A stretch of 52,840 bases of DNA, taken from positions 1 through 52,840 of the forward strand of contig JAHCSE010000013.1 of assembly GCA_018609195.1 (NCBI GenBank), given 5' to 3'. Positions within the stretch are counted from its first letter, which is position 1; the number at the start of each line of letters is the position of its first letter. A model generated the notes under the pieces. It had not been told where the DNA came from and did no database searches. It worked only from the letters and a program-made list of their open reading frames with translations. Origin of the DNA: Patescibacteria group bacterium. GTDB lineage: Bacteria > Patescibacteriota > Minisyncoccia > Minisyncoccales > RBG-13-36-15. The position numbers were made by a program, and so were the translations under genes. This document shows positions 1 to 52,840 of the stretch, piece after piece.

Positions 1-100
1 CAATTTTTTCAACAAGATCTTTAAACTTCTCTGGAACTACTACTTTTTTCTCTGTTTTCGCAGATTTTTCGGAGTCTATTTTTTCTTTTTTTTCTGCCAT
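1..100 (-). CDS. rplL: Ribosomal protein L7/L12, N-terminal part (runs off window)
   Basis: Reverse strand reads MAEKKEKIDSEKSAKTEKKVVVPEKFKDLVEKI directly downstream of rplJ. Confidence 0.6.
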   Translation of the reverse strand, partial: MAEKKEKIDSEKSAKTEKKVVVPEKFKDLVEKI

Positions 101-124
101 ATTAATGATTAATTATTTGATTAA

Positions 125-640
125 CTATTGATTGACCTTTATCTGAGACAATAGATAGACTAAATTTCGTAGATTTCCTTGCAAAACATTGACCAACCTC
201 GAGATTGGCGCTGAAATGCTCCTCACGACGCTTGCGAGAAGTTCTTCCCGAGTGGGCAATTGGGCTAAAGTAATAATGTCCCCTCTCTCAAGAAATTTTC
301 CCTCAAAAATTCCATCTAAAATCTTTAAATTTCTATTACTCTGAGAAAATTGATAAGCTGCCCTTAAAGAGGAAATAGGATCTTCAAAGGCGAAAACTAA
401 GCCAATTTCCCCTTCCAGTTCTTTCTCTAATGTAAGGCCGGCTTTTTCTGAAGCCAGTTTAATTAAAGTCTTTTTGGCCACTTTCAATAAACCTCCCGTT
501 TCTTTTATTTTCTTTCGAAGATAAGCCATATCGTTGACTTTCAAGCCCTTAAAATCAACGAAGACGAGTGACTTTTGACGGCTCAGATTTTGAGCTAAAC
601 CCTCTACAATTTTTTGTTTTTGAGCTTTTGTTAGTGCCAT
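125..640 (-). CDS. rplJ: 50S ribosomal protein L10
   Basis: MALTKAQKQKIVEGLAQNLSRQKSLVFVDFKGLKV...; start set at ATG 638-640, because the longer ORF only reads through a hairpin element. Confidence 0.93.
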   Translation of the reverse strand: MALTKAQKQKIVEGLAQNLSRQKSLVFVDFKGLKVNDMAYLRKKIKETGGLLKVAKKTLIKLASEKAGLTLEKELEGEIGLVFAFEDPISSLRAAYQFSQSNRNLKILDGIFEGKFLERGDIITLAQLPTREELLASVVRSISAPISRLVNVLQGNLRNLVYLLSQIKVNQ

Positions 641-641
641 A

Positions 642-774
642 CCCCGTAGGAGAACCCCGTAGTAGAGCAAGCTCACTACGGGGCAGGTTTCGAATATAAT
701 GCTTTCGAAACAAGCGACCGAAGGGAGCGCAGTCCCGCACTAAATTTATTTCAGTGCGGGGTTCCTCTACGGGG
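642..774. repeat. Nested multi-stem palindromic element directly upstream of the rplJ start codon
   Basis: Outer arms ccccgtaggagaac/gttcctctacgggg enclose three hairpins (655-683, 687-711, 734-760). Confidence 0.85.
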
Positions 775-793
775 CATAAAAAATCTGCGTTTC

Positions 794-858
794 GCCGCAG
801 ACAATAAAAATCTTCTCTTACCTCAATAGGTCTTATTGGAATGCCTACAGTCTGCGGC
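794..858 (-). promoter_or_regulatory. L10 ribosomal protein leader (rplJ autoregulatory RNA)
   Basis: GCCGCAGAC-TGTAGGCATTCCAATAAGACCTATTGAGGT-...-GTCTGCGGC resembles the L10 leader core with a closing stem, in the rplJ 5' UTR. Confidence 0.75.
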
Positions 859-877
859 AAATAGTATTTTCATCTTC

Positions 878-905
878 AGTATAGTGTAGGAAAAAAATCT
901 GTCAA
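878..905 (-). promoter_or_regulatory. rplJ promoter
   Basis: TTGACA-16 bp-TATACT on minus strand upstream of the L10 leader. Confidence 0.7.
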
Positions 906-1097
906 GTCAATGTTTTCTCAAAGAAGAAGCAAGAGTAAAAAGCAAGAGTTTGGATAAGGGTTTAATATTCTACGTTGAACTGCCGATAAAATGAAAATAA
1001 GATTTTTAAACAAAAAAGAGCGCCATGGGACACTCTTTACTATATCCATTTTTGAATAGTAATTGTTAAGGAGCAATTATTGTGATATAGAGAACTA

Positions 1098-1406
1098 ATG
1101 TTCAAATGGTCCCTGAAAAAGGAGATTACTATCTCAATAATGGTTGGCCTGGGAATCTCAGTGTTGGGATGGTGGTATTTGTGGCCTTCTTTTTCGGAGC
1201 TAATAGCAATTCCAGTGATACCGCTATGGTTGATAGTTTGGGGGACACTTGAGTGGATACTTGGACGACCGTATTACATCCCTGACCTATTGGGGTTGGG
1301 AATTTGGTGGGCCACATATACCGTCATCACTTTTATCTTCATAAAACTGCTCAAACTGCTCAGTAGGGCTAAGGTTCCAGGTGGGGGCGTGAGGCCTCAT
1401 GAATAA
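1098..1406 (+). CDS. Small hypothetical membrane protein
   Basis: 102 aa, hydrophobic segments. Confidence 0.45.
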   Translation: MFKWSLKKEITISIMVGLGISVLGWWYLWPSFSELIAIPVIPLWLIVWGTLEWILGRPYYIPDLLGLGIWWATYTVITFIFIKLLKLLSRAKVPGGGVRPHE

Positions 1407-3348
1407 GGTTTGCAATTTCCTGCTGGCCTATAGCGTTCGGGTGGAAGCAAAACCGGCTAACCCATTGCTCGTCAGTGGGATGACAAGTATGGCCTTGGAA
1501 AGCGGAGAAGACATCCACCAAGGTGATACGGCCCCCAGCAAGTTTTGCCTCTTGCTCAATTATGGGGTTTAGATGTTCGGTAATGAGATGTACGGCATCT
1601 GGATTCTCAGAGTCGCCCAAGTAGTAGTTTGTGATGAAAATTTGGGCCTGGGTCTCAGCTTTGAGCCGTGAGAGAATGGACCGAAGGTTGTTTCTGAATG
1701 GAGAATCGACGCTGTCGATCCTGCTATGGCAAGAGGGTTTTTCAATACATTTCCTTCGAATTTTAGATTCAGCGAGACACCAGAAGCCACCACCGCAAGC
1801 CTTTAGATAGTCATTTGCGCCTATAGTGATGGTGACTATGCCCGGTTCCTGACCTATGCCCGATATGACCTTGTCAACAGCACCGAATTTAATGAGACGG
1901 GATGTACTCCAGCCTGATTTATAAGCTTCGATTATCGAGAAACTCTCGTCGATTTGCGGTCTGAGATATGTGTTGAGATAGATTAATGGATATCCGTCAG
2001 CACGACCAAATAAATCACGTTTTCCATCTGGAATAGAGTCGCCGAGAGCACCATACTTTGCAAAAAGAACCCTAAGTTCTACGGAGCTAGGATCGCTAAT
2101 GTTACCAGCACTATCTGTACCAACAATAAAAATCAGCCAAATACCTGTTGTGAGGAATGAAACGTCAATCGTTCCAGACACTATCTCTATCGGCTCGTCG
2201 AAAGCGCCATCAACTGGTTGTAATAAACCGGCGCCGAACAGGCCACCAAATTCAGCTGATGCAATATTGGAGTCACCGCGTCCAACATCCGATAAGGTAG
2301 CGGTGATTGTCACCTGGTCGGCTCCTCCCGTAGGATTGGGGCTCGCGCTCGCGTCTATTACGAGTGGGCCGAGTGTGTCCGGTCCGACGGCCGCAGGCAA
2401 CGGCTGCCATGCTGGGTATCGGTCTGGGAATGGATTAAAGGTCAGCCTAGTCTGCTGACTGCCGTCCGCGTTCATTACGTAGATTTCTAGATTACCATCT
2501 CGTTTACTTGTAAAGGCGATTTTCGTACCGTCTGGCGCCCAGGCCGGCTCCATATTAGAACCTGACCCCTGAGTCAGCCGCGTAAGGTTTTCTCCGTTTC
2601 TATCGATGACATAGATGTCGAAAGCATCAGACCCGGCATCCCAGAGGATAAAGGCGATCTTTTGTCCGTCCGGCGACCAGCTAGGCCACTGGGCTTGTAG
2701 CGGGCTGTTCGGAATACCCTCTACCCCCGTCCCGTCAGGATTCATTATGGTGATGCCCAAGGCGCCGAGCTTTGAGAAGGCAATTTTGCTACCGTCTGGC
2801 GACCAATCTGGGTGGAGCTCTGCTGATGGGTCATTAGTCAACCGTGTGAGGCCGCTTCCGTCGACGTTGATCACGTAAATATCGCCGTTAGTAAATGGAT
2901 CTCGGTTACTCGAGAATGCGATCTTCTCTCCGTCTGGTGACCAGCTGGGGCGAAAATCTGCACCGCCCTGCGTCAGACGCATGCGCCCACTGCCATCGGC
3001 ACTCATTACATAGATCTCAAAAGTTCCTTCCCGATTGCTGAGAAACGCCAGATTCTTGCCATCTGCTGACCAACCGGGAGTCAAAGCGCTGCCGGTGGCA
3101 CCGTCATCAGTTAGACGTGTCAAGGCGCTCCCGTCATCCGCCATCGTGTAAATGTCCAAGCCGCCTGGTGCCTGCTTACTAGTAAATGCGATCTTGCCAT
3201 TAGTACCTGGGAAGGTAGCTCCGGCCGGCTGCGTTCCAACTCCTACCACAGTCACCAGGGCGACAATCAGACCTGTAAGGGCGATTAATGTAGCTATGGA
3301 GGCCAACAGAATACTCCTTTTCATGAATCTGACACTCAGGAGTTTCAT
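1369..3348 (-). CDS. Secreted TolB-like (PD40) beta-propeller fused to SGNH/GDSL hydrolase domain
   Basis: N-terminal signal segment; repeats such as WSPDGxKIAFxSNRDG; C-terminal YGALGDSIPDG, GANDY, HPNAIGQQEIA (GDSL blocks). Confidence 0.8.
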   Translation of the reverse strand: MKLLSVRFMKRSILLASIATLIALTGLIVALVTVVGVGTQPAGATFPGTNGKIAFTSKQAPGGLDIYTMADDGSALTRLTDDGATGSALTPGWSADGKNLAFLSNREGTFEIYVMSADGSGRMRLTQGGADFRPSWSPDGEKIAFSSNRDPFTNGDIYVINVDGSGLTRLTNDPSAELHPDWSPDGSKIAFSKLGALGITIMNPDGTGVEGIPNSPLQAQWPSWSPDGQKIAFILWDAGSDAFDIYVIDRNGENLTRLTQGSGSNMEPAWAPDGTKIAFTSKRDGNLEIYVMNADGSQQTRLTFNPFPDRYPAWQPLPAAVGPDTLGPLVIDASASPNPTGGADQVTITATLSDVGRGDSNIASAEFGGLFGAGLLQPVDGAFDEPIEIVSGTIDVSFLTTGIWLIFIVGTDSAGNISDPSSVELRVLFAKYGALGDSIPDGKRDLFGRADGYPLIYLNTYLRPQIDESFSIIEAYKSGWSTSRLIKFGAVDKVISGIGQEPGIVTITIGANDYLKACGGGFWCLAESKIRRKCIEKPSCHSRIDSVDSPFRNNLRSILSRLKAETQAQIFITNYYLGDSENPDAVHLITEHLNPIIEQEAKLAGGRITLVDVFSAFQGHTCHPTDEQWVSRFCFHPNAIGQQEIANLIHEASRPHLEP

Positions 3349-3481
3349 TTTTCACTCTCCTTTCTTACTAGCTGGTTTTCTGGGCCAGTTGCGGGCTCCT
3401 TATTCAGTTTTCAAGGTTCTGCTCCTTTCTTTATAGCCTTACTTTAACTTTTGCAACTTATTTGTCAATATTTTGTCAAGT

Positions 3482-4066
3482 TTATTCTTTACTCAGGACT
3501 TCAATTATAGCTTCGGCAAAACTTTTGGCAGCGGCGGGGCCGTTGGCAGTGACAATTTTTCCGTCAATTATCACAGGTTCTGACTGATATTTGACACCTT
3601 CTTCTTTTAAGATTTTGATAGCTGACTTTTCCATTGGATTTGACCAAACGGTAGCCTTCTTTCCAGAAAGAACACCCGCTTTTGCCAAAATAGCAGGGGC
3701 GATACAAATTGCTCCTAAAATTATATCTTTCTCCCCCACCTTCTGGGCAATTTGGTGAGCCTGCGGGTCATCAATATATTTTGCAGCTCCCGGACCCCCA
3801 ATAAATAAAACGGCGTTATAATCTTCAATCTTTAAATCATTTAATAAAATATCAACTTTTGCCTCACCCCCTAGACTACCTACTGCCTCACCCAAAGAAG
3901 TGCTGACTGTTTTAATCTCAGCTCTCGCTCCTTCCAAAATCTGTCTGGGAATGAAATATTCCTCATCTCGAAAATCCCGAAAAGCAATGATGATAGCAAC
4001 CCTTCGACGAAGCTCAGGGTGGTGAGCCTGCCGAACCATTTTTTTACTTTCTAAAACCTTCTTCAT
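3482..4066 (-). CDS. DJ-1/PfpI family protein
   Basis: NAVLFIGGPGAAKYIDDP...LGAICIAPAILAKAGVLSGKKATVW. Confidence 0.85.
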   Translation of the reverse strand: MKKVLESKKMVRQAHHPELRRRVAIIIAFRDFRDEEYFIPRQILEGARAEIKTVSTSLGEAVGSLGGEAKVDILLNDLKIEDYNAVLFIGGPGAAKYIDDPQAHQIAQKVGEKDIILGAICIAPAILAKAGVLSGKKATVWSNPMEKSAIKILKEEGVKYQSEPVIIDGKIVTANGPAAAKSFAEAIIEVLSKE

Positions 4067-4075
4067 TTTAACAAT

Positions 4076-4162
4076 TTATTTTAAATATTTTGCTTTAGCT
4101 TCATTGTGTTCTTCCAACGTTTTACTAAAAATAGTGTACCCCTCCGGTGTAGATAAATAATA
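4076..4162 (-). pseudogene. Orphan second copy of the mltG C-terminal tail (YYLSTPEGYTIFSKTLEEHNEAKAKYLK*)
   Basis: 24/28 aa identical to the MltG C-terminus at 4457-4543, same reading length, own stop; hand-counted nucleotide identity 67/87. Confidence 0.9.
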
Positions 4163-4178
4163 CCAAAACACGATCACA

Positions 4179-4446
4179 CGGTTTCCCCCGACAGCCCCCG
4201 CGTTTCCCCCGACCCCCGCTTAAGAGGGCTTCCGCCCTCTTACGTCGCTTCGCTCCTATCTCCTCGACGGGGGAAACGCCTTTTCACCCCGTATAGGAAA
4301 ATAGGAGTGAGGAGCCGTAAGGTGACGAACGACGTAAGAAACCGAGGGTTTCTTAAGCTGGGGGTCGGGGTGAAAAGTTCTTGCAGACACCCTCGGTTTC
4401 TAACGTCCCGCTAAAGCGGGACTGTTTTCCGACACAGGGGAAACCG
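4179..4446. repeat. Nested palindromic element between the two mltG tails
   Basis: Outer arms cggtttcccc/ggggaaaccg; sub-stems gcgtttcccccg/cgggggaaacgc (4200/4268) and ttttcaccccg/cggggtgaaaa (4281/4366); shared core 4386-4440. Confidence 0.9.
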
Positions 4447-4456
4447 CTTTTTTGTA

Positions 4457-5485
4457 TTATTTAAGATATCTTGTCTTTGCTATATTATGCTCCTCAAGCG
4501 TCTTGCTAAAAATAGTTTCTCCCTCTGGCGTAGATAAATAATACAAAAAAGGGTTATCTTCAGGATAAACTGCAGTTAAAATACTATCAAGGCCAGGGTT
4601 GGAAATTGGTCCAAAAGGGAGACCTAAGTATTTGTAGGTATTGTAAGGAGAATCGATTTGAGTTTCCTCTTTTGAAATTTTGGTTGTTTTCTTTCCGGTG
4701 ATATGCCTTTCAGGATATTTCTCGCTATCGCTCAAAATATAAACTATGGTGGCGTCAACCTGAAGAGGAATATCATGATCTCGCCTCTTCCACAAAATTC
4801 CAGAAACCAATTTTTTATCTTCAAAAATATTAACCTCCTTCTCAATCAAAGAAGCCATGGTAATGACTTCAAAAATAGTTTTTCCTTGAAGACTGATTTC
4901 CTCTCTTATATCTTGAGTAAGTTTTCTATCAAAGTTGGCAAGCATCTTTTTAACAATCTCGTCCATACCTGCCCTAAAAGAAAATTGATAGGTATCTGGG
5001 AATAAAAAACCTTCAAGATTAGCTTCCTTGGGAGAATCCTTTAAAAATTCAAAATCTTCCCGAAAAGAACTAATCCCCAATTCTTTTATTCTATCACTAT
5101 TGACAAAATTTTCTGATAATTTTTTGATTATTTCATTTAAATTAAATCCTTCAGGAATGGTTATTGTAATTTTTACAACTTTACCTGAAACAAATTTTTC
5201 TGTAATTTCAGGAGCAGTCATTGCAGGTGATAATAAATAGTCCCCCGCTTGAAGCTGACCTGAAACTTCTTTAAAAAAGGTATACATTCGAAATAAAGAT
5301 GCGCTCTTAATTAAGCCCTCCTTTTCTAAATGAAAAGCAATTTCCTTTGTCCCCTCCCCTTCTTGAATTACAAATATCTTTTCTATTTTGGAACTTTGGT
5401 CTTTTGGGAGATAAATTCCTTGCCAGACGAAAAATCCGAAAATTAAAATAAAAAATAAAAATAAAAGAATAAAATATTTTCTCAT
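4457..5485 (-). CDS. mltG: Endolytic murein transglycosylase MltG (YceG-like)
   Basis: EGEGTKEIAFHLEKEGLI..., MASLIEKEVN, PYNTYKYLGLPFGPISNPGLDSI. Confidence 0.93.
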   Translation of the reverse strand: MRKYFILLFLFFILIFGFFVWQGIYLPKDQSSKIEKIFVIQEGEGTKEIAFHLEKEGLIKSASLFRMYTFFKEVSGQLQAGDYLLSPAMTAPEITEKFVSGKVVKITITIPEGFNLNEIIKKLSENFVNSDRIKELGISSFREDFEFLKDSPKEANLEGFLFPDTYQFSFRAGMDEIVKKMLANFDRKLTQDIREEISLQGKTIFEVITMASLIEKEVNIFEDKKLVSGILWKRRDHDIPLQVDATIVYILSDSEKYPERHITGKKTTKISKEETQIDSPYNTYKYLGLPFGPISNPGLDSILTAVYPEDNPFLYYLSTPEGETIFSKTLEEHNIAKTRYLK

Positions 5486-5492
5486 TTGCCTT

Positions 5493-6179
5493 TTACTCTT
5501 TTTTTGTTATAAGGGGTACAAAAGTAAAGCCGGGATATTCAATCTCCTCAAATTCCGTTTCTGATTGTTTACGAAACAGCCATATGGAAGAACCAATAGG
5601 AGTAACAATTCTTCCCCCAATTTTTAGTTGATCTTTCCAGGCTTGAGGGATTTCTATGGCACTTGCCGAAGCTAATATTTTATCAAACCCTTCGGCAAGC
5701 TCAGGGCGAGAGGCTGTATTTGGATATCCTTTTGAACCATCGGCTAAAATAAATTCGGCAATCCCCCTTTCTATAAAATTATATTTTGCTACATTTCTTT
5801 CTCCGAATTCCTTTAATTCTGGCACAATTTCAATTGCAACAATTTTACCTTTTGGGCCAACAATTTCAGCTAATAAAGCTGTGGTCCAGCCAGAACCAGA
5901 TCCAATATCTAAAATTTTATCTCCCGGTTCGGGCTGCAGCTGCTCTAACATAAAAGCTACTACTAAGGGTTGGGAAATAGTTTGACCAAAACCAATGGGC
6001 AAAGCTTCATTTAACTCAGCGAGGTTCTTCATATCTTCTGGCAGAAAATCGACCCTCTTGATACGTAAAAAAGCTTCAATGATTCTGGGAGTCTTGAGCC
6101 AGCCCTCTTCAATTAAAGAATTAATGAGAGGCATTGATTTATTATATCCTAAGGTTCTCTTTCCGTCATCTTTCGTCAT
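5493..6179 (-). CDS. pcm: Protein-L-isoaspartate O-methyltransferase
   Basis: ALPIGFGQTISQPLVVAFMLEQL...DIGSGSGWTTALLAE. Confidence 0.9.
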   Translation of the reverse strand: MTKDDGKRTLGYNKSMPLINSLIEEGWLKTPRIIEAFLRIKRVDFLPEDMKNLAELNEALPIGFGQTISQPLVVAFMLEQLQPEPGDKILDIGSGSGWTTALLAEIVGPKGKIVAIEIVPELKEFGERNVAKYNFIERGIAEFILADGSKGYPNTASRPELAEGFDKILASASAIEIPQAWKDQLKIGGRIVTPIGSSIWLFRKQSETEFEEIEYPGFTFVPLITKKE

Positions 6180-6192
6180 ATTTATTTATCTC

Positions 6193-6220
6193 TTGACATT
6201 TCTTTATCTCAGACTACAAT
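6193..6220 (+). promoter_or_regulatory. Promoter of cytidine deaminase-like gene
   Basis: TTGACA-16 bp-TACAAT followed by GGAAAGGAGGTGATAAG-ATG. Confidence 0.65.
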
Positions 6221-6266
6221 GGAATTAGGGAAAGTTCATTCAAGGAGCTGGAAAGGAGGTGATAAG

Positions 6267-6797
6267 ATGATTGAGCAGACCCTCATCAGCTGGCAGATCA
6301 GCTGGCAGGAATTGCCTCAGAGTTTCAAGAAGCTCTTGAAAGAGGCTGAAAAGGCCATGGAAAGAGCCTATTGTCCTTACTCTGGGTTCTCGGTTGGAGC
6401 TGCGGTCTTGACCAAGTCAGAGGAAATCATCACAAGCTGTAACTTGGAATCGGCAGCCTATGGTGATTCAATCTGTGCGGAAGACTCAGCCGTGGCTTCA
6501 GCTAATGCCCAGGGTTATGGCACACAACTCCGGGCAATTGCTGTCATCGCTCGAAAGGAAGACTCACCGATCAGGGAAGTAGCTGTTCCTTGTGGCAGTA
6601 GCCTTCAGGTACTTTCTGAGGCTGCCTACAGAGCAGATTACGATCTGGAGGTGATCTTGAGCACAACTCTCAAGGACAAGATTGTCCTTATCCGGATCTC
6701 AGAGTTGCTGCCTTTCCCCTTCGGGCCGAGAGACTTGGAGATGGGTGGAGGCGAGGGTCCAGCAGGCCTAGCAGGTCTGGCCAAATCGGCCAGTTAA
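6267..6797 (+). CDS. cdd: Cytidine deaminase family protein
   Basis: YCPYSGFSVGAA, SICAED, PCGSSLQVL, LLPFPFGPRDL; start at the SD-preceded ATG. Confidence 0.8.
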   Translation: MIEQTLISWQISWQELPQSFKKLLKEAEKAMERAYCPYSGFSVGAAVLTKSEEIITSCNLESAAYGDSICAEDSAVASANAQGYGTQLRAIAVIARKEDSPIREVAVPCGSSLQVLSEAAYRADYDLEVILSTTLKDKIVLIRISELLPFPFGPRDLEMGGGEGPAGLAGLAKSAS

Positions 6798-6841
6798 AGG
6801 AGGAAGACGTACGTGGATCTTCCCAAGAATCCAGCTCCCTA

Positions 6842-6884
6842 AAAGGCGACCAAGCTTGTAAAAGTGAGGTCGCCTTTGTCTTTT
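6842..6884 (+). terminator. Rho-independent terminator
   Basis: aaaggcgacc...ggtcgccttt plus T-rich tract. Confidence 0.7.
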
Positions 6885-6912
6885 AGTTAATTTTCTGGTA
6901 TAAATTTAGAAG

Positions 6913-7677
6913 ATGGACTATAAGATTAAAAACTGGCAGAAAATTAAGAAGAAAGAATGGGAAAAGAATGCTCGTTATTGGATAAAAATTATTAGAGAAA
7001 ATCTCGATCCTTTTAGATTAGTAGTGACCAACAAAGCAATTTTACAATCACTCAAAGGAAAAAAGAAACTAAAAATTTTAGATGCTGGTTGTGGTGAAGG
7101 CTATCTCTCTCGGATTTTAGTCAAAAAAGGACACCGGGTCTGGGGAATTGATATCTCTGACAAACTGATTAGAGCTGCCAAAGATGAAGAAAGGAGGAAG
7201 CCACTGGGGATTAAATATTTTGTTGGTAATTTCATTAAGACTAATTTTCCTCCAAATTTTTTTGATTTTATCATATCCCATCAGACAATCAATGAGACTC
7301 TTTTCCCAGAAAGGGTAATAGCTGAATTCCAGCGGTTATTAAAACATAAAGGGAAATTAGTTTTACTTTTCTTACACCCCTGTTTTGGACTTCAAGAACC
7401 ACGTTTAGGTAAAAAATTGAATGTCCTTGATTATTTTCAAAAGAAATTATTAAAGAAGAAGTTTTTGGTCAGCGGCCTTTGGTCTCCAGTGCCTGATAAA
7501 CATATTCACTTACCCCTGGAGAAATGGATAGAAATTATCACGAAAAAGGGGTTTTTAATTTCTCAAATCACAGAGCCTCATCCTCCCCTGAATTTAATCA
7601 AAAAAAATAAATGGTGGACGGAACATTTTAAAAGACCAATGTTTATTTTAATCGGAGCTATCAAATTTAAGAAATGA
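6913..7677 (+). CDS. Class I SAM-dependent methyltransferase
   Basis: KILDAGCGEGYLSRILVKKGHRVWGIDIS. Confidence 0.85.
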   Translation: MDYKIKNWQKIKKKEWEKNARYWIKIIRENLDPFRLVVTNKAILQSLKGKKKLKILDAGCGEGYLSRILVKKGHRVWGIDISDKLIRAAKDEERRKPLGIKYFVGNFIKTNFPPNFFDFIISHQTINETLFPERVIAEFQRLLKHKGKLVLLFLHPCFGLQEPRLGKKLNVLDYFQKKLLKKKFLVSGLWSPVPDKHIHLPLEKWIEIITKKGFLISQITEPHPPLNLIKKNKWWTEHFKRPMFILIGAIKFKK

Positions 7678-7680
7678 ATT

Positions 7681-8925
7681 TTATGAGAATTTTTTCTTCA
7701 GTTCAGCCATGAATTCAAGACAAATTGGCTCATCAATAAATTCTATCATTTGTTCCCACCAGCCAAAAATGGGAAATTTTTTATCTTCCTTCCAATATTG
7801 TAGAACCTGCATCATCATCGCCACCCAATAGACCTGATTGACAAAATTTCCCTCTGGAGTCAATCTTCTTTTGCAATCATCCCATAAACCTATTATCTCG
7901 ATTTCTAAATTTTTAGGTAAACCCAAAGTGAGTCTTTGGAGAGCTTTTTTCTCAGATTGATAATCCCTGAGAAATCTTTTTTCTTTTTCCCTTCGAGAGA
8001 ATCTCGGCCATCTTTCTAATATCTTTCTTCTTTTTTTGATATCTTTTGGCAAAATTCCTTCATAAGGAGTTTGGTCTTTGGCATAAACTTCACTTACCTC
8101 ATAAATCAGAGCCATTTTAAGCATTTTTTCCAAATTTAATTTTTTTTCTTTATTTAAAACCCAAACTGCCAAAGTCAATAAAAAAGCATCTTCAGCGACT
8201 GTAGCAGGATCTTTGACGCCTCTCAAAACCAACCCGGTTCTAGGCATATTCTTCAATTTGCCAACTTTTAATAAAAATTCAAGTCCTCTATCGATCTTTT
8301 TTCGCTCATAAAATCTGCTTTCAATTTGTCCCAAAAATTCACGTAAAATTGGATTATCAACTAAATCCTCTACTTCTTCCCACCAACCAAAAACAGGAGA
8401 GGAAAGATCTGGACCCCAATACTCGATTGCTTGTAAAAGAGTTTCTATTTTATCGCCTTGTTTGGTAAATCTTCCTTCACGAGTAAGTAATTTCTCACAT
8501 TCCATCCAACAACCCATGATTTCTTTTTTTATTTTTGGCTGAAGATTCTTTAGTAATCTCTCAAGGGATTTCTTTTCTTTATTAAATTTTACTTTTTCTC
8601 GTTTCTCTTTTACTTTTTTTGGTAGCCTAATCCATCTTTTTAAAATTTCCTTCCTTTTTTGAGGATCTTCTGGTAATAATCCCCAATAAGGAGTCATATC
8701 GCCAGCATACACTTCGCAGAGATCATGAATCAGGCTTATCTTAATTATCTTTTCCAAATTCAATTTGGGTTTTACCTTTCCTGCTAAAATCCAATTCATG
8801 AGAGCCACCCGAAAGGAATGTTGAGCAACTGTTTCTGGGTTTTTGATGCCTAACCAAACAAAGCCAGTTCTCGGCATCTTTTTTAATTTATTAGCTTCAA
8901 GTAAAAAATTGAGAGTCTCTTTCAT
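7681..8925 (-). CDS. HD-domain hydrolase with two tandem HD modules, the second degenerate
   Basis: Module 1 TVAQHSFRVAL...LIHDLCEVYAGD; module 2 TVAEDAFLLTL...LIYEVSEVYAKD. Confidence 0.85.
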   Translation of the reverse strand: MKETLNFLLEANKLKKMPRTGFVWLGIKNPETVAQHSFRVALMNWILAGKVKPKLNLEKIIKISLIHDLCEVYAGDMTPYWGLLPEDPQKRKEILKRWIRLPKKVKEKREKVKFNKEKKSLERLLKNLQPKIKKEIMGCWMECEKLLTREGRFTKQGDKIETLLQAIEYWGPDLSSPVFGWWEEVEDLVDNPILREFLGQIESRFYERKKIDRGLEFLLKVGKLKNMPRTGLVLRGVKDPATVAEDAFLLTLAVWVLNKEKKLNLEKMLKMALIYEVSEVYAKDQTPYEGILPKDIKKRRKILERWPRFSRREKEKRFLRDYQSEKKALQRLTLGLPKNLEIEIIGLWDDCKRRLTPEGNFVNQVYWVAMMMQVLQYWKEDKKFPIFGWWEQMIEFIDEPICLEFMAELKKKFS

Positions 8926-8927
8926 AC

Positions 8928-8964
8928 TTCGACAGGCTCAGTATGACCCTGAGTTTATCGAAGG
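8928..8964. repeat. Short palindromic repeat (family A), intergenic copy
   Basis: CTTCGACAGGCTCAG-tatgacc-CTGAGTTTATCGAAG. Confidence 0.8.
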
Positions 8965-8970
8965 GTCATA

Positions 8971-9004
8971 AAACAAAACAACCAGGTTAACAACCTGGTT
9001 TTAC
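8971..9004 (-). terminator. greA terminator
   Basis: AACCAGGTTGTTAACCTGGTT plus T-rich run on minus strand. Confidence 0.65.
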
Positions 9005-9031
9005 CATAGCAAAAATTTAACTATTTTTCAA

Positions 9032-9502
9032 TTAGGAAATAGAATAGGTAATTTTTTTAATCTTATACATTACTTTAATAGGTGAGGAAATCATCACTTC
9101 TTCTCCAATTCGATGATCCAAAAGAGTCTTCCCCACAGGAGATTCATTGCTGATTTTTCCAAGAGAGGGATTTGCCTCTAAAGAACCAACAATAGTAAAT
9201 TCATCTCTTTGGCCATCAACTTCAACCAAGACTGTTGCTCCTAAACCGATAACATCTCTTTTCTGAGGAATTTTTATTAATTTAGCATATCTTAAAATTT
9301 TCCTCAGCTCCATTAATCTTGCCTCAAGAAAATTTAGATCTTCCTGGAACGAAAGGTATTCTGGATTTAAATCTTCAGAATGCCAAACTTTGGGAAATTC
9401 TCCCTTAATTTTAAGAGATTTTAATTTCTTCAGATGTCGGTATTCCGCTTTCAGTCGCACTAATCCTTCTTCAGTTAGATAATATTTTTTCTCGCTTGTC
9501 AT
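9032..9502 (-). CDS. greA: Transcription elongation factor GreA/GreB family
   Basis: YYLTEEGLVRLKAEYRHLK..., NESPVGKTLLDHRIGEEV. Confidence 0.85.
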   Translation of the reverse strand: MTSEKKYYLTEEGLVRLKAEYRHLKKLKSLKIKGEFPKVWHSEDLNPEYLSFQEDLNFLEARLMELRKILRYAKLIKIPQKRDVIGLGATVLVEVDGQRDEFTIVGSLEANPSLGKISNESPVGKTLLDHRIGEEVMISSPIKVMYKIKKITYSIS

Positions 9503-9798
9503 AATTACTTATTTAAATTTCTAAAATAATCTTGGGAAAATAGTTAAGAATTTTAAGCAAAACTCTTCTTTTGGTTTGGTTTCTAAATGTTTCCCTCAAC
9601 TTTCTTCATTTTATTACTTGAAGAAAACTTGTCAAGAGGTCTTTGTGGATAACCTGAGTAAAAACTTTTTTAAAAAGTTATTGCGTTGATTCCTTTTTGT
9701 GTCCGCACGATATGGAATAGGCCAACCTTTTCTAAAAAACCGCCGCAAGGGCAGTTAAAAAATTATTTGGCTGGAGGATTGCGGCCTCTTATTCTCTT

Positions 9799-10665
9799 CT
9801 ACGTAATTGGTATTATCAACCCTTTGGGAATTATTGGTAACTCTCCCACGTTGACTTCGAGGTGTTTAACCCCCGGGTGCATCCTTATTTCTCTTGCTAT
9901 AAACCTTTCAATACTTTCTAGGTTTGGAGCAACAATACTTATCATCAAATTATACCTTCCGGAAGTTTTGACTAAATGGTAGATTAAAGGAGATTTTTCA
10001 AATTTTTCTACGAGCTTAGAAATAGTTTTGTTATCGGTCTCAATCGCCACTTGGGCGCTAATTGAATAAAACTTTTCCAGACTCAGTAATCCTTGAATAT
10101 TTAAGATTTTTTGCGCTATTAATTTTTCCATCCTATTTTTAACCCCCACCGAGCTAAGTTTGGTTTCTTTTGCAATTTCTACAAAAGATTTCCTTCCATT
10201 CTGAGAAAGGAACTGAATGATTTTTAAATCCAGGGCATCTAAATCTTTCAGACTCCAGGGAGCATCAGCCGTGTACCCCTCTACGGAAAAATCAGCTAAT
10301 CCTAGTCTGTCAGTAAACACAGCAAATTTCACATCTTTAATTTTTAGCCGTTCTTTTCTCAGCCGCATTGCTTCCATTGCTCTCTTATATCCTTTCCCAA
10401 TTATGATATCATTATCTACGATAAGCACCTTCCTCTCTCGTATTTTCTCTTCTTCCAAGTCGTTCCCATCATCATCCATTGTCGTTATGTTTATATTTTT
10501 CTTATTAGCGAGCCACTTATAAAGCGATTTTCCATAAAAAATTCCGTCGGGCAGTAAATAAATAATACAGCCTTTATATTTGCCAAAATATTTTTTTATA
10601 TCTTGGCCAACTTCATTAATAAATTCTTGAATTGGATTATATTTTAAAAGATGAGCTTTGGGCAT
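9799..10665 (-). CDS. Chimeric regulator: phosphoribosyltransferase-like N-terminus plus Lrp/AsnC HTH and ligand domain
   Basis: KVLIVDNDIIIGKGYKRAMEAM (PRPP-loop-like), then LDALDLKIIQFLSQNGRKSFVEIAKETKLSSVGVKNRMEKL (AsnC HTH). Confidence 0.7.
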   Translation of the reverse strand: MPKAHLLKYNPIQEFINEVGQDIKKYFGKYKGCIIYLLPDGIFYGKSLYKWLANKKNINITTMDDDGNDLEEEKIRERKVLIVDNDIIIGKGYKRAMEAMRLRKERLKIKDVKFAVFTDRLGLADFSVEGYTADAPWSLKDLDALDLKIIQFLSQNGRKSFVEIAKETKLSSVGVKNRMEKLIAQKILNIQGLLSLEKFYSISAQVAIETDNKTISKLVEKFEKSPLIYHLVKTSGRYNLMISIVAPNLESIERFIAREIRMHPGVKHLEVNVGELPIIPKGLIIPIT

Positions 10666-10687
10666 ACTTTAAAAAGAGTACTTCTCT

Positions 10688-11572
10688 TTATATTTTTTTA
10701 ACATAATACTCGATCAATTCATCTCGAAGCTCAGGAGTAACAGCAGCAATCAGTAAATCTATTTTATCATGTTGTCTTCCGGGAAGAAATACATAATCCG
10801 TATAACTCCCGTCAGAATTAACACTAACCACGGAACATCCAGCTTTTTTTGCAATTGGAAAACCAGGATCTATTTCTGAACGAGGCTCGTCAAACATTAC
10901 ATAGGCATCCACTAATCCAGAGGCTAAGTAAGCATAAATAAATGATCCTCCCTGGGGATAAAGTAAGGCTTTTGGGTGCATATTTTTGAGTAAATCCCCA
11001 AAAATATCTAAGAATTTGGAAGAGTATTGAGAACTCATCACATAGCTTGCGAGAACGATGGGTTCTGATAATTTTTTTCTAGTCGAAGGTAAAATTTTCT
11101 TTTTTTGATTCGTTTTTATATCTAGTATATAATTTCCATCTTTATTGGAAATATAAAACTTTTCATTCAAAACATCAGCAATACCGCAGCAAATAGGGTT
11201 TCTTTCTCTGTCATAAAAACTTAAAACAGTATACCAATTGTGCTCAAATCCTCTCAGGTAAAGGACTGATCCGTCAAAAGGATCAATGGAACCATAAATT
11301 TCCGGTTTCTCCCCATTTTTAATATCCCTTCCCTCAGGCTCTGAGAAAACAGTCGCTTTTACATTATTCTTTTTTATTAGCCTTTCCAAAACATTCTCCC
11401 CTACTCGATCAATCTCAATTTCAATATCTTCAGGTCTATTTATCACTTCACCTAAAATTTTCCTACCTTCCCCTTTTTTCGCTTTTTCTCTAATCTCTCT
11501 CGTAGCTTCAGTTAAATAATCAATTAATAAATTTGTAGCCTTTTGATAATCCATAATAATGTGCCTCCTCAT
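10688..11572 (-). CDS. Inositol monophosphatase family phosphatase
   Basis: GSIDPFDGS and EIDPGFPIAKKAG metal-binding motifs. Confidence 0.8.
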   Translation of the reverse strand: MRRHIIMDYQKATNLLIDYLTEATREIREKAKKGEGRKILGEVINRPEDIEIEIDRVGENVLERLIKKNNVKATVFSEPEGRDIKNGEKPEIYGSIDPFDGSVLYLRGFEHNWYTVLSFYDRERNPICCGIADVLNEKFYISNKDGNYILDIKTNQKKKILPSTRKKLSEPIVLASYVMSSQYSSKFLDIFGDLLKNMHPKALLYPQGGSFIYAYLASGLVDAYVMFDEPRSEIDPGFPIAKKAGCSVVSVNSDGSYTDYVFLPGRQHDKIDLLIAAVTPELRDELIEYYVKKI

Positions 11573-12642
11573 TTTACTTTATTTAAAACTTCTGTCAATC
11601 CATCAATAAATCGCTCCGTATCTTTCAGGATACCAATACTAACTCTTATTGCTTTTTTGTCATCGGGAGTAGATTTAAGCCTGACCAAGATTCCTTTCGA
11701 CTTTAACCCCCTCATTACTTCTTGAGGATTAGGAAATCGCAAAAGTAAAAAATTAGCAGCGCTCGGATAAAAGAAAATTCCCTGCTCTTTTAAAAATTTC
11801 TCCAGTTTTGGTTTTGAATTTTTCATCACCTCTTGAACAAAATCTTCCATATATTTTATATCTTCCAGCGCTGCCAAGACTGCGGTTTTCGCAAACATAT
11901 TGATATCATAGGGCCCTCGGATTTTTAATAATTCTTGATTATTCGCTTCTTGGGAAATAATATAACCTGCCCTTATCGAAACTAAGCCAAAAGCTTTGGC
12001 AAAAGTTCTCATGATATACAGATTGTCATAATCTGGTATGAAATCTTTTGCAGTGATTCCCGAAAATTCAAAATAAGCTTCATCGTGTAAAACTGCGATT
12101 TCTTTTTCTTTCGCTTTCTTTAAAATTTTCTCAACATCTGCAATCTGGATTGAACTTCCCAAAGGATTATTGGGGTTACAAAGAATAATTAACTTAACCT
12201 CTTCAGAAAGTAAATCAAGGGTTTCTTCCAAGGGGAAAGCTCCATCTTCTTTATGATAGGTAGGTCCTAAAATTTCAGCTCCCTGGATGCCTGCTGATTG
12301 GTAATGCATAGCAAAACCGGGGAAGGGTATAATAACTTTATCTCCTTCATTAAGATAAGCCCTACAGATAATATCAATTCCTTGATCTCCGCCATTGGTA
12401 GCCATCACTTGAGTAGTTTTCACTCCAGTATATTTAGCAATCTCGGCTTCTAAATCCCCATATTCTGGATAAACCTGTAATTTTCCCGAGTCAATAAATT
12501 TTTTTAAGGCCTCTTTTACCTTTGGGCTGGGTCCGGTAGTTCTCTCATTAAAATCTAAGAGCAAATAATCTTTTGAAGCTCTCCCTTCCAAAGGCGGTTT
12601 GTATTGACTCATTTTTCGAATGTTTTCTCTAAAGTTGGCCAT
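11569..12642 (-). CDS. hisC: HisC-like PLP-dependent aminotransferase
   Basis: LDFNERTTGPSPKVKEAL, NPNNPLGSSI, HDEAYFEF, RTFAKAFGLVSIRAGY; start ATG 12640-12642 is probable. Confidence 0.75.
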   Translation of the reverse strand: MANFRENIRKMSQYKPPLEGRASKDYLLLDFNERTTGPSPKVKEALKKFIDSGKLQVYPEYGDLEAEIAKYTGVKTTQVMATNGGDQGIDIICRAYLNEGDKVIIPFPGFAMHYQSAGIQGAEILGPTYHKEDGAFPLEETLDLLSEEVKLIILCNPNNPLGSSIQIADVEKILKKAKEKEIAVLHDEAYFEFSGITAKDFIPDYDNLYIMRTFAKAFGLVSIRAGYIISQEANNQELLKIRGPYDINMFAKTAVLAALEDIKYMEDFVQEVMKNSKPKLEKFLKEQGIFFYPSAANFLLLRFPNPQEVMRGLKSKGILVRLKSTPDDKKAIRVSIGILKDTERFIDGLTEVLNKVK

Positions 12643-12687
12643 GGTAATCTTTAATATACCTAAATTTATATTATAACTTTTTGCCAA

Positions 12688-12722
12688 AAAGAAAAGAGTA
12701 GCACTAATAGCCACTCTTTATA
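12688..12722 (-). terminator. Terminator/attenuator between HisB-like and HisC-like genes
   Basis: AAAGAGTGGCTATTAGTGCTACTCTTTTC then T-rich on minus strand. Confidence 0.55.
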
Positions 12723-12753
12723 GTCAATCCCTCAGTCACTGTTTCAAAACTAT

Positions 12754-13368
12754 TCATACCCCTTTTGTGCTAGGGATTACCTCTTTCCCTGGCTCATATA
12801 TTCTGGTAACAGGATGAAGTACTCGCCCGAAAGCTTTACAAAAAGCTTCTAACTTATGATGATCGTCTCTCAGGGTACCAACTGTTTTCGCAAAACCGTA
12901 GAGATTAAAATGAGCTTCTTTCGCGATGGGCTCAAATGTGTGTTGGGCCATCGCTCGCAAACCAATATCCTCAATTTCATTAAAATCTAATACAGCATAA
13001 CCTCTCCCACTATAATCAATGCTTACAAAAGCAAGGCTTCCATCAAACGGCACATATAAACTTCCAAATCTCATAATACCTCTTCTATCTCCAACTGCGT
13101 TTCTCAGTGCTTCTCCCCATACCATGGCAAGGTCTTCTAACACATGATGGGGTAAATCACCATCTGCTTTAATGAATCCAGACAGAAAACCATGATGATA
13201 TATCTGTTGATAGAAATGGTGGAAAAGAGTAAGGGTTTTTTGATCAACATTCGGTTCTTCCCCTCGAGAAGCAATACTTATCTCATACTCCCCTGGTGTA
13301 TCCAGATTGATTGCAACTTCAATGTCAACCTCTTTGGTTTTTCGCTCAGCTTTACCAATTCGTTCCAT
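12754..13368 (-). CDS. hisB: Imidazoleglycerol-phosphate dehydratase-like protein
   Basis: LFHHFYQQIYHHG, LPHHVLEDLAMVWGEAL, DDHHKLEAFCKAFG; start at SD (GGAGG) ATG 13368 downstream of a promoter. Confidence 0.8.
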   Translation of the reverse strand: MERIGKAERKTKEVDIEVAINLDTPGEYEISIASRGEEPNVDQKTLTLFHHFYQQIYHHGFLSGFIKADGDLPHHVLEDLAMVWGEALRNAVGDRRGIMRFGSLYVPFDGSLAFVSIDYSGRGYAVLDFNEIEDIGLRAMAQHTFEPIAKEAHFNLYGFAKTVGTLRDDHHKLEAFCKAFGRVLHPVTRIYEPGKEVIPSTKGV

Positions 13369-13405
13369 TGTTTTTCCTCCTGTTTCTTGTGAATTTGCTT
13401 TTTCT

Positions 13406-13434
13406 ATCTTAGATGAATTTGTAGGTTTTGTCAA
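13406..13434 (-). promoter_or_regulatory. Promoter of hisB-like gene
   Basis: TTGACA-17 bp-TAAGAT on minus strand. Confidence 0.6.
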
Positions 13435-13532
13435 ATTCTCCAATATTGTCTTTTTCCCTCATATGTGATATTTATGAAAATAGGCGGAGGGTTAAATTAT
13501 AGCTCTTTTAATCATCAGAGGAGGTGAAAACT

Positions 13533-14534
13533 ATGAACGGGGCAAATAAGACAATTAGTATCCTGGGAGCAGGGTCAATGGGGACAGCTTTAGCTTTTTT
13601 AATTACGAACCAAGAAAAGGGAAAAGTAAGATTGTGGGGTAGAGATTCCCAGCTTCTTTCTCAAATTCGAGAAACAAGAGAAAATCTCAAATACTTATCT
13701 GAAATCAAGCTTCCCGAAGATGTTTTCCTAACCTCTGATCTGAGAGAAACGATTGAAGATTCAGATATAGTTATTCTGGCTATCCCCTCTTTTGCGGTCA
13801 GAGAAATGGCTGGAAGACTTTCTGACCTCAAAGGAAAGCTTCCTCCTCTCTTGCTGATTAGTAAAGGAATGGAAAGAGAAACTTCTCTTTTGCCATTTCA
13901 GGTCGTTGAAGAAGTTCTCCAAAAGACAGATCTTTTACATTTAACCGGGGTTGGTTATGCCAAAGAAATTGCCAAAGAAGTTGCAGTAACCGAAGTCTTG
14001 GCTGCTAGGGATAGAGTTTTGTTAAGAGATTTTAAAAATCTTTTCCAGACTAGAAATATTCTAATTCAAACTTCTAATGATTTATTGGGAGTTCAATTAG
14101 CAGGGGCTTTAAAAAATGTAATGGTGATTGGAATTGCAATGGCTGAATCCCTCCAGCAAAGTTCAGAAATCAAAGAGGGTCTAATTCTGGTTGGGGTGAA
14201 AGAAATGATAAGGTTAGGAGAAGTAATGGGAGCTAATAAAGAAACTTTTTGGGGTCCCGCTGGGAAAGGAGACTTAGTTCTTTCCTCAAGTCCCTCAAGT
14301 AGGAATTATCAATTAGGAATGAGTCTCTTTCAAAAAGGAATTAGAGAAGTTGAGAAGGATTTAGCTAAGAAAAGAAGGGTTGTGGAAGGATTCCATACCG
14401 CTTTCGCTACTTTCCGATTAGCTCAAAAATACGGGCTCAAATTGCCTATGATTGAAGGAATTTATCAGGTAATCTACGAAAATAAAGACCCGAAATTAGC
14501 GGCTCAAGAATTACTAAAATTAGTTCAGAACTAG
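13533..14534 (+). CDS. gpsA: Glycerol-3-phosphate dehydrogenase [NAD(P)+]
   Basis: SILGAGSMGTALAFL..., AGALKNVMVIGIAMAES, GPAGKGDLVLSSSPSSRNYQLG. Confidence 0.93.
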   Translation: MNGANKTISILGAGSMGTALAFLITNQEKGKVRLWGRDSQLLSQIRETRENLKYLSEIKLPEDVFLTSDLRETIEDSDIVILAIPSFAVREMAGRLSDLKGKLPPLLLISKGMERETSLLPFQVVEEVLQKTDLLHLTGVGYAKEIAKEVAVTEVLAARDRVLLRDFKNLFQTRNILIQTSNDLLGVQLAGALKNVMVIGIAMAESLQQSSEIKEGLILVGVKEMIRLGEVMGANKETFWGPAGKGDLVLSSSPSSRNYQLGMSLFQKGIREVEKDLAKKRRVVEGFHTAFATFRLAQKYGLKLPMIEGIYQVIYENKDPKLAAQELLKLVQN

Positions 14535-14560
14535 CAGATATTATTCGCCACTTCGTCAGG

Positions 14561-14592
14561 GAGGGTTAGAGTAAATCTTACCCTCTTTTTTA
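14561..14592 (+). terminator. gpsA terminator
   Basis: gagggttagagtaaatcttaccctcttttttatttttt. Confidence 0.7.
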
Positions 14593-14596
14593 TTTT

Positions 14597-15586
14597 TTAA
14601 GCTCTCAATTTCTCGCTAATGAAATTATACAAGCGACTAATTCCCTGAGCTCTTTTTAAGACATAATTTTTAAAATATTTCTTTTCTTCTCTGGTAGTTG
14701 AACTAAAATATTTCACTATCCCCCACCAAAACATAACTAAGATATTAATTAAAGCTCCGCAGTATATTTTATAATTGTTTAAATCCTTTTGATATATTTT
14801 CTTCGCTTTTTTTAAAATTTCTTCGAAAGTTTCTATTTGAATGGGATTTTTCTGAAAAAGATTTCCTCCTAAAATGATTCCCAGATCATAGTGGAGACCG
14901 TCTCGAACATTAAAGCCAGCATATTCAAAATCTAAAAGATAAACCTTTCCATTCTTGCCCAATCTCAAATTTTCAAAAATGAGGTCATTGTGTGTGGAAA
15001 TTCTTTCACCCAAAGTTAACTTTTCTCTCATTATTTTTTCAATTTCCTCTAATTTTTTAATTCTCTCGGCTTTTATCAGTTTATCTATGGGATACTTTTT
15101 AGCCTTATTTTTGTATTTTAAAATTTCATCTCGAAAGACATCGTAATGATTAACAAATTGCACTCCACTGCTATGAAAGATATGAAGAGTTTTTAGCAGG
15201 GCTTTTTGAATTTTAGAATTTTTCAAATCTTTGCCATCAATATCTTTACCTTCGATATATTCCATTACCATTGTACCATCAGCTAAATTGAAAGTTTGCT
15301 TTTTTTTCGATAAAATATTTTTTTTCCTAAAGATATAAATATAATATTTCGGCAAAATCTCAGTTAGTTTTTTCGATTTGGCTAAAGCTAGAATATTTTT
15401 AGCCTCTATTTTCCTGTCAACAATACCTGTAGCCTCCCAAGGAAGCCTGACAAATCTTTTCTTGTTTTTACATTGAACTAACCAATTTCTGTTTGTTTGG
15501 CCCCCTACTCTTTTTACCTTAATATTGTCCGGACGCCAATTTCTATCTAAAGTACCAATTAACTCAATATCGTTAATAATTCGCAT
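14597..15586 (-). CDS. Choline kinase/aminoglycoside phosphotransferase family protein
   Basis: STHNDLIFENLRLGKNGKVYLLDFEYAGFNVRDGLHYDLG. Confidence 0.75.
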   Translation of the reverse strand: MRIINDIELIGTLDRNWRPDNIKVKRVGGQTNRNWLVQCKNKKRFVRLPWEATGIVDRKIEAKNILALAKSKKLTEILPKYYIYIFRKKNILSKKKQTFNLADGTMVMEYIEGKDIDGKDLKNSKIQKALLKTLHIFHSSGVQFVNHYDVFRDEILKYKNKAKKYPIDKLIKAERIKKLEEIEKIMREKLTLGERISTHNDLIFENLRLGKNGKVYLLDFEYAGFNVRDGLHYDLGIILGGNLFQKNPIQIETFEEILKKAKKIYQKDLNNYKIYCGALINILVMFWWGIVKYFSSTTREEKKYFKNYVLKRAQGISRLYNFISEKLRA

Positions 15587-15594
15587 ACTTTCTA

Positions 15595-16074
15595 TTACTG
15601 AATTTCTTTTAGCTGTTTTCTAATCTTTAGCTTCTCAAAAAAACTGATTCGATCGATAATTAAACGTCCTTCAATATGATCGATTTCGTGCTGGAAAATT
15701 CGAGCAGGAAGGTTTTTAGCCTCAATCTGTAAAAATTTTCCATCAATATCTAAGGCTTCAATTAAAACTTCTTTAGCTCTTTTAATATCTAAACGAACTC
15801 CGGGTAGACTCAAACATCCTTCTTCTGAAATCTCAGTTTCTCTGCTCTTTTTTAAAATTTTAGGATTGATAAAAGCTTCCGGATCCTTTTCTGTCTGGAC
15901 AATAATTATCTTTTTTCCTATTCCCACTTGATTGGCAGCGAGCCCAACCCCTTCTGACTCAATCATTTTCTTTTTCATCTCTTCAATAAGTTTTAAAATT
16001 TCATCATCGATTTTTTCCACTTCTTGGCATTTTTTTCCCATAATCGAATCTGGATACTTTTTAATTTCAAGCAT
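15595..16074 (-). CDS. def: Peptide deformylase
   Basis: GVGLAANQVG, EEGCLSLPG, QHEIDHIEG. Confidence 0.93.
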   Translation of the reverse strand: MLEIKKYPDSIMGKKCQEVEKIDDEILKLIEEMKKKMIESEGVGLAANQVGIGKKIIIVQTEKDPEAFINPKILKKSRETEISEEGCLSLPGVRLDIKRAKEVLIEALDIDGKFLQIEAKNLPARIFQHEIDHIEGRLIIDRISFFEKLKIRKQLKEIQ

Positions 16075-16088
16075 AAAAATAAAATAAG

Positions 16089-16161
16089 CAGGCCCGCCAG
16101 GACTCGAACCTGGAACCTTCGGTTTTGGAGACCGATGCTCTTCCAGTTGAGCTACGGGCCT
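16089..16161 (-). tRNA. tRNA-Trp (CCA)
   Basis: AGGCCCG...CGGGCCT acceptor stem, CCA anticodon loop, GGTTCGAGTCC T arm. Confidence 0.95.
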
Positions 16162-16162
16162 A

Positions 16163-16210
16163 TTATTTTTTAGTCTCTTTATGTAGGGTATAGCGCCTGC
16201 ACCCCTTACA
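16163..16210 (-). pseudogene. Orphan second copy of the rpmG C-terminal tail (CKGCRRYTLHKETKK*)
   Basis: Same length as the RpmG tail [15 protein letters not shown]; 10/15 aa identical; abuts tRNA-Trp. Confidence 0.85.
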
Positions 16211-16366
16211 TCGCTCGCTTCTCGCTCGCTCTTTAGACACCCACGGTTTCTAACGTTCGAGCACATAAAGCGTTATGTGCTCGAGCCTGTTTTCCTACAC
16301 GGGGAGATGCCCACTGTTCACACACAGCCCAATCTCCCCGACCTCCTCTGTGGTAAATGGTGTCGC
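16211..16366. repeat. Palindromic element between the two rpmG tails
   Basis: Core GGAAAACAG-[GCTCGAGCACATAA..TTATGTGCTCGA]-ACGTTAGAAACCGTGGGTGTCTAAAGAG on minus strand, plus ggggagat/atctcccc stem. Confidence 0.85.
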
Positions 16367-16525
16367 TTATTTCTTTCCTTCCTTATGGATTGTATGTTTG
16401 CGACACCATTTACAAAACTTCTTTAATTCCAATTTTTTCTCAGTGATTCCTTTTGATTTATGAGTGTAATAATTAATTCTTTTGCATTCTTGACACTGAA
16501 GTTTAACAAATGGTTTTTTTGGCAT
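16367..16525 (-). CDS. rpmG: 50S ribosomal protein L33
   Basis: [52 protein letters not shown] (missing from supplied ORF track). Confidence 0.93.
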
Positions 16526-16535
16526 GTTAGTATTG

Positions 16536-16607
16536 AGCCGGGGATGGGAATTGAACCCATGCTCTCTTTCTTACCAAGAAAGTGTTTTACCACTAAACTA
16601 CCCCGGC
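16536..16607 (-). tRNA. tRNA-Thr (GGT)
   Basis: GCCGGGG...CCCCGGC acceptor stem, CTTTC-TTGGTAA-GAAAG anticodon arm. Confidence 0.93.
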
Positions 16608-16617
16608 AAAGTTCAAG

Positions 16618-16702
16618 TGGGTGCGGTCGGAGTCGAACCGACGGGGCCCTTACGGACGACTGTTTTACAGACAGATCCCACCCCCTATGGGACTACGCAC
16701 CC
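16618..16702 (-). tRNA. tRNA-Tyr (GTA)
   Basis: GGGTGCG...CGCACCC, CTGTAAA anticodon loop, long variable arm. Confidence 0.94.
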
Positions 16703-16776
16703 AATTTTCATATTTTATCATAAATTAACTATTTTTTCCACCTCCGCCAAAAGGCTACGGCGGACTAGCCATAGCT

Positions 16777-17469
16777 TTAGCGACGACTGGCAATAATTTT
16801 TGAGTGTTTTTTTCGCCACTCTTTAATTTTTTTATGATCACCCGATAACAACACTTTAGGAACTTCCCATTTTAATCTTTTTTGAGGCTCGAAAATTTCT
16901 GGACGAGTGTACTGAGGATACTCAACAAATCCTTTCTCTTTGGAAATTCTTTCCTTTAATAATTCTGGCTTACCTAAAACTCCAGGAATCAATCTGGCTA
17001 TCGTTTCAATAACAATCATAGCTGGTAATTCCCCGCCCATTAAAACATAGTCCCCAATTGAAATTTGCTCATTAGCAATATACTTTGCTACTCTTTCATC
17101 TATTCCCTCATATCTCCCGCAAATTAAAATTAGTTGATTCAATTTCGAAAACCGATATGCCATTTTCTGATTAAATTTTCTTCCCCGGGGAGTAAATAAA
17201 ATTACTTTAGACTTCAGTCTTCTCACTTCAGATTTCTTTAAAGCAGTTACTGCCTTGAATATCGGCTCTACTTTCATTACCATTCCAATTCCACCCCCAT
17301 AAGGCCTATCATCAACTGTTTTGTGCGGGTCTTTCGTCCAATCTCTCAAGTTATGAATATTAATTTTAATTAAACTCTTCTTCAGGGCCCTCTCAATAAT
17401 TGATTCTTTTAGATAGGAATCGAAAATCTCAGGGAAAATAGTGATAATGTCAAATACCATAGAATACAA
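16777..17469 (-). CDS. trmD: tRNA (guanine-N1)-methyltransferase
   Basis: [63 protein letters not shown]. Confidence 0.95.
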
Positions 17470-17475
17470 ATAAAT

Positions 17476-17510
17476 GAAAACCGTACTACCAATAATGATA
17501 GCACGGCTCT
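17476..17510 (-). terminator. khpA downstream terminator
   Basis: GAGCCGTGCTATCATTATTGGTAGTACGGTTTTC on minus strand. Confidence 0.5.
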
Positions 17511-17540
17511 CGCTTTTCTGTAAAACTCTAGAGTTGAATT

Positions 17541-17861
17541 TTACAATTTCAATTCTTCCAGTTCTTCTCCTCCAGTAGAAGCTGTTTTTCTTTCTCGAGT
17601 GACTCTTTCCCCGGCAGGTTCTTCAATCTTTAAGTTAACTCTGGCATGACTTTTCAGACCAACGATCCTGACTAAAGACCTAATGGCTTTCGCAGTAGAA
17701 CCTGCTCTGCCAATGATCTGACCCATGTCTTCAGCGTTTACTTTCAAAGAAAGCAAAACACCCATCTCATCAACCTTTCTATCAACTTTAACATCTTCTG
17801 GATTATCAACCAGGGCTTTTATCAAAAACTCGAGGAATTCCTGATCAGCAGTTTTTGCCAT
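17541..17861 (-). CDS. khpA: KH-domain RNA-binding protein KhpA-like
   Basis: [21 protein letters not shown] (KH GxxG); next to trmD. Confidence 0.85.
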
Positions 17862-17977
17862 AATTCTTTCTTGATTTACTGACTATTAATCATTTCTAGT
17901 AGCCCGACCTTTTCAGCCTTTCTCTCTTTCGGTGAAACAGAGAATCGGCTATTCTGAAAAAAAGCTACTATTGTCAT

Positions 17978-18005
17978 ATTTTATTCCTTTTTAAAATTCT
18001 GTCAA
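17978..18005 (-). promoter_or_regulatory. khpA promoter
   Basis: TTGACA-16 bp-TAAAAT on minus strand. Confidence 0.6.
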
Positions 18006-18238
18006 GACCAGAAGTGCTCCCGCAGCAGACGAGGAGAGAGATTCTCACCCCGAGATCGCAAAGCGATTTTTCGGGGTCACCCACTACGAGAGCGCTTCTA
18101 GCCTCCCCTCAGAGCCCACCAAAATTGATGGGTTGTGAGGGGAGGCGAATCCGAAGGATTCGCCTTATTCTTTTAAACCTATCTCTCAGCCAAAGGCTGA
18201 GTGCCCAGGATTTTGGGTTATTGGTGGCTGGTTGAGGC

Positions 18239-18493
18239 CTATTCTAGATGCTGAACCGTGAAATAAGCCTTGCCGCCGGGAAGAACGATCTTGTCCCCAG
18301 GGATAGCAACCATGGCCGTCCCCGGAGGAAGAGGGATTCCATTCACGGTAATCCCATCAGCCAGGGCTGCCATGATCGTCCCGTCTTCGGGATCAGGCAC
18401 AAAGCGGAGAATCCTCCGCCGTCGGAGACCAAAAAGAGTTCCCTCTTCAATCCCCACCTCTCCTCCGCCTAAGGCGTGGATAGCGTATTTCAT
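18239..18493 (-). CDS. Small hypothetical protein (84 aa)
   Basis: SD AAAGGAGGCAG upstream of ATG; ITVNGIPLPPGTAMVAIPGDKIVLPGGKAYFTV weakly resembles an FHA C-terminal half. Confidence 0.6.
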   Translation of the reverse strand: MKYAIHALGGGEVGIEEGTLFGLRRRRILRFVPDPEDGTIMAALADGITVNGIPLPPGTAMVAIPGDKIVLPGGKAYFTVQHLE

Positions 18494-18520
18494 CTTCTGC
18501 CTCCTTTCCTTTCTGCTACT

Positions 18521-18575
18521 CCCGCCGAAGCTTCTCTCGAATATTCAAGAGAAATTTCGGTGAGACTAATCATTT
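18521..18575 (-). repeat. Structured leader repeat, copy 1
   Basis: ctactcccgccgaagcttctctcgaatattcaagagaaatttcggtgagactaatcattt, near-copy at 19279-19345. Confidence 0.75.
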
Positions 18576-18581
18576 AAAACT

Positions 18582-18672
18582 GGGTTAGGGAGGAAGGCCA
18601 GATCTAGGCTTCCATTACGGACGATATGCTCGCCCATTACGGAAGCTTCGAATCATGAAGCCTTCCTCCCCT
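18582..18672 (-). repeat. Structured 3' element downstream of small ORF, copy 1
   Basis: Minus strand GGGAGGAAGGCTTCATGATTCGAAGC...AAGCCTAGATCTGGCCTTCCTCCCTAACCCA. Confidence 0.8.
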
Positions 18673-18700
18673 CTGTAAGAAAGATAGGTTACCGTCCGTC

Positions 18701-18916
18701 TTACAGATTTAGAAGAACCACTTTCGCGGCAAGGAATGCCGCGAAACCGGCTGCTATGATCCAACCGGCAAGAGCCGGAGGATATTTGATCGCTTCTCTC
18801 CATCCCCCGAAGGGTTCAGAGACCGCGACCATTACTGCCACGGCAACAATCGCTGCTGCCGCTGCTGCCGCTGTGACCAGAATCGTTTCCGCGATCCCGG
18901 AAAAGACCTCGAACAT
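18701..18916 (-). CDS. Small Ala-rich membrane protein (71 aa)
   Basis: Strong SD (GGAGGTG); two hydrophobic segments. Confidence 0.65.
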   Translation of the reverse strand: MFEVFSGIAETILVTAAAAAAAIVAVAVMVAVSEPFGGWREAIKYPPALAGWIIAAGFAAFLAAKVVLLNL

Positions 18917-18994
18917 AACTATTCACCTCCTGTTCATCGGTCTAAAGCAACATTCAACCTGCTTAAATCCTGTTTTTGACTGATGAAATGAGTT

Positions 18995-19087
18995 GTGTTA
19001 GGAAGGAAGGCCGTAGATCTAGGCTTTCATCGAGTCTGACACGGTCAGACTACGCGGAGGCTTCGAATCATGAAGCCTTCCTCCCTT
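18995..19087 (-). repeat. Structured 3' element downstream of small ORF, copy 2
   Basis: Minus strand GGGAGGAAGGCTTCATGATTCGAAGCCTCCG...AAGCCTAGATCTACGGCCTTCCTTCCTAACACA. Confidence 0.8.
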
Positions 19088-19110
19088 TGGGTAGAACTTT
19101 TGCATCCTAC

Positions 19111-19263
19111 CTAGAATTGTTCGGCGATGAATCCGGCGACGTACAAGGAAGCGATGAACAATACAAGAACTATCACCGCTTTCCACCAGTTCTCTCGAAC
19201 GGCTTGCCGCGTCTCGGTAACGAATCGATCCGCAGCAATCATTATTCGATCGAAAAAGTTCAT
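19111..19263 (-). CDS. Small single-TM protein (50 aa), missing from the supplied ORF track
   Basis: SD GGAGG then ATG; MNFFDRIMIAADRFVTETRQAVRENWWKAVIVLVLFIASLYVAGFIAEQF*. Confidence 0.65.
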   Translation of the reverse strand: MNFFDRIMIAADRFVTETRQAVRENWWKAVIVLVLFIASLYVAGFIAEQF

Positions 19264-19278
19264 CTGGATCCTCCTATC

Positions 19279-19345
19279 TAGTTACTCCCGCCGAAGCTTC
19301 CCTCGAGAATTTCTCGAGAGAAATTTCGGAGGGACTATCATTTCA
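19279..19345 (-). repeat. Structured leader repeat, copy 2
   Basis: Imperfect hairpin TCCC-CCGAA..CTCGAG-AATTT-CTCGAG..TTCGG-GGGA; near-copy of 18521-18575. Confidence 0.75.
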
Positions 19346-19384
19346 ATCATTGCAACCCCTATTTAATTTTCAAGGTGCTTTTTT

Positions 19385-19498
19385 ACCCCGTATCAATTTT
19401 GCTGTTGAAACTTCTCGCGACGCCCGGGGCCGAATAGGCCTTTCCGAAGGAGAGGGTATCGCCTTGACCCTTCTCACAAAATTTGGTATGGGGCCTAT
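19385..19498. repeat. Multi-branched palindromic element in the small-ORF island leader
   Basis: Approximate outer arms ccccgtatcaattttg / caaaatttggtatgggg with internal stems. Confidence 0.55.
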
Positions 19499-19505
19499 TC
19501 TCCTA

Positions 19506-19543
19506 TGAAAAATGGGCCCTCAGAGAGAGAGCCCATTTTTCAA
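19506..19543. terminator. Terminator-like hairpin in the island leader
   Basis: aaaaatgggccctcagagagagagcccattttt. Confidence 0.6.
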
Positions 19544-19771
19544 TAGATCTAGTCACTATCGATAATGACTATTTTACCCCGAAAATGATTTTTCGGGAAC
19601 TCTCTCCTTTTACCCGCCGAAGCTTTATGCGAAGGCGGGTCTGTGTTTTTTCGTTATTTATGTAAAGATCTTACCTTATTCCTTTACACCTGCATTATTG
19701 CCGCTGGCGCGGCATAATTGTTCGTTCGGTCGAAATGCAAGAGTAAACTCTTTCATTCTCCCTCACTTTCA

Positions 19772-19799
19772 ATTATAGCATACCCTTAAAATTTGTCAA
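19772..19799 (-). promoter_or_regulatory. Promoter P1 of small-ORF island
   Basis: TTGACA-16 bp-TATAAT on minus strand. Confidence 0.7.
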
Positions 19800-19847
19800 G
19801 AGCTACTACCCTATTTCTGCAAATTCCTTAATCTCCTTACTGCCCTA

Positions 19848-19876
19848 ATTATACACCTATATAAAAAATTTGTCAA
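19848..19876 (-). promoter_or_regulatory. Promoter P2 of small-ORF island
   Basis: TTGACA-17 bp-TATAAT, consensus match, within palindrome 19868-19893. Confidence 0.75.
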
Positions 19877-19920
19877 GAGCTCTTGACAAATTCTTCGTAA
19901 ATTTCGACTTTTTAGCTATA

Positions 19921-20499
19921 TTAAGAGGTTTTAGCCCCTGGTTCCTCCTTGCCTTTCGTAGCCTTGGCGGAGGAAGGCTCTGATTTCTTTTCCTCTATTT
20001 TCGGCTTCTCCTCAGACTTCTCTTCTGTTTTCTTTTCTTTAGCTTCTTTTGGCTTTTCTTCCTTTTTCTCTTCTCTCTTTGTAACTTCCTTGTCGGTTGA
20101 AGTTTTAGCTGCAGTTTTAACGGAGGGAGGTTCTTCCTTTGGTTTTTCTCCTTTTACGGGTTTCTCTTCCTTTGGTTTTTCCTCTTTTGGAGCTTCTTTA
20201 GGTAGTTCCTCTGGCTTCGGCTCTTTTTCTTTCTTTGTTTTATGTAAGGGGATTTTCGCACCTTCAATAATTTTTTCTTTAATTAATAAATTATGGACAG
20301 TATCTGAAGGTTCAGCACCAACCGATAACCAATATTTAATTCGCTCAGCCTTTAAAATTTTTTCTTTTGTTAAAGGATTGTAAAAACCCACCTGTTCTAC
20401 AAAACGGCCACCTCGTGGTGGATTTCTTTTATCAGTCACAACTATCTTGAAAGAAGGCTGATTTTTTTTCCCTACTCTTAAGAATCTTATAACTAACAT
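19921..20499 (-). CDS. rpsP: 30S ribosomal protein S16 with long K/E/P-rich C-terminal extension
   Basis: MLVIRFLRVGKKNQPSFKIVVTDKRNPPRGGRFVEQVGFYNPL. Confidence 0.93.
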   Translation of the reverse strand: MLVIRFLRVGKKNQPSFKIVVTDKRNPPRGGRFVEQVGFYNPLTKEKILKAERIKYWLSVGAEPSDTVHNLLIKEKIIEGAKIPLHKTKKEKEPKPEELPKEAPKEEKPKEEKPVKGEKPKEEPPSVKTAAKTSTDKEVTKREEKKEEKPKEAKEKKTEEKSEEKPKIEEKKSEPSSAKATKGKEEPGAKTS

Positions 20500-20500
20500 A

Positions 20501-21190
20501 TTACCATCTTTTTGTTTCTATAGCTTTTTTTGCTGCCGCTTCTTCAGCTTCCTGTTTTGAAGAACCCTCCCCTTTCGCTACCAATTCTTTTTCCAAAAAA
20601 ACGCCTATGGTAAAGTTTTTTGCATGATCTGGTCCCCATTCTTTCAAAACTTCATAGGTTGGGGTAATTCCCACTCTTTCTTGAGCTTCTTCTTGAAAAT
20701 GAGATTTGGCATCTTTGAAGAGGCCTTTTTCAATAATTTCAGGTAATTCTTTAATTAAATATTTCTTAATAAATTCTTTACATTTTGAATAACCCTGATC
20801 AAGGTAGAGAGCGCCGATTAAGGTTTCAAAGGTATCAGCTAAAATATATTGGCGCGCTTTCCCAGTTTCTTTGGCCTCCCCTCGAGAAAGCAAAAGGAAG
20901 GGATTGAAACCTAATCTTTTTGCAATCTTAGATAACATCTTGGCATTAACTAAAGCTGCCCGCCAATTGGTGAGGTCCCCCTCTGGTTTTTGAGGATACT
21001 TTTGATATAGATATTCCGTAATCACCAATTCCAAAACTGCATCTCCTAAAAATTCTAATCTTTCATTATGCCCTAGAGGAAAATCTGGATTTTCATTTAA
21101 ATAAGAGCGATGGCAAAAAGCCTGAATTAAGAAATCTCTGTTTTTAAATTTAAGATTTAATTTTGCTTCAAATTTAGAAAAGTCTTTCAT
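20501..21190 (-). CDS. rnc: Ribonuclease III
   Basis: HNERLEFLGDAVLELVITEYLY, ADTFETLIGALYLDQGY, C-terminal dsRBD. Confidence 0.95.
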   Translation of the reverse strand: MKDFSKFEAKLNLKFKNRDFLIQAFCHRSYLNENPDFPLGHNERLEFLGDAVLELVITEYLYQKYPQKPEGDLTNWRAALVNAKMLSKIAKRLGFNPFLLLSRGEAKETGKARQYILADTFETLIGALYLDQGYSKCKEFIKKYLIKELPEIIEKGLFKDAKSHFQEEAQERVGITPTYEVLKEWGPDHAKNFTIGVFLEKELVAKGEGSSKQEAEEAAAKKAIETKRW

Positions 21191-21244
21191 TATTTCTCTA
21201 TCTCTTTAATTTCGGAATTTATATATATTCTTCCTTGCCGAAAA

Positions 21245-21682
21245 TCAAGGTTCTTGAGCCGAAGGCTCAAGGTTCTTATAAACTGTCCCTAGTACCCCAT
21301 TAATAAATTTTCCGGAACTTTCACCGCCGAAAGTCTTTGCTAATTCAATGGCCTCGTTGATTGCCACTTTTGGAGGAACTTCTCCTTTTTTCCCATATAA
21401 TAATTCATAAAGTCCTATTCTTAAAACATTGCGATCGATAATGTTAATTTGTTCAATTGGCCATTCAGGTGCTGCTTTTTCAATAATTTTATCGATCTGG
21501 GATAAATTCTGAACGACTCCATTGGCAAGCTGCCAGATAAAAGTTTGATCTTCTAGCCCAGGACCGAATTCTTTAATATTCTTTTCAACGATCTTCTTGA
21601 GTAGTTCTGGTTTTTTACCCGAAAAATCCCACTCGTACAAACTTTGCATTACGATTGAACGTGATAGATGACGACTCGACAC
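21245..21682 (-). CDS. nusB: Transcription antitermination protein NusB
   Basis: [13 protein letters not shown]..., [25 protein letters not shown]. Confidence 0.93.
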
Positions 21683-21763
21683 TCTAAATTGTAGTTTGTA
21701 TTTTGTAGCCTGTATTATGGGATAAAAAAAATTCCAAATCTACTAGCTACTAGCTACAAACTA

Positions 21764-22057
21764 TTATTTTTTTGACATTTCTTCCCAAGTTAAAGGTTTT
21801 TCTCTTTCCTCTCCTCTCTCTTCCTTTTCTTTAGCCTTCATCTCTTTTTCTCTTTTCTTTTTCTCTTTTTTGTCTAATTTTTTCAGGATATCAACTATTT
21901 CCCTACCTTTGTAATAGCCGCAATTAAAACAAACGGTATGTGGCAAAACTGGTTTCCCGCATTTTTGGCAAACAGATAAAACCGGCGACTTCAGAAAAAG
22001 ATGCATTCGCCTTTTATTCCTCCTTGACTTGGTGTGTCTTTGCTTTGGAACTGCCAT
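21764..22057 (-). CDS. rpmF: 50S ribosomal protein L32 with charged C-terminal extension
   Basis: MAVPKQRHTKSRRNKRRMH..., CQKCGKPVLPHTVCFNCGYYKGREIV. Confidence 0.93.
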   Translation of the reverse strand: MAVPKQRHTKSRRNKRRMHLFLKSPVLSVCQKCGKPVLPHTVCFNCGYYKGREIVDILKKLDKKEKKKREKEMKAKEKEERGEEREKPLTWEEMSKK

Positions 22058-22137
22058 AAATAAAAAAATGGTTACATTGTTCCATTGTTATATTGTTACA
22101 CCATTTTCCTAAAAAATCAAGATCTCAATTACATTAT

Positions 22138-22779
22138 TTAACCATTTAATAATTTAATAATTGGTTTAAAGGATTTTCTATGAATTTTACAAGGACCATA
22201 TTTTCTTAACATTCTCAGATGATATTTTGTCGGATACCCTTTGTGTCTATCAAATCCATATTGGGGATATTTTTGATGATATGTTTCCATTATTCTATCT
22301 CGATAGACTTTAGCAATGATTGAAGAAACCTGACAGGTAAAGATTTTCTCATCTGCCTTGATGACCGATTTTTGGGGAATAGATAAGTTAATCATAAAAT
22401 TACCATCAATAATTAAAAAGTCAACCTTCGATCTTTTCTTCGGTTTTCTCTCTAAATTCCTTATTGCTCTTTCCATTGATAGTTTTGTTGCCTCTAAAAT
22501 ATTTATCTTATCAATTATTTTTTCTGAAACCTTGCCTACTGCCCACTCTATTTCGGGATGATGAGTTAAAATATGGTAAATCTCTTTTCTTTTTTGAGAA
22601 TTTAATTTCTTGGAGTCTCGCACTTCCTTGAAGAGAATTTTTAGTTTTCTATTTTTAATCACGGTCGCTGCAGAAATTACCGGGCCTGCCAAAGGGCCAC
22701 GTCCTGCTTCATCTAGATAAGCTACAAATTTTCCCCTTTTTTCCATATAAACCAGTATAGCAGTTGAGACATAAAACAA
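22138..22779 (-). CDS. rnhB: Ribonuclease HII
   Basis: YLDEAGRGPLAGPVISAA, DSKKLNSQKR, RHKGYPTKYH. Confidence 0.93.
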   Translation of the reverse strand: MFYVSTAILVYMEKRGKFVAYLDEAGRGPLAGPVISAATVIKNRKLKILFKEVRDSKKLNSQKRKEIYHILTHHPEIEWAVGKVSEKIIDKINILEATKLSMERAIRNLERKPKKRSKVDFLIIDGNFMINLSIPQKSVIKADEKIFTCQVSSIIAKVYRDRIMETYHQKYPQYGFDRHKGYPTKYHLRMLRKYGPCKIHRKSFKPIIKLLNG

Positions 22780-22806
22780 AAAGAGCGCTCGGGCTGAGCG
22801 CTCTCA
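22778..22806 (-). terminator. Terminator of the GT4 gene
   Basis: AGAGCGCTCAGCCCGAGCGCTCTTTTTG on minus strand. Confidence 0.75.
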
Positions 22807-22819
22807 GAAAATTGCTTCC

Positions 22820-23848
22820 TTAGCTTCTTTCGAGTATATATTCATATACTGCTTCGTACTCGTCAACCATTCTTTCGACATCGAAGTGCTCTTGCACATA
22901 TTGCCGGCAGAATCTCCGGTCAATCAGTGGAACATTCTTAACAGCTGCTACCATTTCTTCTAAGGTATTGACCACAAACCCTGTCTGGTTATGACTGACC
23001 ACTTCCGGGGCCGCTCCCCTATTGAACACAACAACCGGCGTACCGCAAGCCATGGCCTCGATGAACTGGAGCCCAAAAGGTTCTTCCCAGTTAATAGGGG
23101 CCAAGAGGCAATCAGCTTCAGAGAACAAATCCCTCTTTTGCTGAGGATTTGCTTCACCAAAATATTGGATCAGCTCCCCATCAATTCTCGGTTCAATCTC
23201 CTCTCGGAAATACTCTGGAAAACCTTCGTTGATATTACCAGTAATTATTAACCTTCTCCCCGTTCTCTTCGCTACCTCAATCGCTATGTGAGCTCCTTTG
23301 TGAGGAGCTAGACTAGCAAGGAAAAGTAGATATCCTTGCCTTTCGCCTCTATTAAAGGGGTGGGAATCGCAGTCAATAGCGTTGTAGATAGTTCCGACAA
23401 ATTTTTCTTTTTCTGATAAAAACGCTTTGGTTGTATTACTCACAGTATTGTACCAACCCTCATACCTTACAAACAGACTTTCCATACCATCAAGGTTCTC
23501 ATGAAGAGTAGTAAGAGTCGGTTTGCCCGAGGAACCAGCCATAGCCAATCCCTCAGGAAAGGAATGGTTGTGAATGATGTCAAACTCCTCTGCTTTTTGC
23601 AAGCAATGAATTACATTGAGCATTGCCAGAATGTGCTTTTCTTTGGGGGACTTATCTGAATATATGAGGCAATGCTCACATCCCGGAATAAGTTCGGCCT
23701 TTGTCACCGAGTCTCCGCTGGCAAAAAGAGTCACTTGATGTCCCCTCCTTATCAGCGCCTCGGTAAGTAGGCTAACTATTAGTTCAGTCCCTCCATAACC
23801 TTTCGGAGGAACTGAACTATTTAACTGTGAAATTTGGGCAATTCTCAT
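22820..23848 (-). CDS. Family 4-like glycosyltransferase
   Basis: SSVPPKGYGGTELIVSLLTEALIRRGHQVTLFASGDS..., EPFGLQFIEAMACGTPVV. Confidence 0.9.
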   Translation of the reverse strand: MRIAQISQLNSSVPPKGYGGTELIVSLLTEALIRRGHQVTLFASGDSVTKAELIPGCEHCLIYSDKSPKEKHILAMLNVIHCLQKAEEFDIIHNHSFPEGLAMAGSSGKPTLTTLHENLDGMESLFVRYEGWYNTVSNTTKAFLSEKEKFVGTIYNAIDCDSHPFNRGERQGYLLFLASLAPHKGAHIAIEVAKRTGRRLIITGNINEGFPEYFREEIEPRIDGELIQYFGEANPQQKRDLFSEADCLLAPINWEEPFGLQFIEAMACGTPVVVFNRGAAPEVVSHNQTGFVVNTLEEMVAAVKNVPLIDRRFCRQYVQEHFDVERMVDEYEAVYEYILERS

Positions 23849-24000
23849 TTCCTTTTTCCTCCTTTCTGTTGTTTCTGGTTTTTCGGTCGTTGCAGCGCTT
23901 ATTCAGTTTTTAACGTACCATCCCTCCTTACTATTATTATGACGTAGGAAAATATAGCTTATTACTATTAAAATATAACACATCGTAAAAATAATGTCAA
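23846..24000 (-). promoter_or_regulatory. Promoter/5' leader duplicated in front of two genes, copy 1
   Basis: TTGACA (23995-24000)-17 bp-TATATT (23972-23977); about 150 bp nearly identical to 26391-26546. Confidence 0.85.
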
Positions 24001-24031
24001 ACCCAACTACCAATTTTCATTGGTGTGGGGT
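24001..24031. repeat. Short palindromic repeat (family B), directly upstream of a -35 box
   Basis: acccaactaccaattttcattggtgtgggg; close copy at 43479-43510. Confidence 0.75.
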
Positions 24032-24168
24032 GTAGGCCTAACCCCCGCACTTTTCTCATAAAAGGTGATGGAGGTCAAGAGTAGCGAGGGGGAAAGGTCG
24101 AAGAATTCGGCTGAACCCTTCGGCAGTGAGCTCAGAATGAATTTACTCAGTCGAAGCCTTTGAAAATT

Positions 24169-25245
24169 TTAATCTTTAAATTTAAATTTCTTTAATTCTT
24201 TAAGGAGCTTATCGAGCTCTACTGTAGCTAGACAACAAACCTTATCTGCTCCTCCATAGTAAACAAACAATATTCCATTTTTTATTATGGCGCCCTCAGG
24301 AAATACAACATTAGGAGTATCTCCTTTTTTTTCGTATTCTTTTTCAGGTTCTAGCACTGGATAAGGTAATCTGGCAATAACTCTTGAAGGGTTTTCAAGA
24401 GCAAGTAAAGCTATCCCTGCTCGATATGTTCGAGGAACTTTCTTCGTATCCACTCCGTGATAAATTAAAAGCCATCCTTCAGGAGTTTTTAAAGGTGGGG
24501 GGCCAGCACCTATTTTCCAATTCTCCCATTTTTCTTCAGGTTTCATAACAACTTTATACCTATTCCATTCTTTCAAATTGGAAGAATAAGCAATCCAGAT
24601 ACTCGGTTTCTCTGGCAATGTATTAGGAGAACAGGGTAACAAGATTTCTTTTTGTTTTGGCTCAGGTTTTCTGAGCCACTCTTGAGTCCACCGAAAAGGG
24701 CGATGGAGCATTACAAATTTTTTATTAATTTTTTCTGAAAAAAGAACGACATCTCTATTAGCTGATCCTTCTGGAGTAATAATTCCTAATCTTTTAAATT
24801 CTCGAAAAGAATAGTCTCTAACTGAAGCTAAGGCTGTATTAAATGGTTCCCCCCATTCATTAAGAAGAGGTCTGAGAGGTTTAAAAGGTACTGCATAAGT
24901 CATATAAAGTTTACCATCATCTATAAACGTTAATCTAGGATCTTCACAGGCTTCTTTCTCATAATCTTTTTCCGGTGAAAAAATCGGTAATTTGCTTACT
25001 CTTGAAAAATTGAACCCATCCTCGCTTACTGCATATCCCAATCGAGAAGTATATTTTTCATACGTGCTTACTGCATATCCTAACCGAGGAGGATATTTTT
25101 TATCTTCCCCTATTGCGCGATATAGTAGGTGAACTAATTTTCCATCATACCAAGTTGCGCAATTAAAAACGGCAGCTTTCTCCCACCAATTTTTCGGATT
25201 AGGTTCCAAAATTGGATTATTTTTATACCGTTTTAACTTCAGCAT
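24169..25245 (-). CDS. GH130-family beta-mannosyl phosphorylase/hydrolase
   Basis: NPILEPNPKNWWEKAAVFNCATWYDGKLVHLLYRA, EDPRLTFIDDGKLYMTY, YYGGADKVCCLA. Confidence 0.85.
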   Translation of the reverse strand: MLKLKRYKNNPILEPNPKNWWEKAAVFNCATWYDGKLVHLLYRAIGEDKKYPPRLGYAVSTYEKYTSRLGYAVSEDGFNFSRVSKLPIFSPEKDYEKEACEDPRLTFIDDGKLYMTYAVPFKPLRPLLNEWGEPFNTALASVRDYSFREFKRLGIITPEGSANRDVVLFSEKINKKFVMLHRPFRWTQEWLRKPEPKQKEILLPCSPNTLPEKPSIWIAYSSNLKEWNRYKVVMKPEEKWENWKIGAGPPPLKTPEGWLLIYHGVDTKKVPRTYRAGIALLALENPSRVIARLPYPVLEPEKEYEKKGDTPNVVFPEGAIIKNGILFVYYGGADKVCCLATVELDKLLKELKKFKFKD

Positions 25246-25357
25246 TTTTTTTCTTAACTGTAATTATATCTTTTCTCATTCTATAACACAAGGAGAAGCA
25301 ACAAATCTCATTTTTGTTACCTTAGGTATTTCCCTAAATAATAAAAACCAACGATAA

Positions 25358-25384
25358 CAAAAAGCGACCCAAACTGGGTCGCTT
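25358..25384 (-). terminator. Terminator of GH130 gene 2
   Basis: GAAGCGACCCAGTTTGGGTCGCTTTTTG on minus strand. Confidence 0.75.
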
Positions 25385-25400
25385 CAGTAACAGATCTGCC

Positions 25401-26393
25401 TTAGTAGCAGATCCCTATTAAATCTTCTTTCATGAGCCTACCACCGGCAATTACTCTGTCGGCAGCGCCCCAATAGATGTAGAAAGATTCTTTGTCTGGA
25501 GATTCTACCGCAGCACAGCAGTAGCATATTCCGCGTTTTCCATTTTCCATCTCATACACTTTCTCAGGCCATAGAATTGGATTAGGGTGAATATATTTCA
25601 CCTTGGTTGGATCATGGAGATCCAAAACCGCAAATCCAATACTGTACACCTCCTCGAATCTCTTTCCATGGGCAGCGAAAACTAGTACGAGCCACCCTTT
25701 AGGAGTTTTGATTGGGGGGGCGGCCATTCCGATCTTCCTGGGAGTAATTCCAGTTTCTGGACTTGGATACAAGTCTTCTGCCCTAATTACAATTTGATTG
25801 TCTTTCCAACCGTTCTGAAGACTGATATCTTGAGTCCGCGAGACCCAGATATGGGGGTATTTTCTATGGAGTAAAAATGCGTTATCACCTATCAGCTCAG
25901 GAAAAACTGCAGCACTATTTGCTATCCCATGGAAAGGAATACCCACCCACTCATATTTATGAAAGTTTTTTGTTCTGAAAATTCCTATACGTACAACATT
26001 AGGTCCCTTATCAGGAACAGCAGAAGTAAAAATGTAATACCAGCCATTAACCCATTTCACAATCCGAGGGTCTTCGATGCCTCTTATAGAATATTGGTTA
26101 AAACCACTTCTTAGCACAGGAGTACTTAGAACATCCCATTCTATTCCATTTGTACTCAAGGCTAATCCGAGATTCGAATTAGAATATGCAATATTTCCGC
26201 GATGAAAAGTGGCTCTAAACAACATTTTATATAGGCCGTCGTCATCTTGGATCACACCACAATTAAACACCCTTGTACTCATCCAAGAACTATTGGGACC
26301 GGGAATGAGCAAGGGATTATTCGAAAATCTCTCAATTTGGATTTTTCTATGCGGTAAAATTCTCTCCGGACGGGAAATCACTTCGGTTGTCAT
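25401..26393 (-). CDS. GH130-family beta-mannosyl phosphorylase/hydrolase
   Basis: NPLLIPGPNSSWMSTRVFNCGVIQDDDGLYKMLFRA, EDPRIVKWVNGWYYIFTS, YWGAADRVIAGG. Confidence 0.85.
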   Translation of the reverse strand: MTTEVISRPERILPHRKIQIERFSNNPLLIPGPNSSWMSTRVFNCGVIQDDDGLYKMLFRATFHRGNIAYSNSNLGLALSTNGIEWDVLSTPVLRSGFNQYSIRGIEDPRIVKWVNGWYYIFTSAVPDKGPNVVRIGIFRTKNFHKYEWVGIPFHGIANSAAVFPELIGDNAFLLHRKYPHIWVSRTQDISLQNGWKDNQIVIRAEDLYPSPETGITPRKIGMAAPPIKTPKGWLVLVFAAHGKRFEEVYSIGFAVLDLHDPTKVKYIHPNPILWPEKVYEMENGKRGICYCCAAVESPDKESFYIYWGAADRVIAGGRLMKEDLIGICY

Positions 26394-26546
26394 ACCTTTT
26401 TTCCTCCTTTCTGCTTTTTTCTGGTTTTTCGGTCGTTGTAACGCTTATTCAGTTTTTAATGTGCCATCTCTCCTTACTATTATTATGACGTAGGAAAATA
26501 TAGCTTATTACTATTAAAATATAGCACATCGTAAAAATAATGTCAA
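26391..26546 (-). promoter_or_regulatory. Promoter/5' leader duplicated in front of two genes, copy 2
   Basis: TTGACA (26541-26546)-17 bp-TATATT (26518-26523). Confidence 0.85.
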
Positions 26547-26625
26547 GGGCTAAAAGTTTTCCACAGGGATTGACTTTCTTTCTTCTAAAATTTTCTTTAT
26601 AATAGGGTAATTATATCTTGAGTAA

Positions 26626-26702
26626 ACCCCTACACCAGATTGGGGACAAGCTTCCTTCAACGATAAACTAGTAAAGCCAGTCCTCAATTAGTGTGGGGGG
26701 TA
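26626..26702. repeat. Branched palindromic repeat related to family B
   Basis: acccctacaccagattggggac...gtcctcaattagtgtggggggt. Confidence 0.65.
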
Positions 26703-26750
26703 AAGGTCGATTAATAATAGAGTAAACTTTAAAATAAATTCAAATAAATC

Positions 26751-27077
26751 ATGAACTTGGTAACTATTGGCCATTGGGCCCTTATTGGCGGATTGATATT
26801 GGCAGTCTTAGCTGGATTTGCTGTAATTCCCCAATTAACTCTCATCCTCTTTGTTCTGGGTTTGATTGTCGGTTTTTTAAATGTCACTGAGACAGAAAGT
26901 ACTTCTTTTTTAGTGGCGGTAATTGCCTTGCTTTTAATTGGAGTGGCAGGTTTACAGTTTGGAGAAGTGACCCCCGTGATAGCTTCGATTCTAAATAACT
27001 TTATTGCCTTTGTGGCAGCAGCTGGCCTGGTGGTAGCAGTAAAACAGATCGTTGCGGTAGCTAAACCAACAATTTAA
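26751..27077 (+). CDS. Small integral membrane protein
   Basis: 108 aa, several hydrophobic segments. Confidence 0.6.
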   Translation: MNLVTIGHWALIGGLILAVLAGFAVIPQLTLILFVLGLIVGFLNVTETESTSFLVAVIALLLIGVAGLQFGEVTPVIASILNNFIAFVAAAGLVVAVKQIVAVAKPTI

Positions 27078-27243
27078 GGCAAGGTTAGTTAAAAAACTGG
27101 AAATTTTTGAAAACCAGAGTTGGTTTTGGAATTATTTTGATTTTGTGGTAGAATTAAACTTGCCCATATTGCAAAGCGATTTGGGTTCGGTTTTTGTTTA
27201 CCCACCAAAATTTTGCAAAGCAAAGCTTAGGAGGGTTTAAATT

Positions 27244-30200
27244 ATGAGTGAAAAATTTACTCATCTCCACGTCCATTCGCATTACTCATTGCTCGATGGC
27301 CTACCTAAAATAGATCAGCTTTTAGATTGTGTCGCAGATCTAGGAATGAATTCAGTGGCTTTAACTGACCACGGAGCTTTATACGGAGCGGTAGAGTTTT
27401 ATAAAAAGGCCGTGGAGAGAAAGATAAAACCTATTTTAGGCTGTGAAATTTATTTAGCTTATGAAGGAATGTTACAGAAAAGACCAAATATTGATGATAA
27501 AAGATCTCACCTAACCTTATTAGTGAAAAATGAGGAGGGTTATAAAAATTTAGTTACATTAATAACCAGAGCTCATCTTGAGGGGTTTTATTATAAACCA
27601 AGGGTCGATATGGAGTTGCTTCAAAAACGATCTTCTGGCTTAGTCTGTCTTTCGGGATGCTTACGGGGAAAAATTCCACAGTTAATCTTATCTAAAAAAA
27701 ATCAGGAAGCAGAAAATCTTTCTTTGCAGTTTCAGAAAATGTTTGGTAAAGATAATTTCTATCTTGAACTGCAAAACCATCCCAATCTCCCTGGACAAAA
27801 AATCGTAAACGAGGGGTTAGTTTTTCTTTCAAAGAAATTAAAAATTCCAATTGTCGCTACCCATGATGTTCATTATTTAAAACCAGAAGATGCGAAAGCT
27901 CAAGATATTTTAATGCTCATTAACACCGGGGCTGACCCGAATGATCCAGAAAGATTGACAATGCAAGCTGATGATTTCTCAATGAAGAGCGAAAAAGAGA
28001 TGAGAGTACTTTTTAAAGATTTACCAGAAGCTATTGAAAATACTCAAAAAATTGCAGATTCTTGCAATTTTAATTTTCAGTTAGAAAAAATTCAACTCCC
28101 TTATTTTCAATTACCAGTAGGGAAAACCGCTGATGATTACCTCCGAGAACTTTGTTTAAAAGGAAAAGAAAAAAAACTACCCAAAGCCAATAAGGGGGTT
28201 GATGACCGATTAGAATATGAATTATCGGTAATTAAAAAGGCAGGCTTTGCTCCCTATTTTTTAATTGTCCAAGACCTCGTGAATTGGGCAAAAGAAAATG
28301 GGATTGTGACAGGCCCCGGCCGAGGATCGGTAGCAGGTTCCTTAACGGCATACCTTTTAAATATTACCAATGTTGACCCTTTAAAATATAATCTATTATT
28401 TGAAAGGTTTTTGACTGAAGGAAGGGTATCTTTACCTGACATTGACCTTGATTTCACAGATTTAAGAAGAGATGAAGTAATAAATTACGTTTCCCAAAAA
28501 TATGGCAGAGAGAAAGTAGCCCAAATAATTACCTTTGGCACTATGGCAGCGAAAGCCGTAATTCGAGATGTGGGAAGGGCGTTAGGATATAATTACAGTT
28601 TCTGTGACCAGATTGCAAAAATGATTCCCATGCAATTTACTCTCGAGGAAACATTAGAAAGAATTAAAGAATTTCGCCTTCTTTATGAAAGAGATACGAG
28701 AGCAAGAAAATTAATAAATTTTTCCAGGAAGTTAGAAGGAGTAGCCCGCCATGTCTCAACCCATGCTTGCGGAGTGGTCATGTCCTCTGAGAAATTAGAA
28801 AACATTGTTCCTTTGCAACATCCTACTCAAAATGATACAGCTATTGTCACTCAGTATGAGATGCACTCTATCGAAGATTTAGGTTTACTGAAAATGGATT
28901 TCCTTGGATTGAAAAACCTCACCATTATTGAAAATACTTTAAAAAATATTAAAAAAAATCATAATCGAGAAATTGATATTAATAAAATTCCGCTCAATGA
29001 TAAAAAAACATTCGCCTTATTACAAGATGCAAAAACGACATCTGTGTTTCAATTAGAATCTTCCGGAATGAAGAGGTATTTGAAAGAATTAAAGCCTACC
29101 CAATTTGAAGATATCGTAGCTCTCATTGCCCTCTATCGTCCCGGCCCCATGGAATTAATCCCTGAATACATAAAAAGAAAGCATAAAAAAAAGAAAGTTG
29201 AATACTTACATCCAAAGTTAAAAACAATTTTGAAAGAAACCTATGGATTAGCTGTTTATCAAGAGCAGTTGATGAAAATCACTCAGGAATTGGCAGGTTT
29301 TACTCTCGGGGAAGCCGATATCTTGCGCAAAGCCATTGGGAAGAAAATTAAACCACTCTTGCTTTCCCAGAAGGAAAAATTAATTACCGGGATGGCAAAT
29401 CAAGGGATAAAAAAGGAAGTAGCTCAAAAAATCTGGAACTGGATTTTGCCCTTTGCCCGGTATGGTTTCAACAGATCTCATTCCTGCTGTTACGCAATTT
29501 TGGCCTATCAAACTGCCTATTTAAAAGCTCAGTTCCCTTTAGAGTTTATAACAGCAGTCTTGACTTCAGAAAAAGCTGATATTGAGAGAATTGGCTTTTT
29601 AATTGACGAGGCTCAACGAATGGGGATTAAAGTCTTACCCCCAGATATTAACGAGAGCGAAAAAAACTTCACCATTTCTGGTAAAAACTTAATTAGATTT
29701 GGTTTACTGCATATTAAAAATGTTGGACACAATGTTGTCGAAGCAATAATGAGGGAAAGAAAAGAAAGAGGGCATTTCCAATCTATCTTCGATTTTGTTT
29801 CCAGAATGGAATCTCGCGATCTTAATAGGAAATCTTTGGAGAGTCTCATTAAAACAGGTTCTTTTGATAAATTGCAAGAGCGCAACAAACTTCTTTTTAA
29901 CTTAGAAAAATTATTAGAATGGAATAGAGATAATCAAAGAATGAAAATTCAGGGTCAAAAGACTCTCTTTAAAGAATCAGATAACCTTAAAATAAATTCT
30001 AATTTTGCTTTAACCGAAGCTAAACCTGCGAGCAAAACGGAAAAGCTAAACTGGGAAAAGGAACTTTTAGGCCTTTATGTCACTTCCCACCCTTTAGAAG
30101 ATTTTAAAGGAATTCTTGCCAAAAAGGTTTGGCCAATCGCCAAGATTTCGACCGACCTCTCACAGAGAATCATAAAAATTGGAGGTGTAATCTCTCATAT

Positions 30201-30417
30201 TAAAAAAATAGTTACGAGATCCGGTCGACCAATGCTCTTTTTGAATTTAGAAGATTTGACAGATAAAATTGAGGTTGTTGCTTTTCCCGGGATAGTTGAA
30301 AAAAACCCCACCCTTTTCCAAGAAAATAAAATTGTCTTGATTTCAGGAAGAGTTGATAATAGAGAAGGTATCCCCAAAATAATTTGCGAAGAAATCGAAG
30401 AAATCATAGAAATTTAA
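27244..30417 (+). CDS. dnaE: DNA polymerase III subunit alpha
   Basis: PHP domain FTHLHVHSHYSLLDG, GPGRGSVAGSL, DIDLDF, C-terminal OB fold. Confidence 0.96.
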   Translation: MSEKFTHLHVHSHYSLLDGLPKIDQLLDCVADLGMNSVALTDHGALYGAVEFYKKAVERKIKPILGCEIYLAYEGMLQKRPNIDDKRSHLTLLVKNEEGYKNLVTLITRAHLEGFYYKPRVDMELLQKRSSGLVCLSGCLRGKIPQLILSKKNQEAENLSLQFQKMFGKDNFYLELQNHPNLPGQKIVNEGLVFLSKKLKIPIVATHDVHYLKPEDAKAQDILMLINTGADPNDPERLTMQADDFSMKSEKEMRVLFKDLPEAIENTQKIADSCNFNFQLEKIQLPYFQLPVGKTADDYLRELCLKGKEKKLPKANKGVDDRLEYELSVIKKAGFAPYFLIVQDLVNWAKENGIVTGPGRGSVAGSLTAYLLNITNVDPLKYNLLFERFLTEGRVSLPDIDLDFTDLRRDEVINYVSQKYGREKVAQIITFGTMAAKAVIRDVGRALGYNYSFCDQIAKMIPMQFTLEETLERIKEFRLLYERDTRARKLINFSRKLEGVARHVSTHACGVVMSSEKLENIVPLQHPTQNDTAIVTQYEMHSIEDLGLLKMDFLGLKNLTIIENTLKNIKKNHNREIDINKIPLNDKKTFALLQDAKTTSVFQLESSGMKRYLKELKPTQFEDIVALIALYRPGPMELIPEYIKRKHKKKKVEYLHPKLKTILKETYGLAVYQEQLMKITQELAGFTLGEADILRKAIGKKIKPLLLSQKEKLITGMANQGIKKEVAQKIWNWILPFARYGFNRSHSCCYAILAYQTAYLKAQFPLEFITAVLTSEKADIERIGFLIDEAQRMGIKVLPPDINESEKNFTISGKNLIRFGLLHIKNVGHNVVEAIMRERKERGHFQSIFDFVSRMESRDLNRKSLESLIKTGSFDKLQERNKLLFNLEKLLEWNRDNQRMKIQGQKTLFKESDNLKINSNFALTEAKPASKTEKLNWEKELLGLYVTSHPLEDFKGILAKKVWPIAKISTDLSQRIIKIGGVISHIKKIVTRSGRPMLFLNLEDLTDKIEVVAFPGIVEKNPTLFQENKIVLISGRVDNREGIPKIICEEIEEIIEI

Positions 30418-30439
30418 TCCTCGAATCCGGTGACTACAC

Positions 30440-30470
30440 AAAAATAGGCCAGCATCCCTGGCCTATTTTT
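30440..30470 (+). terminator. dnaE terminator
   Basis: aaaaataggccagcatccctggcctattttt. Confidence 0.75.
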
Positions 30471-30530
30471 CTAAGGCGGGTCCCTGGCCTGTTTATTTTG
30501 GAAAAAACAAATTTGTGATAAAATGGAGGT

Positions 30531-32270
30531 ATGATAAAAATAGAAACAATCAGGCACTCTTTAGCTCACATGATGGCTTATTCTGTCCAGGAGCTTTTTC
30601 CTAGAGTGAAATTTGGAATTGGCCCCCCTATTGAAAATGGCTTCTATTATGATTTTGACCTGCCAAGAAGTTTGACTCCTCAAGATTTGTCAACGATTGA
30701 AAAGAAAATGAGAGAAATTATTCGAAAAGATATTGTTTTTCAAAGGAAGTTAATTTTCAAAGTTGAAGCTAAGAAAATATTTCAAAATCAACCTTATAAA
30801 TTAGAACTGATAAAAGAAATGCCAGGAAAGAAAGTTTCAATCTATGAATCTGGCAAATTTTTAGATCTTTGTTTAGGACCTCATATTAAATCAACCCTTC
30901 AACTTCGTTCAGGGCAAGCAAAAGAGGTAATCGATTCTTTTAAATTAACAAAAATTGCAGGAGCTTATTGGCGGGGTTCTGAAAAAAATCCAATGTTAAC
31001 AAGAATTTATGGAGTGGCTTTTAAAAACAAAAAGGAATTGGATAATTATCTTAGAAACCTTGAGGAGGCTGGAAAAAGAGATCATCGGGTTTTAGGCCAA
31101 AAACTGGATTTATTTTCTTTTGACGAGGAGGTGGGGGCAGGATTGCCCCTTTTCCACCCAAAAGGAGCTACTTTAAGGAAAATTATTGAAGATTTTATTA
31201 TTCAGGAATTACGAAGGGCAAATTACCAATTAGTAAATTCTCCTCACATTGGGAAAGAAAGTCTATTTCAAACTTCAGGACATCTGGATTTTTATAAAGA
31301 AAATATGTACTCTCCTTTTGAGATTGAAAAGGAAAAATATTATTTAAAACCAATGAATTGCCCTTTCCATATAAAAATTTACAAATCCAAAATGAGAAGC
31401 TATAAAGATTTGCCAATTAAATTAGCTGAGTTGGGAACAGTTTACAGATATGAAAAATCCGGAGTATTACATGGGTTGGTCCGAGTAAGAGGTTTTACCC
31501 AAGATGATGCCCACATCTGGTGTAGCCCTGATCAATTAAGTAAAGAGATAACTAAAATTTTAAAAGAAGGGTTACAGATATTGAAAACTTTTAGTTTCAA
31601 AGATTTTGAGGTTTATTTATCAACCAGGCCAGCAAAATACATCGGAACTTTAAAACTCTGGAAAAAAGCTGAAAATTCTTTAAAATTTTCTCTAAATAAG
31701 TTGAAAATTAAATATCAAACAGATATTGGCGGAGGGGTATTTTATGGTCCGAAAATTGATATTAAAATCAAAGATTCGCTGCAGAGACTTTGGCAATGCA
31801 CAACTATTCAAGTTGATTTTAATTTACCAGAGAAATTTAATATAAATTTTATTAATAAGCAAGGGAAAAAACAGAGACCGATTATGATCCATCGGGCTTT
31901 AATTGGCTCTTTAGAAAGATTTATTGGTGTATTACTCGAAAATTCAGCTGGGGCTTTACCCTTATGGCTCTCTCCCGTTCAAATATGGATAATTCCTGTT
32001 GGTTCTCGCCACAAAAAATATGCCCATACAATCGTAGGTCGGATCTCCGAAAGTGAATTGAGAGTTGAGATTAAAGATGAGGCAGAAACCGTTTCTAAAA
32101 AAGTGAGAGAAGGAGAACTTCAAAAAATTCCTTATTTACTAGTTGTTGGCGATAAAGAGACGAAAGCAAAATCAGTTAGGGTGAGAGAACGAGGAAAAGG
32201 TGACATTGGAATCATGAAGTTAAATAAATTCTTGGAAAGAGTTAAAAGAGAGGTCAAAAGGAAAAAATAA
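30531..32270 (+). CDS. thrS: Threonyl-tRNA synthetase lacking the TGS domain
   Basis: RHSLAHMMAYSVQELFP, PMNCPFHIKIYK, VRGFTQDDAHIWC; starts at the editing domain. Confidence 0.93.
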   Translation: MIKIETIRHSLAHMMAYSVQELFPRVKFGIGPPIENGFYYDFDLPRSLTPQDLSTIEKKMREIIRKDIVFQRKLIFKVEAKKIFQNQPYKLELIKEMPGKKVSIYESGKFLDLCLGPHIKSTLQLRSGQAKEVIDSFKLTKIAGAYWRGSEKNPMLTRIYGVAFKNKKELDNYLRNLEEAGKRDHRVLGQKLDLFSFDEEVGAGLPLFHPKGATLRKIIEDFIIQELRRANYQLVNSPHIGKESLFQTSGHLDFYKENMYSPFEIEKEKYYLKPMNCPFHIKIYKSKMRSYKDLPIKLAELGTVYRYEKSGVLHGLVRVRGFTQDDAHIWCSPDQLSKEITKILKEGLQILKTFSFKDFEVYLSTRPAKYIGTLKLWKKAENSLKFSLNKLKIKYQTDIGGGVFYGPKIDIKIKDSLQRLWQCTTIQVDFNLPEKFNINFINKQGKKQRPIMIHRALIGSLERFIGVLLENSAGALPLWLSPVQIWIIPVGSRHKKYAHTIVGRISESELRVEIKDEAETVSKKVREGELQKIPYLLVVGDKETKAKSVRVRERGKGDIGIMKLNKFLERVKREVKRKK

Positions 32271-32295
32271 TTGTTATACTGATTTTAATTTAGCA

Positions 32296-33897
32296 ATGAC
32301 TAAAATATCTCAACAAACCCAAACCCTTATTCAAAAATATCAGACCTGGTATCAATCTTTACAGAGAAAAGAAGAAGTTCCGGTTTTACATGTAGATGAG
32401 GTAGCTAGTAAAGTAGCTGCTTTTTATGAAAAAATAAGAGGGATAATTGAATGGAGAGAAGAGCATTTATTAAGAAAGACAGCTATTGAAAGAATATTAA
32501 AAAGGAGATTGCTTTTAATGGAAGATGGAGAAAGAATTGCCTCTTCCTTTGTTTTAGAATTAATTAGAGGAGGCTATTTCCCAAACGATACTATCGAAGA
32601 ATCAAAAGTTGAGGAAGTACAGAGGATAATAGATAAATATATTTTTATTCTTAAAAATAAACCAGAACCCAGGGAAAAAGAAAAAATCAAAATGTATAGC
32701 TGGCTTTTGGGAATTGCTGCCTGTGAAGTTGAAGAATGTCTCTCTCCTCCTCTCAAGGAGGATGCTTTAATTGAATATATGACAGATTTAATGAAAGAGA
32801 GAATTGAAGTGCGGGAAGGAGCGATTATTATTGGAGGAATAAAAGAGGATGAAAAAAATGCCCAAATTTATATTGCCTGCCAGAGAGCTCTTTTCAAAAT
32901 GGACTCCCCCTTGATAAGTTTCCATCTTTTGGAAAGAAAATTTCCCAACTGGCCTTCTCCGACCCAAACAGAACTTCAAGAAATAGCTCAAAATATCTAT
33001 TCTATCAGAGAAAATATTGAAGCGGACTTGGCACATCCTTTAGCTGAAAAATTCTACTCCGTTTGCGAGAGCTATGATACTCCTTATTTAATTTTAGGGG
33101 ATATTATTGCCCAAAACCCTAAAGCAGCTTCTGAAGTTTTATCCCAGCCTGAAAATTTGGAGAGTTCAATTGAAAAAACGTATCATCAAAGGCTTCAAAG
33201 ATTAAAAGAAAGAATTCAAAGAGCAGCTATTTATAGCACTATCTCAATCTTCATTACCAAAATTCTTTTGGTTTTAGCCATTGAGGCCCCTTTTGATAAG
33301 TATGTAACCTCGCAATTTAGCTATTTTACTTTAGGATTAAATGTTGTTATTCCTCCTCTTTTAATGATGATTATGGTTTTGACCATTCGGCCCCCGGCTA
33401 AAGAAAATCTCCAGAAAGTTATAATGGAATTTATGAAGATAGTTCAAGAAAGAGAAAGGAAAGATATCTATCCAATAAAGCCTTCACCAAAAAGAGGTTT
33501 TATTATGAATAGTTTTTTGTTAATTTCCTATCTTTTGAGTTTCTTAGTCTCTTTTGGTATCATTATCTGGGGACTTCAAAAATTAAACTTTGGGGTTCCT
33601 TCCATGTTAATATTTCTCCTTTTCCTATCTTTGATTTTATTTGCTTCAACCAGAATCAGGCAAAGAGCAAAAGAGCTGCATGTAGGGGAAGAAAAAGAAA
33701 CTATTTTAACTTTACTATTTGACTTCCTGACTCTACCTATTATCAGGGTAGGAAAATGGCTGTCCTCGCAGTGGGAAAGATATAATATTTGGGTAATCTT
33801 CTTTAATATTTTAATTGAACTCCCCTTTCAACTCTTCACTGAATTTTTAGAGCAATGGATATATTTCCTAAGAGAGAAGAAAGAAGAAATCCACTAA
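32296..33897 (+). CDS. Hypothetical membrane protein
   Basis: 533 aa with C-terminal hydrophobic segments. Confidence 0.6.
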   Translation: MTKISQQTQTLIQKYQTWYQSLQRKEEVPVLHVDEVASKVAAFYEKIRGIIEWREEHLLRKTAIERILKRRLLLMEDGERIASSFVLELIRGGYFPNDTIEESKVEEVQRIIDKYIFILKNKPEPREKEKIKMYSWLLGIAACEVEECLSPPLKEDALIEYMTDLMKERIEVREGAIIIGGIKEDEKNAQIYIACQRALFKMDSPLISFHLLERKFPNWPSPTQTELQEIAQNIYSIRENIEADLAHPLAEKFYSVCESYDTPYLILGDIIAQNPKAASEVLSQPENLESSIEKTYHQRLQRLKERIQRAAIYSTISIFITKILLVLAIEAPFDKYVTSQFSYFTLGLNVVIPPLLMMIMVLTIRPPAKENLQKVIMEFMKIVQERERKDIYPIKPSPKRGFIMNSFLLISYLLSFLVSFGIIIWGLQKLNFGVPSMLIFLLFLSLILFASTRIRQRAKELHVGEEKETILTLLFDFLTLPIIRVGKWLSSQWERYNIWVIFFNILIELPFQLFTEFLEQWIYFLREKKEEIH

Positions 33898-33974
33898 AAT
33901 AAATTTTGCATTATAAAAAATAAAGGTCGATTTCACAAATAATCTGAAAAGAAAAAACTAAATTAAATAAAAAA

Positions 33975-35309
33975 ATGGTCAGATTAATCGGAACAGTAAT
34001 AATGAGCGCTGTCTTTATTTTAGCTGGGGGGTTAATTGTTTTTGCTCAAGATACTCCCGTTGATGCAACTGAAGATGTTAATCTCGATGAGGATATTCAA
34101 CCTCAAGACTTAGAGGTGGAAGATCCTCGGTTATTACCCGATAGCCCATTTTATTTTCTGAAAAATTGGGCTAGGGGTATTCGATCGTTCTTTGCTTTTA
34201 ATCCCTTATCCAAGGCTGAACTGAAAATGCGATTTGCCAATGAAAAATTGATGGAGGTCAAGAAACTAATTGAGAGAAAAAGGAATCCAGAAATAATTAG
34301 AAAGGCAGCGGAAAATTATCAAAAAGAAATAGAAAGGATTCGCTCGGAAGCAGAAAAAATAAGAGAAAAGGCAAGAGAAAATCCGAGAGTGGAAGAATTT
34401 TTAGATAAATTCATCCATCAGCAAACCTTACACCAGAAATTATTACAAAGATTGGAAAATCAGGTCCCGGAGCAGGCATTTGAGAAAATTAAAGAGGCAA
34501 GAGAGCAGCATTTAGCAAGATTTCAAGATGTGATGCTCAAATTGGAAGACAGAAGAGAAAAGATTACTGAAAAACTGACAGATATTTTAGAAAAACAAAA
34601 AGGAAGCCGCTTTAAACATTTCAAAAACTTAGAAGTTTTGTTAGCGTTGGAAGAGAAAGTACCAGAAGAGGCTAAAGAAGCGATTCGAAGGGCTCAGGAA
34701 AATTCTCTAAAAAGATTGCAGGACGATTTGGAAAAGATGTCAGCAGAAGATCAAGAAAGATTCAAAGAATATGTAGGAAGAATTTCTGGAGAAAAAGAAA
34801 GGCATCTGGAAATTTTAGAAAATCTGAGATTGGAGATCCACAAAATTCCTGAAACACCCAGGCTTCTTGAATTAAAAGAGAGGTTAGAGGAAGGAAAAAT
34901 AAAGATATTAGAAGGAGTAAAAGAAAAATTAGAAGAATCAAGACTTCCTCTCTGTCCTCGCTATGTCTGGATTGATCCAGGACCTTGTACTGAGGGAAGA
35001 ATAATTATCGGAAAAGATTCTCAAGGATGTCCTTTGCCTCCAACATGTATACTTCCAGGGGAAGTAATTCCAAGAGAGGGAGTAGAAGCTCCTCCAGCTA
35101 CTGAAGTTGAGCCCGGACTAATAGAACCTCCAAAATTCTGTATTACTCTCTGGGATCCAGTATGTGGGAAAAATGGGAGAACGTATTCAAATGTATGTTT
35201 TGCGAAAATAGCTGGAGTGGAGATAGATTATAAAGGAGTATGTAAGAGTGAAATTATTGAGAGATCAGAAATCCCAAAGGAAATAGCTCCTTCTCGACTT
35301 CTACCTTAA
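33975..35309 (+). CDS. Secreted DUF5667-like coiled-coil protein with C-terminal Kazal-type domain
   Basis: Signal-like N-terminus; DSPFYFLKNWARGIRSFF; C-terminal CITLWDPVCGKNGRTYSNVCFAKIAGVEIDYKGVC. Confidence 0.75.
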   Translation: MVRLIGTVIMSAVFILAGGLIVFAQDTPVDATEDVNLDEDIQPQDLEVEDPRLLPDSPFYFLKNWARGIRSFFAFNPLSKAELKMRFANEKLMEVKKLIERKRNPEIIRKAAENYQKEIERIRSEAEKIREKARENPRVEEFLDKFIHQQTLHQKLLQRLENQVPEQAFEKIKEAREQHLARFQDVMLKLEDRREKITEKLTDILEKQKGSRFKHFKNLEVLLALEEKVPEEAKEAIRRAQENSLKRLQDDLEKMSAEDQERFKEYVGRISGEKERHLEILENLRLEIHKIPETPRLLELKERLEEGKIKILEGVKEKLEESRLPLCPRYVWIDPGPCTEGRIIIGKDSQGCPLPPTCILPGEVIPREGVEAPPATEVEPGLIEPPKFCITLWDPVCGKNGRTYSNVCFAKIAGVEIDYKGVCKSEIIERSEIPKEIAPSRLLP

Positions 35310-35330
35310 AAAGAATGAATTTCTGTGATC

Positions 35331-35358
35331 AAAAACCCGGTCTTTGCCCGGGTTTTTG
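35331..35358 (+). terminator. Terminator
   Basis: aaaaacccggtctttgcccgggtttttg. Confidence 0.75.
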
Positions 35359-35412
35359 AATTGAAAAAATCAAGAATTTTGCTAAAATAGTAAGATTAAA
35401 ACAAAAATTAAA

Positions 35413-36330
35413 ATGGAAGAAACAAAATCTAAATTAATTGTCATTTTGGGGCCGACAGCTTCTGGGAAAAGTAATTTAGCGATAAAACTTGCTAAAAAAT
35501 TTGATGGGGAAGTTGTCTCTGCTGACTCCAGACAAATTTATCGAGGAATGGATATTGGCACTGACAAACCTTTAAATCAAGAAGGTATCCTTCATTATTT
35601 AATTGACATTGTGAACCCTGATGAGGAATTTACCCTTGCTCAATATAAAAAAATAGCCATTGAAAAAATTAATGAGATTTTAAGTCGGAAGAAAATTCCT
35701 TTTTTAGTTGGAGGGACTGGTCTTTACATTAAAGCAGTTATTGACAATTTAGAAATCCCCAAAGTTACTCCCAGTAAAGCACTGAGAAAGAAATTAGAAG
35801 AGAAGAGTACTGAAGAGCTTTTCGAAGATTTAAAAAGACTTGATCCAAAAACAGCAGAAATTATTGATCCTAAAAATAAAAGAAGAATAATTAGAGCTTT
35901 GGAAGTGAAAATACTGTCTGGGATTTCTTTGGTTTCTGCGAAAAAAATAGGAGAACCTCTTTTTGATACTTTACAAATTGGAATTAAAATTTCAAGAGAA
36001 AAAATCTATACGAATATTGACAAAAGAGTGGAGGAGAAAATGGAACAGGGTTTAGAATCAGAAGTAAGAAATATGTATGAGGAACTTTTAGGGAAAATGC
36101 CAGAAGAGAAAATTTGGCAGTTGCCTTCAATGACAGGAATCTTCTATCAGGAATTCAAAGAATATTTTGAAAATAAAATTGATTTAGCAGAAGTTGCGAG
36201 ATTAATTAAACTCCATAATCGTCAGTATGCCAGGCGCCAGATGACCTGGTTTAAAAGAGATAAAAGAATCCATTGGTTAGAAAGATTAGAAGAGGCAGAA
36301 AAGTTAACGGAGGAATTTTTAAGGAAATAA
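35413..36330 (+). CDS. miaA: tRNA dimethylallyltransferase
   Basis: VILGPTASGKSNLAIKLAKKFDGEVVSADSRQIYRGMDIGTDKP. Confidence 0.95.
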   Translation: MEETKSKLIVILGPTASGKSNLAIKLAKKFDGEVVSADSRQIYRGMDIGTDKPLNQEGILHYLIDIVNPDEEFTLAQYKKIAIEKINEILSRKKIPFLVGGTGLYIKAVIDNLEIPKVTPSKALRKKLEEKSTEELFEDLKRLDPKTAEIIDPKNKRRIIRALEVKILSGISLVSAKKIGEPLFDTLQIGIKISREKIYTNIDKRVEEKMEQGLESEVRNMYEELLGKMPEEKIWQLPSMTGIFYQEFKEYFENKIDLAEVARLIKLHNRQYARRQMTWFKRDKRIHWLERLEEAEKLTEEFLRK

Positions 36331-36400
36331 AAAGAGGTCCTCTAAAGGACCCCTTGCCCAACGTACTCCTTTCGGAGATACTCATTCAGAGCCCGCGAAT

Positions 36401-36480
36401 TGGAGGAGGAAGGCTCAATCTTGATCTCCATCTTTCCCGACTGCTCGGGTTGAAGCGGAGCCTCGAAAGGCCTTCCTCCA
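36401..36480 (-). repeat. Structured 3' element downstream of small ORF, copy 3
   Basis: Minus strand GGAGGAAGGCCTTTCGAGGCTCCG...GAGCCTTCCTCC. Confidence 0.7.
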
Positions 36481-36493
36481 TCTTTGAGGCCGC

Positions 36494-36718
36494 CTAGGCG
36501 GTCTCTTCTTCCTGACGGGACTCTGGCAGAGGCCCGAAGGTGACATCAAGCCACCTTTCCCAGTAATCTCCCCAGAGAGCTGCCCAAGCGATGACGCTCT
36601 CTGTTACCAAAACCCAAAAGAGAAGTGGGGGTAGTAGAATGGGATAACGTGGTTGTCCGAACAGCGGCGGCTCATCCTCCCAAAACCTATCCTCTAGCTC
36701 TCCTTGCATAGTTCTCAC
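36494..36718 (-). CDS. Small hypothetical protein with one hydrophobic segment (74 aa)
   Basis: SD AAAGGAGGTGAGAACT-ATG; follows mraZ-like gene. Confidence 0.6.
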   Translation of the reverse strand: MRTMQGELEDRFWEDEPPLFGQPRYPILLPPLLFWVLVTESVIAWAALWGDYWERWLDVTFGPLPESRQEEETA

Positions 36719-36723
36719 CTCCT

Positions 36724-37086
36724 TTAATGAGATCTGGCAAGATATCTTTCTCTGTCCCAGATTTGAAGATGGTCTCTCTCATCAACTACAATTACCTTTC
36801 TCCCTGAGAACAAACCATTCTTCAAAAAACTTGGTAGTAAAATTCGGCCTCGAGAATCAACCCTCCCTTCAAAGGATTTACTGTAAAAGTCTCTCTTGAC
36901 CTGATTTTTCCGCTCTGGGGGTAAATCCTCCAAGATTTTTGTTACCAATTTTTCCCATTGTTCTTGATTATGAACTGAAAGGCACTTTCCATTTCTTTGA
37001 ATTATCACTCTTTGACCTAATTTTCTCCTTAAACTTGCGGGAATAATTAATCTGGATTTCTCATCAAGGGAACTTCCGTATTCCAT
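36724..37086 (-). CDS. mraZ: MraZ-family transcriptional regulator
   Basis: Two AbrB-like repeats: LDEKSRLIIPASLRRKLG and VDSRGRILLPSFLKN. Confidence 0.8.
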   Translation of the reverse strand: MEYGSSLDEKSRLIIPASLRRKLGQRVIIQRNGKCLSVHNQEQWEKLVTKILEDLPPERKNQVKRDFYSKSFEGRVDSRGRILLPSFLKNGLFSGRKVIVVDERDHLQIWDRERYLARSH

Positions 37087-37094
37087 TTTTCTCC

Positions 37095-37322
37095 TTATAG
37101 CCGCATTTTACCATGCTGAGGGTTTCTTCGTCTTGATCCTTTTGTTCTGGATGTTTCAGATAAAATTTCCTCCTGATTTCTCGTAACAATTATCTTTTTC
37201 CCCAGAATAATTACTTGATCTCCGTCCTTCGACCAGCCACAAATCGGGCAGAAATACCGTTTACCAAAGGTATCCTCTTCACTCATAACTGATTCTGCTT
37301 CACACCGAGGGCAAAGCAACAT
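37095..37322 (-). CDS. Small zinc-ribbon protein
   Basis: MLLCPRCEAES...YFCPICGWS (two CxxC). Confidence 0.65.
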   Translation of the reverse strand: MLLCPRCEAESVMSEEDTFGKRYFCPICGWSKDGDQVIILGKKIIVTRNQEEILSETSRTKGSRRRNPQHGKMRL

Positions 37323-37368
37323 TTTTCCCCTCCTCGTTGTTAACGTTCAACTCTTGAGTAATTATTTC

Positions 37369-37396
37369 ATTATATATTTTATCAAATATTTGTCAA
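37369..37396 (-). promoter_or_regulatory. Promoter of zinc-ribbon/mraZ/small ORF operon, inside the gatB 3' end
   Basis: TTGACA-16 bp-TATAAT on minus strand. Confidence 0.65.
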
Positions 37397-38899
37397 TTTT
37401 TTTTCTAAGATATCTTTGACCATTTGAGGATTAGCCCTGCCTTTTGTTTCTTGCATGATTTGGCCAATTAAAAACTGGAGGGCATTCGTTTTCCCTTTTT
37501 TAAAATCTTGAATTGCTTTTTGGTTTTTCTTAAAGACAATCTGTATAATTTTTTCAATTTCTGATTTATCAGTAATCAGGCTTAGCTCTTTTTCTTCAAT
37601 AATCTGGGAAGGATCAGCTCCTGATTTGAACATCTCTAGAAGAACTTGCTTTGCAATTTTGCTTGATATTTTTTCTTCATAAATTAAACTAATAAATTCG
37701 GCAAAATTTTCTGGGGTAATTAGGAAATCGTCACCAATAACCGAGGCTCCCCTTAAAAGTCCTTGAAGATCAGTAATGAGATAATTTACTGATAATTGAA
37801 TTAATTTTTGAATCTCCTTATCAGATAATTTAGTTTTAAATTCAATTTCCTTGACCCAATTTCGGAGTTCTGAAATTGCTTTCTCAAAATACTCCCCGAG
37901 GTTTTTGTTCAACACAAAAACCTCAATATTTTTTTTATCTAATTTATATTCTTTGGAAAACCGCTCTCTCCTCAATTGGGGAAGTTCAGGAATTTCTGCT
38001 TTAATCTCAGATACCTCTCTTTGAGAAATAGATAATTTTGGTAAGTCTGGCTCAGGAAAATATCTGTAATCATGTGCCTCTTCTTTTTCTCTTTGCACTA
38101 CTGTCACTCCTTTTGGCTCTGACCAACCTCTGGTCTCCTGAACAACTTTTTTACCCGCTTTTAAAATCTTTGTTTGTCTTTCAGTTTCATAAGATATCGC
38201 TTTTTCCACTGCTCGAAAAGAATTTAAATTTTTGATTTCAACTCTTTTCCCTAATTTTCTGGTAATTCCAGGTTGAAGGGAAACATTAACTTCAACTCTC
38301 ATTTGTCCTTTTTCCATATCAGCATCCGAAACCCCCAAATACCTCAAAATTAATTGCAATTCCGTAGCAAATTTTCGAGTATCCGTTGCTGACCTTAAAT
38401 CTGGTTCAGTGACCAATTCCATTAAAGGGATGCCGGCTCGATTAAAATCAACGAGAGAATAATCTTCTCTTTCAGGACGTAAAGTCCCGCGGGGACCACG
38501 TCCCTTTACGGGATGAATCAAACGAGCAGTATCTTCCTCTAAATGCACTCTTCTAATAAGGATCTTTTTCCCTTCAATCTCTAAAAACCCTCCTTTGCAA
38601 AAGGGCATATCATATTGTGAAATCTGGTACCCTTTGGGTAAATCTGGATAAAAATAATTTTTTCGATCAAATTTTGAATATTCAGGAATTTGACAATTGA
38701 GAGCGAGACCTGTCTTCAAAACAGACCTTACAGCTTCCTTATTGATAACTGGAAGTGTTCCCGGATGTCCAAGGCATACCGGACATATATTGACATTAGG
38801 ATGCCTTTCATCAGGATCATTAGCACAACTGCAAAACATCTTTGATTTTGTCTTCAATTCAATGTGGATTTCAAGACCAATTATTGGCTGATAATTCAT
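37382..38899 (-). CDS. gatB: Asp/Glu-tRNA amidotransferase subunit B
   Basis: IGLEIHIELKTKSKMFCSC, RKNYFYPDLPKGYQISQYD. Confidence 0.95.
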   Translation of the reverse strand: MNYQPIIGLEIHIELKTKSKMFCSCANDPDERHPNVNICPVCLGHPGTLPVINKEAVRSVLKTGLALNCQIPEYSKFDRKNYFYPDLPKGYQISQYDMPFCKGGFLEIEGKKILIRRVHLEEDTARLIHPVKGRGPRGTLRPEREDYSLVDFNRAGIPLMELVTEPDLRSATDTRKFATELQLILRYLGVSDADMEKGQMRVEVNVSLQPGITRKLGKRVEIKNLNSFRAVEKAISYETERQTKILKAGKKVVQETRGWSEPKGVTVVQREKEEAHDYRYFPEPDLPKLSISQREVSEIKAEIPELPQLRRERFSKEYKLDKKNIEVFVLNKNLGEYFEKAISELRNWVKEIEFKTKLSDKEIQKLIQLSVNYLITDLQGLLRGASVIGDDFLITPENFAEFISLIYEEKISSKIAKQVLLEMFKSGADPSQIIEEKELSLITDKSEIEKIIQIVFKKNQKAIQDFKKGKTNALQFLIGQIMQETKGRANPQMVKDILEKKLTNI

Positions 38900-38986
38900 A
38901 CTTTTTTATTTTAACAAATTAAAGAAAAAGAAAAAAGCCCCTGAAAAAATCAGAAGCAAGAGAGTGAAACAAAAGTGGTGCTTTCC

Positions 38987-39616
38987 TCAGAGATTGAGTT
39001 TTGAATGTAAAAGGTCTTCGATTTGAGAAAAAACCTTCTTAATTGGTTTTTCTCCATTTATAATGTAAACATTTTTAAATTTTTTTGGCAGGACTTGAAA
39101 AATTTTTGAGGCTTTGGCAAAATGCCTCCTCTCTTCGAAAAAAGTCCTTTTTTTATCTCTTTTTTTAATACGCGAAATGCAAATCTCAGGTCTAACTTTC
39201 AAAATAAAAGATAAATCGGGAACCAAAAATTTATTATTAATTCCAATTAACCATTTTAGGCTGACACCTTCCGCTTTGCCATAGGCAAAAGAGGTAAAAA
39301 AATAACGGTCAGAGATAACAATTTTTCCTTTTTTTAAAGCAGGTGAAATTTTATTTTTCAAATGTGCCTTTCGGTCTTCAGCAAAAAGTTCTTGTAATTT
39401 TGCGTGAAAATTTTTTCCTTTAGGAGAAGAAGTAGTATTCACAATTTTTCTAATTTTTCTTCCAGCTTCAGAATTTTTCGTATACTCTTTAGTTAAAAGA
39501 ACTTTATAGTCTTTTTTTATTAAAAAATCTTGTAAAAGCTTAGCCTGGGTTGACTGCCCGGAACCATCCAATCCCTCAAAAACAATGAATTTCCCAGAAT
39601 AGGGATTTTTCTTCAT
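38987..39616 (-). CDS. tmk: Thymidylate kinase
   Basis: FIVFEGLDGSGQSTQAKLL, VISDRYFFTSFAYG. Confidence 0.9.
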   Translation of the reverse strand: MKKNPYSGKFIVFEGLDGSGQSTQAKLLQDFLIKKDYKVLLTKEYTKNSEAGRKIRKIVNTTSSPKGKNFHAKLQELFAEDRKAHLKNKISPALKKGKIVISDRYFFTSFAYGKAEGVSLKWLIGINNKFLVPDLSFILKVRPEICISRIKKRDKKRTFFEERRHFAKASKIFQVLPKKFKNVYIINGEKPIKKVFSQIEDLLHSKLNL

Positions 39617-39620
39617 TAAA

Positions 39621-40160
39621 TTAAACTTGTTTTTCTTTCTTCTTGGTAGAAACTCTACCTCCCTGCCATTGGCCCCGATATAAATTTGTTTTGCCTTTAA
39701 TTTTATAAAACATTGCGTGAACTACTCGGGCTCCTATCTCAATTTCCATTTGGCAAGGGCCAAGATTCATAATTCCGAAAACTAACTCTCCCTGATAGCC
39801 TGGGGAAACATTTGCAGTAAAAATGGTCAAGCCGGAGCGGTGAAGAGTTGATCTTGGCCGAAATAGAATTAAAATATTTTCTGGGGTATTAACTTTCTCA
39901 ATGGTCTTCATTAAATAATATTTACCAGGCTTGAAAACAAAACTTTGCTTATTTTTAGGATTATATTTAGCTAACAGCGTTGTCTTTGGCGTCTTTCTTT
40001 CTTCCTGGCCCAAAAAACCCTTTCCGAAAATTTCATAAATTTCTCCTAATCTTAAATCAAAACCAGCTCCCTCGGGATTATGTAATTCGCGTTCTGATAA
40101 ATTTTCCACCAATTTCTTCTCCTTGACTAATTTTTGTAATTCTTCAATGCCTAATACCAT
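39621..40160 (-). CDS. dCTP deaminase/dUTPase-family protein
   Basis: GAGFDLRLGEIY, FRPRSTLHRSGLTIFTANVSPGYQGELVFG. Confidence 0.75.
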   Translation of the reverse strand: MVLGIEELQKLVKEKKLVENLSERELHNPEGAGFDLRLGEIYEIFGKGFLGQEERKTPKTTLLAKYNPKNKQSFVFKPGKYYLMKTIEKVNTPENILILFRPRSTLHRSGLTIFTANVSPGYQGELVFGIMNLGPCQMEIEIGARVVHAMFYKIKGKTNLYRGQWQGGRVSTKKKEKQV

Positions 40161-40162
40161 AT

Positions 40163-40654
40163 TTATTTGATTACATTGTATTCCAATACTACTGCATTTT
40201 CTCCGATCCTTTTCACCGATTCCAATTGAAGTTTCCTGTCGAATTCTTTGTTGAAAAGATTCATACCAACTCCAAAGACCACAGGTTCAACCGTCAAATA
40301 GAGTTTATCTACGAGGTCAGCTTCCATAAACATGGTGTAGATCGTGGAACCCCCGCATATTGCCGCCTCTTTATATCCCCTTTCCTCAAGTTCTTTTAAT
40401 AATTCTGCGGGATCCTTTTGGGTGATTTCTACTCCTTCATAGTTCTTTTCTCTGGAGTACACAATATTCAGACGATCTTTTAGAGGCCTGCCTACGGTTT
40501 CATAGGTGTTTGAGCCCATTATCACTACCCCGGCTTTCTTTGTCATTTCAACAAAGAATTGTTTGTCTTCTCTACTTGTCCAATCAGCTAAATGATGGGG
40601 GTGCCGGGCAATCAAGCCGTCTGCCGTTATTGATGCAATAAGAAAAGTGGTCAT
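40163..40654 (-). CDS. Dihydrofolate reductase/RibD C-terminal family protein
   Basis: [50 protein letters not shown]. Confidence 0.85.
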
Positions 40655-40698
40655 TTCGCGGATATTGTTTACCTTTAACTCTATGGTATAGTATCATA

Positions 40699-41649
40699 AT
40701 GACTCCAACTCCTCAACATCCCGAGTATCAATACCTCAATTTACTGAAAGATATCTTGAAAACAGGTTCCGTAAAGCATGAATTTAACACTGGTATTGAA
40801 TTAAAGAGTGTATTTGGCCGCCAGATGCGTTTTGATCTTTCTCAAGGGTTTCCTCTTCTTACAACCAAAAAGGTATTTTTGAAAGGCATTATCCACGAGC
40901 TCTTGTGGTTCTTGAAGGGAGACTCAAATATCAAATATTTAGTAGACAATGGGATCCACATTTGGGATGACTGGGCGTATAAGGGCTATAAAAAAACAAT
41001 GACTGAAGGTAAAGTGCCAGAAATGACGCAAGAAGAATTCATACAAAAAATAAAAGACGGCGATGAGTTTGCAGCAAAATGGGGTGAACTCGGCCCAGTC
41101 TATGGACGCCAATGGAGGCGGTGGCAAACAAGCGACGGCCGGGAAATTGACCAGCTTACCTGGGCGATTCAAAAGTTGAAATCACATCCTGATCGCAAAC
41201 ACTGCATCATTTCAGCCTGGAACCCTGAATTTATCTACGAGATGGCTTCACCCGGTAAATCAATGGCATTACCCCCATGTCATACATTATTTCACTTCAA
41301 CGTGGCCAAGGGAAAACTTTCTTGCCAATTGTATCAAAGGTCAGCCGATATGTTTCTTGGCGTACCGTTTAACATTGCAAGCTATGCCTTATTAACTATG
41401 ATCGTAGCGCACGTCTGCTCGTATGAACCAGGAGATTTTGTACACACATTTGGAGACGTACATATTTATAGCAATCACTACGAACAGGTTCAAGAGCAAA
41501 TCAAAAGGACCCCAAGGCCCTTTCCTAAAATGATATTGAACCCTAAGGTGAGGAGTATTGATGAGTTCTCTTTTGAAGATTTCACCCTCGAAGGATACGA
41601 TCCGCACCCCTCGATTAAGGGAGAGATCACGGTGGTTGGAGGTTTCTAA
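40699..41649 (+). CDS. thyA: Thymidylate synthase
   Basis: [42 protein letters not shown]. Confidence 0.97.
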
Positions 41650-42245
41650 CTTGAGGGGTTGCGAAATTCTTGGTTTATTTTACTCGCCTGAGGGGATTTT
41701 TGTTTAGCGTATTTCTGACCCTTCTTTTTAGTATAGGGAACTTCAACCGGGCTCGAGAGGGTTTCGAAGGTCAGAGCACAAATTCGAGTCACTCCAGCAT
41801 ATAAAACCACGGGCATAATTCCTAAATTCCCCAACTCCATTACTCCACGGCCCTGCCAACCAGGATCGAACCTGGCGGCTGTTGAATGAACTATTACTCC
41901 TAACCTGCCCAGAGAACTTCTCCCATCAAGCCGAGCCATTAAATCATTTGGCAAAACAAACTCTTCTTTTGTCACTGCCAAAATAAATTGTTTTGGTTGT
42001 AAAATAAAAGGGGCTCCATCTGCTATCTTTATTTCTTCCATTATATCTTCAAATTTAGTACCTCTTTTAAGGTCTAAATAGGGATACTGAGAGGGTTTAA
42101 AGGTTTTAAAAACATTACCTAAATGTAAATCTAGCGAACAAGGCCCTAATTGTTCTTTGAAATTGGGTTTTGGCTTTATTTTAATCTTTCCTTCTTTAAT
42201 ATATTTCTTAATATCGCGATCAGATAAAACCATAAAATTATTCAA
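41646..42245 (-). CDS. dcd: dCTP deaminase
   Basis: [39 protein letters not shown]. Confidence 0.88.
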
Positions 42246-42657
42246 TGGTTATCCCCATATTTTTGGCGGTGCCTTCAATAACTTTCATAGCTGCCTCAAT
42301 ATCTTCCGTATTTAAATCTGGAAGTTTTTTTTGAGCAATTTCCCGAAGTTGGACTTTAGTAATCTTGCCAACTTTGGCTTTATTTGGTTCCCCCGATCCT
42401 TTTTCAATTCCGGCCGCCTTTTTTAAAAGTTCAGAGGCTAGTGGCTGCTTTAATTGAAAATCATAAGTCTTGTCTTCATAGGCTGTAATTTCAACAGATA
42501 ATGTCCAACCAGATTGCTCTTTTGTTGCCTCATTGAATTTTTGACAAAATTCGACAATATTGATTCCCTGAGGAGCCAAAGCCGGCCCGACAGGTGGAGC
42601 AGGGGTAGCCTGCCCAGCCGGTATTTGTAATTTTATAATGGCTTTAACCTTTTTCAT
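42238..42657 (-). CDS. rplK: 50S ribosomal protein L11
   Basis: [35 protein letters not shown]. Confidence 0.97.
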
Positions 42658-42660
42658 ATA

Positions 42661-43206
42661 TTATAATTTTTTAATCTGTAAAGAATCTAACCCCACCGGA
42701 GTATCTCGCCCAAACATATTAACGAGAACCTTGACTTTTCCTCGCTCTTCATCAATTTCTGAAACTTTACCATCAAAATCTTTAAAAGGTCCGTCAGTTA
42801 TTTTCACAGTATCCCCTATTTTAAAATCAATTTTAAATTGAGGAGTTTCAACGCCCGTTCTCTTTTTTAAAATCTCAATTTCTTCACCCGAAACCGGAAC
42901 CGGAGTCGTTCCCGCCCCTACAAAACCAGTAACATTTGGGGTATTTCTAACCACATACCAAGAATCATCAGTGACAATCATTTCCACTAAAACATAGCCC
43001 GGATAAATTTTCTCCTCCACTACTTTTCTCTTCCCATCTTTTATCTTTATCTTTTTTTCTTTGGGAACCAAAACATTAAAGATCTTATCTTCCATACTCA
43101 AAGATTCAATTCTCTGCTTCAAATTCTTAGCGACGGCATCCTCATAGCCAGAATAAGTGTGCAAAACATACCAGTTTTTTTCTTGAGGTAATCTTTGCCT
43201 TGGCAT
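42661..43206 (-). CDS. nusG: Transcription termination/antitermination protein NusG
   Basis: NWYVLHTYSGYEDAVAKNLKQR, IYPGYVLVEM, VKITDGPFKDFDGKV. Confidence 0.97.
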   Translation of the reverse strand: MPRQRLPQEKNWYVLHTYSGYEDAVAKNLKQRIESLSMEDKIFNVLVPKEKKIKIKDGKRKVVEEKIYPGYVLVEMIVTDDSWYVVRNTPNVTGFVGAGTTPVPVSGEEIEILKKRTGVETPQFKIDFKIGDTVKITDGPFKDFDGKVSEIDEERGKVKVLVNMFGRDTPVGLDSLQIKKL

Positions 43207-43210
43207 AATT

Positions 43211-43417
43211 TTAGATTTTAAAAATAAATTTATTTAATAAGGTAGTAAATATCAAATCAATTGCTCCCAAAAAAATGGCTACTACTACCGAAGCTCCAAT
43301 GACAATTAAAGTATATCTTAGGGTCTCTTGTTTAGTTGGCCAATTAACCTTTTTCATCTCTATCCTTACTTCTTTTAAAAAGGTGATAAGTTTTTTAGGA
43401 AGATTGATAATTTTCAC
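43211..43417 (-). CDS. secE: Preprotein translocase subunit SecE
   Basis: FLKEVRIEMKKVNWPTKQETLRYTLIVI. Confidence 0.92.
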   Translation of the reverse strand: MKIINLPKKLITFLKEVRIEMKKVNWPTKQETLRYTLIVIGASVVVAIFLGAIDLIFTTLLNKFIFKI

Positions 43418-43420
43418 AGG

Positions 43421-43447
43421 TTTTTAAAAAGCCCCGAAGGGCTCTTT
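43421..43447 (-). terminator. Terminator upstream of secE
   Basis: AGAGCCCTTCGGGGCTTTTTAAAAA on minus strand. Confidence 0.65.
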
Positions 43448-43451
43448 ACTC

Positions 43452-43479
43452 ATATTATAAAACCCTACTTAAGTGTCAA
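43452..43479 (-). promoter_or_regulatory. secE promoter
   Basis: TTGACA-16 bp-TAATAT on minus strand. Confidence 0.5.
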
Positions 43480-43510
43480 CCCCTACTACCAATTTCATTG
43501 GTGTGGGGGT
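43479..43510. repeat. Short palindromic repeat (family B), directly upstream of a -35 box
   Basis: acccctactaccaatttcattggtgtgggggt; close copy at 24001-24031. Confidence 0.75.
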
Positions 43511-43526
43511 CAAGACTAAAAATTCC

Positions 43527-43622
43527 CTAAATATCTAGATTTTTTACCTTTTTCGCGTGTGCCTGGATAAATTTTTTCCACGGGAACACTTCATCTCCCA
43601 TGAGGATATCAAAAATACGATC
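43527..43622 (-). pseudogene. Orphan second copy of the gyrB C-terminal tail ([31 protein letters not shown])
   Basis: 30/31 aa identical to the GyrB C-terminus at 43723-43818, but only about 74/96 nt identical. Confidence 0.93.
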
Positions 43623-43722
43623 ATCAAATTTCCCCCGGCCCCCTCTTTTAGACACCCACGGTTTCTAACGCTCGCTTCGCTCACTGTTTTCCTTCACGGG
43701 GGAAATTTCATTTTTAATATCC
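43623..43722. repeat. Palindromic element between the two gyrB tails
   Basis: AAATTTCCCCCG/CGGGGGAAATTT outer arms; core AAGGAAAACAGTGAGCGAAGCGAGCGTTAGAAACCGTGGGTGTCTAAAAGAG. Confidence 0.92.
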
Positions 43723-45711
43723 TTAGATGTCTAAATTCTTGACCTTCTTAGCATGCGCTTGGATGAACTTTTTTCTGGGAAAAACTTCGTCTCCCATGAG
43801 GATATCAAAAATTCTGTCTGCTTGTTTGGCATTTTCAATAGTTACTTTCTTTAAAATTCGATTTTCAGGATTCATAGTAGTTTCCCAAAGTTGCTCAGGA
43901 TTCATTTCTCCTAAACCCTTATATCTTTGAATAGTTAGCCCTTCCATTCTTCCTTTGGAAGATTTTTTTATTGAACTTAAAATTTCTGCTTTATCTGCTT
44001 CAATGTAAGCATACTCTACTCTTTTTCCAGCCTGAATTCGATACAAAGGGGGCTGTGCAATATAAAGATAGCCGCTCTCAATTATTGGTTTGAAATGGCG
44101 ATAAAAAAGAGTTAAGAGCAAGGTTTTGATATGATTTCCATCTGAATCTGCATCTGCCATTAAAATAATTCGGTGGTATCTTAATTTATCTAAGTTAAAA
44201 TCATGGGCAATAGCTGTTCCCAAGGCAATGATTAAAGCTCGAATTTCTTTAGAAGCTAAAATTTTATCGAGTCTTGCCCTTTCCACATTTAAAATCTTTC
44301 CCCGTAAAGGTAAAATAGCCTGGAAACGCCTGTCTCTAGCCTGCTTACCCGAACCTCCAGCTGATTCGCCTTCGACAATATAGAGTTCAGATTCTTCTGG
44401 TTTTTTCGAGATGCAATCTGCTAGTTTTCCAGGTAGAGAAAGGCCTTCTAAAGCTCCTTTTCTTAGAACAGTTTGCCGAGCGGCTTTCGCTGCCTTTCTC
44501 GCTTTAGCCGAAAGTAAGGATTTTTCAATTATTAACTTCGCATCCTGAGGATTCCTTTCTAAAAAATCAGTTAAGCTTTCTGAAACGATGGTTTCTACTG
44601 CTAATTTCGCTTCAGGATTTCCTAATTTTGCTTTCGTCTGCCCTTCAAATTGGGGCTCTCTTAATTTTACCGATATCACTGAGGTTAATCCCTCTCTGAC
44701 ATCTTCACCATTAAGATTCTCCCCAATCTCTTTCAAATAGTCATTTCTTCCTGCATAATCATTTAAGGTTCTGGTTAAAGCCGCCCGAAAACCAGTTAAA
44801 TGAGTCCCTCCTTCTTCAGTATGAATATTATTGGCAAAACCTTCTTCATAGCTTTCATATTCTTGGGTATATTGAAAGGCAGCTTCAACTAAAATTTCCT
44901 CTTTCTCTCCAGAACAATAAAAAACATTAGGATGAACAAGATTTTGTCCTCGAACCAAATGGTTGATATAAGAGACGAGGCCCCCCTCAAAATAAAAACT
45001 GTAATCTTTTTTCTCCCCCTCTCTTTGGTCAGAAATAGTGATTCTTATTCCTTTGGTTAAATAGGCCTGTTGGCGGAGGTGATTTAAAATTCTTTTTAAA
45101 TCAAATTTAACTTCTCTGAAAATTTCAGGATCTGGTTCGAAAATAACAGTGGTGCCAGTTTGTTTGCATTTCCCGACTTTTTTCACTTTGCTCCTTGTCT
45201 TTCCTCGGGCGTATTCCTGAATATATTTAAAACCGCCTCGACAAACTTCTGCTCTCAACCATTTGGAAAGCGCACAAACTACAGATACCCCTACTCCGTG
45301 CAAACCCCCTGCTACCTGATAGGCTTTTCCTCCAAATTTAGCTCCGGCATGCAGCGTCGTCATCACTGTTTCCAGGGCTGATTTTTTTGTCTGAGGATGT
45401 TTTTCAATCGGGATTCCTCTTCCATCATCGACAGTTTTCACTTTATTTCCAGGAAACAAAGAAACTTCAATATTTTTACAGTAACCTGCCATGGCTTCAT
45501 CGGCTGCATTATCATAAACTTCCCAGACTAAATGATGAAGCCCGTCTGGGCCAGTTGAACCAATATACATTGCCGGCCTCTTTCTTACCGGTTCTAAACC
45601 CTCCAGAACATAAATGTCTTTTGCCTCATAAGTAGATTCTTTCTCCACTCTGGCTGATTTTCTCTTTCTTTCAAGCTTTCTTTTTTTTATTCTGGTTTTT
45701 TTGCGAACCAT
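43723..45711 (-). CDS. gyrB: DNA gyrase subunit B
   Basis: RKRPAMYIGSTGPDGLHHLVWEVYDNAADEAMAG, EGESAGGSGKQARDRRFQAILPLRGKILNVE. Confidence 0.96.
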   Translation of the reverse strand: MVRKKTRIKKRKLERKRKSARVEKESTYEAKDIYVLEGLEPVRKRPAMYIGSTGPDGLHHLVWEVYDNAADEAMAGYCKNIEVSLFPGNKVKTVDDGRGIPIEKHPQTKKSALETVMTTLHAGAKFGGKAYQVAGGLHGVGVSVVCALSKWLRAEVCRGGFKYIQEYARGKTRSKVKKVGKCKQTGTTVIFEPDPEIFREVKFDLKRILNHLRQQAYLTKGIRITISDQREGEKKDYSFYFEGGLVSYINHLVRGQNLVHPNVFYCSGEKEEILVEAAFQYTQEYESYEEGFANNIHTEEGGTHLTGFRAALTRTLNDYAGRNDYLKEIGENLNGEDVREGLTSVISVKLREPQFEGQTKAKLGNPEAKLAVETIVSESLTDFLERNPQDAKLIIEKSLLSAKARKAAKAARQTVLRKGALEGLSLPGKLADCISKKPEESELYIVEGESAGGSGKQARDRRFQAILPLRGKILNVERARLDKILASKEIRALIIALGTAIAHDFNLDKLRYHRIILMADADSDGNHIKTLLLTLFYRHFKPIIESGYLYIAQPPLYRIQAGKRVEYAYIEADKAEILSSIKKSSKGRMEGLTIQRYKGLGEMNPEQLWETTMNPENRILKKVTIENAKQADRIFDILMGDEVFPRKKFIQAHAKKVKNLDI

Positions 45712-45806
45712 AGAAAATCATTTTAACACCTAAACATTTAGACATCTTAACAAACGTCGTCTTTTGCTCTTTGTTTAAATGTTAAAATGCTAATATGTTT
45801 ACATTA

Positions 45807-47861
45807 TCATTTACGGACTTGCCATCCCAGTTCTTCTTCCAAATTTTTGATTATTTTATTATGAAGTCCTTCTATCTCTTTCGATGACAAGGTATGGTTT
45901 TCTGCCTGATAAATTATATGGAAGGCTAAGTTTTTTTTCCCTTCAGGCATCTCTTCTCCTTCATACATATCAAAAAGATCAACATCTCTGACCAAAAAGC
46001 CACCAGCTGTATTAATTTTATTTAAAACTTGTACCACTTTTACCCCTCTGGGAACCAAAACCGCCAAATCTCTGACAGCTGATGGATAACGAGAAAGGGG
46101 TCTGAATTCATGTTCTTCAGAAGATAGTCGAGATAACAATTCAAAATCAAGATCGAATAAAAAGATGGATACCTTAATTTTCAACTCAGTAAGTATTTTG
46201 GAGGAAATCCCTCCCAAAAAACCAATTTTTGTATGATCTATTTTGATTTCAGCTGTTTTTTTTGATTGCCAAATTGAAATTCTTGACCCCTTAGGTGTCG
46301 GCTGATACGCATCATACCAGATGTTACTAATTCCCATTTTGTTTAATAAGGAATCGATCGTTCCTTTTAATTGAGAAAAGGCCTCACTTTCAGATACAGC
46401 TTCTTTTTTGGCAACGAGACCTGTGAGCATTCTTTTTTCTTTCATTTTCGATTTTCGATAAATCTTTCCCAATTCAAAAATTCTCATTTCATCAAAGTAT
46501 CTTAAATTATCCCTGACATTTTTTAATAAATTCGGAGTCAAACTTGGCCTTAAATATTTTTGCTCTTCACTTACTGGATTTTCTATCTCAATTAAATCTT
46601 TATCTTTATAACCCAGAATTTTGCTCAATTTTTCTCCAATAAATGAATAGTTATACACTTCGGAAAATCCAGCTTCTCTGAGAGAAGTTTTCGCCAGTTC
46701 TTGCCAGAAAGAAGCGAAATTCCTTTTTGAGGGAATTAAAGAAATCTGAGGAAAGACAGCTGGAAGTTTGTTGTAACCTGAAACTCTGCCAATTTCTTCA
46801 ATTAAATCCTCAGGAAGAGAAATGTCTAATCTCCAGGTTGGAATCTCAACTAAAACTTCGTTAACTTTCGGAGATCCGACCTCCGAAAGTCGGAAGTCGA
46901 GTTTTCTTAAAATATTTTTTATTTCTCGAGGGGATATCCTTATTCCTAACAACCTCTCGACATAATCTAAATTCAATCTAATCATTTTGGGCAAAGTTTT
47001 TTTTGCATAGAAATCAACTAACCCTTGGGCTATTTTTCCTCCAACTATTTTTTGTATTAAATGAGCTACTCTGTTTACTGCAGTTTCCGTTACATTTGGG
47101 TCAATTCCATGCTCAAACCGTAAAGAGGCATCAGTTTTCAGATTTAATTTTTGAGAACCTCGGCGGATAACTTTTTGGTTAAAGTTGGCAGATTCAACAA
47201 CAATTGTATTTGTTTTTTTATCGATCTCAGCTGATACTCCTCCTTTGATTCCAGCAATAGCCAATGGTTCTTTCAAGTCAGCAATTACTAAAATATCTTT
47301 ATCTAAATCATATTTCTCTCTATCTAATGTAGTAATTTTCTCACCTTTTTTGGCAAATCTGACAATAATTTTTTTGCTCTCTAATTTCTCACCGTCAAAG
47401 GCATGAAGCGGCTGGCCGGTTTCCAGCATCACATAATTTGTAATATCAACAATATTATTAATGGGGCGCAAGCCACAAACGATCAGTCTTTCTTGAATCC
47501 ATTTTGGCGAAGGTGAAACCTTAATACCTGTAATTACTCGAGCTGTATATCGAGGGCAAGCTTCCCTATTTTTCACTTCTACCTTTATAAAATCCTTAGT
47601 TTTGTATCTGGTAGCTTGTATTTTGTATTTTGGGGTTTGAAATTTGGAATTGGTTATGGCTGCTATCTCTCTAGCAATGCCTATATGTGAGAAACAATCC
47701 GGTCCCCTATTTGGCAAAACATCAATATCTAAAATAAAATCTCCTTTACTTTTTATCACTTCTTTCATTTCAAAGCTATGCATAGTTAAAATTTCTGCCA
47801 ATTTCTCAGGCTTTGGAATTTTTGATAAGTATTCTTTGAGCCAGTTATAAGAAAATTTCAT
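45807..47861 (-). CDS. pheT: Phenylalanyl-tRNA synthetase beta subunit (lacks N-terminal EMAP-like domain)
   Basis: MKFSYNWLKEYL, ILDIDVLPNRGPDCFSHIGIAREIAA, SRYPSAVRDLAVLV. Confidence 0.94.
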   Translation of the reverse strand: MKFSYNWLKEYLSKIPKPEKLAEILTMHSFEMKEVIKSKGDFILDIDVLPNRGPDCFSHIGIAREIAAITNSKFQTPKYKIQATRYKTKDFIKVEVKNREACPRYTARVITGIKVSPSPKWIQERLIVCGLRPINNIVDITNYVMLETGQPLHAFDGEKLESKKIIVRFAKKGEKITTLDREKYDLDKDILVIADLKEPLAIAGIKGGVSAEIDKKTNTIVVESANFNQKVIRRGSQKLNLKTDASLRFEHGIDPNVTETAVNRVAHLIQKIVGGKIAQGLVDFYAKKTLPKMIRLNLDYVERLLGIRISPREIKNILRKLDFRLSEVGSPKVNEVLVEIPTWRLDISLPEDLIEEIGRVSGYNKLPAVFPQISLIPSKRNFASFWQELAKTSLREAGFSEVYNYSFIGEKLSKILGYKDKDLIEIENPVSEEQKYLRPSLTPNLLKNVRDNLRYFDEMRIFELGKIYRKSKMKEKRMLTGLVAKKEAVSESEAFSQLKGTIDSLLNKMGISNIWYDAYQPTPKGSRISIWQSKKTAEIKIDHTKIGFLGGISSKILTELKIKVSIFLFDLDFELLSRLSSEEHEFRPLSRYPSAVRDLAVLVPRGVKVVQVLNKINTAGGFLVRDVDLFDMYEGEEMPEGKKNLAFHIIYQAENHTLSSKEIEGLHNKIIKNLEEELGWQVRK

Positions 47862-47915
47862 AAACGCGATACCAATAACGAATTACGAATAGTTACGAAT
47901 ATACGAATTGCGCAG

Positions 47916-47945
47916 AAAGTATCGTGCTACGTAGCACGATACTTT
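47916..47945. repeat. Perfect 30-bp palindrome
   Basis: AAAGTATCGTGCTACGTAGCACGATACTTT equals its own reverse complement. Confidence 0.9.
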
Positions 47946-47968
47946 TGGAATTTTCTTTTGTTGACGGG

Positions 47969-48913
47969 TTAAATTCGCTTCACTCGAATTAGTCCTGAGC
48001 AAGGTAAAATCTCAATTCCGTTTTTTTCTAATTCATCCAAAAACAGATTCAGGCCAATGGAATCTGAAGACATATGGCCAGCAATAACCACATTGATGTG
48101 GGCTTTCTCAGCTTCTTCCCGATGTTTTTCTGATATATGCATACCAATAACTGTTCCTGCTCCTACCTGAGCTAATTTCTCATAAATTTCAGCTGCTCCC
48201 TCAGTTCCCCCTGTAATTTCAGTTAAAACAATTTTCCCTACTCTGTTTTCTTCAGAGCCAACAAAAATTCTGGGACCGGCTCCGATTTGAATAGCCTCTT
48301 TGTATTCTGGGATTTCTCGAAGAGATTGAATTATTTCTCCCAAGGTTTGGGGATTATCTTTTTTTAATTTTTCTTCAATAAACCTCGCTACTAAATTATC
48401 GGAAGCGGTGTGGATACACAAAAAAGGAATATTTAAGATTTTAGCCATATCCACTGCTCGGTTATGATTAGCAGGGGCAATTCCCCTGGCCACTTCCTCA
48501 ATTCTCTTTTTCAACAAACTTTCTGCAATATTGACTGGCACACCATATTGAGCCAACATATCAATCTGGAGCTGCATAACATCATCTAAACCTGCTAAGG
48601 CTTTTCCCCTGGGATGATGGGATATTACCAAATCAATATCCCCCAGCTCTTTTGCCAACAAAATTTCTTCCCCATCAATATCAATACCTGCCAAAATCTT
48701 CTTAATTTCTTTTTCTGGATCCCCAAATAAAATTCGAGTATCGGAAAAGGGAATAGTTAATCTCTCTTTGTCAAAATCTTCTTTTTGATTTGCATCCATT
48801 TTTTCATATTTTTCTTTCACTCTTCTCAAAAGTTTTTCAATCCCTTCTTTTCCCCGAAAATCAGCTTCAATCCCTTTGTTAATTGCCAAATTGTAAATTT
48901 CTTTTATGGTCAT
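47969..48913 (-). CDS. NIF3-like family protein
   Basis: IDLVISHHPRGKAL, MLAQYGVPVNIAESLLKKR, GTVIGMHISEKH, NVVIAGHMSSDSIG. Confidence 0.75.
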   Translation of the reverse strand: MTIKEIYNLAINKGIEADFRGKEGIEKLLRRVKEKYEKMDANQKEDFDKERLTIPFSDTRILFGDPEKEIKKILAGIDIDGEEILLAKELGDIDLVISHHPRGKALAGLDDVMQLQIDMLAQYGVPVNIAESLLKKRIEEVARGIAPANHNRAVDMAKILNIPFLCIHTASDNLVARFIEEKLKKDNPQTLGEIIQSLREIPEYKEAIQIGAGPRIFVGSEENRVGKIVLTEITGGTEGAAEIYEKLAQVGAGTVIGMHISEKHREEAEKAHINVVIAGHMSSDSIGLNLFLDELEKNGIEILPCSGLIRVKRI

Positions 48914-48920
48914 TTTGAAG

Positions 48921-48953
48921 TTAAAATTGGTTCAAAAATCTTAAATCGCCTGA
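48921..48953 (-). pseudogene. Orphan second copy of the pheS C-terminal tail (SGDLRFLNQF*)
   Basis: 9/10 aa identical to PheS C-terminus SGDLRFLQQF* (49004-49036), but only about 20/33 nt identical. Confidence 0.85.
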
Positions 48954-49003
48954 ACCCCGCACCAGAGCAAAGCACGGTGCGGGGCAAGTAAAACAGTCTT
49001 ATC
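48954..49003. repeat. Hairpin element between the two pheS tails
   Basis: ccccgcacc-agagcaaagcac-ggtgcgggg. Confidence 0.85.
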
Positions 49004-50053
49004 TCAAAACTGTTGTAAAAACCTAAGGTCTCCGCTATAAAACAATCTGATGTCATTGATTTTATATTTCATCATGGCTAACCTATCTAAACCCATTCCA
49101 AAGGCAAAGCCTTGCCAATTTTTGGGATTTAAACCTACTGCTTTGTACACATTCGGATGGACCATTCCAGCTCCCATCATCTCCATCCAACCAGTTTGGG
49201 AACAAGCAGAACATCCTTTTCCTTGACAATTTAAACAGCTCATATCTACTTCAAAAGAAGGTTCGGTAAAAGGAAAATAGCTTGGGCGGATGCGAATTTT
49301 TATTTGCTTCCCTCCGCCTTCGCGTGAAGCTTCGGCGGATTCAGAAAAAAATCTCTGAAAAAATTCTTGAATGATGGCTCTGAAATTAGCTGCTGAAACC
49401 TTTTTATCAATCATTAATCCTTCAACTTGATAAAAATTTACTTCGTGGGAGGCATCGGTTGCTTCATGGCGAAAAGTTCTTCCTGGCGCAATGATTCTCA
49501 AAGGAGGATTATTTTTTTCCATATAGCGAATCTGGACTGGTGAAGTCTGAGTTCTTAAGAGTAATTCACTATCTTTTAGCCAAAGCGTATTCCAGGCGTC
49601 GCGGGCCGGATGATCTTTCGGAATGTTTAAAGCATCAAAATTATACCACTCGGTCTCAATTTCCGGCCCCTCTACAACTGAAAATCCCAATGACTGAAAA
49701 ATTTCCTCAACTTTTTTCTGAACTTGAGTTAAAGGATGTAAATGACCAAAAAGAGGTCTTTTCCCAGGAATGGTAATATCGATAACCCCTGTCTCCTCGG
49801 CAGATGCGCTAATATCGCGCATTTTTTTCGCTCTCGTCTCTATCTTTTGTTTAATAAAATTTTTAAGCAAATTTGCCTCCTTTCCTACTTTCACTCTCTT
49901 TTCTTTTCTTAGGTTTTTGATTTTACTTAAAATCTGGGTAATCTTCCCGCGCTTCCCTAGATATTTTTTGAAAATAGTATCAAGTTCTTTTAAATCTCTT
50001 GTTTTCGTTATCTCCTCTTGAGCTTGTTTTTTCAGTGATTTTAAACTCGCCAT
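49004..50053 (-). CDS. pheS: Phenylalanyl-tRNA synthetase alpha subunit
   Basis: GHLHPLTQVQKKVEEIFQSLGF, FRHEATDASHEVNFYQVEGLMID, FGMGLDRLAMMKY. Confidence 0.96.
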   Translation of the reverse strand: MASLKSLKKQAQEEITKTRDLKELDTIFKKYLGKRGKITQILSKIKNLRKEKRVKVGKEANLLKNFIKQKIETRAKKMRDISASAEETGVIDITIPGKRPLFGHLHPLTQVQKKVEEIFQSLGFSVVEGPEIETEWYNFDALNIPKDHPARDAWNTLWLKDSELLLRTQTSPVQIRYMEKNNPPLRIIAPGRTFRHEATDASHEVNFYQVEGLMIDKKVSAANFRAIIQEFFQRFFSESAEASREGGGKQIKIRIRPSYFPFTEPSFEVDMSCLNCQGKGCSACSQTGWMEMMGAGMVHPNVYKAVGLNPKNWQGFAFGMGLDRLAMMKYKINDIRLFYSGDLRFLQQF

Positions 50054-50135
50054 AATAAAAAATAGCCGCAGCCTTATCTCTATTCTACCGCAAAATTAAG
50101 TTAAAATCAAGTGTTTTCTGTGGAAAAAACAAAAC

Positions 50136-50162
50136 AAAAAAGTCGCTGAATCCAGCGACTTT
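50136..50162 (-). terminator. pyrE terminator
   Basis: AAGTCGCTGGATTCAGCGACTTTTTT on minus strand. Confidence 0.75.
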
Positions 50163-50170
50163 GAACCTTT

Positions 50171-50803
50171 TTACTTGGCTTTTGAAGCTAAGTACTCTCT
50201 TCCTTTACCAACTACGATATTAATCGGGACACCTTCTTTACAAAGAGGACATTTATCTTCGGAAAAAGCATCCATTTGCACATTGGTCAGGGCAAAAAGA
50301 ACCGGTACTCCTCCTACGTCTTCTGGAGTAATCTGGCCTCGATTACACAGCACCCCAACTCCAATGACTTTTCCATTAAGTCTTCTTACGGCTTCAACCA
50401 CTTTTCTTGCTGACCCGCCGGTAGTAGGAACATCTTCGACAACCAACACTTTCTTACCAGGAACCAGTTTGTCATATCCTCGTTTGAATATCCGCCTTTT
50501 ACCTTTTTCCTCTGCAAAAACAGCTAAAACTTCTTTCTGATCAGTGGAAAGACTATTGGCAATCCACTGAGCCAAAATTACACCACCTACTGCAGGTCCC
50601 GCCACTACATCAATATCCTCATCTCTAAAATGATCGGCAATGACCTGACAAAGTTTTGCAGTACGGATGGTGGAAGGATAGACTGCATCTTTATTTACGT
50701 AAGCTGAGCCGTGCATTCCAGAAGTGTAAACAATGTGGCTATTAGTAATAATGACTCCCATTTCTTCAAAAATTTCTAAGGCTTCTCTTTCTTCCATTTT
50801 CAT
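50171..50803 (-). CDS. pyrE: Orotate phosphoribosyltransferase
   Basis: VVAGPAVGGVILAQWIA, KVLVVEDVPTTGGSARKVVEAV. Confidence 0.9.
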   Translation of the reverse strand: MKMEEREALEIFEEMGVIITNSHIVYTSGMHGSAYVNKDAVYPSTIRTAKLCQVIADHFRDEDIDVVAGPAVGGVILAQWIANSLSTDQKEVLAVFAEEKGKRRIFKRGYDKLVPGKKVLVVEDVPTTGGSARKVVEAVRRLNGKVIGVGVLCNRGQITPEDVGGVPVLFALTNVQMDAFSEDKCPLCKEGVPINIVVGKGREYLASKAK

Positions 50804-50849
50804 TCACCTCCTGGGATTTGAAATAAGACTCCGATATCACAAGTCTCTC

Positions 50850-51635
50850 CTATATCGCAGCTGCAATCTCTTCAGCGATGAGCTTTGCTGCCTCTACTGG
50901 ACTGCTAATTTCTTCTGGCGGTTTAGTGATCGGCCTGCCAATCACTAAGTAATCTACCCCAGCTTTAATGGCTTCACCAGGAGTCATTACCCGTTTTTGA
51001 TCACCTACAGCTGCCCATTTTGGTCGAACACCAGGGGTAACAACCAGAAATTCTGGCTGACAATAGTTGCGAATAGCTCGAATTTCCTGGGGTGAGGAAA
51101 TCGCTCCAGCAAGACCATTCTCTTGGGCAAGCCAAGCAAGGTGTTTAATGGCGAGTCGTTCAATCCGATCTCGCTTCACTTGAACAAGCTCTTCAGGATC
51201 GGCAATATTGAGTTCGTCATAGATCCCTAACTCCACAAGGTCTCCGTAGTCGAGACTAGTTAAAATCGTCACCCCCAGAATAAGAGGGCACGACGTACCC
51301 TGAGTTTTGGAAATTTCTTCTGCCGCTTGCTGAGCTGCTTTCATCATCGCTGAACCACCGAGACAATGAACATTAAACATCTGTACATCAAGTCGAGTAA
51401 CCGCTCTTGCAGCCCCAGCTACTGTATTAGGAATGTCTTTAAACTTCCCGTCATAGAAAATCTTTCCACCAGCTTCCTGGATTGTCTGGACAACTTTGGG
51501 CGAGCCCTCACTAGTCAGAAGCTCAAGCCCCACTTTAAATAGGCCTACGTATGGATTAAGCTCCTCCACTAGCTTCAGTGCTTTATCCAGGCTATCTACA
51601 TCCAGTGCCACAATGATCCTGTCTTTTGCTTCCAT
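50850..51635 (-). CDS. pyrF: Orotidine 5'-phosphate decarboxylase
   Basis: IIVALDVDSLDKALKLVEEL, FYDGKFKDIPNTVAGAARAV, VVTPGVRP, VIGRPITKP. Confidence 0.93.
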   Translation of the reverse strand: MEAKDRIIVALDVDSLDKALKLVEELNPYVGLFKVGLELLTSEGSPKVVQTIQEAGGKIFYDGKFKDIPNTVAGAARAVTRLDVQMFNVHCLGGSAMMKAAQQAAEEISKTQGTSCPLILGVTILTSLDYGDLVELGIYDELNIADPEELVQVKRDRIERLAIKHLAWLAQENGLAGAISSPQEIRAIRNYCQPEFLVVTPGVRPKWAAVGDQKRVMTPGEAIKAGVDYLVIGRPITKPPEEISSPVEAAKLIAEEIAAAI

Positions 51636-51833
51636 TTTCTTTTGTCCTCCTTTCAGAACTGTCTTCCCTATTCAGTTGTTAAGAAACAACCTCCTGTTGT
51701 TTTTCTACACAAATTAAAAAAGTCTGTCAAGTAAAGATCTTTTTCATAAAACTTGACAATTTAGGATTTTTTAATCAATATAGATTTAGAGGGAAACATT
51801 GTTCTTAAACAATTTAATAAAGGAGGGAAGGTA

Positions 51834-52703
51834 ATGAAAGAACTGATTGAGGAGTTTCTCAGTTTTCTCAAGACCGAGCGAGCAGCAGCTGAGAATACGG
51901 TTTCAAGCTATAGAGGAGATTTAAGACAATTTTCAAGTTTTTGCAGTAATCAATCTTTGACAGCAGTGACTCCAGAAATCCTCCAGGATTATCAGAATTG
52001 GTTGAAAAGAAAAGGTTTTGTCAGCTCAACAATAGCTCGGAAATTCGCCAGCCTAAGATCTTTCTTTAATTATTTGACAGCAGAAGGAATAATAAAGGGA
52101 AATCCAGCAGAGAAGGTCGCTATCCCTCAAAATGATACCAGAACAATTTCTCGGCTGTTAACTAATGAAGAAATAAAAAGGCTTTTGGAAATTCCAGCTA
52201 AACTTTCTACCCCCAAAGCAATAAGAGATTTAGCGATATTAGAATTAATTCTGGGCACAGGAATTCGAGCAAACGAACTGGCATCTCTTAATGTAGAGAT
52301 GGTCAATCTAGATCCCGAGAATCCATATCTCTCAGTCGATAAAAAGGGCAAGGTGAGGAAAATTCCTATCCCTTCTCAGACAGCTGAAGATCTCCAGCAA
52401 TATTTAAAAGAGGTAAGGCCAGCCTTGGCTATTTACCACCCCAAGGCGCAGGCTCTCTTTCTGAATCAAAGCCGATGGCGATGGGGTGAAAGACTGACTC
52501 GCCAAGGTGTCTGGATAATAATTCGAGGGTGTGCTCGGGCAGCTGGGTTAGAAGGTAAGGTAACTCCTGAAACTTTAAGACATAGCTTTGCTGCTCGGCA
52601 ATTAGCTCTTGGAGTCTCTTTGAAAAAGCTCCAGGAATTACTTGGCCATACTTTTCCCTACACTACTTCCCTTTTACAGGAAAAACTCCAGGTTCATAGT
52701 TAG
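51834..52703 (+). CDS. XerC/D-like tyrosine recombinase family protein, catalytic Tyr apparently missing
   Basis: GTGIRANELASL, TPETLRHSFAARQLALG, LQELLGHTFPYTTSLLQEKL*. Confidence 0.85.
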   Translation: MKELIEEFLSFLKTERAAAENTVSSYRGDLRQFSSFCSNQSLTAVTPEILQDYQNWLKRKGFVSSTIARKFASLRSFFNYLTAEGIIKGNPAEKVAIPQNDTRTISRLLTNEEIKRLLEIPAKLSTPKAIRDLAILELILGTGIRANELASLNVEMVNLDPENPYLSVDKKGKVRKIPIPSQTAEDLQQYLKEVRPALAIYHPKAQALFLNQSRWRWGERLTRQGVWIIIRGCARAAGLEGKVTPETLRHSFAARQLALGVSLKKLQELLGHTFPYTTSLLQEKLQVHS

Positions 52704-52715
52704 GCCACTGAAGCC

Positions 52716-52747
52716 AAAGTGGCGGCCATTGCCGCCACTTTTTGTTT
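52716..52747 (+). terminator. Terminator of Xer-like gene
   Basis: aaagtggcggccattgccgccacttttt. Confidence 0.8.
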
Positions 52748-52759
52748 TTAGAAAACTTG

Positions 52760-52834
52760 CGGACCCGATGGGATTTGAACCCACGATCTTCTCCGTGACA
52801 GGGAGACGTGTTAACCGGGCTACACTACGGGTCC
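52760..52834 (-). tRNA. tRNA-Asp (GTC)
   Basis: GGACCCG...CGGGTCC acceptor stem; TCTCC-CTGTCAC-GGAGA anticodon arm. Confidence 0.94.
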
Positions 52835-52840
52835 ATTTAA

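Follow-up and report, generated by a model that had tools for sequence, protein, structure and literature searches.

The gyrB locus of this Patescibacteria group bacterium, located in a 52,840-nt stretch of contig JAHCSE010000013.1 (assembly GCA_018609195.1; hereafter the window), is best explained as a member of a family of small mobile elements that lack an ORF and carry the end of their target gene with them, a reading to which we assign a probability of about 0.75. The mobile unit would consist, in order, of a short sequence X1, the rest of the gene end (tail 1), a short arm (R) and a structured core, and would insert exactly between the body of a gene and a short target X close to where the gene ends. 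The body would then be joined to the end that the unit brings, leaving the gene whole, with the resident copy (X2-tail 2) moved downstream. The unit would move as DNA, and homologous recombination would help carry occupied alleles between species, leaving tails that are alike near X and unlike towards the stop. The copies form a family with a shared anatomy and recur at the same genes in different genomes, unoccupied alleles (which the earlier note proposed to look for) are present among relatives, and in the informative cases tail 1 is foreign and tail 2 native.

The gyrB coding sequence (43723..45711, minus strand; from the ORF list and Pfam) contains DNA gyrase B, Toprim and C-terminal domains in a profile search, and gyrB comparison places Candidatus Nealsonbacteria and Staskawiczbacteria nearest among named genomes. 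It is composed of a body (45711-43813) and a putative replacement 3′ end of 30 codons, stop included (X1 and tail 1, 43723..43812, minus strand), where X1 is the opening 13 nt of tail 1, ATTTTTGATATCC. Between the stop codon and the core, touching both, lies the R arm, GGATATTAAAAAT (43710..43722, minus strand), identified from inverted repeats. The core itself is 93 nt of the permuted type B (43617..43709, minus strand), recognized by its multiple copies and covarying family structure, and is ordered AAATTTCCCCC..AGGAAAACAG-hairpin-CGTTAGAAACCGTGGGTGTCTAA..GGGGGAAATTT..GATGATCGT; the RNA fold at the element has z = -2.6. X2 and tail 2, the probable displaced original 3′ end, follow at 43527..43616 (minus strand). 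The earlier note, made from these letters alone, had described a second gyrB tail behind a palindromic element, and this description holds, the element being the 93-nt core preceded by 13 nt that repeat the start of the tail in inverted orientation. That inverted copy, which had also been noticed after the real stop, is the R arm, and it is complementary to the start of tail 1 at 12/13 positions, the odd position being a G.U pair if the arm is RNA. The hand count of 22 differences in 96 nt proves exact, and all residues but one do match between the tails, but the Asp-Arg (GATCGT) with which tail 2 had been made to begin is not tail sequence. It is the element's own end, TGATCGT(G), also found in the mltG copies, where TGATCGTG is the terminus at the position equivalent to the end of the gyrB element; the homology of the gyrB tails therefore begins at ATTTTTGATATCC and not at Asp-Arg. 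Counted from this true junction, the tails differ at 19/90 nt. As had been claimed, nearly all of these changes are synonymous: 17 codons differ synonymously (TAA/TAG included) and one nonsynonymously, with AGA (Arg) becoming TGG (Trp) in tail 2 at a position where the gyrB tails of all relatives compared have Arg. The 23 identical nucleotides reported near the junction are likewise present as a block, ATTTTTGATATCCTCATGGGAGA, that begins exactly at it.

The arrangement at gyrB is not a chance one, because the core is multicopy and the tail duplication recurrent. About 17 core copies are found by DNA search in the 854-kb genome that contains the window (G000), and a covariance model matches 24-25. 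With this model, the core is found in 23/60 relatives, reaching 33 copies in one genome, and in 18/287 genomes sampled across Patescibacteria. Its length ranges from roughly 70 to 280 nt across the family, with no ORF, and its fold comprises two covarying helices linked by a near-invariant AGGAAAACAG segment; 97.9% of cells in these helices are paired, as against 30-60% in slid controls. An Rfam search with 16 copies at thresholds relaxed to E 5 placed no core above a gathering score, the sole strong match being a tRNA. The window itself holds three core copies, at gyrB, rpmG and mltG, all on the minus strand. In rpmG (ribosomal protein L33), tail 1 (16367..16413) is followed by an R arm (16353..16366) complementary to X1 at 14/14 positions, a type A core of 142 nt (16211..16352) and tail 2 (16163..16210). 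In mltG, tail 1 (4457..4550) is followed by the R arm (4447-4458), a 278-nt core with a related element nested within it (4169..4446) and tail 2 (4076..4168). Compared with most copies, those at gyrB and mltG are circularly permuted. Copies that are nested in or adjoin inverted core relatives, of a AGGAAAATAG..GTAAGAAACC variant, occur at window positions 4169-4446 and at locus L038, and these variants suggest several subfamilies.

The same anatomy is seen in dozens of copies, which we term class I: the gene body is followed by X1, tail 1, the stop, R, the core and GCGAC, and then by X2 and tail 2. The rule is that the sequence from the insertion point to whichever end of the gene is nearer is present twice and the gene remains whole. 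In 27/83 copies adjoining the end of an ORF, the tail duplication lies above the 99th percentile of mismatched pairs. The 3′-end targets, which we named by inspecting the protein sequences, include gyrB, fusA, gap, pgk, rpsI, rpsJ, rpsG, rpmG, rpmJ, rplK, mltG, polX and murC, among others, and identical genes (gyrB, fusA, gap, a peptide-binding protein gene and femX) are targeted in different families. Inverted copies duplicate 5′ ends instead, those of rnhA (L131), rpmF (L079), rpmG (L126) and rpsO (L101), read partly by hand translation, and so bring replacement N-termini rather than C-termini. The T-arms of tRNAs are duplicated as well. In one genome (G023), the unit stands in exact head-to-tail repeats at tRNA-Arg and tRNA-Glu (L056, 1031-1760; L077), which confirms the unit borders, and a further copy lies at tRNA-His; the copies at all three tRNAs start at GGGTTCGA of the T-arm. 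An assembly or strain-mixing artefact, which the earlier note had named as a possible undoing of its claim, could be entertained for a genome assembled in 39 contigs. It is hardly credible given that many genomes, each assembled separately, show identical anatomy at corresponding genes.

Counting against the mobile-element reading are the many core copies that lie between genes without any tail duplication (class II). This class comprises 27 rows, including a few imperfect matches (e.g., L036, L051, L089, L095, L098, L117). Its left border is a conserved ATCCCAnATCGGAAGG, and its right border, GCGAC..TTTGTATTACCACTATG, abuts a start codon and resembles a leaderless promoter, as in an example between groES and groEL. 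In the intergenic copies L027, L028, L084, L106 and L135 and the inverted copy in L005, a short hairpin of related sequence takes the place of the gene tail; this opening hairpin is TATCGGAA..TTCCGATA or TATAGGAA..TTCCTATA, and a GAACATAG..CTATGTTC hairpin is often found at the end of these copies.

Which of the two tails was brought in can be judged where their proteins differ. Here, it is usually tail 2 that resembles the uninterrupted gene of relatives, and tail 1 has a foreign look. The polX gene of G001 has a body and a tail 2 of the type found in G031 (GWAEKEDIINTQSL), but a tail 1 (GWATAEDIINVYPLAKMIKFLK) of a different type. When 247 genomes of the order were compared, the nearest relative of this tail 1 was in G370, a genome of another family, where polX has the element at the identical site with a matching R. 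The tails of a glycosidase-like gene in G001 and of ctp in G020 lead to the same conclusion. The opposite direction is seen at rpmG of G000, where tail 1 looks more family-like than tail 2. At gyrB, the two tails are nearly equidistant from the nearest relative, G002 (67/87 nt for tail 1, 70/87 nt for tail 2), and over all loci of G000, tail 2 is only slightly nearer the family orthologues, at distances near synonymous saturation. From these comparisons, we favour tail 1 as the import and tail 2 as the displaced original, the gyrB distances themselves being too saturated to tell. This sharpens the first alternative that the earlier note had offered, an element bringing a replacement tail, which the comparisons favour: the element would indeed bring one, and the import would be the upstream tail joined to gyrB. 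The tails are not "recoded", as had been suggested; they appear to be orthologous alleles from different lineages.

A rival account is simple local duplication, in effect a long target-site duplication whose two copies then drifted independently. The 35 tail pairs hold 171 synonymous and 83 nonsynonymous codon differences, where unconstrained change would give 39 and 217. This synonymous excess indicates that most pairs consist of two alleles, each in use as they diverged, rather than of one working and one drifting copy. Nonsynonymous changes are thus far too few in the diverged pairs for one copy to have been unconstrained, and certain tail 1 copies are not of the host's own type. Some pairs are nevertheless identical (fusA of G024, gyrB of G014), so new insertions may begin as exact duplications. 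For the diverged pairs, however, a duplication origin appears largely refuted, in line with the earlier doubt that a simple recent duplication could yield this pattern, and as an account of the locus we regard it as very improbable. A diversity-generating retroelement does not fit either: there is no association with reverse transcriptase, and the changes in the gyrB tails are mostly synonymous and fall at mixed bases rather than specifically at adenines.

Several tail 2 copies carry defects. An in-frame TAG lies within X2 of polX in G000, the frame is shifted at X2 in three copies at the peptide-binding protein gene (L029, L064, L107), the stop is lost in tail 2 of L088, and the T-arm is broken in tail 2 of the tRNA copy L062. 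Together with the Arg to Trp change in gyrB, these lesions indicate that tail 2 copies are in early decay. They sit poorly with an intron-like mechanism, in which splicing would remove tail 1 and the core and join the body to tail 2, with R as an internal guide for X1 and X2. Such a mechanism could account for the ability of R to pair with both X1 and X2, for a structured core with compensatory changes and for the protein sequence being largely kept in both tails. However, tail 1 alone completes the protein, and the core has no intron match in Rfam; we consider splicing improbable.

Beyond this genome, second tails are present in gyrB of other genomes and in many other genes, which removes the earlier concern that relatives might lack one at any comparable locus. 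In gyrB, they occur in only 9/224 genomes of the order in which gyrB was matched. Direct reading showed both R and a core in gyrB of G014, G355, G357 and G509, no more than about 8 nt from the site in G000. Second tails of a KKVKNLDI-like sequence are also found after the stop in G022 (L145), G059 (L141) and G462 (L396); these are short and have no recognizable core, and would be either relics of lost elements or relics of another element type. The insertion points in gyrB lie a few nucleotides apart between genomes and two polX sites about 6 codons apart, which argues that some insertions were independent and not the result of strict homing.

Several tail pairs are mosaic. In gyrB of G355, the tails are identical from X for about 51 nt and then differ synonymously, in G509 they are identical except for about the last 9 nt, and in G357 the differences are scattered; in G014, as in fusA of G024, the pairs are identical throughout. 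The fusA tails of G002 are identical for 62 nt from X and then synonymously different to the stop. Among longer tail pairs, differences lie farther from X than expected, at a mean relative position of 0.615 (null 0.478, sd 0.019). This fits either of two events: an occupied allele is imported and crosses over within tail 2, or one tail is converted by the other. Homologous recombination is thus probably part of how the element spreads, and the second alternative of the earlier note, homologous replacement by a divergent allele, survives as a probable contributor and not as the favoured main explanation. Taken to its limit, this alternative becomes a passive scar, in which occupied alleles spread by ordinary homologous recombination alone and the core is an old, immobile repeat that hitchhikes with them. 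The mosaic tails, including those of fusA in G002 and of gyrB in G355 and G509, speak for it, as does the loss of affinity to the same-family G002 over codons 540-620 of gyrB in G000. It fails to explain the 24-33 copies per genome at unrelated genes and tRNAs, the constant unit borders, the tandem units and an R arm matched anew to each target, and the bodies of polX and pgk in G000 are family-like right up to X. We therefore judge a purely passive spread to be unlikely, although it is the strongest competitor to the mobile-element reading.

In class I copies, the first 8-19 nt of X1 recur in R as their reverse complement, and the end of R touches the core. R is complementary to the upstream X1 in 36/111 copies (6% expected) and to X2 in 27/111 (4% expected); pairing with X1 is better than with X2 in 19 copies, equal in 11 and worse in 4. 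In polX of G001, R matches X1 and not the native X2. We infer that R recognizes or organizes X at the junction. Rather than serving as a fixed guide, it may be formed or re-formed upon insertion, as both these counts and the gyrB sites a few nucleotides apart between genomes would suggest. In the tRNA copy L062, native sequence that by chance can pair with X forms the start of R, and the remainder of R is copied from X, a structure that suggests fold-back synthesis.

Candidate mobilizing enzymes were sought among the element-bearing genomes and the others, and none of the three examined (Y1 transposase, extra tyrosine recombinase, reverse transcriptase) tracks the presence of the element. Y1 transposase (PF01797) occurs in 13/23 element-bearing genomes and 19/37 others, with no match above threshold in the two genomes richest in the element, G000 and G020, and no clear core lies beside RAYT genes; this lack of association argues against a non-autonomous element of the IS200/IS605 or REP (RAYT) kind. 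Extra PF00589 genes are likewise not associated (7/23 element-bearing versus 7/37 other genomes), and the 93-nt gyrB core has no tyrosine integrase ORF. A second gene of the tyrosine-recombinase family does lie near the end of the window (52158-52667, plus strand; PF00589, E 1e-29), and the same-family genomes G001 and G002 likewise have two such genes each. Reverse transcriptase (PF00078) is found in 2/23 element-bearing versus 11/37 other genomes and was not found in G000, G001, G002, G006, G018, G020, G023 or G031. The gyrB core contains no homing endonuclease ORF, and the gyrB, rpmG and mltG cores (93, 142 and 278 nt) are too short for one. More tentatively, we propose that the family could represent a new class of ORF-less Patescibacteria element, in which core and R direct insertion immediately upstream of X and build or carry the gene end each time, with a host factor acting in trans. 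If so, it would constitute a natural tail-swapping system that reaches many essential genes and spans families.

Mobile DNA is usually shut out of essential genes. By supplying the gene end itself, this family would gain access to them, and in these reduced genomes it reaches dozens of universal genes and tRNAs. Pieces of housekeeping genes imported from other families could distort the 3′ ends in gyrB, fusA and ribosomal-protein phylogenies, and tail import could misplace annotated gene ends. The question it poses is what moves a small, ORF-less DNA so precisely. We found no description of this element in the open-access PMC literature, which is only part of the whole, and known systems share some of its features. 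Integrative islands and phages in the 3′ ends of tRNA genes use a T-arm site, restore the 3′ end from the element and form tandem units, as this element does, but it is far smaller, has no integrase and mostly targets protein genes. MITEs, REP and BIME sequences are short, hairpin-rich, multicopy and non-autonomous. The element is similarly short, hairpin-rich, multicopy and non-autonomous, but it carries a gene end, which to our knowledge none of these do, and it has no association with Y1 transposase.

The closest bacterial parallel is the e14 prophage in icd of E. coli K-12, where in-frame insertion brings a new 3′ end and leaves the original tail (icdC) downstream (PMC11148124, PMC4444293). 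The replacement end is 165 bp long, with 12 nt exchanges and 2 conservative replacements, and precise excision restores the ancestral icd (PMC11148124, PMC4444293). As with e14, the element's imported gene end is fused in frame and the original end is displaced downstream. Whereas e14 is a prophage of about 16 kb that encodes an integrase and has a single target, this family has an ORF-less core of ~70-280 nt, reaches up to dozens of copies per genome and uses many genes, tRNAs and 5′ ends. A similar order is found in fungal mitochondrial mobile ORFs with foreign C-termini, at atp6 of Allomyces and at atp6, atp9, cox2 and nad3 of Glomus, where an imported in-frame C-terminus is followed by the element and then by the native C-terminus, and the native copy groups with relatives while the inserted one does not (PMC3630166). 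These fungal elements carry an endonuclease ORF, whereas the Patescibacteria element has a structured core and an R arm in its place, with no ORF.
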